Position numbers and translations under genes: made by a program
Origin: Chloroflexota bacterium
GTDB lineage: Bacteria > Chloroflexota > Limnocylindria > Limnocylindrales > CSP1-4
Direction of reading: 5' to 3'
Assembly (NCBI GenBank): GCA_027364875.1
Contig: DAHXON010000033.1
Location: 260-34,445 of the forward strand
Length of the DNA stretch: 34,186 bases
The notes under the pieces: model-generated
Told to the model about the DNA's origin: nothing
Database searches by the model: none
The model's input: only the letters and a program-made list of their open reading frames with translations
Part shown: piece by piece, positions 1-34,186 of the stretch
Position numbering within the stretch: position 1 is the first letter of the stretch
How the letters are laid out: every line of letters begins with the position of its first letter

Positions 1-613
1 GGAGCCGCCGGCCGCGGAGCTCCTCGCGGACCTCGTCGCGGACTTCGAGAGGGCCGGATTCAGAGCGGCGGCGATTGCCAACGCCCCGGCCATGAAGTGG
101 TCGAAGCTCCTGGCGAACCTCATCGGCAACGCGACCGGCGCCATCCTGGACATGGACGCGACGGACATCTACCGCAACAAGGGGCTCTTCGAGGTGGAGC
201 GCCGCCAGCTTCTCGAGACGCTCCGGGTCATGGCCGGACTCGGGCTCCGGCCCGTGGCAATCCCCGGCGCCGCGATCCCGTGGCTGGCGCGCGGAGCGCG
301 CCTTCCGGCCTGGATCGGGCGCCCGATCCTGACCCGCGCTCTCGGCGACGCCCGCGCGGGCAAGATGCCCTCGCTCAGGATCCACGTCCGGAGCGCCCCG
401 CCGGACGGCCCCTCGCCCGAGCAGACCGAAGTCGAGTGGATGAACGGAGCGGTCGCGGATCAGGCCGCGCGCCTCGGGATCCAGGCTCCGGTGAACCGAC
501 TGCTGACCACTCTGACCGATGAAGTCGCGGCCGATCCGGAGCGCCGGGCATGGTTCCGAGGCCGCCCCGATCGGCTTCTCGCCGAGCTCACCCGCACGGA
601 GGCGGCGGGCTAG
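1..613 (+). CDS. Ketopantoate reductase-family protein (PanE/ApbA type), C-terminal part, 5' end outside window
   Basis: The reading frame is open from base 2 to the stop at 613, giving 203 visible residues with no start inside the window that needs to be used; the ATG at 92 is internal. The stretch after residue 30 (MKWSKLLANLIGNATGAIL) is the hallmark of the helical C-terminal domain of 2-dehydropantoate 2-reductase family enzymes, in which the K..KL..N segment carries substrate- and NADP-contacting residues. Family members are usually about 300-350 residues, so roughly the C-terminal 60% is present and the Rossmann NADP-binding half lies upstream. True PanE makes pantoate for CoA synthesis, but the family has many paralogues of unknown substrate and the diagnostic N-terminus is missing, so I give no symbol. 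plsY follows 60 bases later on the same strand. Confidence 0.75.
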   Translation, partial: EPPAAELLADLVADFERAGFRAAAIANAPAMKWSKLLANLIGNATGAILDMDATDIYRNKGLFEVERRQLLETLRVMAGLGLRPVAIPGAAIPWLARGARLPAWIGRPILTRALGDARAGKMPSLRIHVRSAPPDGPSPEQTEVEWMNGAVADQAARLGIQAPVNRLLTTLTDEVAADPERRAWFRGRPDRLLAELTRTEAAG

Positions 614-673
614 CCAGAGCTGGAGGCGCGCCGGGATCTGCGCCGCCGTTTCCGCAGCCTATACTTCGCCCAG

Positions 674-1381
674 ATGGAAACCGCAGATATCGCGCGCGTC
701 CTGTTCGCCATCATCGTCGGCTACCTGCTCGGCGGAATCCCCTTCGGCGTAGTCGTTCTGCGTCTCATAGGCGGCCCGGATCCGCGAACGATCGGCAGCG
801 GGCGGACTGGTGGCGCCAACGTCTCGCGCGCCGTGGGGTTCAGATGGGCGGCCGTTTCGGGCCTGCTCGACGTCGCCAAGGCGGCTGTCGCCGTTCTCCT
901 GGTCGTCGCCGTCGGTGGCGGAGCGGTACCGCAGGTGGTCGCCGCGCTGGCCGCGATCATCGGCCACAGCCGCTCGCCGTTCATCGGCTTCCACGGCGGC
1001 CGCGGCGTCTCGCCGGCCACGGGCGGAGCGCTCATCCTTGCTCCGGTGATCCTGCTGGCCATCCTCCCCGTGTTCGCCATCACGATCCTGATCACGCGGA
1101 TCTCGTCCGTGGGGTCGCTGAGCGCCAGCCTGATCGGCGGGATCGCGATGATCGTGATCGCCGCCATCACGCCGCTCGCGCCCATCTACTTCGTCTACGG
1201 CGTGGGCGTGCCGGGCCTGATCTGGCTCTTCCACCTGGACAACATCCAGCGCCTGCTCGCCGGCAAGGAGCGCCGGATCGGGACCAGGGTCGCGGCGGCG
1301 GGCTCTGCGGCCGGTAGCGCCCCCGGTGCCGAGGGACAGGACGCGCCCCGGGGCGGCGGCACGCGGCTGGCCGGCCGCTGA
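674..1381 (+). CDS. plsY: Glycerol-3-phosphate acyltransferase PlsY
   Basis: This 235-residue integral membrane enzyme transfers an acyl group from acyl-phosphate to the sn-1 position of glycerol-3-phosphate, the first acylation step of phospholipid synthesis. All three PlsY motifs are visible: motif 1 GSGRTGGANVSRAVG near residues 41-55 (family form GSGNxGATNxxR), motif 2 HSRSPFIGFHGGRGVSPATG around 102-121 (family form HxxPxFxxFxGGKGVAT), and the third FHLDNIQRLLAGKE near 196-209. The rest is hydrophobic helices beginning with a segment at residues 8-28. After residue 215 comes a Gly/Ala-rich tail (about 20 residues) that most PlsY proteins lack; family length is usually about 200-220. No strong Shine-Dalgarno sequence precedes the ATG. 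In this window it stands apart from other lipid genes. Confidence 0.93.
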   Translation: METADIARVLFAIIVGYLLGGIPFGVVVLRLIGGPDPRTIGSGRTGGANVSRAVGFRWAAVSGLLDVAKAAVAVLLVVAVGGGAVPQVVAALAAIIGHSRSPFIGFHGGRGVSPATGGALILAPVILLAILPVFAITILITRISSVGSLSASLIGGIAMIVIAAITPLAPIYFVYGVGVPGLIWLFHLDNIQRLLAGKERRIGTRVAAAGSAAGSAPGAEGQDAPRGGGTRLAGR

Positions 1382-1530
1382 GCCTTCCTTGCGGCCGACC
1401 TTTCAACAACTTGCGCGCTGCGAAATCCGTGAACTCCCCTACCCCTTTCGGCGTATCCTGCTATTTGTCAAGTAGCCGATATGTCCCATAGGTCCTTCGC
1501 AATAGTCGTCCTGGAGAGGACTGGGAAGCC

Positions 1531-2034
1531 ATGGGAACCGAGATCGATTTCGTAGGTTTCGCGGACGATTGCCGGGTAGAGGGCAAAGTCGAAGTCGAAG
1601 ACGCCCGGCTCGCAGATTTCCTCAACCGCAGCCGCGCCATCGTCGTCAAGGACGTCATGCTCGTCAGCACGATCGATGGCCACACCAAGAACTTCGATCA
1701 GCTCGAGATTGAGCGCGACGAGCTCAACATCGTCGTCGCCAGCGGCCCGCGCGGAGATCCCAAGCGCCGCCTTGCCACCAAGCCGAGCGGCGTGGCGATG
1801 AAGCTCGGACCGTACGCGGCCGAAGGCTTCATGCACGCACCGCCGACCGCCAACCCGATTCGCGGCCTGGGCAGCCGGCCCACGATGGTTGCCCTGACGG
1901 ACGCGGTGCTCCAGTACGAATCCTGCGGCGAGCCTGTCTCCCAGTGGTACCGGACTCTCCTGGTGAACCGGGAGCTGGCCATTTCTCTGCGCGCCGTCAC
2001 GAGTCCGTCCGCCCTGTCCATCGGGCACGCATAG
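1531..2034 (+). CDS. Conserved-looking hypothetical protein, 167 aa
   Basis: I do not recognise the family. The ATG is preceded by GGAGAGGA at about 1513-1520, a reasonable ribosome-binding site, and the protein composition is balanced, unlike neighbouring non-coding frames. Residues 1-75 look like a beta-rich unit: alternating hydrophobics, a RVEGKVEVEDARLADFLNRS segment (residues 14-33) reminiscent of small Chloroflexi/cyanobacterial families in which a 'VEG.. ..RLSDFLN' stretch precedes a two-strand hairpin, and then VVKDVMLVSTIDG. After residue 75 it contains PRGDPKRRLATKPSGVAM and a Gly/Pro-rich linker before a final predicted helix. There is no signal peptide and no membrane helix, so it is likely cytosolic. 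The similarity to those families is a recollection, not a search result. Confidence 0.65.
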   Translation: MGTEIDFVGFADDCRVEGKVEVEDARLADFLNRSRAIVVKDVMLVSTIDGHTKNFDQLEIERDELNIVVASGPRGDPKRRLATKPSGVAMKLGPYAAEGFMHAPPTANPIRGLGSRPTMVALTDAVLQYESCGEPVSQWYRTLLVNRELAISLRAVTSPSALSIGHA

Positions 2035-2223
2035 CGCTCGGTTCGCGCCCGGTCAGGTATCTCTGCGCCTCGCGCCTGGTTGCGCGCGCGACGCCGGCGC
2101 CTCGCGATCGGGGCGCGCGTGGACTGATGCCGACCCATCCCGATTCGGCCCGTCGATCCATCGCGGCCGAACCTGGCATCATTGGGAGTCCAAGGGGCGT
2201 TACCAGGAGAAATCTGTCTGTCG

Positions 2224-4236
2224 ATGGATAGTCCGTCAGCCGGCACCCCGGCACGCGCGATCGCCGGCCTCGCCGCGCTGCAGGACCTCACCGTTCTGCT
2301 CGACGGCATCGAGGACCTGCGGGCGCAGCGGCCGGTATGCAGACAAGTGCTCGAGGCTCGGCGGAAGCTCCTCGGCGCCGATCACCCCACCACCATCGAA
2401 GTGGAAGCGCGCCTCGCCGCGATAGCGCTGGACCTGGGCGAGCATCAGGTTGCGCGAGACGCGTACACGGTTCTGCTGGAACGTTCCGAGCGTGTCTTCG
2501 GCCCGCGCAACCTCGAGACGCTCGCCGCCGCGCATGGCCTGGCCGTTGCCCTGTCCTACATGGACGAGCCGGCCAAGGCTCGGCCACTCTACGAACGGGT
2601 CCTGGCCGGCCGGAAGAACGCCATGGGTCAGGAGGATCCCGCCACTCTGGCGGTGATGCACAACCTCGGCCTGACGCAGCGGGCACTCGGCGAGAACGAG
2701 GCCGCGCGGCTCGTCTTCGAGCAGCTGCTCGAGATCCAGCGCCGGACGCTCGGCCCGGAGCATCCGAACACGCTCCGGACGATGACCAACCTCGGCAACG
2801 TGCTGAACTCCACGGGCGACTTCACCCGGGCCTGCGAGGTGCTAGCTGAACGAGTCGATCGCAGCCGGCGCGTCCTCGGCCCGAACCACGCCGACACCCT
2901 GGACGCCATGCTCTGCCTGGCCGAGGCGCTCGTCGGCGAAGGCGACAGGGCCTCCGGTCGAGCCCTCGCCGAGCAGGCGCTCGCCGCCTCGATCTCGACC
3001 TACGGCCAGGATTCGGCCGAGACCATCCTGGCGATGACCGTCCACAGCCGGCTGCTCCTCAAGCTCGGTGACGCCAGGGCGGCCACGACCGCCTACCGGA
3101 ACCTGTTCGACAAGCTGACCCGGCTGCGAGGTCCCGAGGACGTGGCCACGCTCGACGCGCTGGCCGGGCTGGCCGACGCGATAGGACGCTGCGGCGACCA
3201 CAAGCGAGCCCACGACCTGGACATCCAGCTCCTGGACCGGCGCCAGAAGCTCCTTGGCGCGGAGCATCCGGCAACTCTCTGGGCGGTCGGCGATCTGGCC
3301 TGGAACATGGAGCAGCTGGGCGACCTGAGTGGCGCCGCGGCACGCTTCGCCGAGCTGACCGAGGCGCGAGCGCGCGCCCTCGGCCCGGACGAGCCCGACA
3401 CCGTCTGGGCGCTCCAGGGCCTGACCCGCGTCCTGACGAAGCTCGAATCGCACACTGACGCACGCTACGCCTATGCCCGCCTGCACGAAACCCAGGATCG
3501 ACGCCTGGGCGCCCACGCCGACGAGACCCTCGACGCGCTCCGCGGCCTGGCCTGGGAGCTGAGCAAGGTCGGCGAGCTCGACGAGGCCCAGCAATGCTGG
3601 CGCCAGCTCGTCGACACTCACGAGCAGATCCACGGACCCAAGGACGAGCGCACGCTGGACAGCCTGGTCTGGCTGGCCGAGTCGCTGCAGGAGACGGGCG
3701 ACGTCGAGCAGGCTCGCGCCATCTCGGAGCGAATCGCCGGTCCCCTCGGCCGGCTGTACGCGAGCAGCTGCGAATCGCTCGGTGAGGACGATCTCCGGAC
3801 GCTCAACATGGCCCACGGCCTGGGCCTGACTCTGGAGAGGCTCGGCCAGCTCGAGTCGGCCCGCACCACCTACCAGAGCGCCCACGATTCCTATACCCGT
3901 GTCCAGGGCAGACGCGGCCGCGCCGTCGCCGATCTGCTCGGTCACCTCGGCGACGTGGCCCGCAAGACGGGCAATCCCCAGGCCGCTCACGAGCTCTACG
4001 GCGAGGCGCTTGCGATCCTCCGCAAGGATCCGGGGCCCGAGGACCCCGACACGCTGGAGATGATCAGCCGCGACGCCACCGCCCTGCTGGACATGGGCAA
4101 GAAGATCGCGGCCAAGAACCAGGCTCGGGTCGTGGTGGACGGCTTCCGCCGCACCCTCGGCGAGGACAACGAGCTCACCCAGCGCGCCCGCAATCGCCTG
4201 GAGGCGATGTCGACGGGGCGCCGGCGCGGGCTGTAG
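2224..4236 (+). CDS. Kinesin-light-chain-type tetratricopeptide repeat protein, about 15 units
   Basis: This 670-residue protein consists almost entirely of a roughly 42-residue repeat of the TPR_10/TPR_12 (kinesin light chain) kind. Each unit carries an LG..HP.TL junction followed by a helix pair: for example LGADHPTT, FGPRNLETL, MGQEDPATL, LGPEHPNTL, LGPNHADTL, and so on to LGEDNELT near the C-terminus. I count about 15 junctions; the thirteenth (VQGRRGRAV) is degenerate. Such arrays form superhelical protein-binding scaffolds. No enzymatic domain, signal peptide or membrane helix is visible; in other bacteria these arrays are often fused to NB-ARC or kinase modules, but here the array stands alone. 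I chose the ATG at 2224 because AGGAGA lies upstream at about 2211 (13 bases, rather long); an in-frame TTG at 2182 would add 14 residues lacking repeat character. The partner is unknown. Confidence 0.88.
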   Translation: MDSPSAGTPARAIAGLAALQDLTVLLDGIEDLRAQRPVCRQVLEARRKLLGADHPTTIEVEARLAAIALDLGEHQVARDAYTVLLERSERVFGPRNLETLAAAHGLAVALSYMDEPAKARPLYERVLAGRKNAMGQEDPATLAVMHNLGLTQRALGENEAARLVFEQLLEIQRRTLGPEHPNTLRTMTNLGNVLNSTGDFTRACEVLAERVDRSRRVLGPNHADTLDAMLCLAEALVGEGDRASGRALAEQALAASISTYGQDSAETILAMTVHSRLLLKLGDARAATTAYRNLFDKLTRLRGPEDVATLDALAGLADAIGRCGDHKRAHDLDIQLLDRRQKLLGAEHPATLWAVGDLAWNMEQLGDLSGAAARFAELTEARARALGPDEPDTVWALQGLTRVLTKLESHTDARYAYARLHETQDRRLGAHADETLDALRGLAWELSKVGELDEAQQCWRQLVDTHEQIHGPKDERTLDSLVWLAESLQETGDVEQARAISERIAGPLGRLYASSCESLGEDDLRTLNMAHGLGLTLERLGQLESARTTYQSAHDSYTRVQGRRGRAVADLLGHLGDVARKTGNPQAAHELYGEALAILRKDPGPEDPDTLEMISRDATALLDMGKKIAAKNQARVVVDGFRRTLGEDNELTQRARNRLEAMSTGRRRGL

Positions 4237-4325
4237 CTCTCTAGCCTCGGCCAGACGGCGGCCCACCTGCCGGGCATAACCGTCGACCGGAAGGCGTCTC
4301 ACGGGCGCCCGGCTAGAGTCGCCCT

Positions 4326-5045
4326 ATGGAGCGGCTGGCCGTCGCCTGTCTGAACGAGGAGATCCTGCTCGCGGCCACGAACGAGCTGGTTTCGCGCGAC
4401 GCGGACCTTGCCGGGATCGTCGAGCGCTTCGGGCCGCCCCCGTTGTGGGCTCGACCGCCCGGTTTTCCGACGCTCGTGCAGATCATGCTCGAACAGCAGG
4501 TCTCGCTGGCTTCGGCCTTCGCGGCGTTCGACCGGCTCCGCGCCGCCGTCGATCCGTTTACCCCGGACGGCTTCCTCGGCCTGAACGACCACGAGCTTCT
4601 CGTCATCGGGTTCAGCCACCAGAAGGCGAGGTACGTGCGGGGGCTGGCTCGGGCGCTGACGACGCGGAGCTTCGACCTCGAACGGCTCGCGACGCTGCCC
4701 GACGAGGAGGTCCACCGTGAGCTGGTCGCGCTCATCGGCGTCGGCCCGTGGACCGCGAGCATCTACATGATGGAGGCGCTGCTCCGTCCCGACGTCTGGC
4801 CCGTTGCCGACATGGCTCTCGTTGCCTCCGTTGCGCAGGTCAAGGGCCTCGACCGCAGGCCGGGTCCAACCGAGATGGAGGCCATAGGCCAGGCCTGGCA
4901 TCCCTGGCGGTCCGTGGCGGCACGGCTGTTCTGGCACGACTACCTCGGTCGGAGAGGCCGGTCTCTGACCGCGCCGGAGGTGGCGCCGGATCCGAGCATC
5001 GAGGCCGCGACCAACTCCACTCCGGCAAGAGGGACCACGACGTGA
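4326..5045 (+). CDS. DNA-3-methyladenine glycosylase, HhH-GPD family (AlkA-like)
   Basis: The 239-residue protein has the helix-hairpin-helix/GPD fold of alkylbase glycosylases, which excise methylated purines and start base excision repair. Visible landmarks are IMLEQQVSLASA (residues 53-64, the opening helix typical of the family), the hairpin LIGVGPWTA (136-144), the catalytic Asp162 in RPDVWPVADMAL, and the closing AWHPWRSVAARLFW segment. The spacing of about 18 residues between PWTA and the Asp matches the short AlkA-like branch that lacks the N-terminal beta domain of E. coli AlkA. After residue 210 the tail is low-complexity. No convincing Shine-Dalgarno precedes the ATG, so the mRNA may be leaderless. 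Its last four bases overlap the GTG of the next gene (GTGA), implying translational coupling with a membrane protein of unknown role. Confidence 0.87.
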   Translation: MERLAVACLNEEILLAATNELVSRDADLAGIVERFGPPPLWARPPGFPTLVQIMLEQQVSLASAFAAFDRLRAAVDPFTPDGFLGLNDHELLVIGFSHQKARYVRGLARALTTRSFDLERLATLPDEEVHRELVALIGVGPWTASIYMMEALLRPDVWPVADMALVASVAQVKGLDRRPGPTEMEAIGQAWHPWRSVAARLFWHDYLGRRGRSLTAPEVAPDPSIEAATNSTPARGTTT

Positions 5046-5881
5046 CCGACGCGATCGAACCTTCCGCCGAAGGCGCCCAGGGCGTGCCGGGAGCCGAGGG
5101 TGCGGGCGTTGCGGGCGTTGCCGGGCCCGGCATATCCGGTGTTGCCGGCCCCGGCGTTACCGGCGTTGCCGACCCCGGCATATCCCGGTTGAGCGGGCTC
5201 TCGCTCGTCCGGGTGGAAGACATCCTGCTCGCGGCCTGGATCGCGCTGGCGGCGCCGCTGATCGCCCGGGCGGGCTCGTTGCGACCATTCGAGACCGGCC
5301 GTCCGGTCGAAGGCGTCCTCATCCTGGCCGGCGTGGTCGCGGCTCTCGTCTGCCTCGTCACGGGTACGTCCGACGGGGCCGCCCGGCGGCCTGCCGTCGG
5401 GGGGAGCATCGGGCCGCTCACCGGGGGCCTCCTCCTCGTCACGTTCGCCGGCTTCTCCGCGCTCGACGCGCCGTCGAACCTGGTGATGCCCATCGCCGTC
5501 GCCGGGATCGCCCTGGTCGCCCTTGTCCGCCTGCGCGTTCCGAGCCTGCCGTCGGCCGCCCGCCGGGCGCTGGTGATGCCCTTCGTTCTGATCTCTGGCA
5601 GCCTGTTCTGGGGCTTCATCGACGCCGTCATCGGGCCCGGCGGCGCGTCCGGCGTCACCGCAGGCCAGCTGCGAGATGCGCTCATTGGCGGCACTGCGGG
5701 CGCCGGAAACGTGGCGCTGGCGTTGCTGGCCTTCTCGGCCGTCTACTACGCCATGCTGGTCTACGCGCCTCGTCAGATCGCGGACGGCGAGGGCAGCCCG
5801 GTCGCCTGGCTGGCGCGCTTCGGTCTGTTCGTGGCCAGCGTTCTTCTCGGCTGGGGCTGGGTGAACGCGATCGGGCTCTGA
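5042..5881 (+). CDS. Seven-helix membrane protein of unknown function with repetitive N-terminus
   Basis: I start this 279-residue protein at the GTG at 5042, whose GTGA overlaps the stop of the glycosylase gene; the same frame is open further upstream but only as an overlap with that gene. Residues 1-50 are a Gly/Val/Pro-rich disordered head containing three tandem copies of an eight-residue unit (GVAGPGIS, GVAGPGVT, GVADPGIS). From residue 57 seven hydrophobic segments can be traced, starting ILLAAWIALAAPLIA and ending VASVLLGWGWVNAIGL at the very C-terminus. I see no transporter or enzyme motif and no charged residues inside helices beyond an Asp in the fifth (FIDAVIG). I do not recognise the family. 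Overlap with a DNA glycosylase gene suggests co-expression, not a shared pathway. Confidence 0.75.
   Translation: MTDAIEPSAEGAQGVPGAEGAGVAGVAGPGISGVAGPGVTGVADPGISRLSGLSLVRVEDILLAAWIALAAPLIARAGSLRPFETGRPVEGVLILAGVVAALVCLVTGTSDGAARRPAVGGSIGPLTGGLLLVTFAGFSALDAPSNLVMPIAVAGIALVALVRLRVPSLPSAARRALVMPFVLISGSLFWGFIDAVIGPGGASGVTAGQLRDALIGGTAGAGNVALALLAFSAVYYAMLVYAPRQIADGEGSPVAWLARFGLFVASVLLGWGWVNAIGL
5114..5185 (+). repeat. Three tandem 24-bp coding repeats
   Basis: Units at 5114-5137, 5138-5161 and 5162-5185 are each exactly 24 bases and differ at a few positions; they keep the reading frame and encode GVAGPGIS, GVAGPGVT and GVADPGIS. Units one and three are closest to each other. This is the kind of repeat that can change copy number by slippage without breaking the gene, altering the length of the flexible head of the membrane protein. 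Confidence 0.9.
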
Positions 5882-5925
5882 GTCCCGCCTCGCCCGGCGC
5901 CGGCTCGCCTCCGGCCGGCCCCGGC

Positions 5926-6882
5926 CTATCCGGCCACGCGGTGGGCCGTCATCCCCTGGCCGTCGAGCGAAACCGTGAGCGAGTCACCAACGACCCAGGC
6001 GCTGGTGGCCTGGTCGCGCCCGTTCAGAGCGTCGAGGTGGAGCTGCCCGGCCGAGTCCACGGACCAGTGGCCGTCGCGGGTACCGCCCATTGGCAGGGCC
6101 AGGGTCGCGGTTCCACCGGCCTTGAACGTCACCTTCGTCGGGCCGAGCTGCCAGGTCCCGAGAATCGCTTCGGCGAGGGGCCGCGGATCGCGCTGGTCCG
6201 GAGCGGGCGGCTGAACGTTGCGCGGCTGGAGGAGGGCCTTCTCGGCGTTGCCGAGAGCCTCCATGGTCGCCCGCGCCTCGGCAGCCTGGACGGAGTCGTG
6301 AGACCGCATCGCCGTTAATGCGCCGGTCAGGGTCTCCATCGGCGATTCGATCGCCCCCGCCGGCAGCGGCCGATCCGGCAGGTGTTCGAGGTTCACCACG
6401 TGCTTGCTCTGGGGCAGGTAGTACACCTTGAAGATGCCGGCATCGGGGATCGCCTCGTAGGCCGTCTCCCAGATCTCGAAACGGTGCCTGTCGACCTCGA
6501 TCAAGTGGGTGGACATCGACGAGGTCCTTGACTCGGAGTGCACGACCCACTTGGTGATCGCGCCTTCAACGGACTGCACCTTGCTGCCGTGGAGGTCTCG
6601 CGTCAGGGCATCGCCCGCGGAGGTGGATCGGTAGAGGAAGAACAGCACGACGGCGAAGCAGGCCGCCGGAAAGCCGTAGTGGAGGAGAGGCGGCTTGCTG
6701 GAGTCGACGCCGAAGAGGACGACCAGACCCATCACCGCGAAGATGAAGGAGCCCGTGAACTCGTTCTTGCGGTCGGCTCGAGCGACTCGCCCGAGGCGCT
6801 GCCTCTGATCCTGGGTCAGCTGACCCGCGCGGTTGGCTTCGAGCGCGTCGGCCGGAAAGGGTAGTGACGTCGCGACAGACAT
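5926..6882 (-). CDS. Two-helix membrane protein with lipocalin-like C-terminal domain, unknown function
   Basis: The 318-residue product starts at an ATG preceded by AAGGGG with 7-base spacing. Residues 12-40 (EANRAGQLTQDQRQRLGRVA and following) are a charged helix resembling the 'N.G.LT..Q...L' motif that opens several actinobacterial and Chloroflexi membrane proteins. Two transmembrane helices follow (about 44-60 and 68-85), then a soluble domain, a Glu/Ala-rich helix at about 205-220, and a C-terminal beta-rich domain (from about residue 242) starting GTWQLGPTKVTFKAGG and containing GHWSVDSAGQLHL. That pattern (G.W......tf...G....) resembles lipocalin-like or heme/lipid-binding barrels that measure departure from a baseline sequence. 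Function cannot be assigned. It is transcribed alone, convergent with the upstream membrane gene 44 bases away. Confidence 0.7.
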   Translation of the reverse strand: MSVATSLPFPADALEANRAGQLTQDQRQRLGRVARADRKNEFTGSFIFAVMGLVVLFGVDSSKPPLLHYGFPAACFAVVLFFLYRSTSAGDALTRDLHGSKVQSVEGAITKWVVHSESRTSSMSTHLIEVDRHRFEIWETAYEAIPDAGIFKVYYLPQSKHVVNLEHLPDRPLPAGAIESPMETLTGALTAMRSHDSVQAAEARATMEALGNAEKALLQPRNVQPPAPDQRDPRPLAEAILGTWQLGPTKVTFKAGGTATLALPMGGTRDGHWSVDSAGQLHLDALNGRDQATSAWVVGDSLTVSLDGQGMTAHRVAG

Positions 6883-7007
6883 GACCGAGACCCCTTGCGA
6901 GATGCCCAGCCACTCTCAGAAAGCACGAGTTCCGCGTCAACGGGTGTCCCGCGTGCTGCCCGATTGGAGCGGGCGCCGGGACTCGGCATTCGCTCGAAGG
7001 CTCCGGC

Positions 7008-8321
7008 TCAGCCGGCAGTCGACTTCGCGAGAGCCTGGTCCAGATCCGCGATGAGATCGGCCGTCGTCTCGATACCGACCGAAAGCCTGATGACGTCGTT
7101 GCCTGCTCCCGCGGCTTCGCGCTGCTCGTCGGTCAGCTGCCGATGCGTCGTCGAGGCGGGATGGATGATCAGGCTTCGGGTGTCGCCCACGTTGGCAAGG
7201 TGCGACCACAGCTCGACACCGGCCACCAGCCGGACCCCCGCCTCGTAGCCGCCCTTGAGGCCGATCGTGAAGACGGAGCCGGCGCCCCTGGGCAGGTATT
7301 TGGCGACGAGACTGTGGTAGGGGTTGTCCGGCAGGCCCGCGTAGCCAACCCAGGCGACGGCCGGATGAGCCGCCAGGTGCTCCGCCACTGCCAGGGCGTT
7401 CGCGCAGTGGCGCTCCATCCGGAGCGGCAGCGTCTCGATGCCTGTGAGGATGTAGAAGGCGTTCTGCGGCGACAGTGCCGGGCCCAGGTCGCGCAGCGCC
7501 ACGCCGCGAGTCTTGGCCGTGAAGGCCTTGGGCCCGAACTCCTCGTAGAAGTCCAGGCCGTGGTAGGCCTCGTCCGGTTCGGTGAGCCCGGGGAACTTGC
7601 CGCTCGCCTCCCAGTCGAAGCGGCCGGACTCGACCACCACGCCGCCGAGGGACGTCCCGTGGCCGGAAAGGAACTTGGTCAGGGAGTGGACGACGATGTC
7701 CGCGCCCCACTCGAACGGCCGCCCCAGGTACGGCGTTGCCAGGGTGTTGTCCACGACGAGCGGGATGCCGTTCTCGTGGGCGATGGCCGCCAGCGGCTCC
7801 AGATCCACCACGACCCCGCCCGGATTGGCCAGGCTCTCGGTGAAGATCAGCTTCGTTCGCGGCGTGATCGCCCGGCGAACCTCGTCGAGGTCGCGCGGGT
7901 CGACGAGGGTCCCGTGCCAGCCGAGCCGCGGAAACGTGTGCGAGAACTGCGTGATCGAGCCGCCGTACAGGAACCGCGAGGCGACGAAATGGTCGCCCGG
8001 CTCCATGAGCGTGAAGAAGGTCACGAACTGAGCCGCGTGCCCTGAGGACGTGGCCACGGCTCCGGTTCCACCTTCGAGAGCCGCCACGCGGGCCTCGAGG
8101 GCGGCCACGGTCGGGTTGCCCAGGCGCGTGTAGATGAAGCCATCCTCTTCCAGGTTGAACAGAGCGGCCGCGTGGTCCGCGTCGCGGAAGACGTAGCTCG
8201 TGGTCTGGAAGATGGGCACGTTCCGGGCGCCGGTGGTGGGGTCCGGGACCGCACCCGCGTGCACCGCCCGAGTCTCGATGCCGTAGCCTGGCCTGGCGTC
8301 GGGTGAATCCGTGGCGGACAT
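7008..8321 (-). CDS. metY: O-acetylhomoserine sulfhydrylase (aminocarboxypropyltransferase), paralogue 1
   Basis: This 437-residue PLP enzyme of the Cys/Met-metabolism family makes homocysteine from O-acetylhomoserine and sulfide (or methionine with methanethiol), the direct-sulfhydrylation route. Visible features are the N-terminal TRAVHAG at residues 17-23, YTRLGNPT (64-71), the PLP-stacking LYGG (118-121), and the Schiff-base Lys216 in VHSLTKFLSGHG. The 425-440 residue length and the inserted region after Lys (VVVESGRFDWEASGKFPGL) separate MetY from the shorter MetB/MetC enzymes. GAGG lies 6 bases before the ATG. It points away from a second MetY at 10373; the two differ widely and are not a recent duplication. 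metX follows the second copy, so the substrate is likely made nearby. Confidence 0.92.
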   Translation of the reverse strand: MSATDSPDARPGYGIETRAVHAGAVPDPTTGARNVPIFQTTSYVFRDADHAAALFNLEEDGFIYTRLGNPTVAALEARVAALEGGTGAVATSSGHAAQFVTFFTLMEPGDHFVASRFLYGGSITQFSHTFPRLGWHGTLVDPRDLDEVRRAITPRTKLIFTESLANPGGVVVDLEPLAAIAHENGIPLVVDNTLATPYLGRPFEWGADIVVHSLTKFLSGHGTSLGGVVVESGRFDWEASGKFPGLTEPDEAYHGLDFYEEFGPKAFTAKTRGVALRDLGPALSPQNAFYILTGIETLPLRMERHCANALAVAEHLAAHPAVAWVGYAGLPDNPYHSLVAKYLPRGAGSVFTIGLKGGYEAGVRLVAGVELWSHLANVGDTRSLIIHPASTTHRQLTDEQREAAGAGNDVIRLSVGIETTADLIADLDQALAKSTAG

Positions 8322-8731
8322 GTCGGACCTCGGGGTGGCGGTGTGACGGCTCCTCTAGCTTAGCCGCAGATCACACGCAGGACCTGCTCCGGCGATTCTT
8401 GACCGACAGTCCACAGAAAAGCCCCGCGTGGCGCTCGTCTTCCTGCCGTTCCGGCCCGGTCTGCACCACCCGGCCGGACGGACAGATGCCGCGCTCGCAA
8501 CTGGCTTCGATTCGGTCGGACGGAAGCGATCTGCCGCCTCGGCGGTGGAGCCCCAAGCGCCATAGAGCGCCGCGCCGTGGGCCAGCAGGCTCCCTCGTGG
8601 ACTGTCAGTCAATTTCCACCGACGGCCATCCTGCGCACACCCGGTCCTCCTCTGCCGGCAACCGGTCGACGGCTGCCGGCGCCCCCGGCCGCCTGCCCGC
8701 CCGACCCGCGCCCGCCCTGGCGCGAGCTTCG
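8322..8731. other. Intergenic stretch without a recognisable gene
   Basis: About 410 bases lie between the metY start (minus strand) and the 3' end of the next minus-strand gene. It contains the leader of metY. The open frames through it on both strands are Arg/Pro/Ser-rich and lack ribosome-binding sites. I looked for the SAM-I core (GGCAACC and the AGAGGG kink-turn) and saw none. Nothing else is recognisable. Confidence 0.5.
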
Positions 8732-9580
8732 TCAGGCTCTGGCCGCTGCGCGGAGGGCGGCGAGCGCCTCGCGATAGCCGTGATAGCGGGGTCGAACCGT
8801 CGCGACCTCACCCAGGCCGACCCATCGGCGCCGGTCTCTACGGATGCCTTCGAGCGGATCCCACACGATCAGCTCGCTCAGAATGCCAGTGGGTGGCAGC
8901 TCGCCGAGCCACCACGCTCCGAACACTCCCGAGTCCGGGCATGCTGCCCGCCACGTCGCGTTCCGCAATCGGAGCGAATGAAGGGCCTCGGCCGACCACA
9001 GCGCCACGATCACATGGGCTTGGTGCCGCCATCTCCCGATCCCGAGCCGCTCGGCAAGCTCGGCGCCAAGGTAGGCGCGCTTGGCGTTGAAGCTGCCGAG
9101 GGCTTCCTGGGTGTTCGGAAATTGCGTTCGATTCTCCAGGTGGAGAAGATGTGCGGATTCAGCGCTCCAGGCCAGGAAGTCGGCGCGGCCGGCGTGCTGG
9201 TAGTGCTGGAACGGGACGTCCAGGTTCGTGCGCATCCCGAGCTTCTGATAGTGGGCCGCCTGGATCTCCCCCATCGCGGCGTGGACCGGATCCTCCACGC
9301 GGGCCACCCCAGATCGCCTGCTGGACGCGATCTCGACCCTCAGATCGAGCCGAAGCGCCATGGCAATGTGCTGCAGGACTTCGAGCGAGGCGGGCTCGCC
9401 GACTTCGACGTTGTGGACGGTGGAAGGATCGACCCGGGCCGACTCGGCGAGCTCCCGGAGCGTCAGGCCGCGACCGCGCCGCTCGTTCCTGATGGCGATG
9501 CCGATTTCGAGCCGCAACCGCCCAACCGCGGAAGCCACGGCATCCGGTCTCGACCTCTGGAGTGTGCGTTCCTGCGACAT
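8732..9580 (-). CDS. XRE-family HTH protein with degenerate PD-(D/E)XK-like C-terminal domain
   Basis: The 282-residue protein starts at the ATG at 9580; a GTG six codons earlier is possible, and neither has a clear Shine-Dalgarno. Residues 22-80 form a Cro/C1 helix-turn-helix (LTLRELAESARVDPSTVHNV, then LEVLQHIAMALRL). Residues 120-215 look like a restriction-endonuclease fold: GRADFLAW (Asp134), then LLHLENR (Glu149 with Arg151 where a catalytic Lys would be), followed by an NAKRA helix and the strand HVIVALW. Comparable actinobacterial proteins pair an XRE domain with such a nuclease-like module and are thought to be regulators. A paralogue at 20429-21307 has the same order of domains with Lys present. 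Loss of the Lys suggests that this copy binds but may not cut; this is inference from a hand alignment. Confidence 0.75.
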   Translation of the reverse strand: MSQERTLQRSRPDAVASAVGRLRLEIGIAIRNERRGRGLTLRELAESARVDPSTVHNVEVGEPASLEVLQHIAMALRLDLRVEIASSRRSGVARVEDPVHAAMGEIQAAHYQKLGMRTNLDVPFQHYQHAGRADFLAWSAESAHLLHLENRTQFPNTQEALGSFNAKRAYLGAELAERLGIGRWRHQAHVIVALWSAEALHSLRLRNATWRAACPDSGVFGAWWLGELPPTGILSELIVWDPLEGIRRDRRRWVGLGEVATVRPRYHGYREALAALRAAARA

Positions 9581-9740
9581 TGGACCCGGAGTCAACACCG
9601 GCCGTCTTGGCCGCGCCTTATCCGCCGCTTACTCGCCGCTGCCGCGATTGGAACAGGCACCCGGGAACGCATGGGGATCGCCGCGGCGCATCGGCTGCTG
9701 AACTGGAACGTTTGACGCGCATCCGCACGGCCGCCCGTCG

Positions 9741-9874
9741 ACCGGCAGTCAAATTCGGCGCGGTGGCGATGCGGCCGGCCTCCCGGAGGAATGGTCTACC
9801 GCCCAAGGGCGCGGCCAGCGCGGCGGCCTGTTGACCGGCAGTCAAATCCGGCGCGGTGCCGAGGCGACCGGCCT
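9741..9874. repeat. Pair of 41-bp direct repeats, 93 bp apart
   Basis: The copies at 9741-9781 and 9834-9874 begin ACCGGCAGTCAAAT and end CCGGCCT; 37 of 41 bases match by hand alignment (differences at T/C, G/C, T/G and G/A). They lie 160 bases or more upstream of the XRE gene and outside any convincing coding frame, so they could be binding sites or the remains of a small local duplication. Confidence 0.7.
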
Positions 9875-10142
9875 GCTGGCGCCCTCCCTCGGCCCACAAC
9901 CTCGCATTCGGCTGGGGCCTCGCTGCATCTCCTCCTCGCCGCGCCCCCGCGCCGCGCGCCACGCCCCGAGACGACGTCGGAAGCGCGCCGGGGACCACTT
10001 GCGCCGCGACGGGATCAACCCTTATCCTTCCGGCCCTGATGAACGCACGCACTTTCTGCCGCCGGGAGACTTCGCGCAGGACTCTGTCCCTGCGCGGTTC
10101 GATGATGGCGATGCCCGGGCGGCCCCAGAGCGCGGAGGCGTT

Positions 10143-10219
10143 GATCTAGCTCAGCAGCGCGAGCAGATCCGGTCCCGGGGCCGCGGACACCGCACGGTGC
10201 CGCGGTTCTTTGTTTCTCC
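10143..10219 (+). terminator. Two stacked hairpins ending in a T-rich run: leader attenuator or intrinsic terminator
   Basis: The first hairpin pairs GATCT/AGATC and GCTC/GAGC (10143-10169, one bulged A, 8-base loop). Twelve bases later, CCGCGG-A-CACCG (10181-10192) pairs with CGGTG-CCGCGG (10195-10205) and is followed at once by TTCTTTGTTTCT. The second hairpin plus T-tract has the form of a rho-independent terminator on the plus strand. It sits about 150 bases before metY, so it could stop read-through from upstream or act as an attenuator in the metY leader. The loop is very short (two bases), so the real stem would open by a pair. Confidence 0.5.
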
Positions 10220-10318
10220 GACGCGAAGCCCCCTTCGCGGCCACGCTCTGGCAGCCGCCCGACACCACCCGCCGACGCAGGTCGGCACGCGCCGCCCCCT
10301 GGCGCACCCGGGACCTGA

Positions 10319-11689
<1,371 letters not shown>

Positions 11690-11890
11690 CCCGAAACGAC
11701 CGGGCGGCCTGTCGCGGACACCGTGCGCTCTGCGCTTAACCGCCTTCGGCGCTAATGCGCTGTCGCGGACGATGCCGCTCGGGCCACCCGGTCGAGACTC
11801 TCAGACGCAGCCGCAAACGGTTCTATCGGCGGACACACTCTCGTCTCGACACCAGTCGACGCGGCCGGCCACGGAACATAGGAAAAGGAA

Positions 11891-13141
11891 ATGACTCCGA
11901 CTTCGGCACGCTGGCATTCGGGGGAGCGTCGAGATTCGGCGACTTCCGGTACCGCCGTGCCGAAGAAGGGCAACGCCGGTTCGAGCGGAGGCAAGGACGT
12001 CACCCTGGCAGAGGCCGTCCCTTCATCGTCGTCGCTTTCGTCGTCGTCCATCCCCGTTCTGGACCCGGGCGTCTCGAACGCCCGCCAGGACTTCAGCTTC
12101 CGGGGCCGGCGCGACCTCGAGAACGCCAGCGAGATAGAAACCGGCAAGATCGTTTCGAGGTGGATCGGCCGTTTCACGCTCGAGTCGGGCGTAGTCCTGC
12201 CGGATTTCGTGGTCGCGTACCGGCACGACGGCGTGCCAATCGGCGAAGGGCGCCAGATACTCGCGATCCATGCGCTGACCGGCTCGGCCGACGCCGCGGG
12301 CGACTGGTGGGCGCCGCTGATCGGACCCGGGCAGGTTCTCGACACGGACAAGTACGGCGTCCTGTGCATGAACCTTCTGGGCGGGCGGTACGGCACAACC
12401 GGACCGCTGTCCCGAAACCCCGGCACAGGCAAACCGTACGGGCGGGCCTTTCCCCGGATCACCGTCCGTGATCAGGCCCGCGCCCAGTGGCGGCTGCTCG
12501 ACGCGCTCGGAATCGACAAGCTGGCCCTGGCGGTCGGCGGGTCGCTCGGCGGCATGGTCGCCCAGGAGGTCGCGCTGGAACGGCCCGGCGACATTTCGCG
12601 CGTCGTCTCGATCGCGGCGCCGGCTCGCATCGGGCAGCTGGCGGTCGGCTGGAACCACATCCAGCTCGAGATCGTCGAAAAGCTCGGCCTCGACGGGCTC
12701 GACCTCGCGCGCCAGCTCGCGATGACGACTTATCGCAGCGAGCTCGACTTCGAGCAGCGGTTCTCCGGGCGAGTCGAGTCGGACGGGACGCCCGCCGTCG
12801 TCTCCTACCTGCGGCATCAGGGCCGCAAGCTGCTCGAGCGCTTCGACGAGGAAACGTACCTGACGCTCGTCCGGGCGATGGACACGCACGACGTGGGCCG
12901 GGGGCGCGGCGGCATCGTGGAGGCGCTGCGGCAGCTCGCGAGGTACGGCACGCGGCTGACGGGCGTGGGCATCGAAGGCGACATCCTCTACGGCACGAAC
13001 CAGGTCACGGATCTGGTCGACGCGGCCGTGACGGCCGGGATGGACGCGGCCTACCGCGAGATCAAGTCGGACAAGGGCCACGACGCCTTCCTGGTCGAGT
13101 GGGCCCAGCTTTCGACGATCCTGGGCGAGGCGCTCAAGTAG
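11891..13141 (+). CDS. metX: Homoserine O-acetyltransferase MetX with long Ser-rich N-terminal extension
   Basis: The 416-residue alpha/beta-hydrolase acylates homoserine, the activating step of methionine synthesis feeding the adjacent MetY. The catalytic triad is clear: nucleophile Ser218 in VGGSLGGM, Asp364 in GIEGDILY and His397 in SDKGHDAFL. Other family motifs are HALTGSADA (128-136), NLLGGRYGTTGP (161-172) and FPRITVRDQ (188-196). The conserved part starts near residue 92 (IGRFTLESG); the first 90 residues, including a run of serines at 45-53, have no counterpart in typical 350-380-residue MetX proteins. AGGAAAAGG lies just before the ATG at 11891, which supports this start, but an internal start cannot be excluded. 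Acetyl rather than succinyl specificity is a family-level assumption. Confidence 0.93.
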   Translation: MTPTSARWHSGERRDSATSGTAVPKKGNAGSSGGKDVTLAEAVPSSSSLSSSSIPVLDPGVSNARQDFSFRGRRDLENASEIETGKIVSRWIGRFTLESGVVLPDFVVAYRHDGVPIGEGRQILAIHALTGSADAAGDWWAPLIGPGQVLDTDKYGVLCMNLLGGRYGTTGPLSRNPGTGKPYGRAFPRITVRDQARAQWRLLDALGIDKLALAVGGSLGGMVAQEVALERPGDISRVVSIAAPARIGQLAVGWNHIQLEIVEKLGLDGLDLARQLAMTTYRSELDFEQRFSGRVESDGTPAVVSYLRHQGRKLLERFDEETYLTLVRAMDTHDVGRGRGGIVEALRQLARYGTRLTGVGIEGDILYGTNQVTDLVDAAVTAGMDAAYREIKSDKGHDAFLVEWAQLSTILGEALK

Positions 13142-13262
13142 GGTCGGCGGGAAGCGACGGCCGGACGCGGCCGGACGCGACGCCGAAGGCCGCGCCGCGC
13201 AGGGCGCCGGCGCGCGGCCGGGCGGGCGCGGACCCGGGCGCCAAAGCGGCCCAACGCGGGCC

Positions 13263-13293
13263 TTGACTCTCGCCTAACCTGAGGGTCGATCGT
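13263..13293 (+). promoter_or_regulatory. Probable MerR-type promoter/operator
   Basis: TTGACT at 13263-13268 could serve as a -35 element. It overlaps an inverted repeat with arms GACTCTC (13265-13271) and GAGGGTC (13281-13287): six of seven positions pair around a nine-base centre. MerR-family regulators bind such dyads lying between widely spaced (19-20 bp) promoter elements. The matching -10 would fall at about 13288-13293 and is weak, as in MerR-activated promoters. The site lies 26 bases upstream of the MerR-like gene it probably controls. Confidence 0.55.
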
Positions 13294-13313
13294 GCCCGCC
13301 GAAGGAGGCCCCG

Positions 13314-14126
13314 TTGCAGAATCTCGTCCCGATCGGCCGATTCTCGAAGATCTGCCGGCTCACGATCCCGGCGCTGCGGCTGTACGACGAGCTAGATCTG
13401 CTGCGGCCGGCCATCGTGGACCCGGACAGCGGCTACCGCTACTACAGCCTGGCACAGGCTTCGGACGCGGAGCGAATCCGGCGGCTGCGCGAGATCGAGA
13501 TGCCGCTCGACGAGATTCGAGCGGTTCTCGCCGCCGGCGACCCCATCGCCGTGCGCGATCGGCTCGAAGCGCATCGACTGCGCCTGCAGGAGCGCGCCGA
13601 GCAGTGCCGGCAGGCCCTGGCCTCCCTCGATCGGATCATCGAGCAGGAGGCACGTCCGGTGGAGTACGAGGTCAAGGTCCGCGAGACGGTAACCCAGCCT
13701 ATCGTGAGCGTTCGAGGACGCACGCCGATGGCGGAAGCGCAGGGCTTCTTCCAGCGGGCTTTCGGCGAGATATTCGGGCTGATGGGCGAGCTCGGCATCC
13801 GGCCCGCCGGCATGCCGGTCACGATCTACCACGACCAGGAGTTCAGGATCGAAGACGTGGACATGGAGATCGTCGTGCCGATCTCCGAGCCGGCGGAAGA
13901 CCGCGGTCGAGTCAAGGCGGGAACGCTGCCCGGCGGCCCCGTGGCTTTCACGCTGCACCAGGGTCGGTTCGACGGGATCGGCGCGGCGTACACCGCGGTC
14001 GCCGAGTGGATCCAGACTCACGGCCACGAAATGGCCGGTCCGCCGCGCGAGTGCTACCTGGTCAGCCCGGCGGAGACGCAGAACCCGGCCGAATACAGGA
14101 CAGAGATCATCTGGCCGATCAAGTAG
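13314..14126 (+). CDS. MerR-family regulator with GyrI-like effector-binding domain
   Basis: The 270-residue protein starts at a TTG with AAGGAGG six to seven bases upstream, a very strong site. Residues 5-75 form the winged-helix MerR domain (IGRFSKICRLTIPALRLYDE, then SGYRYYSLAQASDAERIRRLREIEM). Residues 80-110 form the dimerising coiled coil, and residues 120-270 are a GyrI/BmrR-type small-molecule-binding domain with internal duplication, closing with an EIIWPIK strand. BmrR relatives sense lipophilic or cationic compounds and activate efflux genes. No efflux pump of the MFS type lies adjacent; the nearest exporter is the ABC pair at 17884-20286, which has its own two-component system. 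It probably regulates itself through the dyad upstream. The ligand is unknown. Confidence 0.9.
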   Translation: MQNLVPIGRFSKICRLTIPALRLYDELDLLRPAIVDPDSGYRYYSLAQASDAERIRRLREIEMPLDEIRAVLAAGDPIAVRDRLEAHRLRLQERAEQCRQALASLDRIIEQEARPVEYEVKVRETVTQPIVSVRGRTPMAEAQGFFQRAFGEIFGLMGELGIRPAGMPVTIYHDQEFRIEDVDMEIVVPISEPAEDRGRVKAGTLPGGPVAFTLHQGRFDGIGAAYTAVAEWIQTHGHEMAGPPRECYLVSPAETQNPAEYRTEIIWPIK

Positions 14127-14132
14127 CCGCGG

Positions 14133-15638
14133 TTATCCGATGCCGCGGAACCGGCTCCAGATGTCATCCCAGCCCGCGGTCCTGCCGCGACAGACCCACA
14201 CGCCGGCCCCCTGTTCTTCCGAGATGTCGGGCGGGAAGCCCAGGTCGATCGTCGTCGCCAGCGTGCACGGCCCGAGCCACTGGCCCCAGTACGCGCCCGC
14301 GCCGACCCAATCGGTCACCATGACCGTGATGGTCTTGCTGTCGGCCGGCGGCCCCCAGTACGCGTAGGAGTTCTCGCCCGAATAGACCGGCGGCAGGCCG
14401 GGCGACGACAGGAGCTCGAGCGCTCCGGCCTCTCCGTAGTTGACGGTGAGGATCGCGGTTCGAGCCCGATCCTCCGAGGACAGCGAGTCCGTCACGGCAC
14501 GGACCTGAGCGACGAAGCTCGGCCAGCCGTACTCGCTGACCGCGTCCGAGTTCACCGTGGCTTGCGTTGACCGGGGGAAATCGGCCGCGGGCACGACCGG
14601 CAGGGACAGGGAGACGACGAGGAACACCGACGCCGCTGCGGCAATGGCGTAGGTCGCACCCCTGGCGCGCCGCATCCAGACCCCGCCGCGGGTGAGCCAG
14701 CGCGCCGTCACGACGGATCCCGCGGCGATGATCGTCGGGACCAATCCGCCGACGTAGTAGCTCTTGCCGGCGGTGATGAACAGCAGCACCAGGATGACCG
14801 GGTATGCCCAGCCGATCGGACGCCAATCTCTGGCCTCGTCCGAACGCAAGAGCCACCACAGGCCCGCGAGCGCCACGGGAAACAGGAGCGGCCCGAAGAA
14901 GAGCACCTGGATCAAGATCAGCTGGCTGCGGTTCTCGTCGCCCGAGCGCGCGGCAATCACCCGCGCCATCTCGAGCTGCGGCCAGCCGTTCTCCGCCTGC
15001 CAGATCAGATTCGGCAGCCAAATGAGCAGCGCCAACCCGGCGCCGGCCCAGATCCAGCGCGACCGCAGGAGTTCCCACCGGCGCGAGATCGCTATGCCGG
15101 CCCCCAGGCCCGCGGCGAGAAAGACGATGAGATTCTTGTTCTCGAGCGCGATCCCCGCGGCGAGCCCCGCCAGGAGCCAGAGCCGCTGGTCGCCGCCGCG
15201 CAGGATCCGCACGACCACGAGCAGGAACACCGTCCAGCCGAGGATGTCGTAGACCTCGGTGCTGTTGAGATGCGCAACAGCGATCCAGCCCGAGCCCGCG
15301 ACGGTGATCGCGGCGATGGTCTGGGCAAGTCGTCCACCACCGAATTCGCCAGCGAGCCGGACTCCAAGCAGCACCACGACGGCATACACGACCGTGGGCA
15401 GGATCCGGTCGCCGAACGCCGAGACGCCGAATACCGCGACGGAGAGCGCGTTGACGATCGGGGTGAACGGCGGCTGATCGACATAGCCGAAGTCCGGGTG
15501 CCGGCCCGCGACGATGAAGTACATCTCGTCGCGATGCAGGCCGTACTGACCGGCAAAGGCGAGCATCAGGGCCGTGAAGGCGGCCGTGACGAGGAGGGCC
15601 GGCCAGTTCGACCGAACGATGATTGCGGCTCGGGTCAC
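14133..15638 (-). CDS. GT39/PMT_2 family membrane glycosyltransferase
   Basis: The 501-residue protein is a polytopic GT-C glycosyltransferase of the ArnT/PMT_2 type, which moves a sugar from a polyprenyl-phosphate donor to lipid or protein outside the membrane. The first external loop has the catalytic acidic pair in LHRDEMYF (residues 34-41) followed by RHPDFGYVDQPPF (46-58), the signature of this family. About ten hydrophobic helices follow, up to about residue 355, and residues 365-501 form an extracytoplasmic domain with aromatic-rich strands (SGENSYAYWGPP, VGAGAYWGQW). The acceptor cannot be told from sequence. It converges on the MerR gene, with 6 bases between the stops, and lies just downstream of the response regulator on the same strand, 43 bases away; a role in envelope decoration under the control of that system is possible but only inferred. 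Confidence 0.88.
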   Translation of the reverse strand: MTRAAIIVRSNWPALLVTAAFTALMLAFAGQYGLHRDEMYFIVAGRHPDFGYVDQPPFTPIVNALSVAVFGVSAFGDRILPTVVYAVVVLLGVRLAGEFGGGRLAQTIAAITVAGSGWIAVAHLNSTEVYDILGWTVFLLVVVRILRGGDQRLWLLAGLAAGIALENKNLIVFLAAGLGAGIAISRRWELLRSRWIWAGAGLALLIWLPNLIWQAENGWPQLEMARVIAARSGDENRSQLILIQVLFFGPLLFPVALAGLWWLLRSDEARDWRPIGWAYPVILVLLFITAGKSYYVGGLVPTIIAAGSVVTARWLTRGGVWMRRARGATYAIAAAASVFLVVSLSLPVVPAADFPRSTQATVNSDAVSEYGWPSFVAQVRAVTDSLSSEDRARTAILTVNYGEAGALELLSSPGLPPVYSGENSYAYWGPPADSKTITVMVTDWVGAGAYWGQWLGPCTLATTIDLGFPPDISEEQGAGVWVCRGRTAGWDDIWSRFRGIG

Positions 15639-15681
15639 TCGATCTCCTGCGGGTCCGGAAGGCGGATTGTCGCGGGCGAAT

Positions 15682-16338
15682 CTACTCCGCCGGCGGAACG
15701 TCCAACCAGCCTTCGCGCAGCGCTCGCGTCGCGAGCTCCGTTCGCGAGATGATCGCGAGCCGCTCGAACAGCCGCCGCAGGTGAGCCTCCACGGTCTTGG
15801 CCGTGATGCCGAGCCTGGTTGCGATCTCGTCGTTGCTGCGGCCGTCGACCACGAGTCGGACGACGTCGAGCTCGCGGGCCGTGAACGTGGGCGCCCGACC
15901 GGACGGCCGAACGCCGAACGCCAGCCCGCCCGCCGCCACTCGCCGGATCGCGTCCACGAGCTCGGCGATCGGGGCAGTCTTGAGGACGAAGCCGCTGGCG
16001 CCCAGGCGCATGGCCGCGGCCACGTACTGCGGGTAGTCGTAGGCGGTCAGGACCACGATCGCGGGCAGCAGCCGCTCCGGCGAGCGGTCCGCGGCTCCAC
16101 CACTGAACACGGTGAGGCCGCTCGCGGTCCCGAGGCGGATGTCCAGCAGGACCACGTCCGCGGCCGCCGCGTCCAGGAACGGCGCCGCGTCCTCGAGCGA
16201 GCCCGCGGTCCCGACGATGGCGAGCCCGTCCACTCCGGCGAGCAGCGCGGCCGTCCCCTCGCGGACTACGGGATGATCGTCGACGATGGCCACGCGGATT
16301 GGTCGCCGCTCGGTGGTCCCGCTGTCTGGGGTGCTCAC
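15682..16338 (-). CDS. NarL/FixJ-type response regulator
   Basis: The 218-residue regulator has a receiver domain (residues 14-128) with the acidic pair Asp20/Asp21, phosphoacceptor Asp66 in VVLLDIRLG, the switch Thr98 in IVVLTAYD and the conserved Lys120 in GFVLKTAP. A LuxR-type helix-turn-helix follows (residues 150-212: FTARELDVVRLVVDGRSNDE, then KTVEAHLRRLFERL). The start is a GTG whose first bases overlap the kinase stop (GTGA), so the pair is co-translated. It is expected to be phosphorylated by the kinase encoded at 16335-17750 and to bind promoter DNA. The closest candidate target is the divergent ABC transporter operon, whose start shares the 133-base intergenic region with the kinase gene. 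Confidence 0.95.
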   Translation of the reverse strand: MSTPDSGTTERRPIRVAIVDDHPVVREGTAALLAGVDGLAIVGTAGSLEDAAPFLDAAAADVVLLDIRLGTASGLTVFSGGAADRSPERLLPAIVVLTAYDYPQYVAAAMRLGASGFVLKTAPIAELVDAIRRVAAGGLAFGVRPSGRAPTFTARELDVVRLVVDGRSNDEIATRLGITAKTVEAHLRRLFERLAIISRTELATRALREGWLDVPPAE

Positions 16339-17750
16339 GTGGGCTCGGCCGCAGGCTCGATCGAAGGCTCGACCGATGGTGTCGGCGCCGGCGCCGCGGG
16401 TTCGGCTGCCCCCTCCCAGACCAGTAGAACCCGCGTGCCGCCGCCGGGCCGCCGCCCGACCGACAGCTCGCCCTGGATGGCCTCCGCGCGCTGGCTCATG
16501 CTCATGAGCCCCAGATGACCTGTGCGTTCGGCTTCCTCGGCGGCTCCCGGCGGCACGCCCGGCCCGCAGTCATCCACCTCGAGCTCGGCCCAGGCGCCCC
16601 CACCCCGGTAGCGGACCCGAACGGGCGGAGCGCCGTGGCGGACGGCATTGTTGATCGCCTCCTGGGCGACCCGGAAGAAGACCAGCTCGACGTCCGCGGG
16701 CAGCCGCTTCTCGTCTTCGAGCCGATCCAGCGAGACGTGGTGGCCTCCCTGCTCCACTCGCCCGCACAGCCACTCCAGCGCCGGCCCGACGCCCAGGTCG
16801 TCGAGCACCGGCAGCCGCAGGTCGCCGCAGATCGCCCGCAGCCGCTCCGCCACCTCCCGCGTCGCCTGCGCGTTCTCCACGTCTCCGGCCGCGTCAAGCC
16901 GCCGCACCAGCATCGTCAAATCCTGAAGCGCGTAGTCATGGATGTCGGCGGCGATTCGGGCCCGCTCGCGCTCAGTCGCCGAAACGACGAGGTCGCGTTG
17001 GCGCGTCGTCCGGCCGAGGGCCATCGTCAGGCGCTCGACGCCGATCCGCCGGCCGAGGAGCAGGAGGCCCCAGAGAGCAATCGGACCCAAGAAGTACGTG
17101 CTCGTGTCCCACAGCGTCAAGCAGGCGATGGCCGGCGTCAGGATCGGCGTCAGCTCGACGAGGAGGTCCGAGAACGACATCTCAAGTTCTCCGGCGGCTC
17201 GCTCCTGCCGGCGAGAAATGAACGTGACCAACCCAGGCACCAGCGTCACGGCCGCGAGCGAGGACACCCACAGAAGCCAGAAGTTGCCTGCGTACACGCC
17301 GATCGGAGAGCGCGGGATCGCCAGACCTTCGACCGACGCGAGGAAGGCGAACCCAAGCACTGCCAGTGCGACCAGCAGCCGCGAGCGCCTCTCCGAGATC
17401 TGCGACACGAATTGGAAGCCGATCGGGAGCATCGCCGCGGCCACCAGGATCGCGGCCAGCAGGTTCTCGACACTGTGCCCGTATCGGACGACCGGCACCA
17501 CCAGGACGGGCAGTGCCAGCGCCACGGGCAGGGTGTCGACGTAGGCCAGACCGTCATCTCCGGCACGACCGCTGCGCAGCCACCACCATGATCCGAAGAA
17601 GAGGCCAAACCCGGCCATGATCGGGAGGAAGTCCGAGCCGCGGTCATAAGCTGGGTAGGGAGACCAGTACTGCGGCGTAGACCAGGCGCCGATGGCGCCA
17701 ACGGCCGCTATGGCGAAGATCCCGAGCGAAATCCACTGCCGAACCCTCAT
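16335..17750 (-). CDS. Membrane sensor histidine kinase, HisKA_3 (NarX/DesK-like) family
   Basis: I take the ATG at 17750 (MRVRQWISL) as the start: the frame is open further upstream but that part runs antisense into the ABC gene. The 471-residue protein has about seven to eight membrane helices in residues 5-235 with little periplasmic loop, then a DHp domain with His271 in ERARIAADIHDYALQDL, and a GHKL ATPase with N-box QEAINNAVRHG (about 373-383), DCGPGVPP and GHLGLMSMSQRAE. This is the HPK7 arrangement that works with NarL-type regulators. The multi-helix input suggests it senses a membrane condition or a compound within the membrane. A Pro/Ala/Glu-rich tail of about 25 residues ends the protein. 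It overlaps its regulator by four bases. Confidence 0.92.
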   Translation of the reverse strand: MRVRQWISLGIFAIAAVGAIGAWSTPQYWSPYPAYDRGSDFLPIMAGFGLFFGSWWWLRSGRAGDDGLAYVDTLPVALALPVLVVPVVRYGHSVENLLAAILVAAAMLPIGFQFVSQISERRSRLLVALAVLGFAFLASVEGLAIPRSPIGVYAGNFWLLWVSSLAAVTLVPGLVTFISRRQERAAGELEMSFSDLLVELTPILTPAIACLTLWDTSTYFLGPIALWGLLLLGRRIGVERLTMALGRTTRQRDLVVSATERERARIAADIHDYALQDLTMLVRRLDAAGDVENAQATREVAERLRAICGDLRLPVLDDLGVGPALEWLCGRVEQGGHHVSLDRLEDEKRLPADVELVFFRVAQEAINNAVRHGAPPVRVRYRGGGAWAELEVDDCGPGVPPGAAEEAERTGHLGLMSMSQRAEAIQGELSVGRRPGGGTRVLLVWEGAAEPAAPAPTPSVEPSIEPAAEPT

Positions 17751-17883
17751 GGCCGAAAGGTAGCACCGGGTGAGTGGCTCGCGACGCAGGGAAATCCCGT
17801 AACGGAGCCGCGCGATATCCCCACTCCCGGCGGCAGTCGCTCCGGCATACTGTGGCCCGGCAAGAACCGTCAGGAGGGGACCC

Positions 17884-19131
17884 GTGACGTCCGCCAAACC
17901 GAACCCGAGCACGCCGTCCGGGCCGGCCTGGGGCCTGCCATCAGCACCGCCGGCCGAGGCCGCGCCCGCTCTGCCGGCCGCCGCCGGACCCGCCGCCTCC
18001 GCGCCGTCGGGCACGAGCTGGGGCCTGCCGTCGGAACCCGCGTCCGCCCTCGCCTCGACCGTCTCGTCCCAGGAGGCTCCGGATCGGGCTGAACGCTCCT
18101 CGCCGCCGAGGTGGCTCCGCGTTCGGACCGCGCGCTCGGCGGCCCCGCACGAGAACACCGGCGAGCCGCTCCAGGCCCACGGCGTATCCAAACGTTTCGG
18201 CAGGCCTTGGAAACCCGGCAAATGGGCGCTGGACGACGTGAGCATTGAGATCCCCGAGGGGTCGGTGACCGCCCTCGTCGGCCCGAACGGCGCCGGCAAG
18301 ACAACCCTGATCCGCATCTGCATGGCGTTCGAGCGGCCCAACTCCGGCCACGTCGTGGTCGCCGGCGTCGATCCCTGGCGCGACCGCACGACTGCGCTGC
18401 GCCGGGTCGGCTACGTGCCGCAGACCCCGGCGGTCTATCGCGGCCTCACGGTGGACGACCACCTGCGCATGGCCCGCAGCCTCCACGGAACCTTCGACGT
18501 GGCCTATGCGCGGCGGCGGCTCGAGCAGCTCGGTATTCCACTCGACCAGCGCGCCGACACACTCTCCGGCGGGCAGGCGGCGCAGCTGGGGCTGGCGGTC
18601 GCGCTGGGGACGCGGGCCCACCTCCTGCTCCTCGACGAGCCGCTCGCCAACCTGGACCCGCTCGCTCGTCGCGAATTCATCCACGTTCTCCTCGAAGCGA
18701 TCCGGGCCGAAGGCGCCACGGCGCTCCTCTCCTCGCACATCGTCACGGACGTGGAGGAGGCCTGCGACCGCCTCGCGATCCTCGGCAGCGGCAGAGTCCT
18801 GCTCGACTCGCCCCTGGCGGTGGCGCGGCAAGCCCACCGGCTCATCGAGGGCGATGTGGCCCCTCCGGGCGCCACGCTGGTCGGCTCGTTCGCGGGCCGC
18901 GGCGGCAAGCGCCTGACGCTCTGGCGCCTGGCCATTCGAACGGAGTCGAACGGAGACGGCCTGACGGCGACCGACGGCACGGCTTCGGCTGAACGTCCGG
19001 CCGGAGACGGCTCGACCGTTTGGGAGACACATGGCCTGGGTGACTCGGCCGGCGATGTCGCCAGCCTCGAAGACGTAGTCCTGGGCTATCTGGCCGCGGG
19101 CCGCGGCAACTCCGGCCTGCAGCTCGACTGA
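17884..19131 (+). CDS. ABC transporter ATP-binding protein with disordered N-terminal extension
   Basis: This 415-residue protein supplies ATP-driven power for an exporter, presumably the permease encoded 9 bases downstream. It starts at a GTG with AGGAGG seven bases upstream. The ATPase core runs from about residue 95 to 310: Walker A GPNGAGKT (133-140), Q-loop Gln180, signature LSGGQ (227-231), Walker B LLLLDE (247-252) and His285. The first 90 residues are Pro/Ala/Ser-rich and hold two copies of a ten-residue unit, PSGPAWGLPS (11-20) and PSGTSWGLPS (41-50), an unusual addition for a class that normally starts at the core. The C-terminal 100 residues are a short accessory region after the core. 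The divergent kinase-regulator pair probably controls expression. Confidence 0.92.
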   Translation: MTSAKPNPSTPSGPAWGLPSAPPAEAAPALPAAAGPAASAPSGTSWGLPSEPASALASTVSSQEAPDRAERSSPPRWLRVRTARSAAPHENTGEPLQAHGVSKRFGRPWKPGKWALDDVSIEIPEGSVTALVGPNGAGKTTLIRICMAFERPNSGHVVVAGVDPWRDRTTALRRVGYVPQTPAVYRGLTVDDHLRMARSLHGTFDVAYARRRLEQLGIPLDQRADTLSGGQAAQLGLAVALGTRAHLLLLDEPLANLDPLARREFIHVLLEAIRAEGATALLSSHIVTDVEEACDRLAILGSGRVLLDSPLAVARQAHRLIEGDVAPPGATLVGSFAGRGGKRLTLWRLAIRTESNGDGLTATDGTASAERPAGDGSTVWETHGLGDSAGDVASLEDVVLGYLAAGRGNSGLQLD

Positions 19132-19140
19132 GGGGAATCG

Positions 19141-20286
19141 ATGACTCGCTTCAAGCTGACGCTCAAGCAGCACCGCTTCGAAATCATCGGCACGATCGCC
19201 GTCTGCCTGGGCCTGGTTGCCGCCGCGTTGTTCGTGACCTGGGAACTCAACTCCGTCGTCTTCCCCGCGGGCTGCAAATGGCAGCAATTCCCGACCATGA
19301 TGTTCGACTCGAGTGGCCAGCCGATGCAGCAGGAGCCAACTCGGGCCTGCCAGACGGCCATTAACACCTTCGGCTCGATCCGCGCCGGCACGCTCGCCAC
19401 TGTCACTGGAATCGGGCTGGGGCTCGGGCCGTTCGTCATGGCGATCATGCTGGGTGCGCCGCTGGTGGCTCGGGAGGTCGAGCAGAACACGGCGCCGCTG
19501 TCGTGGGCCCTCGTCGGCTCGCGCCGGCGCTGGCTCCTCGCCCGGGTCGGGTCGATCCTAATCGTGTTCGTGCCGCTCATGCTGGCGCTCGGGCTCGTTG
19601 CCGACATCCTCTACGGCGCTCAGAATCCGGACGTCAATCCCTGGGCATCGTTCGAGCTGTATGGCGCCCGCGGCGTCCTCGTGGCCTTCTGGGGCGTGGC
19701 GGCATTCCTCGGGACCGTGGCGCTCGGCACCCTGTTCGGCCGGTCGCTGCCGGCGATCTTCGTCGCCGTCGTGATCTGTTTCTTCGCCCGGTTCGGCGGC
19801 GAGTACTACTTCCAGAGGATCGTTCTGGAGCCGTACGCCGAGCCCCTCATGACCACCCAGCAGATGGCCTCCGGTTACTACAACTGGAATCCCACGGACC
19901 TCACAGTCGGCTATCGCTATTACCTGGACGGCAAGCCCTTCGACGGCGACGTCAACCAGTGGTACAACACCCACAACCCTCCGCAGAGCATGATGCAGCA
20001 AGGAACCGTCGCGCCCGCGGAAACCCCCGGCACGACCCTGGATCCTGCCGCCACACCCGGACCAAACGGGACACCCGATCCGAACGCGACGCCCAATCCA
20101 AACGCCACTCCAAGCCCGATCGACCAGGGACTCCCCGTGGTCTGGGGCCCTCAGTCGATGCCCTTTGGCTTCCACGGCGACCACTACTGGCCGGTCGTGG
20201 CGGCAGAAGCAGGGCTCCTGACCGGAGGCTCGCTCTTCCTCGCCTCCATCGCGTTCTTCTGGGTCGGCCGGCGCCGCCCGTATTAG
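19141..20286 (+). CDS. ABC-2-type transporter permease
   Basis: The 381-residue membrane protein has six hydrophobic helices: one at residues 17-34, four between about 82 and 215, and one at about 355-374. That is an ABC-2 layout, with the conserved short EVEQNTAPLSWALVGSRRRW segment after the second helix (the coupling region that contacts the ATPase, near residues 112-131). The large loop between the last two helices is extracytoplasmic and contains a Pro/Asn/Thr-rich run (about residues 303-323) built from TPGPNGTPDPNATPNPN-like units. It follows the ATPase gene by 9 bases, so the two form one operon. It resembles permeases of antibiotic/peptide export systems next to two-component regulators; the substrate is unknown. 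Confidence 0.85.
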   Translation: MTRFKLTLKQHRFEIIGTIAVCLGLVAAALFVTWELNSVVFPAGCKWQQFPTMMFDSSGQPMQQEPTRACQTAINTFGSIRAGTLATVTGIGLGLGPFVMAIMLGAPLVAREVEQNTAPLSWALVGSRRRWLLARVGSILIVFVPLMLALGLVADILYGAQNPDVNPWASFELYGARGVLVAFWGVAAFLGTVALGTLFGRSLPAIFVAVVICFFARFGGEYYFQRIVLEPYAEPLMTTQQMASGYYNWNPTDLTVGYRYYLDGKPFDGDVNQWYNTHNPPQSMMQQGTVAPAETPGTTLDPAATPGPNGTPDPNATPNPNATPSPIDQGLPVVWGPQSMPFGFHGDHYWPVVAAEAGLLTGGSLFLASIAFFWVGRRRPY

Positions 20287-20289
20287 GTC

Positions 20290-20310
20290 GCGAGGCCAGA
20301 CCGGTCTCGC
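20290..20310. terminator. Candidate hairpin between convergent genes
   Basis: GCGAGGCC (20290-20297) pairs with GGTCTCGC (20303-20310), eight pairs including one G-U, around the five-base loop AGACC, four bases after the permease stop. There is no T-tract after it on the plus strand, so termination is only suggested. Confidence 0.35.
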
Positions 20311-20428
20311 CGGCCCCGCGCTTTGCCTTCGCGGCCCGACCCTGGCGGCAGCGTCTCGTTGGGCACTCTAGCCGCCCAATATCCGCTCGTTTCTCCGACA
20401 TACCGACCCGGGCGGTATTGCCTGGAAC

Positions 20429-21307
20429 TTAGCCGCCGCCCTTCGTCCCTGGGGCCCCGGATCGGGGTGGGATGGCGGGCGAGACCGCCGATTCGGCCTT
20501 CCGGAGGGCTCCAGGACGCCCTTCCGGGCCCCCAAGGGGTGCGGCAACTCGGTGGCGCGGCGGCATCTTCTCGGCTGCACCGCACCCATCGGTATCTCGG
20601 AGAAACCAGACTCCGCGGAGCTCACCACCGGGGTTGTCGAGCCATCTCCGGACCGCGACCGTGCGATCCGGCAGCGCCGAGTCGATCAGCGAAGCGTGCC
20701 GCGCCACCATGTCGCGGTGGGTGCTGCCGTCGGGCAGGACCAGGACGACCCCGACCACTCCGGGGGTCCAGCCCAATTCGCGCCTCACGACCGCCGGCAC
20801 AACGCGCACCTTCATGTTGAGCGTGCGCAGGGTGTCTTCGAGACTGTCCAGCTCGCTCTTGATCTCGAGGATCAGCAGCGCCGGTTCATCAGCCTTCCGG
20901 GCCAGGATATCCACCGACCCGCGATCGCCGAAGTCGTTGAAGGTGACTTCGGGCCGGACTTCCCAGCCCCTGGCGCGGAGCGCGTCCACAGCCAGGTTCT
21001 GCAGGTGGGCGTGGCGTCGATCCAGCAGTCGCGCGAGCTTCGGCCCTCGCCAGTGGGGTGTCAGGACGACTTCCGCCCCGAGCGCCTCGGCAACTCGACA
21101 GTACGTGTCCACCGAGAGCCGGCCGAACTGACCGCACTCCAGGTCCGAGATGGTCTGCTGAGCAAGGCCAGCCCTCTTCGCGAGGTCGGCCTGACGCAGA
21201 TGCTGCTCCCGACGGAGGGCGCGGAACACCTGGCCTGCGTGCACTCGATCCACGCGTCGAATGATGGTCGGGCGGAATTGGCTGCCGCTTACCTGGAACG
21301 GTGCCAT
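20429..21307 (-). CDS. XRE-family HTH protein with intact PD-(D/E)XK nuclease-like domain
   Basis: I start the 292-residue protein at the ATG at 21307 because the conserved part begins there; the longer open frame adds 57 low-complexity residues. Residues 25-80 are a Cro/C1 HTH (RREQHLRQADLAKRAGLAQQ, then TISDLECGQFGRLSVDTYCR). Residues 95-240 form a PD-(D/E)XK fold: an entry helix, Glu120, then DRGSVDIL with Asp133 and LLILEIKSEL with Glu148 and Lys150, an ordered set consistent with metal-dependent cleavage. The domain order equals that of the protein at 8732-9580, in which the Lys is Arg. The last 50 residues are Pro/Arg/Gly-rich. It may be a regulator that nicks DNA or a fold kept for binding; I cannot tell. 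An SOS-box-like site lies 56 bases upstream of the start. Confidence 0.78.
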   Translation of the reverse strand: MAPFQVSGSQFRPTIIRRVDRVHAGQVFRALRREQHLRQADLAKRAGLAQQTISDLECGQFGRLSVDTYCRVAEALGAEVVLTPHWRGPKLARLLDRRHAHLQNLAVDALRARGWEVRPEVTFNDFGDRGSVDILARKADEPALLILEIKSELDSLEDTLRTLNMKVRVVPAVVRRELGWTPGVVGVVLVLPDGSTHRDMVARHASLIDSALPDRTVAVRRWLDNPGGELRGVWFLRDTDGCGAAEKMPPRHRVAAPLGGPEGRPGALRKAESAVSPAIPPRSGAPGTKGGG

Positions 21308-21362
21308 GCACCGGGCGGATCCACCGATGCCCTGGTCAGCGGCCAAAACCAGGTGGTAGAAT

Positions 21363-21376
21363 AGAACGCTCGTTCG
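21363..21376 (-). promoter_or_regulatory. SOS/LexA-box-like dyad
   Basis: AGAACGCTCGTTCG fits the Gram-positive/actinobacterial LexA consensus CGAAC-N4-GTTCG at nine of ten defined positions; GAACG/CGTTC pair perfectly. On the minus strand it abuts TATTCT, a possible -10 element at 21359-21364, and lies upstream of the XRE-nuclease-like gene. The LexA-binding consensus of this lineage is unknown to me, so this is only a candidate. Confidence 0.4.
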
Positions 21377-21570
21377 GAAGGTGGAGCGCGGCGGCCCCGG
21401 CCCCGGAGCACACACCGGACCGGGTAGTAATCCGCGGCGGCGTGGATAGCCGCGCACACCACTCCACAGACAGTCCACCGGGGGTCCTCAGGCCATCCAC
21501 CGAGATGCCCGGGATCTCCACCACGCTCTGGGCCCAAAGCCTAGATGTGGTGGTTGCGGACGGCAGGATA

Positions 21571-21586
21571 CCACAACATGTTGTGG
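21571..21586 (+). promoter_or_regulatory. NrdR box-like palindrome
   Basis: CCACAACATGTTGTGG is a perfect 16-base palindrome. It matches 12 of 16 positions of the published NrdR box (ACACWATATATWGTGT) and its central ACA.ATG.TGT form is like high-GC relatives. It ends 9 bases before the -35 element of the ribonucleotide reductase promoter. NrdR normally represses such genes according to ATP/dATP. NrdR boxes usually come in pairs; only a weak partial copy is visible at 21535-21550, spaced 36 bases centre to centre. Confidence 0.7.
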
Positions 21587-21595
21587 TTTTGGCGC

Positions 21596-21625
21596 TTGAC
21601 TAAGCCTCAGCCGAAGGCGTAGATT
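21596..21625 (+). promoter_or_regulatory. Sigma-70-type promoter for the ribonucleotide reductase gene
   Basis: TTGACT (21596-21601) and TAGATT (21620-21625) are separated by 18 bases and match the vegetative consensus (TTGACA, TATAAT) at five and four positions. The palindrome lies just upstream, so repressor binding would interfere. Transcription should start near 21632, about 400 bases before the start codon. Confidence 0.65.
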
Positions 21626-21887
21626 CCGCCCGTTCGGCCGGGCAACGGAGAAGCCCGGAGGGTCCGAAAGGCCAGCACAGAGGCGGCTCGACACCGCCGC
21701 CAGGTCCCACACAGGGAGGGTCGTCGCCAGAACGCTCGCAGCTATCGCCAACGCGAGTTCCGCGACGAAAACGGCCCCGGAGCAGACGCCAGGTCTGGTT
21801 CGGCGACCCCAAAAACGCCGCGGGGGGCCGGCCGGGAGAACCGCGAGTAGCGGCGACCCGGCAAAGGCCCGCGACCCGAGACTGACA

Positions 21888-21937
21888 GCCATCGAGACCA
21901 GACGGCCATCGAGACCAGACAACCCCCCGAGACCAGG
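21888..21937 (+). repeat. Short triplicated unit in the nrdJ leader
   Basis: GCCATCGAGACCAGAC occurs exactly at 21888-21903 and again at 21905-21920, and CCGAGACCAGG follows at 21928-21937; GAGACCA recurs with periods of 17 and 18 bases. The unit vaguely resembles the AGCC..GAGACC core of the B12 box, but a true box is single and no other cobalamin-riboswitch element is visible. Confidence 0.6.
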
Positions 21938-22028
21938 AAGCGCCCAGGCGCCGACTCAGCCCGACGAGACACAGAAGACAGACGAAACCATGAACCAGCG
22001 TCCAAGCAGAGCCCAGAGAGGTGCAGGA

Positions 22029-25000
22029 ATGACTTCAGCGGCCGGCACGACTCGCGTCCCCGTCATGGCCGAGGGGGCTGAAGAAGCCACAGGCGCCGCG
22101 GGCGCCACCGCCACTGCCGCGGGCGCCACTTCCACGCCCGCCACGAGCGCCACTGCCACGCCCGCCACGGCCACCGCCACTGCCCCGGCCACTCCCACCG
22201 CCACCTCTCCGGACTTCGCCGCCGCCATCGCCGCCGCCGCCCAGCCCATGCTCCCCGACGGCCGCTTCACCGGCAAGGGCGTCCCCGGCCTCCACTTCCC
22301 CCGCCGCTGGACCACCGCCGGCATCCATCCCTACGACCAGGTGGTGTGGGAAACCCGGACCGCGAGCATCGGCAACGAGTCGGGCAAGGTCGTGTTCGAG
22401 CAGAAGGACGTGGAAGTTCCCGCGTTCTGGAGCCAGCTCGCCACGAACGTCGTCGTCAGCAAGTACTTCCGCGGGCACGTGGGCCACGAAGGCCGCGAGA
22501 CCAGCGTCCGCCAGCTGATCGACCGCGTCGTCAACACCATCACCGCCTGGGCGGAAACGCAGCACTACTTCGCCACGCCGGAAGACCTCTCCGCCTTCCA
22601 CGACGAGCTGACCCACCTCATCCTCCACCAGAAGATGAGCTTCAACTCGCCCGTGTGGTTCAACGTGGGCGTCGAGGCGCACCCGCAGTGCAGCGCCTGC
22701 TTCATCAACTCGGTCCAGGACTCCATGTCATCGATCATGGATCTCGCCAAGACCGAAGCGATGCTCTTCAAGTTCGGCTCGGGCGCCGGCAGCAACCTCT
22801 CCCCGCTCCGCTCCTCCAAGGAGAAGATGTCGGGCGGCGGCACCGCGTCCGGCCCCGTCTCATTCATGCGCGGCTACGACGCGTTCGCCGGGGTCGTGAA
22901 ATCGGGCGGCAAGACCCGCCGCGCGGCCAAGATGGTCATCCTCGACGTCGACCACCCGGACATCGAGGACTTCATCGAGTGCAAGGCCAAGGAAGAGAAG
23001 AAGGCCTGGGCACTGATCGAGCAGGGCTACGACGCCAGCTTCACCGGCGAGGCCTACGGTTCGGTCGCCTTCCAGAACGCCAACCATTCCGTCCGAGTCA
23101 CCGACGAGTTCATGCGCGCCGTGGTCGCCGACGGCCCGTGGACCACGCACGCCGTCGTGGACGGCCGGCCCATGGAGACCATCCCCGCCCGCAAGCTCTT
23201 CAGCGCCATGGCCGAGGCGGCCTGGGTCTGCGGCGACCCCGGCATCCAGTACGACACCACGATCAACGACTGGAACCCCGTCGCCAACAGCGACCGCCAG
23301 TACGCCACCAACCCGTGCAGCGAGTTCTCGTTCCTCAACGACACGAGCTGCAACCTCGCCAGCCTCAACCTCATGAAGTTCGTGGGCGAGGACGGCGAGT
23401 TCGACGTCGAAGCCTTCCGGTACGCCGCGCGGCTGACCATCACCGCCCAGGAGATCCTGGTCGACAACGCGGGCTACCCCACTCCCAAGATCACCGAGAA
23501 CTCGCACCGATTCCGGCCGCTCGGCCTGGGCTACGCCAACCTCGGCGCGCTGCTGATGAGCCGCGGCCTCGCCTACGACTCCCCCGACGGCCACGCCTAC
23601 GCCGGCGCGATCACCGCGATCATGACCGCGGAGGCCTACCGCCAGAGCGCGGTCATCGCCCGCGACCACGGCGGCCCCTTCGTCGAGTACAAGAAGAACG
23701 AAGAGCCGTTCCTGCGCGTCATCGAGAAGCATTGCGACGCCGCCCATTCGATCCCGGAGAAGTCCGTGCCGGCGGACATGCGCCGCGCTTCCCGCGAGAT
23801 CTGGTCCGAGACCCTCGAGCTCGGCCGCGCCCACGGCTTCCGCAACGCCCAGACAACCCTGCTCGCGCCTACCGGCTGCCTGGTCGGCAACAGCCTCGTG
23901 CTGACTGACCGTGGCCTGGTGAGGCTACGCGGCCTGGCCAATCCGAACGGAAGCCAGTGGCAGAACCTCGACGACCTGCACGTCGCAACGGACGACGGCC
24001 CGCAGAAGGCGACTCGCTTCTTCCTCAACGGCGCCGAGCCGGTCGTGACCGTCGAGACCGTGCGCGGTTACCGGGTTCAGGGCACGACGACTCACCGGAT
24101 CAAAGTCCTCGACGCGGAGGGCAACTGGGTCTGGCGCCGCTTCGCGGACGTCAGGGCCGGCGATCGAGTCCCGATGATGCTCGGCGGCATGATCGGCGAG
24201 CCTCGAGAAGTGCCGCTCCCGCCGCTGCCCGAGGCCTACTGGACCTCCGACTACCGAACATCCGTCCCGCGGCGGATGACGGCGGACCTGGCCGAGCTGA
24301 TCGGCTACTTCATGGGCGACGGCTCGCTCCACTCGAAGGGCCTGCGCTTCTGCGTTACGGACGGCGACACTGACGTGGTCGACCGGATAGTCAACCTGGG
24401 CCGAGATCTCTTCGGCCTGGAGGCAGCGGTCACGCAGCAGCAGGGATACAAGGAAGTCGCGCTCAACTCAGTCCGGCTGGTGATGTGGTGGGAAGCCTGC
24501 GGGTTTGCCAAGCACTCGCCGGATCCGGAAGGCGCGCACCGCGGCAAGGGCTACGAACCGGACATTCCCGACGCGGTCCTCTACTCCAACGATCCGGCCG
24601 TCTACCGCGCATTCGTGCGCGGTCTCTTCGAAGCCGATGGCAGCACGAACAACGGCTACGCCTCGTTTTCGACCGTCTCGGAGCGCTTCAGCCGCGACAT
24701 CCAGACGCTGCTGCTGACGCTCGGCTTCGTAACGACCCACAAGATCGATCAGCCGAGCTTCGGACACCTCGGCGCCAATCCGGTCCACGTCGTCCGGATC
24801 CTCAACGCCAGCTCCGCGGGCCGCTTCCTCGCCGAGATCGGCTTCATCTCCGAGCGCAAGCGCACCGCCCTCGCACGCACGGACGCGCAGCAGGCCGCCC
24901 GTTACGACCTCGTCCCGATCAGCCGCGGAACGGTGGATCGGCTGGCCCCCGAGAACGACCACCTCCGCAAAACGATGCTGCTCTCCCTCTCGCGCACCGG

Positions 25001-26606
25001 CCTGGTCTCACGCCGTTCCGCGACCGCCCTCCTCGAGCGCACGGCGGATCCCGAGCTCGCCAATGCCCTCAACTACTTCTACGACGAGATCGCCAGCGTT
25101 GAGCTCGGCGAGGAGCAGCTGACGTACGACCTCTCGGTCCCCTCGAATGTCACCTACGTGGCCAACGGCTTCGTGAGCCACAACACCATCGCTTTCATGA
25201 TGGATTGCGATACCACCGGGATCGAGCCCGACATCGCCCTCGTCAAGTACAAGAAGCTCGTCGGCGAAGGCTTCCTCAAGATCGTCAACAACACCGTCCC
25301 GGGCGCCCTGCGAAAGCTCGGCTATTCGGCCGCCCAGGTCGATGCCATCGTCGCCTACGTCAACGACCGCGAGACGATCGAAGGCGCGCCGGAGCTCAAG
25401 CCCGAGCACCTTTCGGTCTTCGACTGCGCCTTCAAGCCGATGAACGGCACACGTTCCATCCATTACATGGGCCACCTGCGGATGATGTCGGCGGTCCAGC
25501 CGTTCCTCAGCGGCGCCATCTCCAAGACGGTCAACATGCCCGAGGCCGCCACCCCCGCGGAGATCGAGTCGGTCTACCTCGAGGGCTGGAAGATGGGCCT
25601 CAAGGCGATCGCGATCTACCGCGACAATTCGAAGCGCAGCCAGCCGCTCTCCACGGGCAAGAAGAAGTCCGGCTCCGCTGCGGACGCCGAGGCCGAGGCC
25701 GCCCTCACCGCCCCGATTGCTGCCGCCGTCCCGGCCGAGCCCAAGCCGTATCGCAAGCGCCTCCCGGCCGAACGCCAGGCGATCACTCACAAGTTCGACA
25801 TCGCCGGCCACGAGGGTTACATCACCGTCGGCCTCTACGAGAACGGCCAGCCGGGCGAGATCTTCCTCAAGATGGCCAAGGAAGGCTCCACGATCAGCGG
25901 CCTCATGGACACCTTCGCGACCACGGTCAGCGTCGCCCTCCAGTACGGCGTGCCGCTCCACGACCTGGTCTTCAAGTTCGCCCACGTCCGCTTCGAGCCG
26001 TCGGGCTTCACCTCCAACCCGGAGATCCCGATCGCCAAGTCGATCATCGACTACATCTTCCGCTGGCTCGGCTCGCGCTTCCTGCCGCCGAGCGACCGCG
26101 CCGCCCTCGGTCTGGTCGACCGGTCGGCGACCGCGGAATCTTCTACTCAGCCCCTGAGCTTCGGTTTTGGCGGCTCCTCCGGAACCACCGGTGGCGCCGG
26201 GACCTCGGGGAGCGCCGAATCGCCGGCCGCGCAACCAGCTTCTCCATTCGGGGAAAATGCGGCCTCGTCGGACAGCCCTGAAGGGCCGGCCTCCTCACCC
26301 GCCACCGCAGTGGCAGCTCCCGGCTCCGAGCCCGTTTCACAGCCGCCCGCCAGAGAGTCCTCAGGGCCAAGTGCCAGCGCCGGCTCCGGCTACGCCTCCG
26401 CCGGCGCCTCGCCGAGCTCCAACGGCAACGGCAAGCCCCGAGTCACCCTCGGCAGCATCGGCCTCGGCAGCAACATCGGCAAAGCCCAAGTCACCTTCAG
26501 TGCCCAAGCCGACGCCCCCAGCTGCGCCGACTGCGGCTCGATCATGGTCCGCAACGGCAGCTGCTACAAGTGCCTCAACTGCGGCTCCACGAGCGGCTGC
26601 AGCTGA
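22029..26606 (+). CDS. nrdJ: Class II (B12-dependent) ribonucleoside-diphosphate reductase with an intein
   Basis: The precursor is 1525 residues from the ATG at 22029, which has GAGAGG seven bases upstream; an ATG at 21990 would add 13 residues. After removal of the 436-residue intein the enzyme is 1089 residues. It makes deoxyribonucleotides using adenosylcobalamin. Visible parts are the redox Cys pair QCSACFIN (Cys221/224), AGSNLSPLR, ATNPCSEF with the thiyl-radical Cys430, DTSCNLASLNL, APTG/TIAFMMDCDTTGIEPD after splicing, a TSCPAD-type domain (ERQAITHKFDIAGHEGYITV), and a C-terminal zinc-ribbon-like CADCG...CYKCLNCG tail that likely reduces the active site. The first 60 residues are Ala/Thr/Pro repeats and a long Ser/Gly/Pro linker precedes the ribbon. 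The NrdR-like site upstream suggests control by NrdR. Confidence 0.95.
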   Translation: MTSAAGTTRVPVMAEGAEEATGAAGATATAAGATSTPATSATATPATATATAPATPTATSPDFAAAIAAAAQPMLPDGRFTGKGVPGLHFPRRWTTAGIHPYDQVVWETRTASIGNESGKVVFEQKDVEVPAFWSQLATNVVVSKYFRGHVGHEGRETSVRQLIDRVVNTITAWAETQHYFATPEDLSAFHDELTHLILHQKMSFNSPVWFNVGVEAHPQCSACFINSVQDSMSSIMDLAKTEAMLFKFGSGAGSNLSPLRSSKEKMSGGGTASGPVSFMRGYDAFAGVVKSGGKTRRAAKMVILDVDHPDIEDFIECKAKEEKKAWALIEQGYDASFTGEAYGSVAFQNANHSVRVTDEFMRAVVADGPWTTHAVVDGRPMETIPARKLFSAMAEAAWVCGDPGIQYDTTINDWNPVANSDRQYATNPCSEFSFLNDTSCNLASLNLMKFVGEDGEFDVEAFRYAARLTITAQEILVDNAGYPTPKITENSHRFRPLGLGYANLGALLMSRGLAYDSPDGHAYAGAITAIMTAEAYRQSAVIARDHGGPFVEYKKNEEPFLRVIEKHCDAAHSIPEKSVPADMRRASREIWSETLELGRAHGFRNAQTTLLAPTGCLVGNSLVLTDRGLVRLRGLANPNGSQWQNLDDLHVATDDGPQKATRFFLNGAEPVVTVETVRGYRVQGTTTHRIKVLDAEGNWVWRRFADVRAGDRVPMMLGGMIGEPREVPLPPLPEAYWTSDYRTSVPRRMTADLAELIGYFMGDGSLHSKGLRFCVTDGDTDVVDRIVNLGRDLFGLEAAVTQQQGYKEVALNSVRLVMWWEACGFAKHSPDPEGAHRGKGYEPDIPDAVLYSNDPAVYRAFVRGLFEADGSTNNGYASFSTVSERFSRDIQTLLLTLGFVTTHKIDQPSFGHLGANPVHVVRILNASSAGRFLAEIGFISERKRTALARTDAQQAARYDLVPISRGTVDRLAPENDHLRKTMLLSLSRTGLVSRRSATALLERTADPELANALNYFYDEIASVELGEEQLTYDLSVPSNVTYVANGFVSHNTIAFMMDCDTTGIEPDIALVKYKKLVGEGFLKIVNNTVPGALRKLGYSAAQVDAIVAYVNDRETIEGAPELKPEHLSVFDCAFKPMNGTRSIHYMGHLRMMSAVQPFLSGAISKTVNMPEAATPAEIESVYLEGWKMGLKAIAIYRDNSKRSQPLSTGKKKSGSAADAEAEAALTAPIAAAVPAEPKPYRKRLPAERQAITHKFDIAGHEGYITVGLYENGQPGEIFLKMAKEGSTISGLMDTFATTVSVALQYGVPLHDLVFKFAHVRFEPSGFTSNPEIPIAKSIIDYIFRWLGSRFLPPSDRAALGLVDRSATAESSTQPLSFGFGGSSGTTGGAGTSGSAESPAAQPASPFGENAASSDSPEGPASSPATAVAAPGSEPVSQPPARESSGPSASAGSGYASAGASPSSNGNGKPRVTLGSIGLGSNIGKAQVTFSAQADAPSCADCGSIMVRNGSCYKCLNCGSTSGCS
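23877..25184 (+). mobile_element. Intein with LAGLIDADG homing endonuclease, in the ribonucleotide reductase gene
   Basis: The 436-residue intein is inserted after Gly616 of LLAPTG, between Gly and Thr of the highly conserved LAPTG|TIAFMMDCDTTG. It opens with the nucleophile Cys (CLVGNSLVLTDRG, block A), carries block B with the TxxH motif (VQGTTTHRIKV, His73 of the intein), two dodecapeptide motifs of a LAGLIDADG endonuclease (LAELIGYFMGDGS at 138-150 and AFVRGLFEADGS at 245-256), block F (YDLSVPSNVTYVANG) and block G ending FVSHN, with Thr as the first C-extein residue. Because the endonuclease motifs are intact, the element may still home. The flanking extein reads through correctly if the 1308 bases are removed. 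Confidence 0.95.
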
Positions 26607-26626
26607 TCGCCACTATCGAACGGCCG

Positions 26627-26635
26627 TGCTAAAAT
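26627..26635 (+). promoter_or_regulatory. Extended -10 promoter for the methyltransferase gene
   Basis: TGCTAAAAT is a TGn extended -10 element (five of six bases match TATAAT). It lies 34 bases upstream of the methyltransferase ATG and 21 bases after the nrdJ stop. No good -35 is visible, as is common with extended -10 promoters. AGG at about 26658-26660 is the only Shine-Dalgarno-like site. Confidence 0.55.
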
Positions 26636-26669
26636 GCCACCCACGTAGACACCCAGACAGGTCCAGCTG

Positions 26670-27575
26670 ATGGTCCTTGCGGAACCGCTCCCCATGGTCG
26701 AGCTTCCAGAGCCCCAGACTTCACCCACTTCGCACGTCCTGCGGCTCGGCGACGCGCGTGGACTGGACTGGCTGCCGGATGGGTCCATCCATCTCTCGGT
26801 GACATCCCCGCCGTACTGGACGCTGAAGAAGTACAACGACCATCCAGATCAACTGGGCGATCTCGCCGACTACCAGGGTTTCCTGGATGAGCTGGATAAG
26901 GTTTGGAGGCACGTCTTCCGAGCACTGGTTCCCGGCGGCCGACTTGTTGTCGTAGTTGGTGATGTCTGCCTATCTAGGCGCAAGAACAGAGGCCGCCACC
27001 AGGTCATTCCTCTCCATGCCGATATCGCCGTCAGGGCTCGCAGAATAGGTTTTGACTATCTGACGCCGATCTACTGGCAGAAGATTGCCAACGCGAGCTA
27101 CGAAGTCGAGAGAGGGACCGGCGGCGGGTTCCTGGGAAAACCCTTCGAGCCAAACGCCGTCATCAAGAACGACACCGAGTACATCCTCTTCTTGCGAAAA
27201 CCGGGCGGCTATCGCAAGCCGACGGACGACCAACGTCGCCGCTCCAAGATGACTAAGGAAGAGCACGCACTCTGGTTCAGGTCGATCTGGACAGACGTTC
27301 CGGGCGCCTCGACGCGAGACCACCCGGCCCCATTTCCGCTTGAGTTGGCGAACCGTCTGGTCCGTATGTTCAGCTTCGTTGATGACACGGTCCTGGATCC
27401 CTTCCTCGGCACGGCCACCACGAGCCTGGCTGCGATCCGAGCAGGTCGCAACAGCATAGGTGTCGAGATAGACGAGCACTACCTCGCTCTGGCAGAGGCA
27501 CGCATCCGGGCGACCCTGGATCAGATGACGCTATTCGATTCCGAGGGCCCCTCGTTCTCAGTTGTGAAACCCTAG
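26670..27575 (+). CDS. DNA methyltransferase, beta class, probable N4-cytosine or N6-adenine
   Basis: The 301-residue enzyme has the beta-class order, with the catalytic motif before the cofactor motif. Motif IV is SPPYW (residues 46-50), and motif I is LDPFLGTATTSLAA (about 242-255) with the following NSIGVEIDEHYL (X/II). SPPY points to N4-cytosine methylation, although some N6-adenine enzymes share it. It methylates the recognition site and so protects host DNA from the partner nuclease, the most likely partner being the PD-(D/E)XK protein at 27572-28348. The genes converge and their stop codons interlock in one CTAG at 27572-27575. Sampled GC is lower than in flanking genes (52% in one 60-base line), suggesting transfer. 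The specificity is unknown. Confidence 0.9.
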   Translation: MVLAEPLPMVELPEPQTSPTSHVLRLGDARGLDWLPDGSIHLSVTSPPYWTLKKYNDHPDQLGDLADYQGFLDELDKVWRHVFRALVPGGRLVVVVGDVCLSRRKNRGRHQVIPLHADIAVRARRIGFDYLTPIYWQKIANASYEVERGTGGGFLGKPFEPNAVIKNDTEYILFLRKPGGYRKPTDDQRRRSKMTKEEHALWFRSIWTDVPGASTRDHPAPFPLELANRLVRMFSFVDDTVLDPFLGTATTSLAAIRAGRNSIGVEIDEHYLALAEARIRATLDQMTLFDSEGPSFSVVKP

Positions 27576-28348
27576 TTTCGCTCAAGGTACAGCCGACAGA
27601 TCCGATCGAGGAACCACTCGTAGCTGAACGGCTCGCCCGGCACCGGCCCGGGATCACAATCGACCAGCTTCGCGGTCGGCGTGACTCCGTCGTAGCTCAC
27701 GACCAAGATGAGGGGCGCTTCACAGCGCCCAATTGGATCTTCAGGCCCTGACCTCAGGCGCATCGACCGAAACAGATCGATTGTCCTACGCGCGGCCGCC
27801 GGAGGGTTCGTACCGGAGGACTTCGCAGATCGGGCGAACTCATCCGGGTTTCGATAGGCGAGTGCAGCGTTGATGATGATAGTGAACGCTGCGATGGTCC
27901 CCGGAGACGATCGGTGTACGTGTTCGGCAAACGCCCGAGCGTCATTCCATCGATTCGTTCGAGCCTTTCCGTGCGCGGTCATGATCGTCTTGTTCTCGAT
28001 CGCGATCGGAGCGGCGAGACCCTGCCCCGTCATCCCCCAACCTGTGCGCAGCACAACGCCGTCGACATTCGGATCGACATCGCCGTCCTCGCCTTCGTTG
28101 TTGCTGGCTGCCGCCAATGCGGCCGACAGCGTGTGGCGTTGGCCGTTCAGACCGACGTTGTGTTTCAGTTCGAGCTGCATCGTCGCGAATTCGTCGTCGA
28201 TGCGTGGGCATCTGAGTCTTAGGTCGGCCACAATGCAGGACGTCAAGTAGTCCGAGTGAGCCTGACCTCGTGGATTGAAGCCCACGTGCGTGTTGATCCA
28301 TTCGACATAGCATTCAGGCGCCAGCACTAGCCACTCCCATGTACCCAT
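27572..28348 (-). CDS. PD-(D/E)XK restriction endonuclease-like protein
   Basis: The 258-residue protein starts at the ATG at 28348. The probable active site is Asp96 in VDPNVDGVVL, then Glu118 and Lys120 in PIAIENKTIMTAHGKART: a D-x21-ExK arrangement of a type II restriction-like fold. The ENK.IMT.HGKAR.NR... stretch is a pattern I associate with restriction enzymes encoded beside N4-cytosine methylases; this is recollection, not a search. The C-terminal half has alternating strands and helices ending in FLDRICRLYLE. It is the last gene of the three-gene operon: it follows the HEPN gene by 20 bases and converges on the methylase. The likely role is cutting unmodified DNA; it may also need the DUF262 and HEPN proteins. 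The cleavage site is unknown. Confidence 0.75.
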   Translation of the reverse strand: MGTWEWLVLAPECYVEWINTHVGFNPRGQAHSDYLTSCIVADLRLRCPRIDDEFATMQLELKHNVGLNGQRHTLSAALAAASNNEGEDGDVDPNVDGVVLRTGWGMTGQGLAAPIAIENKTIMTAHGKARTNRWNDARAFAEHVHRSSPGTIAAFTIIINAALAYRNPDEFARSAKSSGTNPPAAARRTIDLFRSMRLRSGPEDPIGRCEAPLILVVSYDGVTPTAKLVDCDPGPVPGEPFSYEWFLDRICRLYLERN

Positions 28349-28368
28349 TGCCTCTACGAACGCGCACC

Positions 28369-29055
28369 CTATCTCGTGCTCAGGAAGAACTGTGGTCGCG
28401 AAGAGCTGCGCTCAACGCGCCTGATGAAATCCATCCATCTGGCCTCCCAGAGGTCAACCAGGCTTAGCAACTCCTGTCTCGTGTAGCCTCGACCTATTTC
28501 GTCGGGTGTCCTTCGACCGTGCGCCACCGCGTTTCGCTCATCCACGATTGAGTCAAGTCGGTCCCACGCCTCTCGAAGGACAGGCTCAGGCTCGCCCAAC
28601 CCAAATACAGTACAGAAAGAGACAACCTGAGGGCGCCTCATATGCGATCCGTCGTCCGGGAACCAATCGCTGCTGATCGTGCACGAGCGCGAGTCTTGGA
28701 GGGTTGACACAATCTCCAGGCCCTGCATCGGCCGCACCCTCGCACCAGGTGTGTCCTTCGCCGACTGGAGCGCCTTGAAAACCGCGGAAACCTGGAAACC
28801 GGGCTTCAGATGGCGATTCCCAGCCCCCATCTGCCTTGCAGTGTCGAGCAAGCCCCGTGCGAGAGCGCGCAAAAGGTTCTCGTAAGCCCCGTATAGGAGG
28901 ACTATGGCCAAGCCGCGCGCCTCGCGTGAAACGTCGGGCGGCGCTGGCGCGGCAGGAGGGTCTGAAAGCACCGGAGAAGGGTCAGTAGCTGCGAGGATTG
29001 CGCGAACGCGGGTCATCCGATCCTGGAACTCGAGTCGATACGGCTTGCAGTCCAA
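28369..29055 (-). CDS. HEPN-domain ribonuclease (MAE_28990-like)
   Basis: The 228-residue protein has a helical layout. Its catalytic signature is the R-x4-H motif, Arg174 to His179 in DERNAVAHGRRT, typical of HEPN RNases, which act as toxins that cut tRNA or mRNA in many defence and toxin-antitoxin systems. An early amphipathic helix with IVLLYGAYENLLRALARG (51-68) matches the MAE_28990/MAE_18760 group of HEPN proteins, known to lie next to DUF262 genes; here DUF262 ends two bases upstream. The start is probably the TTG at 29055; an ATG at 29016 with AGGA close upstream would shorten it by 13 residues. The RNA target and activator are unknown. A toxin role kept in check by DUF262 is inference. 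Confidence 0.8.
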   Translation of the reverse strand: MDCKPYRLEFQDRMTRVRAILAATDPSPVLSDPPAAPAPPDVSREARGLAIVLLYGAYENLLRALARGLLDTARQMGAGNRHLKPGFQVSAVFKALQSAKDTPGARVRPMQGLEIVSTLQDSRSCTISSDWFPDDGSHMRRPQVVSFCTVFGLGEPEPVLREAWDRLDSIVDERNAVAHGRRTPDEIGRGYTRQELLSLVDLWEARWMDFIRRVERSSSRPQFFLSTR

Positions 29056-29057
29056 GG

Positions 29058-30146
29058 CTATCGCCCCAAGAATCGGTGCCGACAGAATTCGACACGGCCC
29101 CGGACACGAGTTCGACTGTTCGTGCCCCCGGTCGTCATTCGTCGTAATTCATCAGACTGCAGCCAAGTCATCTCCTGGGGCGGGGCGAGGTCAGGCCTCT
29201 CTTGGAGCGCCATAGCGGCGCCGACAGACACGGCCTCAAACAAATTGACGGGGGTTATCGTTCCGTGCGGGTTTCTCAGGCCCTCGGGGAAGCATTCAGC
29301 CAGGAAGCGGAATGTCCTAGCGAAAACGGTCGTGCGGCCAGGGACGTCAGGATCTTGAGTGGCATCGGCCGTGAAACCGTTCAGGAAGTCCTTCACAGAA
29401 TGCTCAAACGTGATGTATCGCTCCAGGAAGGCGAAGAACCGGAGGACGAACTCCTCTGGAGTGCCGTCTTTGGATCGCGTCTCCGGGACTCGCACCACGG
29501 TCTGGAAATCGGGCGATGAAGTGAGCTCTCCCAGCAGCTCGATGAAGTCCCCCCGGAAGACACATTCCCTGATCTCCTGGGCGGTCAGTGACACGCCGCC
29601 TGTGTTGAGCCTTTCGAAGAGATCGAACCTTACCTGCAGGTCGCTCTTGTCGTTGAGAACGACCACTTTCAAGGGGCGATCCTCCAGCGCAGTCTGAATG
29701 TCGCTGGGCAAGTCCTCGAAGAAGGCTCCCTCGAAGCTGGTGAGCTTGTCCAAATCGGTCAGTCGAAGCGGCGCCGTCGTCAACTTCGCCGCCTGTCTGA
29801 CATCGGGGCTACCGACAAAGTTCGCCAGCGTCAGCAGGCGCTGGAGGCCATCTACGACCTCCCATTGGTCCGGCTGATTCGGCGTTTGATTCGTGGCCAT
29901 GAATAGCGGCGGGACTGGAATGCCCAACAGGACCGATTCCACAAGGCGGGACTGGCGCTCTGGATCCCACCTGAATTGACGTTGATAGATGGGTGCTATG
30001 TCGATCCTGTGGGATCGGACCCGTCGGAGAAGTTCATCAACGGTAACGTCATACGAGTCGAAGTCCACCTTTCGCCGCTGTTCTGACAGCTGACTTCGTT
30101 GTCGTGCAGATGGTCCTTCGTCCAACTCCAAGTCCTCCCTAGGCAT
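29058..30146 (-). CDS. DUF262 (GmrS/ParB-like NTPase fold) protein
   Basis: The 362-residue protein starts at the ATG at 30146 (an adjacent TTG would add one residue). DUF262 signatures are YQRQFRWDPERQSRLVES (54-71), IPVPPLFM, the ParB-type nucleotide motif DGLQR (99-103; commonly DGQQR) and FERLNTGGVSLTAQEIR (177-193). This domain is found in GmrSD, BrxU and SspE-like restriction factors, where it binds or hydrolyses nucleotides and controls a nuclease. Those proteins usually carry a DUF1524 HNH domain after it; this one ends instead in a helical tail of about 150 residues with no HNH residues, so any nuclease would be supplied in trans by the HEPN protein (2-base spacing) or by the PD-(D/E)XK protein. 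It is first in the operon. Function is inferred. Confidence 0.85.
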   Translation of the reverse strand: MPREDLELDEGPSARQRSQLSEQRRKVDFDSYDVTVDELLRRVRSHRIDIAPIYQRQFRWDPERQSRLVESVLLGIPVPPLFMATNQTPNQPDQWEVVDGLQRLLTLANFVGSPDVRQAAKLTTAPLRLTDLDKLTSFEGAFFEDLPSDIQTALEDRPLKVVVLNDKSDLQVRFDLFERLNTGGVSLTAQEIRECVFRGDFIELLGELTSSPDFQTVVRVPETRSKDGTPEEFVLRFFAFLERYITFEHSVKDFLNGFTADATQDPDVPGRTTVFARTFRFLAECFPEGLRNPHGTITPVNLFEAVSVGAAMALQERPDLAPPQEMTWLQSDELRRMTTGGTNSRTRVRGRVEFCRHRFLGR

Positions 30147-30400
30147 CAATGCCCTGTCTCGGCCCTAGCGTGTCTCTAAGTATGGCGCGCGGATGTCGTC
30201 CCCCATCCCTGTATCGGCCCGATGCCAACGCCATGGTGAGCATGAGTAGGAGGCTGACTACCTCACGAGGTGGACCGCCCTGAGGCAGACGCTCATGGAC
30301 TCTGGCGACGGAGCGAGCGTTCGGCTGGGGCCGTTCGCACCTTCGCCAGCTCTTCCACTACCCGCATTCGTCATGACTCCGATTCCGGGTTCGTCACGCC

Positions 30401-31174
30401 TCATTGGCACTCTGGCCGCATCGTGGCCTTGATCAAGCCCACCACCTCGGCATCGGTGGCCGAGTAGTCGGTCTGTCGACGGAGTTGCTTCCGAACCGCG
30501 GTGACGACCGCCTCTGACGTCAGGACTCGGGCGATTGCCTTAGGGGACGTGGCGCACTTGGCCTTCCAGACTTCGTCGATCACCTTGTGCTTAATGCCCT
30601 CGCGAGTGATCGCGAACAGGCGATCGACCTTCTTCGCCGGCGGCTCCGGACCGAGAAGGTCGACCTCGAAGACGAGCTCGACGGTCAGCGGCAGGGCCGC
30701 TTCCAGGTGGTAGACCTGCCACTGGGCGCCGTTGGTCAGCATCAACCACTCGATGCCTTCATTGGCGCCGTACTGCTCGACCTGGCGCAGATGCCTCTCG
30801 GCGAGCTTGGTGGTGACCCGCTTGACCTCGATCAGGGCGACGAGCTGCTTGTCCACCCGCAGGCCGTAGTCGGCGAATTCGCCCTTGGTCGAGAACTCGG
30901 CCGTGAGGTCGGAGAACTTGTCGTAGCCGAGCCCTTCGCAAAGGAAGTCGGTCACCAGGAACCTGGTGTCGGCCTCATTTACGTCTCGGGCGATGAAGTC
31001 GGCGAGCGGCTTGGCGAACCTCTTGATGCCGAGCTTCACCCGCTCACGGGAATCCGCTTCCCACTTGGGCACCTTGGGCCCTGACGGTGGAATCGGCGCG
31101 GCCGACTTGACGGGTTCCGTGACAGGCGGAGGCTCGGTGGCGATCCTCGGCTCAGTCGGTCCGTTCATGGTCAT
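30401..31174 (-). CDS. Predicted restriction nuclease resembling HsdR N-terminal / COG2810 proteins
   Basis: The 257-residue protein starts at an ATG with AGGGAG close upstream. After a Pro-rich head (1-40), residues 65-155 form the nuclease core: DTRFLVTDFLCEGLGYD, then Glu93, ADYGLRVD with Asp102, ALIEVKR with Glu116 and Lys118, and QVEQYGANEGIEWLMLTNG (132-150). This is the form of HsdR-type N-terminal nuclease domains and of COG2810 proteins predicted to be type IV restriction enzymes that cut modified DNA. No helicase domain follows. The gene is 250 bases upstream of the DUF262 gene, same strand, and has host-like GC (68% in one line), unlike the island. It may be an independent defence gene or a housekeeping nuclease; its role with the island is uncertain. 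Confidence 0.75.
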   Translation of the reverse strand: MTMNGPTEPRIATEPPPVTEPVKSAAPIPPSGPKVPKWEADSRERVKLGIKRFAKPLADFIARDVNEADTRFLVTDFLCEGLGYDKFSDLTAEFSTKGEFADYGLRVDKQLVALIEVKRVTTKLAERHLRQVEQYGANEGIEWLMLTNGAQWQVYHLEAALPLTVELVFEVDLLGPEPPAKKVDRLFAITREGIKHKVIDEVWKAKCATSPKAIARVLTSEAVVTAVRKQLRRQTDYSATDAEVVGLIKATMRPECQ

Positions 31175-31205
31175 GTCTCCCTCTGCTGTACTTCTCTGTC
31201 GCCAA

Positions 31206-32225
31206 TCACTGGCGTCTCGTGTTCGCTGCTCCGCTTCCCAGTTCGTCCCTCGTCAGGACCACCAAATCGCCGTCCCATTCCGGAACGAACAACCGGCCGT
31301 GCCAGTAATCCATGCTGCAGATGCGGGGCAGGTTGAGGCGGAACGGGTCGGTCACGGTGGGGGCGGTGCGGAGGCCCGGGACGGGGTCCGGGCGGCCGGC
31401 GATCGTGCAGATGACGTTGGTCGCTCGGTCGATCATCCGGACGACGTGGTTCTGCGTGTCGCCGACGAAGATGTTGCCGGCCTCGTCCAGGGATAGCGAC
31501 CAGGGACCGCCGAAGTACTCGCTCGGGTCGCCGCCGAGGGTCGCCGAAAGCGCGTCACGGCCGTCGCCCGAGTAGCCGGGCTCGCCGGTGCCGACGACGG
31601 TCGAGACGACGCGCCGCTCGAGATCGAGCTTCTTCACCATGAAGTTCATGGCGTCGAGGACGTAGATGTTCCCGTCCGGACCGCGCCGCAGATCGAAGAT
31701 CCAGCTGAACCGCGCTTCCTCGAACGGGACGGGGTCGACCTGGCGGCCGGGGCCGGCTGCACCGAGGGTCTGGAGCGGCTCGCCCGCGGGGCTGAACTGC
31801 CAGACGCGCCCGCCTTCGACCTCGTTGAGCCAGAGATTGCCGTCTAGGTCGAACTCGCAGTTGCCGACGTCCTTCATGCCCAGCGCCCTGCCGTTGATCA
31901 GGACGGACGACCGCTTCTGCTCGAGGTCGATGTCGAACACCGAATTGCCAGCCAGGCAGGCGACCAGCGTCCGCCCGGCAGGCGTGACGGTCACGTAGCC
32001 CGGGCCCTTGAGATCGGCATCGATGTGCAGGTCGCTCTCGGGGATGGGAGTCGGGCCGGCCGACCAGCGCAGCCGATCGCCCTCGCCCAGACAGCCCACC
32101 CAGTTCGCGTCGAAATCCGCGACATACTGGCGGCCGGCCAGATCGTGGAAGCCGAGATGGGCGTATCCGCTCCCCCACCGGCGGCCCGGCGGGAAGTTGA
32201 CGATGCGCTCGATCGTCCAGGCCAT
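31206..32225 (-). CDS. NHL-repeat beta-propeller protein
   Basis: The 339-residue soluble protein shows repeated blade motifs of the NHL/SMP-30 kind: LWLNEVEGGRVWQFSPAG, IYVLDAMNFMVKKLD, then IFVGDTQNHVVRMID with following TIAGRP, typical of NHL blades, plus GTGEPGYSGDGRDALSATL. About five or six blades can be traced, the early ones degenerate. There is no signal peptide, so it is probably cytosolic or co-exported. Such propellers bind proteins, RNA or small molecules; function cannot be assigned from sequence. It is last in a minus-strand operon behind the membrane protein, whose reading frame overlaps it by 235 bases, an oddity treated in the findings. The start is the ATG at 32225, one base after a TGA in the alternative frame. 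Confidence 0.8.
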   Translation of the reverse strand: MAWTIERIVNFPPGRRWGSGYAHLGFHDLAGRQYVADFDANWVGCLGEGDRLRWSAGPTPIPESDLHIDADLKGPGYVTVTPAGRTLVACLAGNSVFDIDLEQKRSSVLINGRALGMKDVGNCEFDLDGNLWLNEVEGGRVWQFSPAGEPLQTLGAAGPGRQVDPVPFEEARFSWIFDLRRGPDGNIYVLDAMNFMVKKLDLERRVVSTVVGTGEPGYSGDGRDALSATLGGDPSEYFGGPWSLSLDEAGNIFVGDTQNHVVRMIDRATNVICTIAGRPDPVPGLRTAPTVTDPFRLNLPRICSMDYWHGRLFVPEWDGDLVVLTRDELGSGAANTRRQ

Positions 32226-33025
32226 GTCAGTCGCTCGCTCGTCTCATGAGCCGACGGCGCGACGATCTGGTAGGCCAACACCAGGTAGGCGATCGCGTAG
32301 AAGACGAGCATCGCCGGCCCAAAGCTAGCCCGCAGCGACTCCCTCGTGGGCGTCAGCGGCGATTTGCCGCTGGCGATGTAGTCGGCCATCGAGGTCATCG
32401 CAATCGGCTTTCGGCCGGCACCGAATACCCGCGCCTCGGCGACGTGGCGCCGATATCTGTCGGCCCATGGCAGGCGAGGCCTCACTGCCACGATTACGCG
32501 GTTCTGGGCACGCCGGACGCTTGCCGGTATGCCCGTGACCGTCAGCACGAACGACCCGTCGGGCCAGCCCGTGGAGAGCGGAGCGACCGAGCCAGCCCCG
32601 ACCAGAGCGGTCACGTAGCTCGTGGGGTCGACGAAGACCCAGCTGCGCCGCCATCGCTGCCACGGAAACCGCGACTCCATCTCACCAAGCGGTCGGAACC
32701 CGGCAGCGATGAGGTCGCGCCCGCGCCGAGCGTGACTTGCCGACGGGACCCTGGGTGCGCTCGACGCGTCGCGGTACTCGAGCCTTTCGATTGTCTTGTA
32801 GACCGCCAATCGCAGAACCAGGTACGCGGTGAGCCAGATCGCCAGGATGACCGGGATCGACTTGATGAACAGGAACGTCCCGGAGTCGACCGCGCCGGCC
32901 GGATGCTGCCGCGGTCCTTCGATCAGTACAAAGAGCAACGCGATGGCCGCGAACGCAACCACCAGCGTCCTGAGCTTCGCCAGCTCCGCGACGACCCGCA
33001 TCGACCAGGCCACAGCCCCTCTCAT
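31991..33025 (-). CDS. Membrane protein of unknown function, C-terminus uncertain
   Basis: The start is the ATG at 33025, which overlaps the stop of the previous gene by four bases (ATGA) and is preceded by GGAAAG. Helices are visible at residues about 9-34 and 50-70, and near 245-266 (FGPAMLVFYAIAYLVLAYQI), with a soluble part between them (about 75-240). After the last helix the frame runs on for 80 residues of Ser/Arg/Ala-rich sequence over the start of the propeller gene; this looks like non-coding sequence. In the next frame a TGA falls one base before the propeller ATG, so the real end is probably near 32227 with a frameshift, or the assembly has an indel. I recognise no family. Confidence 0.55.
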   Translation of the reverse strand: MRGAVAWSMRVVAELAKLRTLVVAFAAIALLFVLIEGPRQHPAGAVDSGTFLFIKSIPVILAIWLTAYLVLRLAVYKTIERLEYRDASSAPRVPSASHARRGRDLIAAGFRPLGEMESRFPWQRWRRSWVFVDPTSYVTALVGAGSVAPLSTGWPDGSFVLTVTGIPASVRRAQNRVIVAVRPRLPWADRYRRHVAEARVFGAGRKPIAMTSMADYIASGKSPLTPTRESLRASFGPAMLVFYAIAYLVLAYQIVAPSAHETSERLTWPGRSSASSTSRRAAGGGADTPISASTIWPAASMSRISTRTGWAVWARAIGCAGRPARLPSPRATCTSMPISRARAT

Positions 33026-33399
33026 CGGGCGGTCTTTCCGGCAATTTGGAAGATGGCCGCCGCAAGGGCGGAGCCACGACGCGTACGAACCAGCAGCGGA
33101 GAAGGGCACTCGGTCGCGGCGTGATCGATGGCGATGATGGTGAACAGCAGCCGGGATCTCCACTGAACGCGCTGAATCTCAGAGGCAAGAATGGTCCGCA
33201 GGCCGTAGGGAACCCCTTTGACCAGCAGACCCCCCGGGTACACAGTGACGCCGAGGCCAAGGCTGTTGGTGAGCAGCCATCCGAGGGGAACACTCGTGCG
33301 GCCCTCCGCCAGCACTGCCCCCGATTCGGACAGAGCCCGTAAGCGAGCATCTGGATCTGACTCGGGACCACCGAGGTTCCGACTGGGTGGCGGAGTCAA
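33022..33399 (-). CDS. Small PH-like domain protein
   Basis: The 125-residue protein starts at a TTG that overlaps the stop of the channel gene (TTGA) and is preceded by AAGGAG at six bases, a strong site. Residues 30-125 show the strand pattern of bacterial PH-like domains: LGVTVYPGGLLVKGVP, then ILASEIQRVQWRSR, LLFTIIAID, LLVRTRRG. There is no membrane helix. Bacterial PH-like domains bind proteins or membranes; the function is not known. Its 4-base overlaps at both ends show co-translation with the K+ channel and with the following membrane protein, so a role in assembling or regulating the channel is possible. Confidence 0.68.
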   Translation of the reverse strand: MTPPPSRNLGGPESDPDARLRALSESGAVLAEGRTSVPLGWLLTNSLGLGVTVYPGGLLVKGVPYGLRTILASEIQRVQWRSRLLFTIIAIDHAATECPSPLLVRTRRGSALAAAIFQIAGKTAR

Positions 33400-34186
33400 G
33401 CGAGCTCCTTCCAGAGCAGTCGAGCTTTTGCCCGATCGAATTCGTCGGCAGTGAGCTCTCCCGAGCGGTGGAGGGCCGCCAGCCGTTCGAGCTCGGAGAC
33501 CAGGGTGCCGCTGGCAGAGGAGGTCCTTTCAGCCGAAGGCGCCGTCCTTCTCTCCATCGTCGTGTCGAGAACGACGTCGGCCTCGACCTTGGACTCCATC
33601 CGGCGCAGGTCGCTCGAGAGGAAGTAACTCGTGATCGTGGCGGTGATGGCGCCGAAAAGGCCGATGCCCAGGAGCATCAGGACCATGGCGGCGATGCGGC
33701 CCTCGGTGGTCTGCGGGACGACGTCGCCGTAGCCGACGGTGGTCAGGGTGACGATGCCCCACCAGAGCGCGTCGAAGGGGTTTTCGACGAGGCTGCCCGC
33801 ACTGCCCTTCTCGGCGACGTACATCCAGGCCGAGCAGACGGCCATGACACCGAGCCAGGCGAGGAGGAGCCAGGCGAAGCCGCGGTGACGGGCCAGGGCG
33901 CCGATGTGCAAGCCGGCGCGGTAGATGCCGGCGAAGGCCCGAACGAGTCGAAGGAGGCGAAGCAGACGCAGGACTCGGGCGCCTCGGATGGGCGGCACGA
34001 CGGCGACGAGGTCGATCCAGTGGCCTTTGAGGTAGCCAACGCGGCTGCGGGCGGCGAGGATGCGGGCGGCGAACTCGAGCGCGAAGACGGCGGTCAGGGC
34101 GAGCTCGGCGGCGTTGATCTCGGGCCGGTCGGCGGCCGCGGCCTCGACGTCGTCGGCGATGACGACGGGAAGGAGCGAGACCACTT
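33396..34186 (-). CDS. Voltage-gated potassium channel with SHOCT tail, N-terminus outside the window
   Basis: Of the channel, 263 codons are visible; the frame runs off the window, and since S1 is cut (only its end VVSLLPVVIADD is visible) the true start lies beyond. The next helix is LALTAVFALEFAARILAA, then the arginine-rich S4 sensor RGARVLRLLRLLRLVRAF (68-85), the helix LLLAWLGVMAVCSAWMYV, the pore with selectivity filter TLTTVGYGD (147-154 region) and the last helix MVLMLLGIGLFGAITATI. The final 35 residues (ELERLAALHRSGELTADEFD and on) form a SHOCT motif, a short helix-turn-helix oligomerisation module. This is a six-TM K+ channel that would let K+ out when the membrane depolarises. 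It overlaps the next gene by four bases and heads the minus-strand operon. Confidence 0.93.
   Translation of the reverse strand, partial: VVSLLPVVIADDVEAAAADRPEINAAELALTAVFALEFAARILAARSRVGYLKGHWIDLVAVVPPIRGARVLRLLRLLRLVRAFAGIYRAGLHIGALARHRGFAWLLLAWLGVMAVCSAWMYVAEKGSAGSLVENPFDALWWGIVTLTTVGYGDVVPQTTEGRIAAMVLMLLGIGLFGAITATITSYFLSSDLRRMESKVEADVVLDTTMERRTAPSAERTSSASGTLVSELERLAALHRSGELTADEFDRAKARLLWKELA

Follow-up and report, generated by a model that had tools for sequence, protein, structure and literature searches.

A putative type II restriction pair shares a compact locus behind nrdJ with a PD-T4-2-like DUF262-HEPN pair in an uncultured Chloroflexota bacterium

When a restriction-like gene pair lies against a DUF262-HEPN pair, do the four genes form one composite defence system or two systems that can act alone? 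We addressed this question in a window of 34,186 nt (the whole stretch of DNA that was analyzed) from contig DAHXON010000033.1 of an uncultured Chloroflexota bacterium (Limnocylindrales; CSP1-4; GCA_027364875.1; genome G000). The initial annotation had proposed a composite system of four open frames, and the list of open reading frames and our gap measurements confirmed the position and strand of each: a methylase gene on the plus strand (26670..27575; 301 aa) and, on the minus strand, genes encoding a DUF262/GmrSD_N protein (29058..30149; 363 aa), a HEPN protein (28369..29055; 228 aa) and a nuclease (27572..28348; 258 aa). The listed DUF262 frame opens with a TTG at 30149 and the ATG at 30146 was used earlier; residue D100 in our numbering is D99 from the ATG. 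As annotated, the DUF262 and HEPN genes are 2 bases apart, the HEPN and nuclease genes 20 bases apart, and the convergent methylase and nuclease genes share stop codon bases, with a measured overlap of 4 bases (27572..27575). This order and spacing make the nuclease the third and last gene of the DUF262-HEPN operon, with probable co-transcription of all three. A promoter-like site ahead of the methylase (26607..26635, plus strand; 17-base spacer with TG before the second hexamer) is weak, since a consensus scan found one match against 1.0 expected in shuffles. The four-gene block is compact and foreign-looking: its GC-content is 0.598, whereas the lowest value among 476 overlapping stretches of equal length within the window, which served as the background, is 0.658.

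The methylase and the nuclease had been annotated as resembling a type II pair, and the two proteins bear this out at the level of sequence. The methylase matches Pfam N6_N4_Mtase (E = 7.6e-39) and PDB entry 2zie, a putative modification methylase (E = 2.9e-107). Its motifs TSPPYW and DPFLGT are those by which we take it to be a beta-class DNA methyltransferase, and it would represent the modification half of the pair. Motif I reads FLGTATT, and the same glycine is missing in three of 25 other methylases in the comparison (L038, L033 and L030), so loss of activity does not follow from this motif. Searches of Pfam, PADLOC and NCBIfam profiles with the nuclease, all with a limit of E = 1, gave no match. 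However conserved residues suggest a PD-(D/E)XK-type enzyme: D96, E118, K120, H126, K128 and H145 are invariant in all 20 aligned rows. A methylase was found at most 467 bases from the nuclease in each of the 38 relatives in the genome collection. Given the invariance of D96, E118 and K120 and the proximity of a methylase to all 38 relatives, the nuclease is probably the cognate type II restriction endonuclease of the adjacent methylase; a methyltransferase gene thus adjoins an endonuclease gene with a candidate catalytic motif. We found no relatives of this nuclease on plasmids or in the viral contigs searched.

The other two genes resemble PD-T4-2. The HEPN protein, a predicted RNase, matches Pfam HEPN_RiboL-PSP (PF18735; E = 6.3e-8). 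The R-x4-H motif described in the initial annotation is present as R174-N-A-V-A-H179, and one alignment retains R174, N175, A178, H179 and G180 in every one of its 15 rows. A looser alignment of nine rows retained only R174 and A178 as invariant, with the row of locus L128 misplaced from its own RNYIVH. Relatives of the HEPN protein were found in two of the 400 genomes of a phylum sample, one of them being the window's own genome, and none was found on plasmids. The DUF262 protein matches Pfam GmrSD_N (E = 7.3e-27) and no other Pfam family at E up to 1, which supports the annotated lack of an HNH domain; the DUF1524 (HNH) domain expected of a GmrSD type IV enzyme was not found in it. Residues D100, G101, Q103 and R104 are invariant in all eight aligned rows. 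In PADLOC, this protein matches NsnA (2.2e-65) and PD-T4-2_A (3.8e-40). We rejected its assignment as a true Nsn protein because its partner is a HEPN protein and not a DUF3696-type ATPase, a partner that we infer from other loci to be the defining trait of Nsn; a literature search under the name NsnA gave no related paper among the matches listed. The arrangement is that of a PD-T4-2-like pair, DUF262 being followed closely by HEPN with DGLQR and RNAVAH intact. Among viral contigs, HEPN follows DUF262 in 78 of 80 loci, a biased figure since HEPN-paired proteins had been used to build the query.

The initial annotation had suggested searching other genomes for the same four-gene order, and we found that it recurs in one congener (G001; loci L015/L046), at the same site behind nrdJ. 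The methylases of the two genomes are 82% identical, the nucleases 25%, the DUF262 proteins 29% and the HEPN proteins 21%. Indeed, the nuclease of G001 is of a different type and its DUF262 falls in a different clade, as if a block exchange of the minus-strand nuclease-HEPN-DUF262 operon had left the methylase in place. We rejected a recombination breakpoint inside the methylase, where identity between the two genomes drops from 90% to 66% toward the C-terminus, since the family regression predicts 62% at this level. The minus-strand operon of G001 has gaps of 4 and 48 bases, and these spacings, like those of 2 and 20 bases in the window, suggest a single transcript. The four-base stop overlap is also present in G001, as well as in several stand-alone methylase-nuclease pairs of the same family. 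The G001 block has a GC-content of 0.591, relative to a minimum of 0.660 over 126 stretches of equal length from the L015 sequence. In both genomes alike, this low-GC island spans all four genes.

We then considered how far the two halves occur apart. DUF262-HEPN is present at one of the 38 methylase-nuclease loci of the genome collection, which is that of G001, and was not found at the other 37, although at five of the 38 the upstream flank of the nuclease covers less than 1.5 kb. In a tree of DUF262 proteins, the window belongs to a clade of 16 rows (98/93) whose other 15 rows have no modelled methylase alongside, and the same is true of the six other rows in the clade of G001. Among viral contigs, the 18 loci whose DUF262 is closest to that of the window, one of them partial, likewise have no adjacent methylase of the modelled kinds. 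The 3' side of nrdJ presents a varied content within the genus. In genome G003, a related methylase (63% identity across most of the protein) stands at this site together with a different candidate nuclease, and DUF262-HEPN was not found there. Eco57I-like methylases occupy the site in G020, G002 and G003, a D12 methylase in G011, an nSTAND3/Mrr protein in G012 and a caspase protein in G004. This distribution points to a restriction-modification and defence hotspot.

Because DUF262-HEPN was not found at 37 of 38 restriction loci or at the site of G003, the nearest DUF262 clades lack a modelled methylase and the nrdJ side collects defence genes, we favor a layered defence cassette at this hotspot, with two layers able to act alone, and consider this reading reasonably likely. 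It builds on the observed gene content, order, motifs, GC island over the block and recurrence in the congener, from which we infer the protein activities, the co-transcription and the back-up role of the second layer. In the first layer, the methylase would guard host sites and the nuclease would cleave unmodified incoming DNA. In the second, DUF262, an NTP-binding sensor in relatives, may detect infection or a DNA-modification cue and free the HEPN RNase, which would then cut RNA and halt the infected cell. The two layers would stay linked since the second one serves as a back-up to the first, and each should work alone. This interpretation is weakened by three points: independent stacking should rarely repeat the same order and orientation with such different parts, the low-GC island extends over the whole block in G000 as in G001, and in another clade DUF262-HEPN commonly has a 5mC methylase alongside (below).

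These observations would fit a true composite, as proposed in the initial annotation. In the form considered here, DUF262-HEPN would guard the restriction pair in the manner of PrrC: HEPN would stay silent while the pair is intact, and phage anti-restriction, lost methylation or DNA breaks would lead DUF262 to activate it, with degradation of RNA. The order shared by G000 and G001 despite different nuclease types, HEPN proteins and DUF262 clades stands in favor of this proposal, and coupling of HEPN proteins to restriction systems was proposed in 2013 (PMC3710099). DUF262-HEPN of other lineages also adjoins unrelated methylases. These are of the 5mC type at several loci, and a separate DUF262 clade of 43 rows (100/99) has an adjoining 5mC methylase in 36 of them. 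Among viral contigs, a methylase adjoins DUF262-HEPN in 48 of 80 loci (convergent form in 43 of 80), and this suggests that the pair can be coupled to modification. N6_N4_Mtase proteins adjoin it at L128, L129 and L295, where HEPN is recognised by motif only, and in Corynebacterium atrinae an XhoI-family enzyme and an N6 methylase lie 440 bases from it. Locus L126 (G085), in which a fusion of an N6_N4 methylase with an Mrr-like domain precedes an interrupted DUF262 and HEPN, was not counted as a third case because none of the 62 other loci with relatives of its methylase (several of them short-flanked) presented an adjacent DUF262-HEPN. At L373, a DUF262 fragment lies about 4 kb from a relative of that methylase.

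However, the 37 restriction loci where DUF262-HEPN was not seen speak against obligate coupling, as do the nearest DUF262-HEPN relatives. Moreover, among 24 genomes that carry the beta-class pair, 11, including G001, have any GmrSD_N gene, and six short candidates from those other than G001 showed no HEPN partner. Mechanistic coupling, like activation through loss of modification or through cleavage of DNA, is conjectural, and we regard the composite as rather unlikely. With similar reserve, DUF262-HEPN might act as a portable second stage that degrades RNA and has repeatedly joined unrelated modification systems (5mC and N6/N4 methylases, a pair of the XhoI family and, in the window, a full type II pair whose nuclease lies inside its operon). 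Failure of restriction or modification would then lead to RNA decay and to arrest; within the genus, nuclease-HEPN-DUF262 would have been exchanged as a unit beneath the retained methylase. Finally, two unrelated neighbours without functional or regulatory link would fit the gathering of defence genes at the nrdJ site, the halves also occurring alone and the restriction of the combination to one genus among the genomes searched, but this is improbable given the order and orientation repeated in two congeners with different parts, the gaps of operon size (20 and 48 bases) that precede the nuclease and the shared low-GC island: the halves largely occur apart in the loci searched, which the initial annotation had equated with chance adjacency, but such recurrence speaks against mere chance.

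Several described systems resemble parts of this locus. PD-T4-2 (DUF262 and HEPN) protects against T4, and its deletion in ECOR65 raises T4 plaquing (PMC9519451), a table lists its HEPN as PF18735 (PMC10952713), and the portions of these two sources consulted name no methylase for it. The window has the same HEPN family and a PD-T4-2_A match, but adds a PD-(D/E)XK-type nuclease as third operon gene and a converging methylase. Association of HEPN with ParB-like proteins and DNA methylases was noted in 2013 (MAE_28990; PMC3710099, Table 1). Loci of this type share with the window the order DUF262 then HEPN and, often, a convergent methylase, but their methylases match the 5mC model and the window's nuclease family was not found there; the window's DUF262 also falls outside the 5mC-methylase clade. 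A vsr gene comes next at a Rhizobium locus of this type. Type II pairs that include this nuclease family but stand alone, such as L018, L021 and L040, have a related methylase and nuclease, convergent and with overlapping stops, but no DUF262-HEPN was found in their flanks. PrrC is likewise a HEPN RNase encoded beside a restriction-modification system (PMC3710099), but it combines an ABC ATPase with the type I system PrrI, whereas the window combines DUF262 with a type II-like pair to which it may be coupled; what is known of their link is adjacency and recurrence. DUF262-HEPN beside methylases is already known; for a complete type II pair in its operon, we found no earlier description in the literature.

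Were the coupling real, this locus would present, for type II systems, a compact equivalent of PrrC, leading from restriction breakdown to RNA decay with four genes. Since three of the parts differ strongly between the two congeners, the coupling could be tested by exchanging them. Should the layers be independent, the locus still places a restriction nuclease in one operon with a probable abortive pair, adds a nuclease family without Pfam model and indicates a defence hotspot behind nrdJ.

All four frames that the initial annotation proposed as a composite defense module were borne out by open frames between positions 26670 and 30149. The methylase (26670-27575, plus strand) matches Pfam N6_N4_Mtase (7.6e-39). 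On the minus strand, the DUF262 gene (29058-30149; GmrSD_N, 7.3e-27) is followed after 2 bases by the HEPN gene (28369-29055; HEPN_RiboL-PSP, 6.3e-8) and, after 20 more, by the nuclease (27572-28348), which carries the motif D...E-x-K; methylase and nuclease stand tail to tail with stop codons overlapping by four bases. The HEPN protein retains R174-N-A-V-A-H179 and the DUF262 protein D-G-L-Q-R, the latter matching NsnA (2.2e-65) and PD-T4-2_A (3.8e-40) in PADLOC. Motif I of the methylase (27396-27422) reads FLGTATT instead of the usual FxGTGTT; this need not mean inactivity, since the same Gly is absent from three of 25 other methylases (L038, L033 and L030).

With a cutoff of E up to 1, the nuclease matched no Pfam, PADLOC or NCBIfam family, and PDB sequences gave no match to a profile of seven family members. 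Across 20 aligned relatives, the one Pfam hit was a stray match to a single member (0.064), and three PADLOC families were each hit by one member, a type II enzyme scoring best (0.0039). D96, E118, K120, H126, K128 and H145 are invariant in all 20 rows, giving a D...E-x-K pattern of the PD-(D/E)XK type. With the window's own record left out, the scan of genome_contigs placed the family at 38 loci, and a methylase lies within 467 bases of the nuclease in every one, mostly overlapping or abutting it. These methylases comprise 24 of the window's kind, seven N6 enzymes like that of locus L013 and seven 5mC enzymes; to be found always beside a methylase, of one or another of three kinds, is the pattern of a type II restriction enzyme family. 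By profile search, the family was found in seven of 400 Chloroflexota genomes, including the window's and one weak match (G414, 1.8e-4).

The proposed composite of this restriction pair with DUF262-HEPN was only partly sustained: the two halves occur mostly apart, and DUF262 and HEPN profiles matched one of the 38 restriction loci, L046 of the congener G001 (five of the 38 hold less than 1.5 kb of sequence upstream of the nuclease). Genomes with the nuclease and the window's kind of methylase contained any GmrSD_N gene in 11 of 24 cases, G001 included; outside G001, none of the six short GmrSD_N candidates had a HEPN partner, two of them having no readable downstream frame. Within the 21 genomes of the genus, the methylase was found in four (one a distant 36% match) and GmrSD_N genes in seven: paired with HEPN in the window's genome and G001, unpaired in G008, and as frames of 581-1171 residues in the remaining four.

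The DUF262-HEPN half resembles PD-T4-2, which contains DUF262, an NTPase, and HEPN (PF18735) (PMC10952713) and whose deletion in ECOR65 increases T4 plaquing (PMC9519451). Among the best 80 of 249 DUF262 loci on viral contigs, a sample biased by query rows that were all HEPN-paired, HEPN followed DUF262 in 78; the exceptions were L200 and L205, the latter with an interrupted DUF262 frame and HEPN behind. With models limited to 5mC, beta, gamma and HsdM-like enzymes, 48 of these best 80 had a methylase no more than 200 bases from the pair (43 convergent behind HEPN, five ahead of DUF262), and three of those without one are partial sequences. By eye, D12-type proteins were seen two to three kb from the pair in L212 and L216. 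None of the 18 viral loci closest to the window's DUF262 (L200-L217, one partial) had an adjacent methylase of the modeled kinds. A tree built from 86 DUF262 rows put the window in a set of 16 whose 15 other rows are labeled as without methylase (98/93), and G001 in a set of seven whose six others are labeled likewise (99/99); another clade had a 5mC methylase in 36 of 43 rows (100/99). A second viral scan, with the clade of G001's DUF262 as query, gave five loci, three with a HEPN-like next frame and no adjacent methylase and two partial. The 43 convergent cases among the best 80 viral loci (L218-L278) make up a conserved module of three genes, with a 5mC methylase facing DUF262 and HEPN, of which we found no description in the literature searched apart from a line in the table of PMC3710099.

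In a Chloroflexota sample of 60 DUF262 loci, with HEPN-like partners chosen by eye from motifs, such a partner was the next gene in 19. A methylase directly adjoined the pair in three of these 19 (L126, L128 and L129, all Pfam N6_N4_Mtase) and lay about 2.9 kb away in L134. Locus L126 (3685-7293; G085, same class) encodes a methylase fused to an Mrr-like domain, then an interrupted DUF262 and a RiboL-PSP HEPN, probably an isolated case that has the window's four parts differently arranged. In L295 (141-3113; G039, same family), an N6_N4 methylase, DUF262 and an RNFYAH-motif protein that has no Pfam match form one overlapping operon. On plasmids, 138 records matched DUF262 and 23 hand-picked regions were read, two of them unannotated (L313 and L317). 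Annotated HEPN genes followed DUF262 in 13 of the 21 annotated regions: seven with a 5mC methylase next, one (Corynebacterium atrinae) with an XhoI-family enzyme and an N6 methylase at a distance of 440 bases, one (Hymenobacter; L318, 3449-6114) with a convergent HNH endonuclease, its HEPN being of the RiboL-PSP family, and four with none of these. The DUF262 partner in the other eight was DUF3696 (four), hypothetical (L065, whose protein aligns with HEPNs, L321 and L324) or none listed (one). The partners in L321 (Enterococcus faecium) and L324 (Cetobacterium) have no Pfam match, and Eco57I-type restriction-methylase genes adjoin both.

The block lies behind nrdJ, a class II ribonucleotide reductase gene (21990-26606) that here contains an intein bearing a LAGLIDADG domain. 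Of the 21 genus genomes, 16 were found to have nrdJ. We read 15 stretches behind nrdJ from 14 other genomes, and seven of them (six genomes) carry restriction or defense-like genes. Six encode Eco57I-like methylases (G020, G002 and G003:C140), a D12 methylase (G011), an nSTAND3/Mrr protein (G012) or a caspase protein (G004). The seventh, G003:C88, has a related methylase adjoined by a candidate nuclease that is unclassified; this nuclease, of 241 aa (L188, 5097-5822), matched no Pfam family at E up to 0.001. The other nrdJ copy of G003 lies on a different contig and is followed by an Eco57I-like methylase. The stretches of G006, G008, G009, G014, G015, G017 and G018 were judged by eye; that of G015 resembles G012's and nothing was recognized in the others. 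In G007 an HSDR_N-like gene and an ion channel directly follow nrdJ. Since HSDR_N-like genes lie behind nrdJ without the cassette in G007 and G020, the window's HSDR_N-like protein (30401-31174; PF13588, 1.2e-7) is a resident of the site and not a fifth member. The 3' side of nrdJ is likely a defense hotspot, and stacking there is accordingly more probable beforehand.

The block of G001 shares the window's gene order, orientation and place behind nrdJ. The methylases are 82% identical, as against 25% for the nucleases, 21% for HEPN and 29% for DUF262. Over methylase residues 20-235, window and G001 are 90% identical; relative to the window, methylases paired with G001-type nucleases reach 73-77% (7 of 13) or 58-63% (the other six), and ten paired with the window-type nuclease 63-73%. 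The simplest reading is that the minus-strand operon of nuclease, HEPN and DUF262 would have been swapped beneath a retained methylase. A breakpoint within the methylase was tested and rejected. Both blocks are poor in GC: 0.598 in the window, where each of the other equal-length stretches (476, overlapping) reaches at least 0.658, and 0.591 versus 0.660 in G001 (L015, 126 stretches). In G001 the GC changes most sharply at 2815 and 6382, just outside the genes (2954-6316); the window has its left edge at 26588, and its right edge is less clean because the strongest rise (31291) falls beyond the HSDR_N-like gene.

HEPN proteins are known beside restriction systems: Table 1 of PMC3710099 has one entry for MAE_28990 HEPN, "In operon with a ParB nuclease and DNA methylase genes", and another for Ribo L-PSP-HEPN, "operon with ParB", and BREX-related systems use HEPN RNases as back-up effectors (PMC12839542). 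A type II pair joined to DUF262-HEPN was not found described in the open-licence literature searched. PMC3710099 reports a link with restriction-modification systems for at least 16 clades of HEPN proteins and proposes a coupling like that of PrrC; true guarding of the restriction pair by DUF262-HEPN in this manner is a possibility we consider rather unlikely, the two halves being mostly apart. Chance adjacency of the halves seems quite improbable. We favor, with moderate confidence, a layered locus: the methylase-nuclease pair would provide type II restriction first, DUF262-HEPN would cleave RNA as a second layer, and the nuclease gene would be transcribed together with that second layer.
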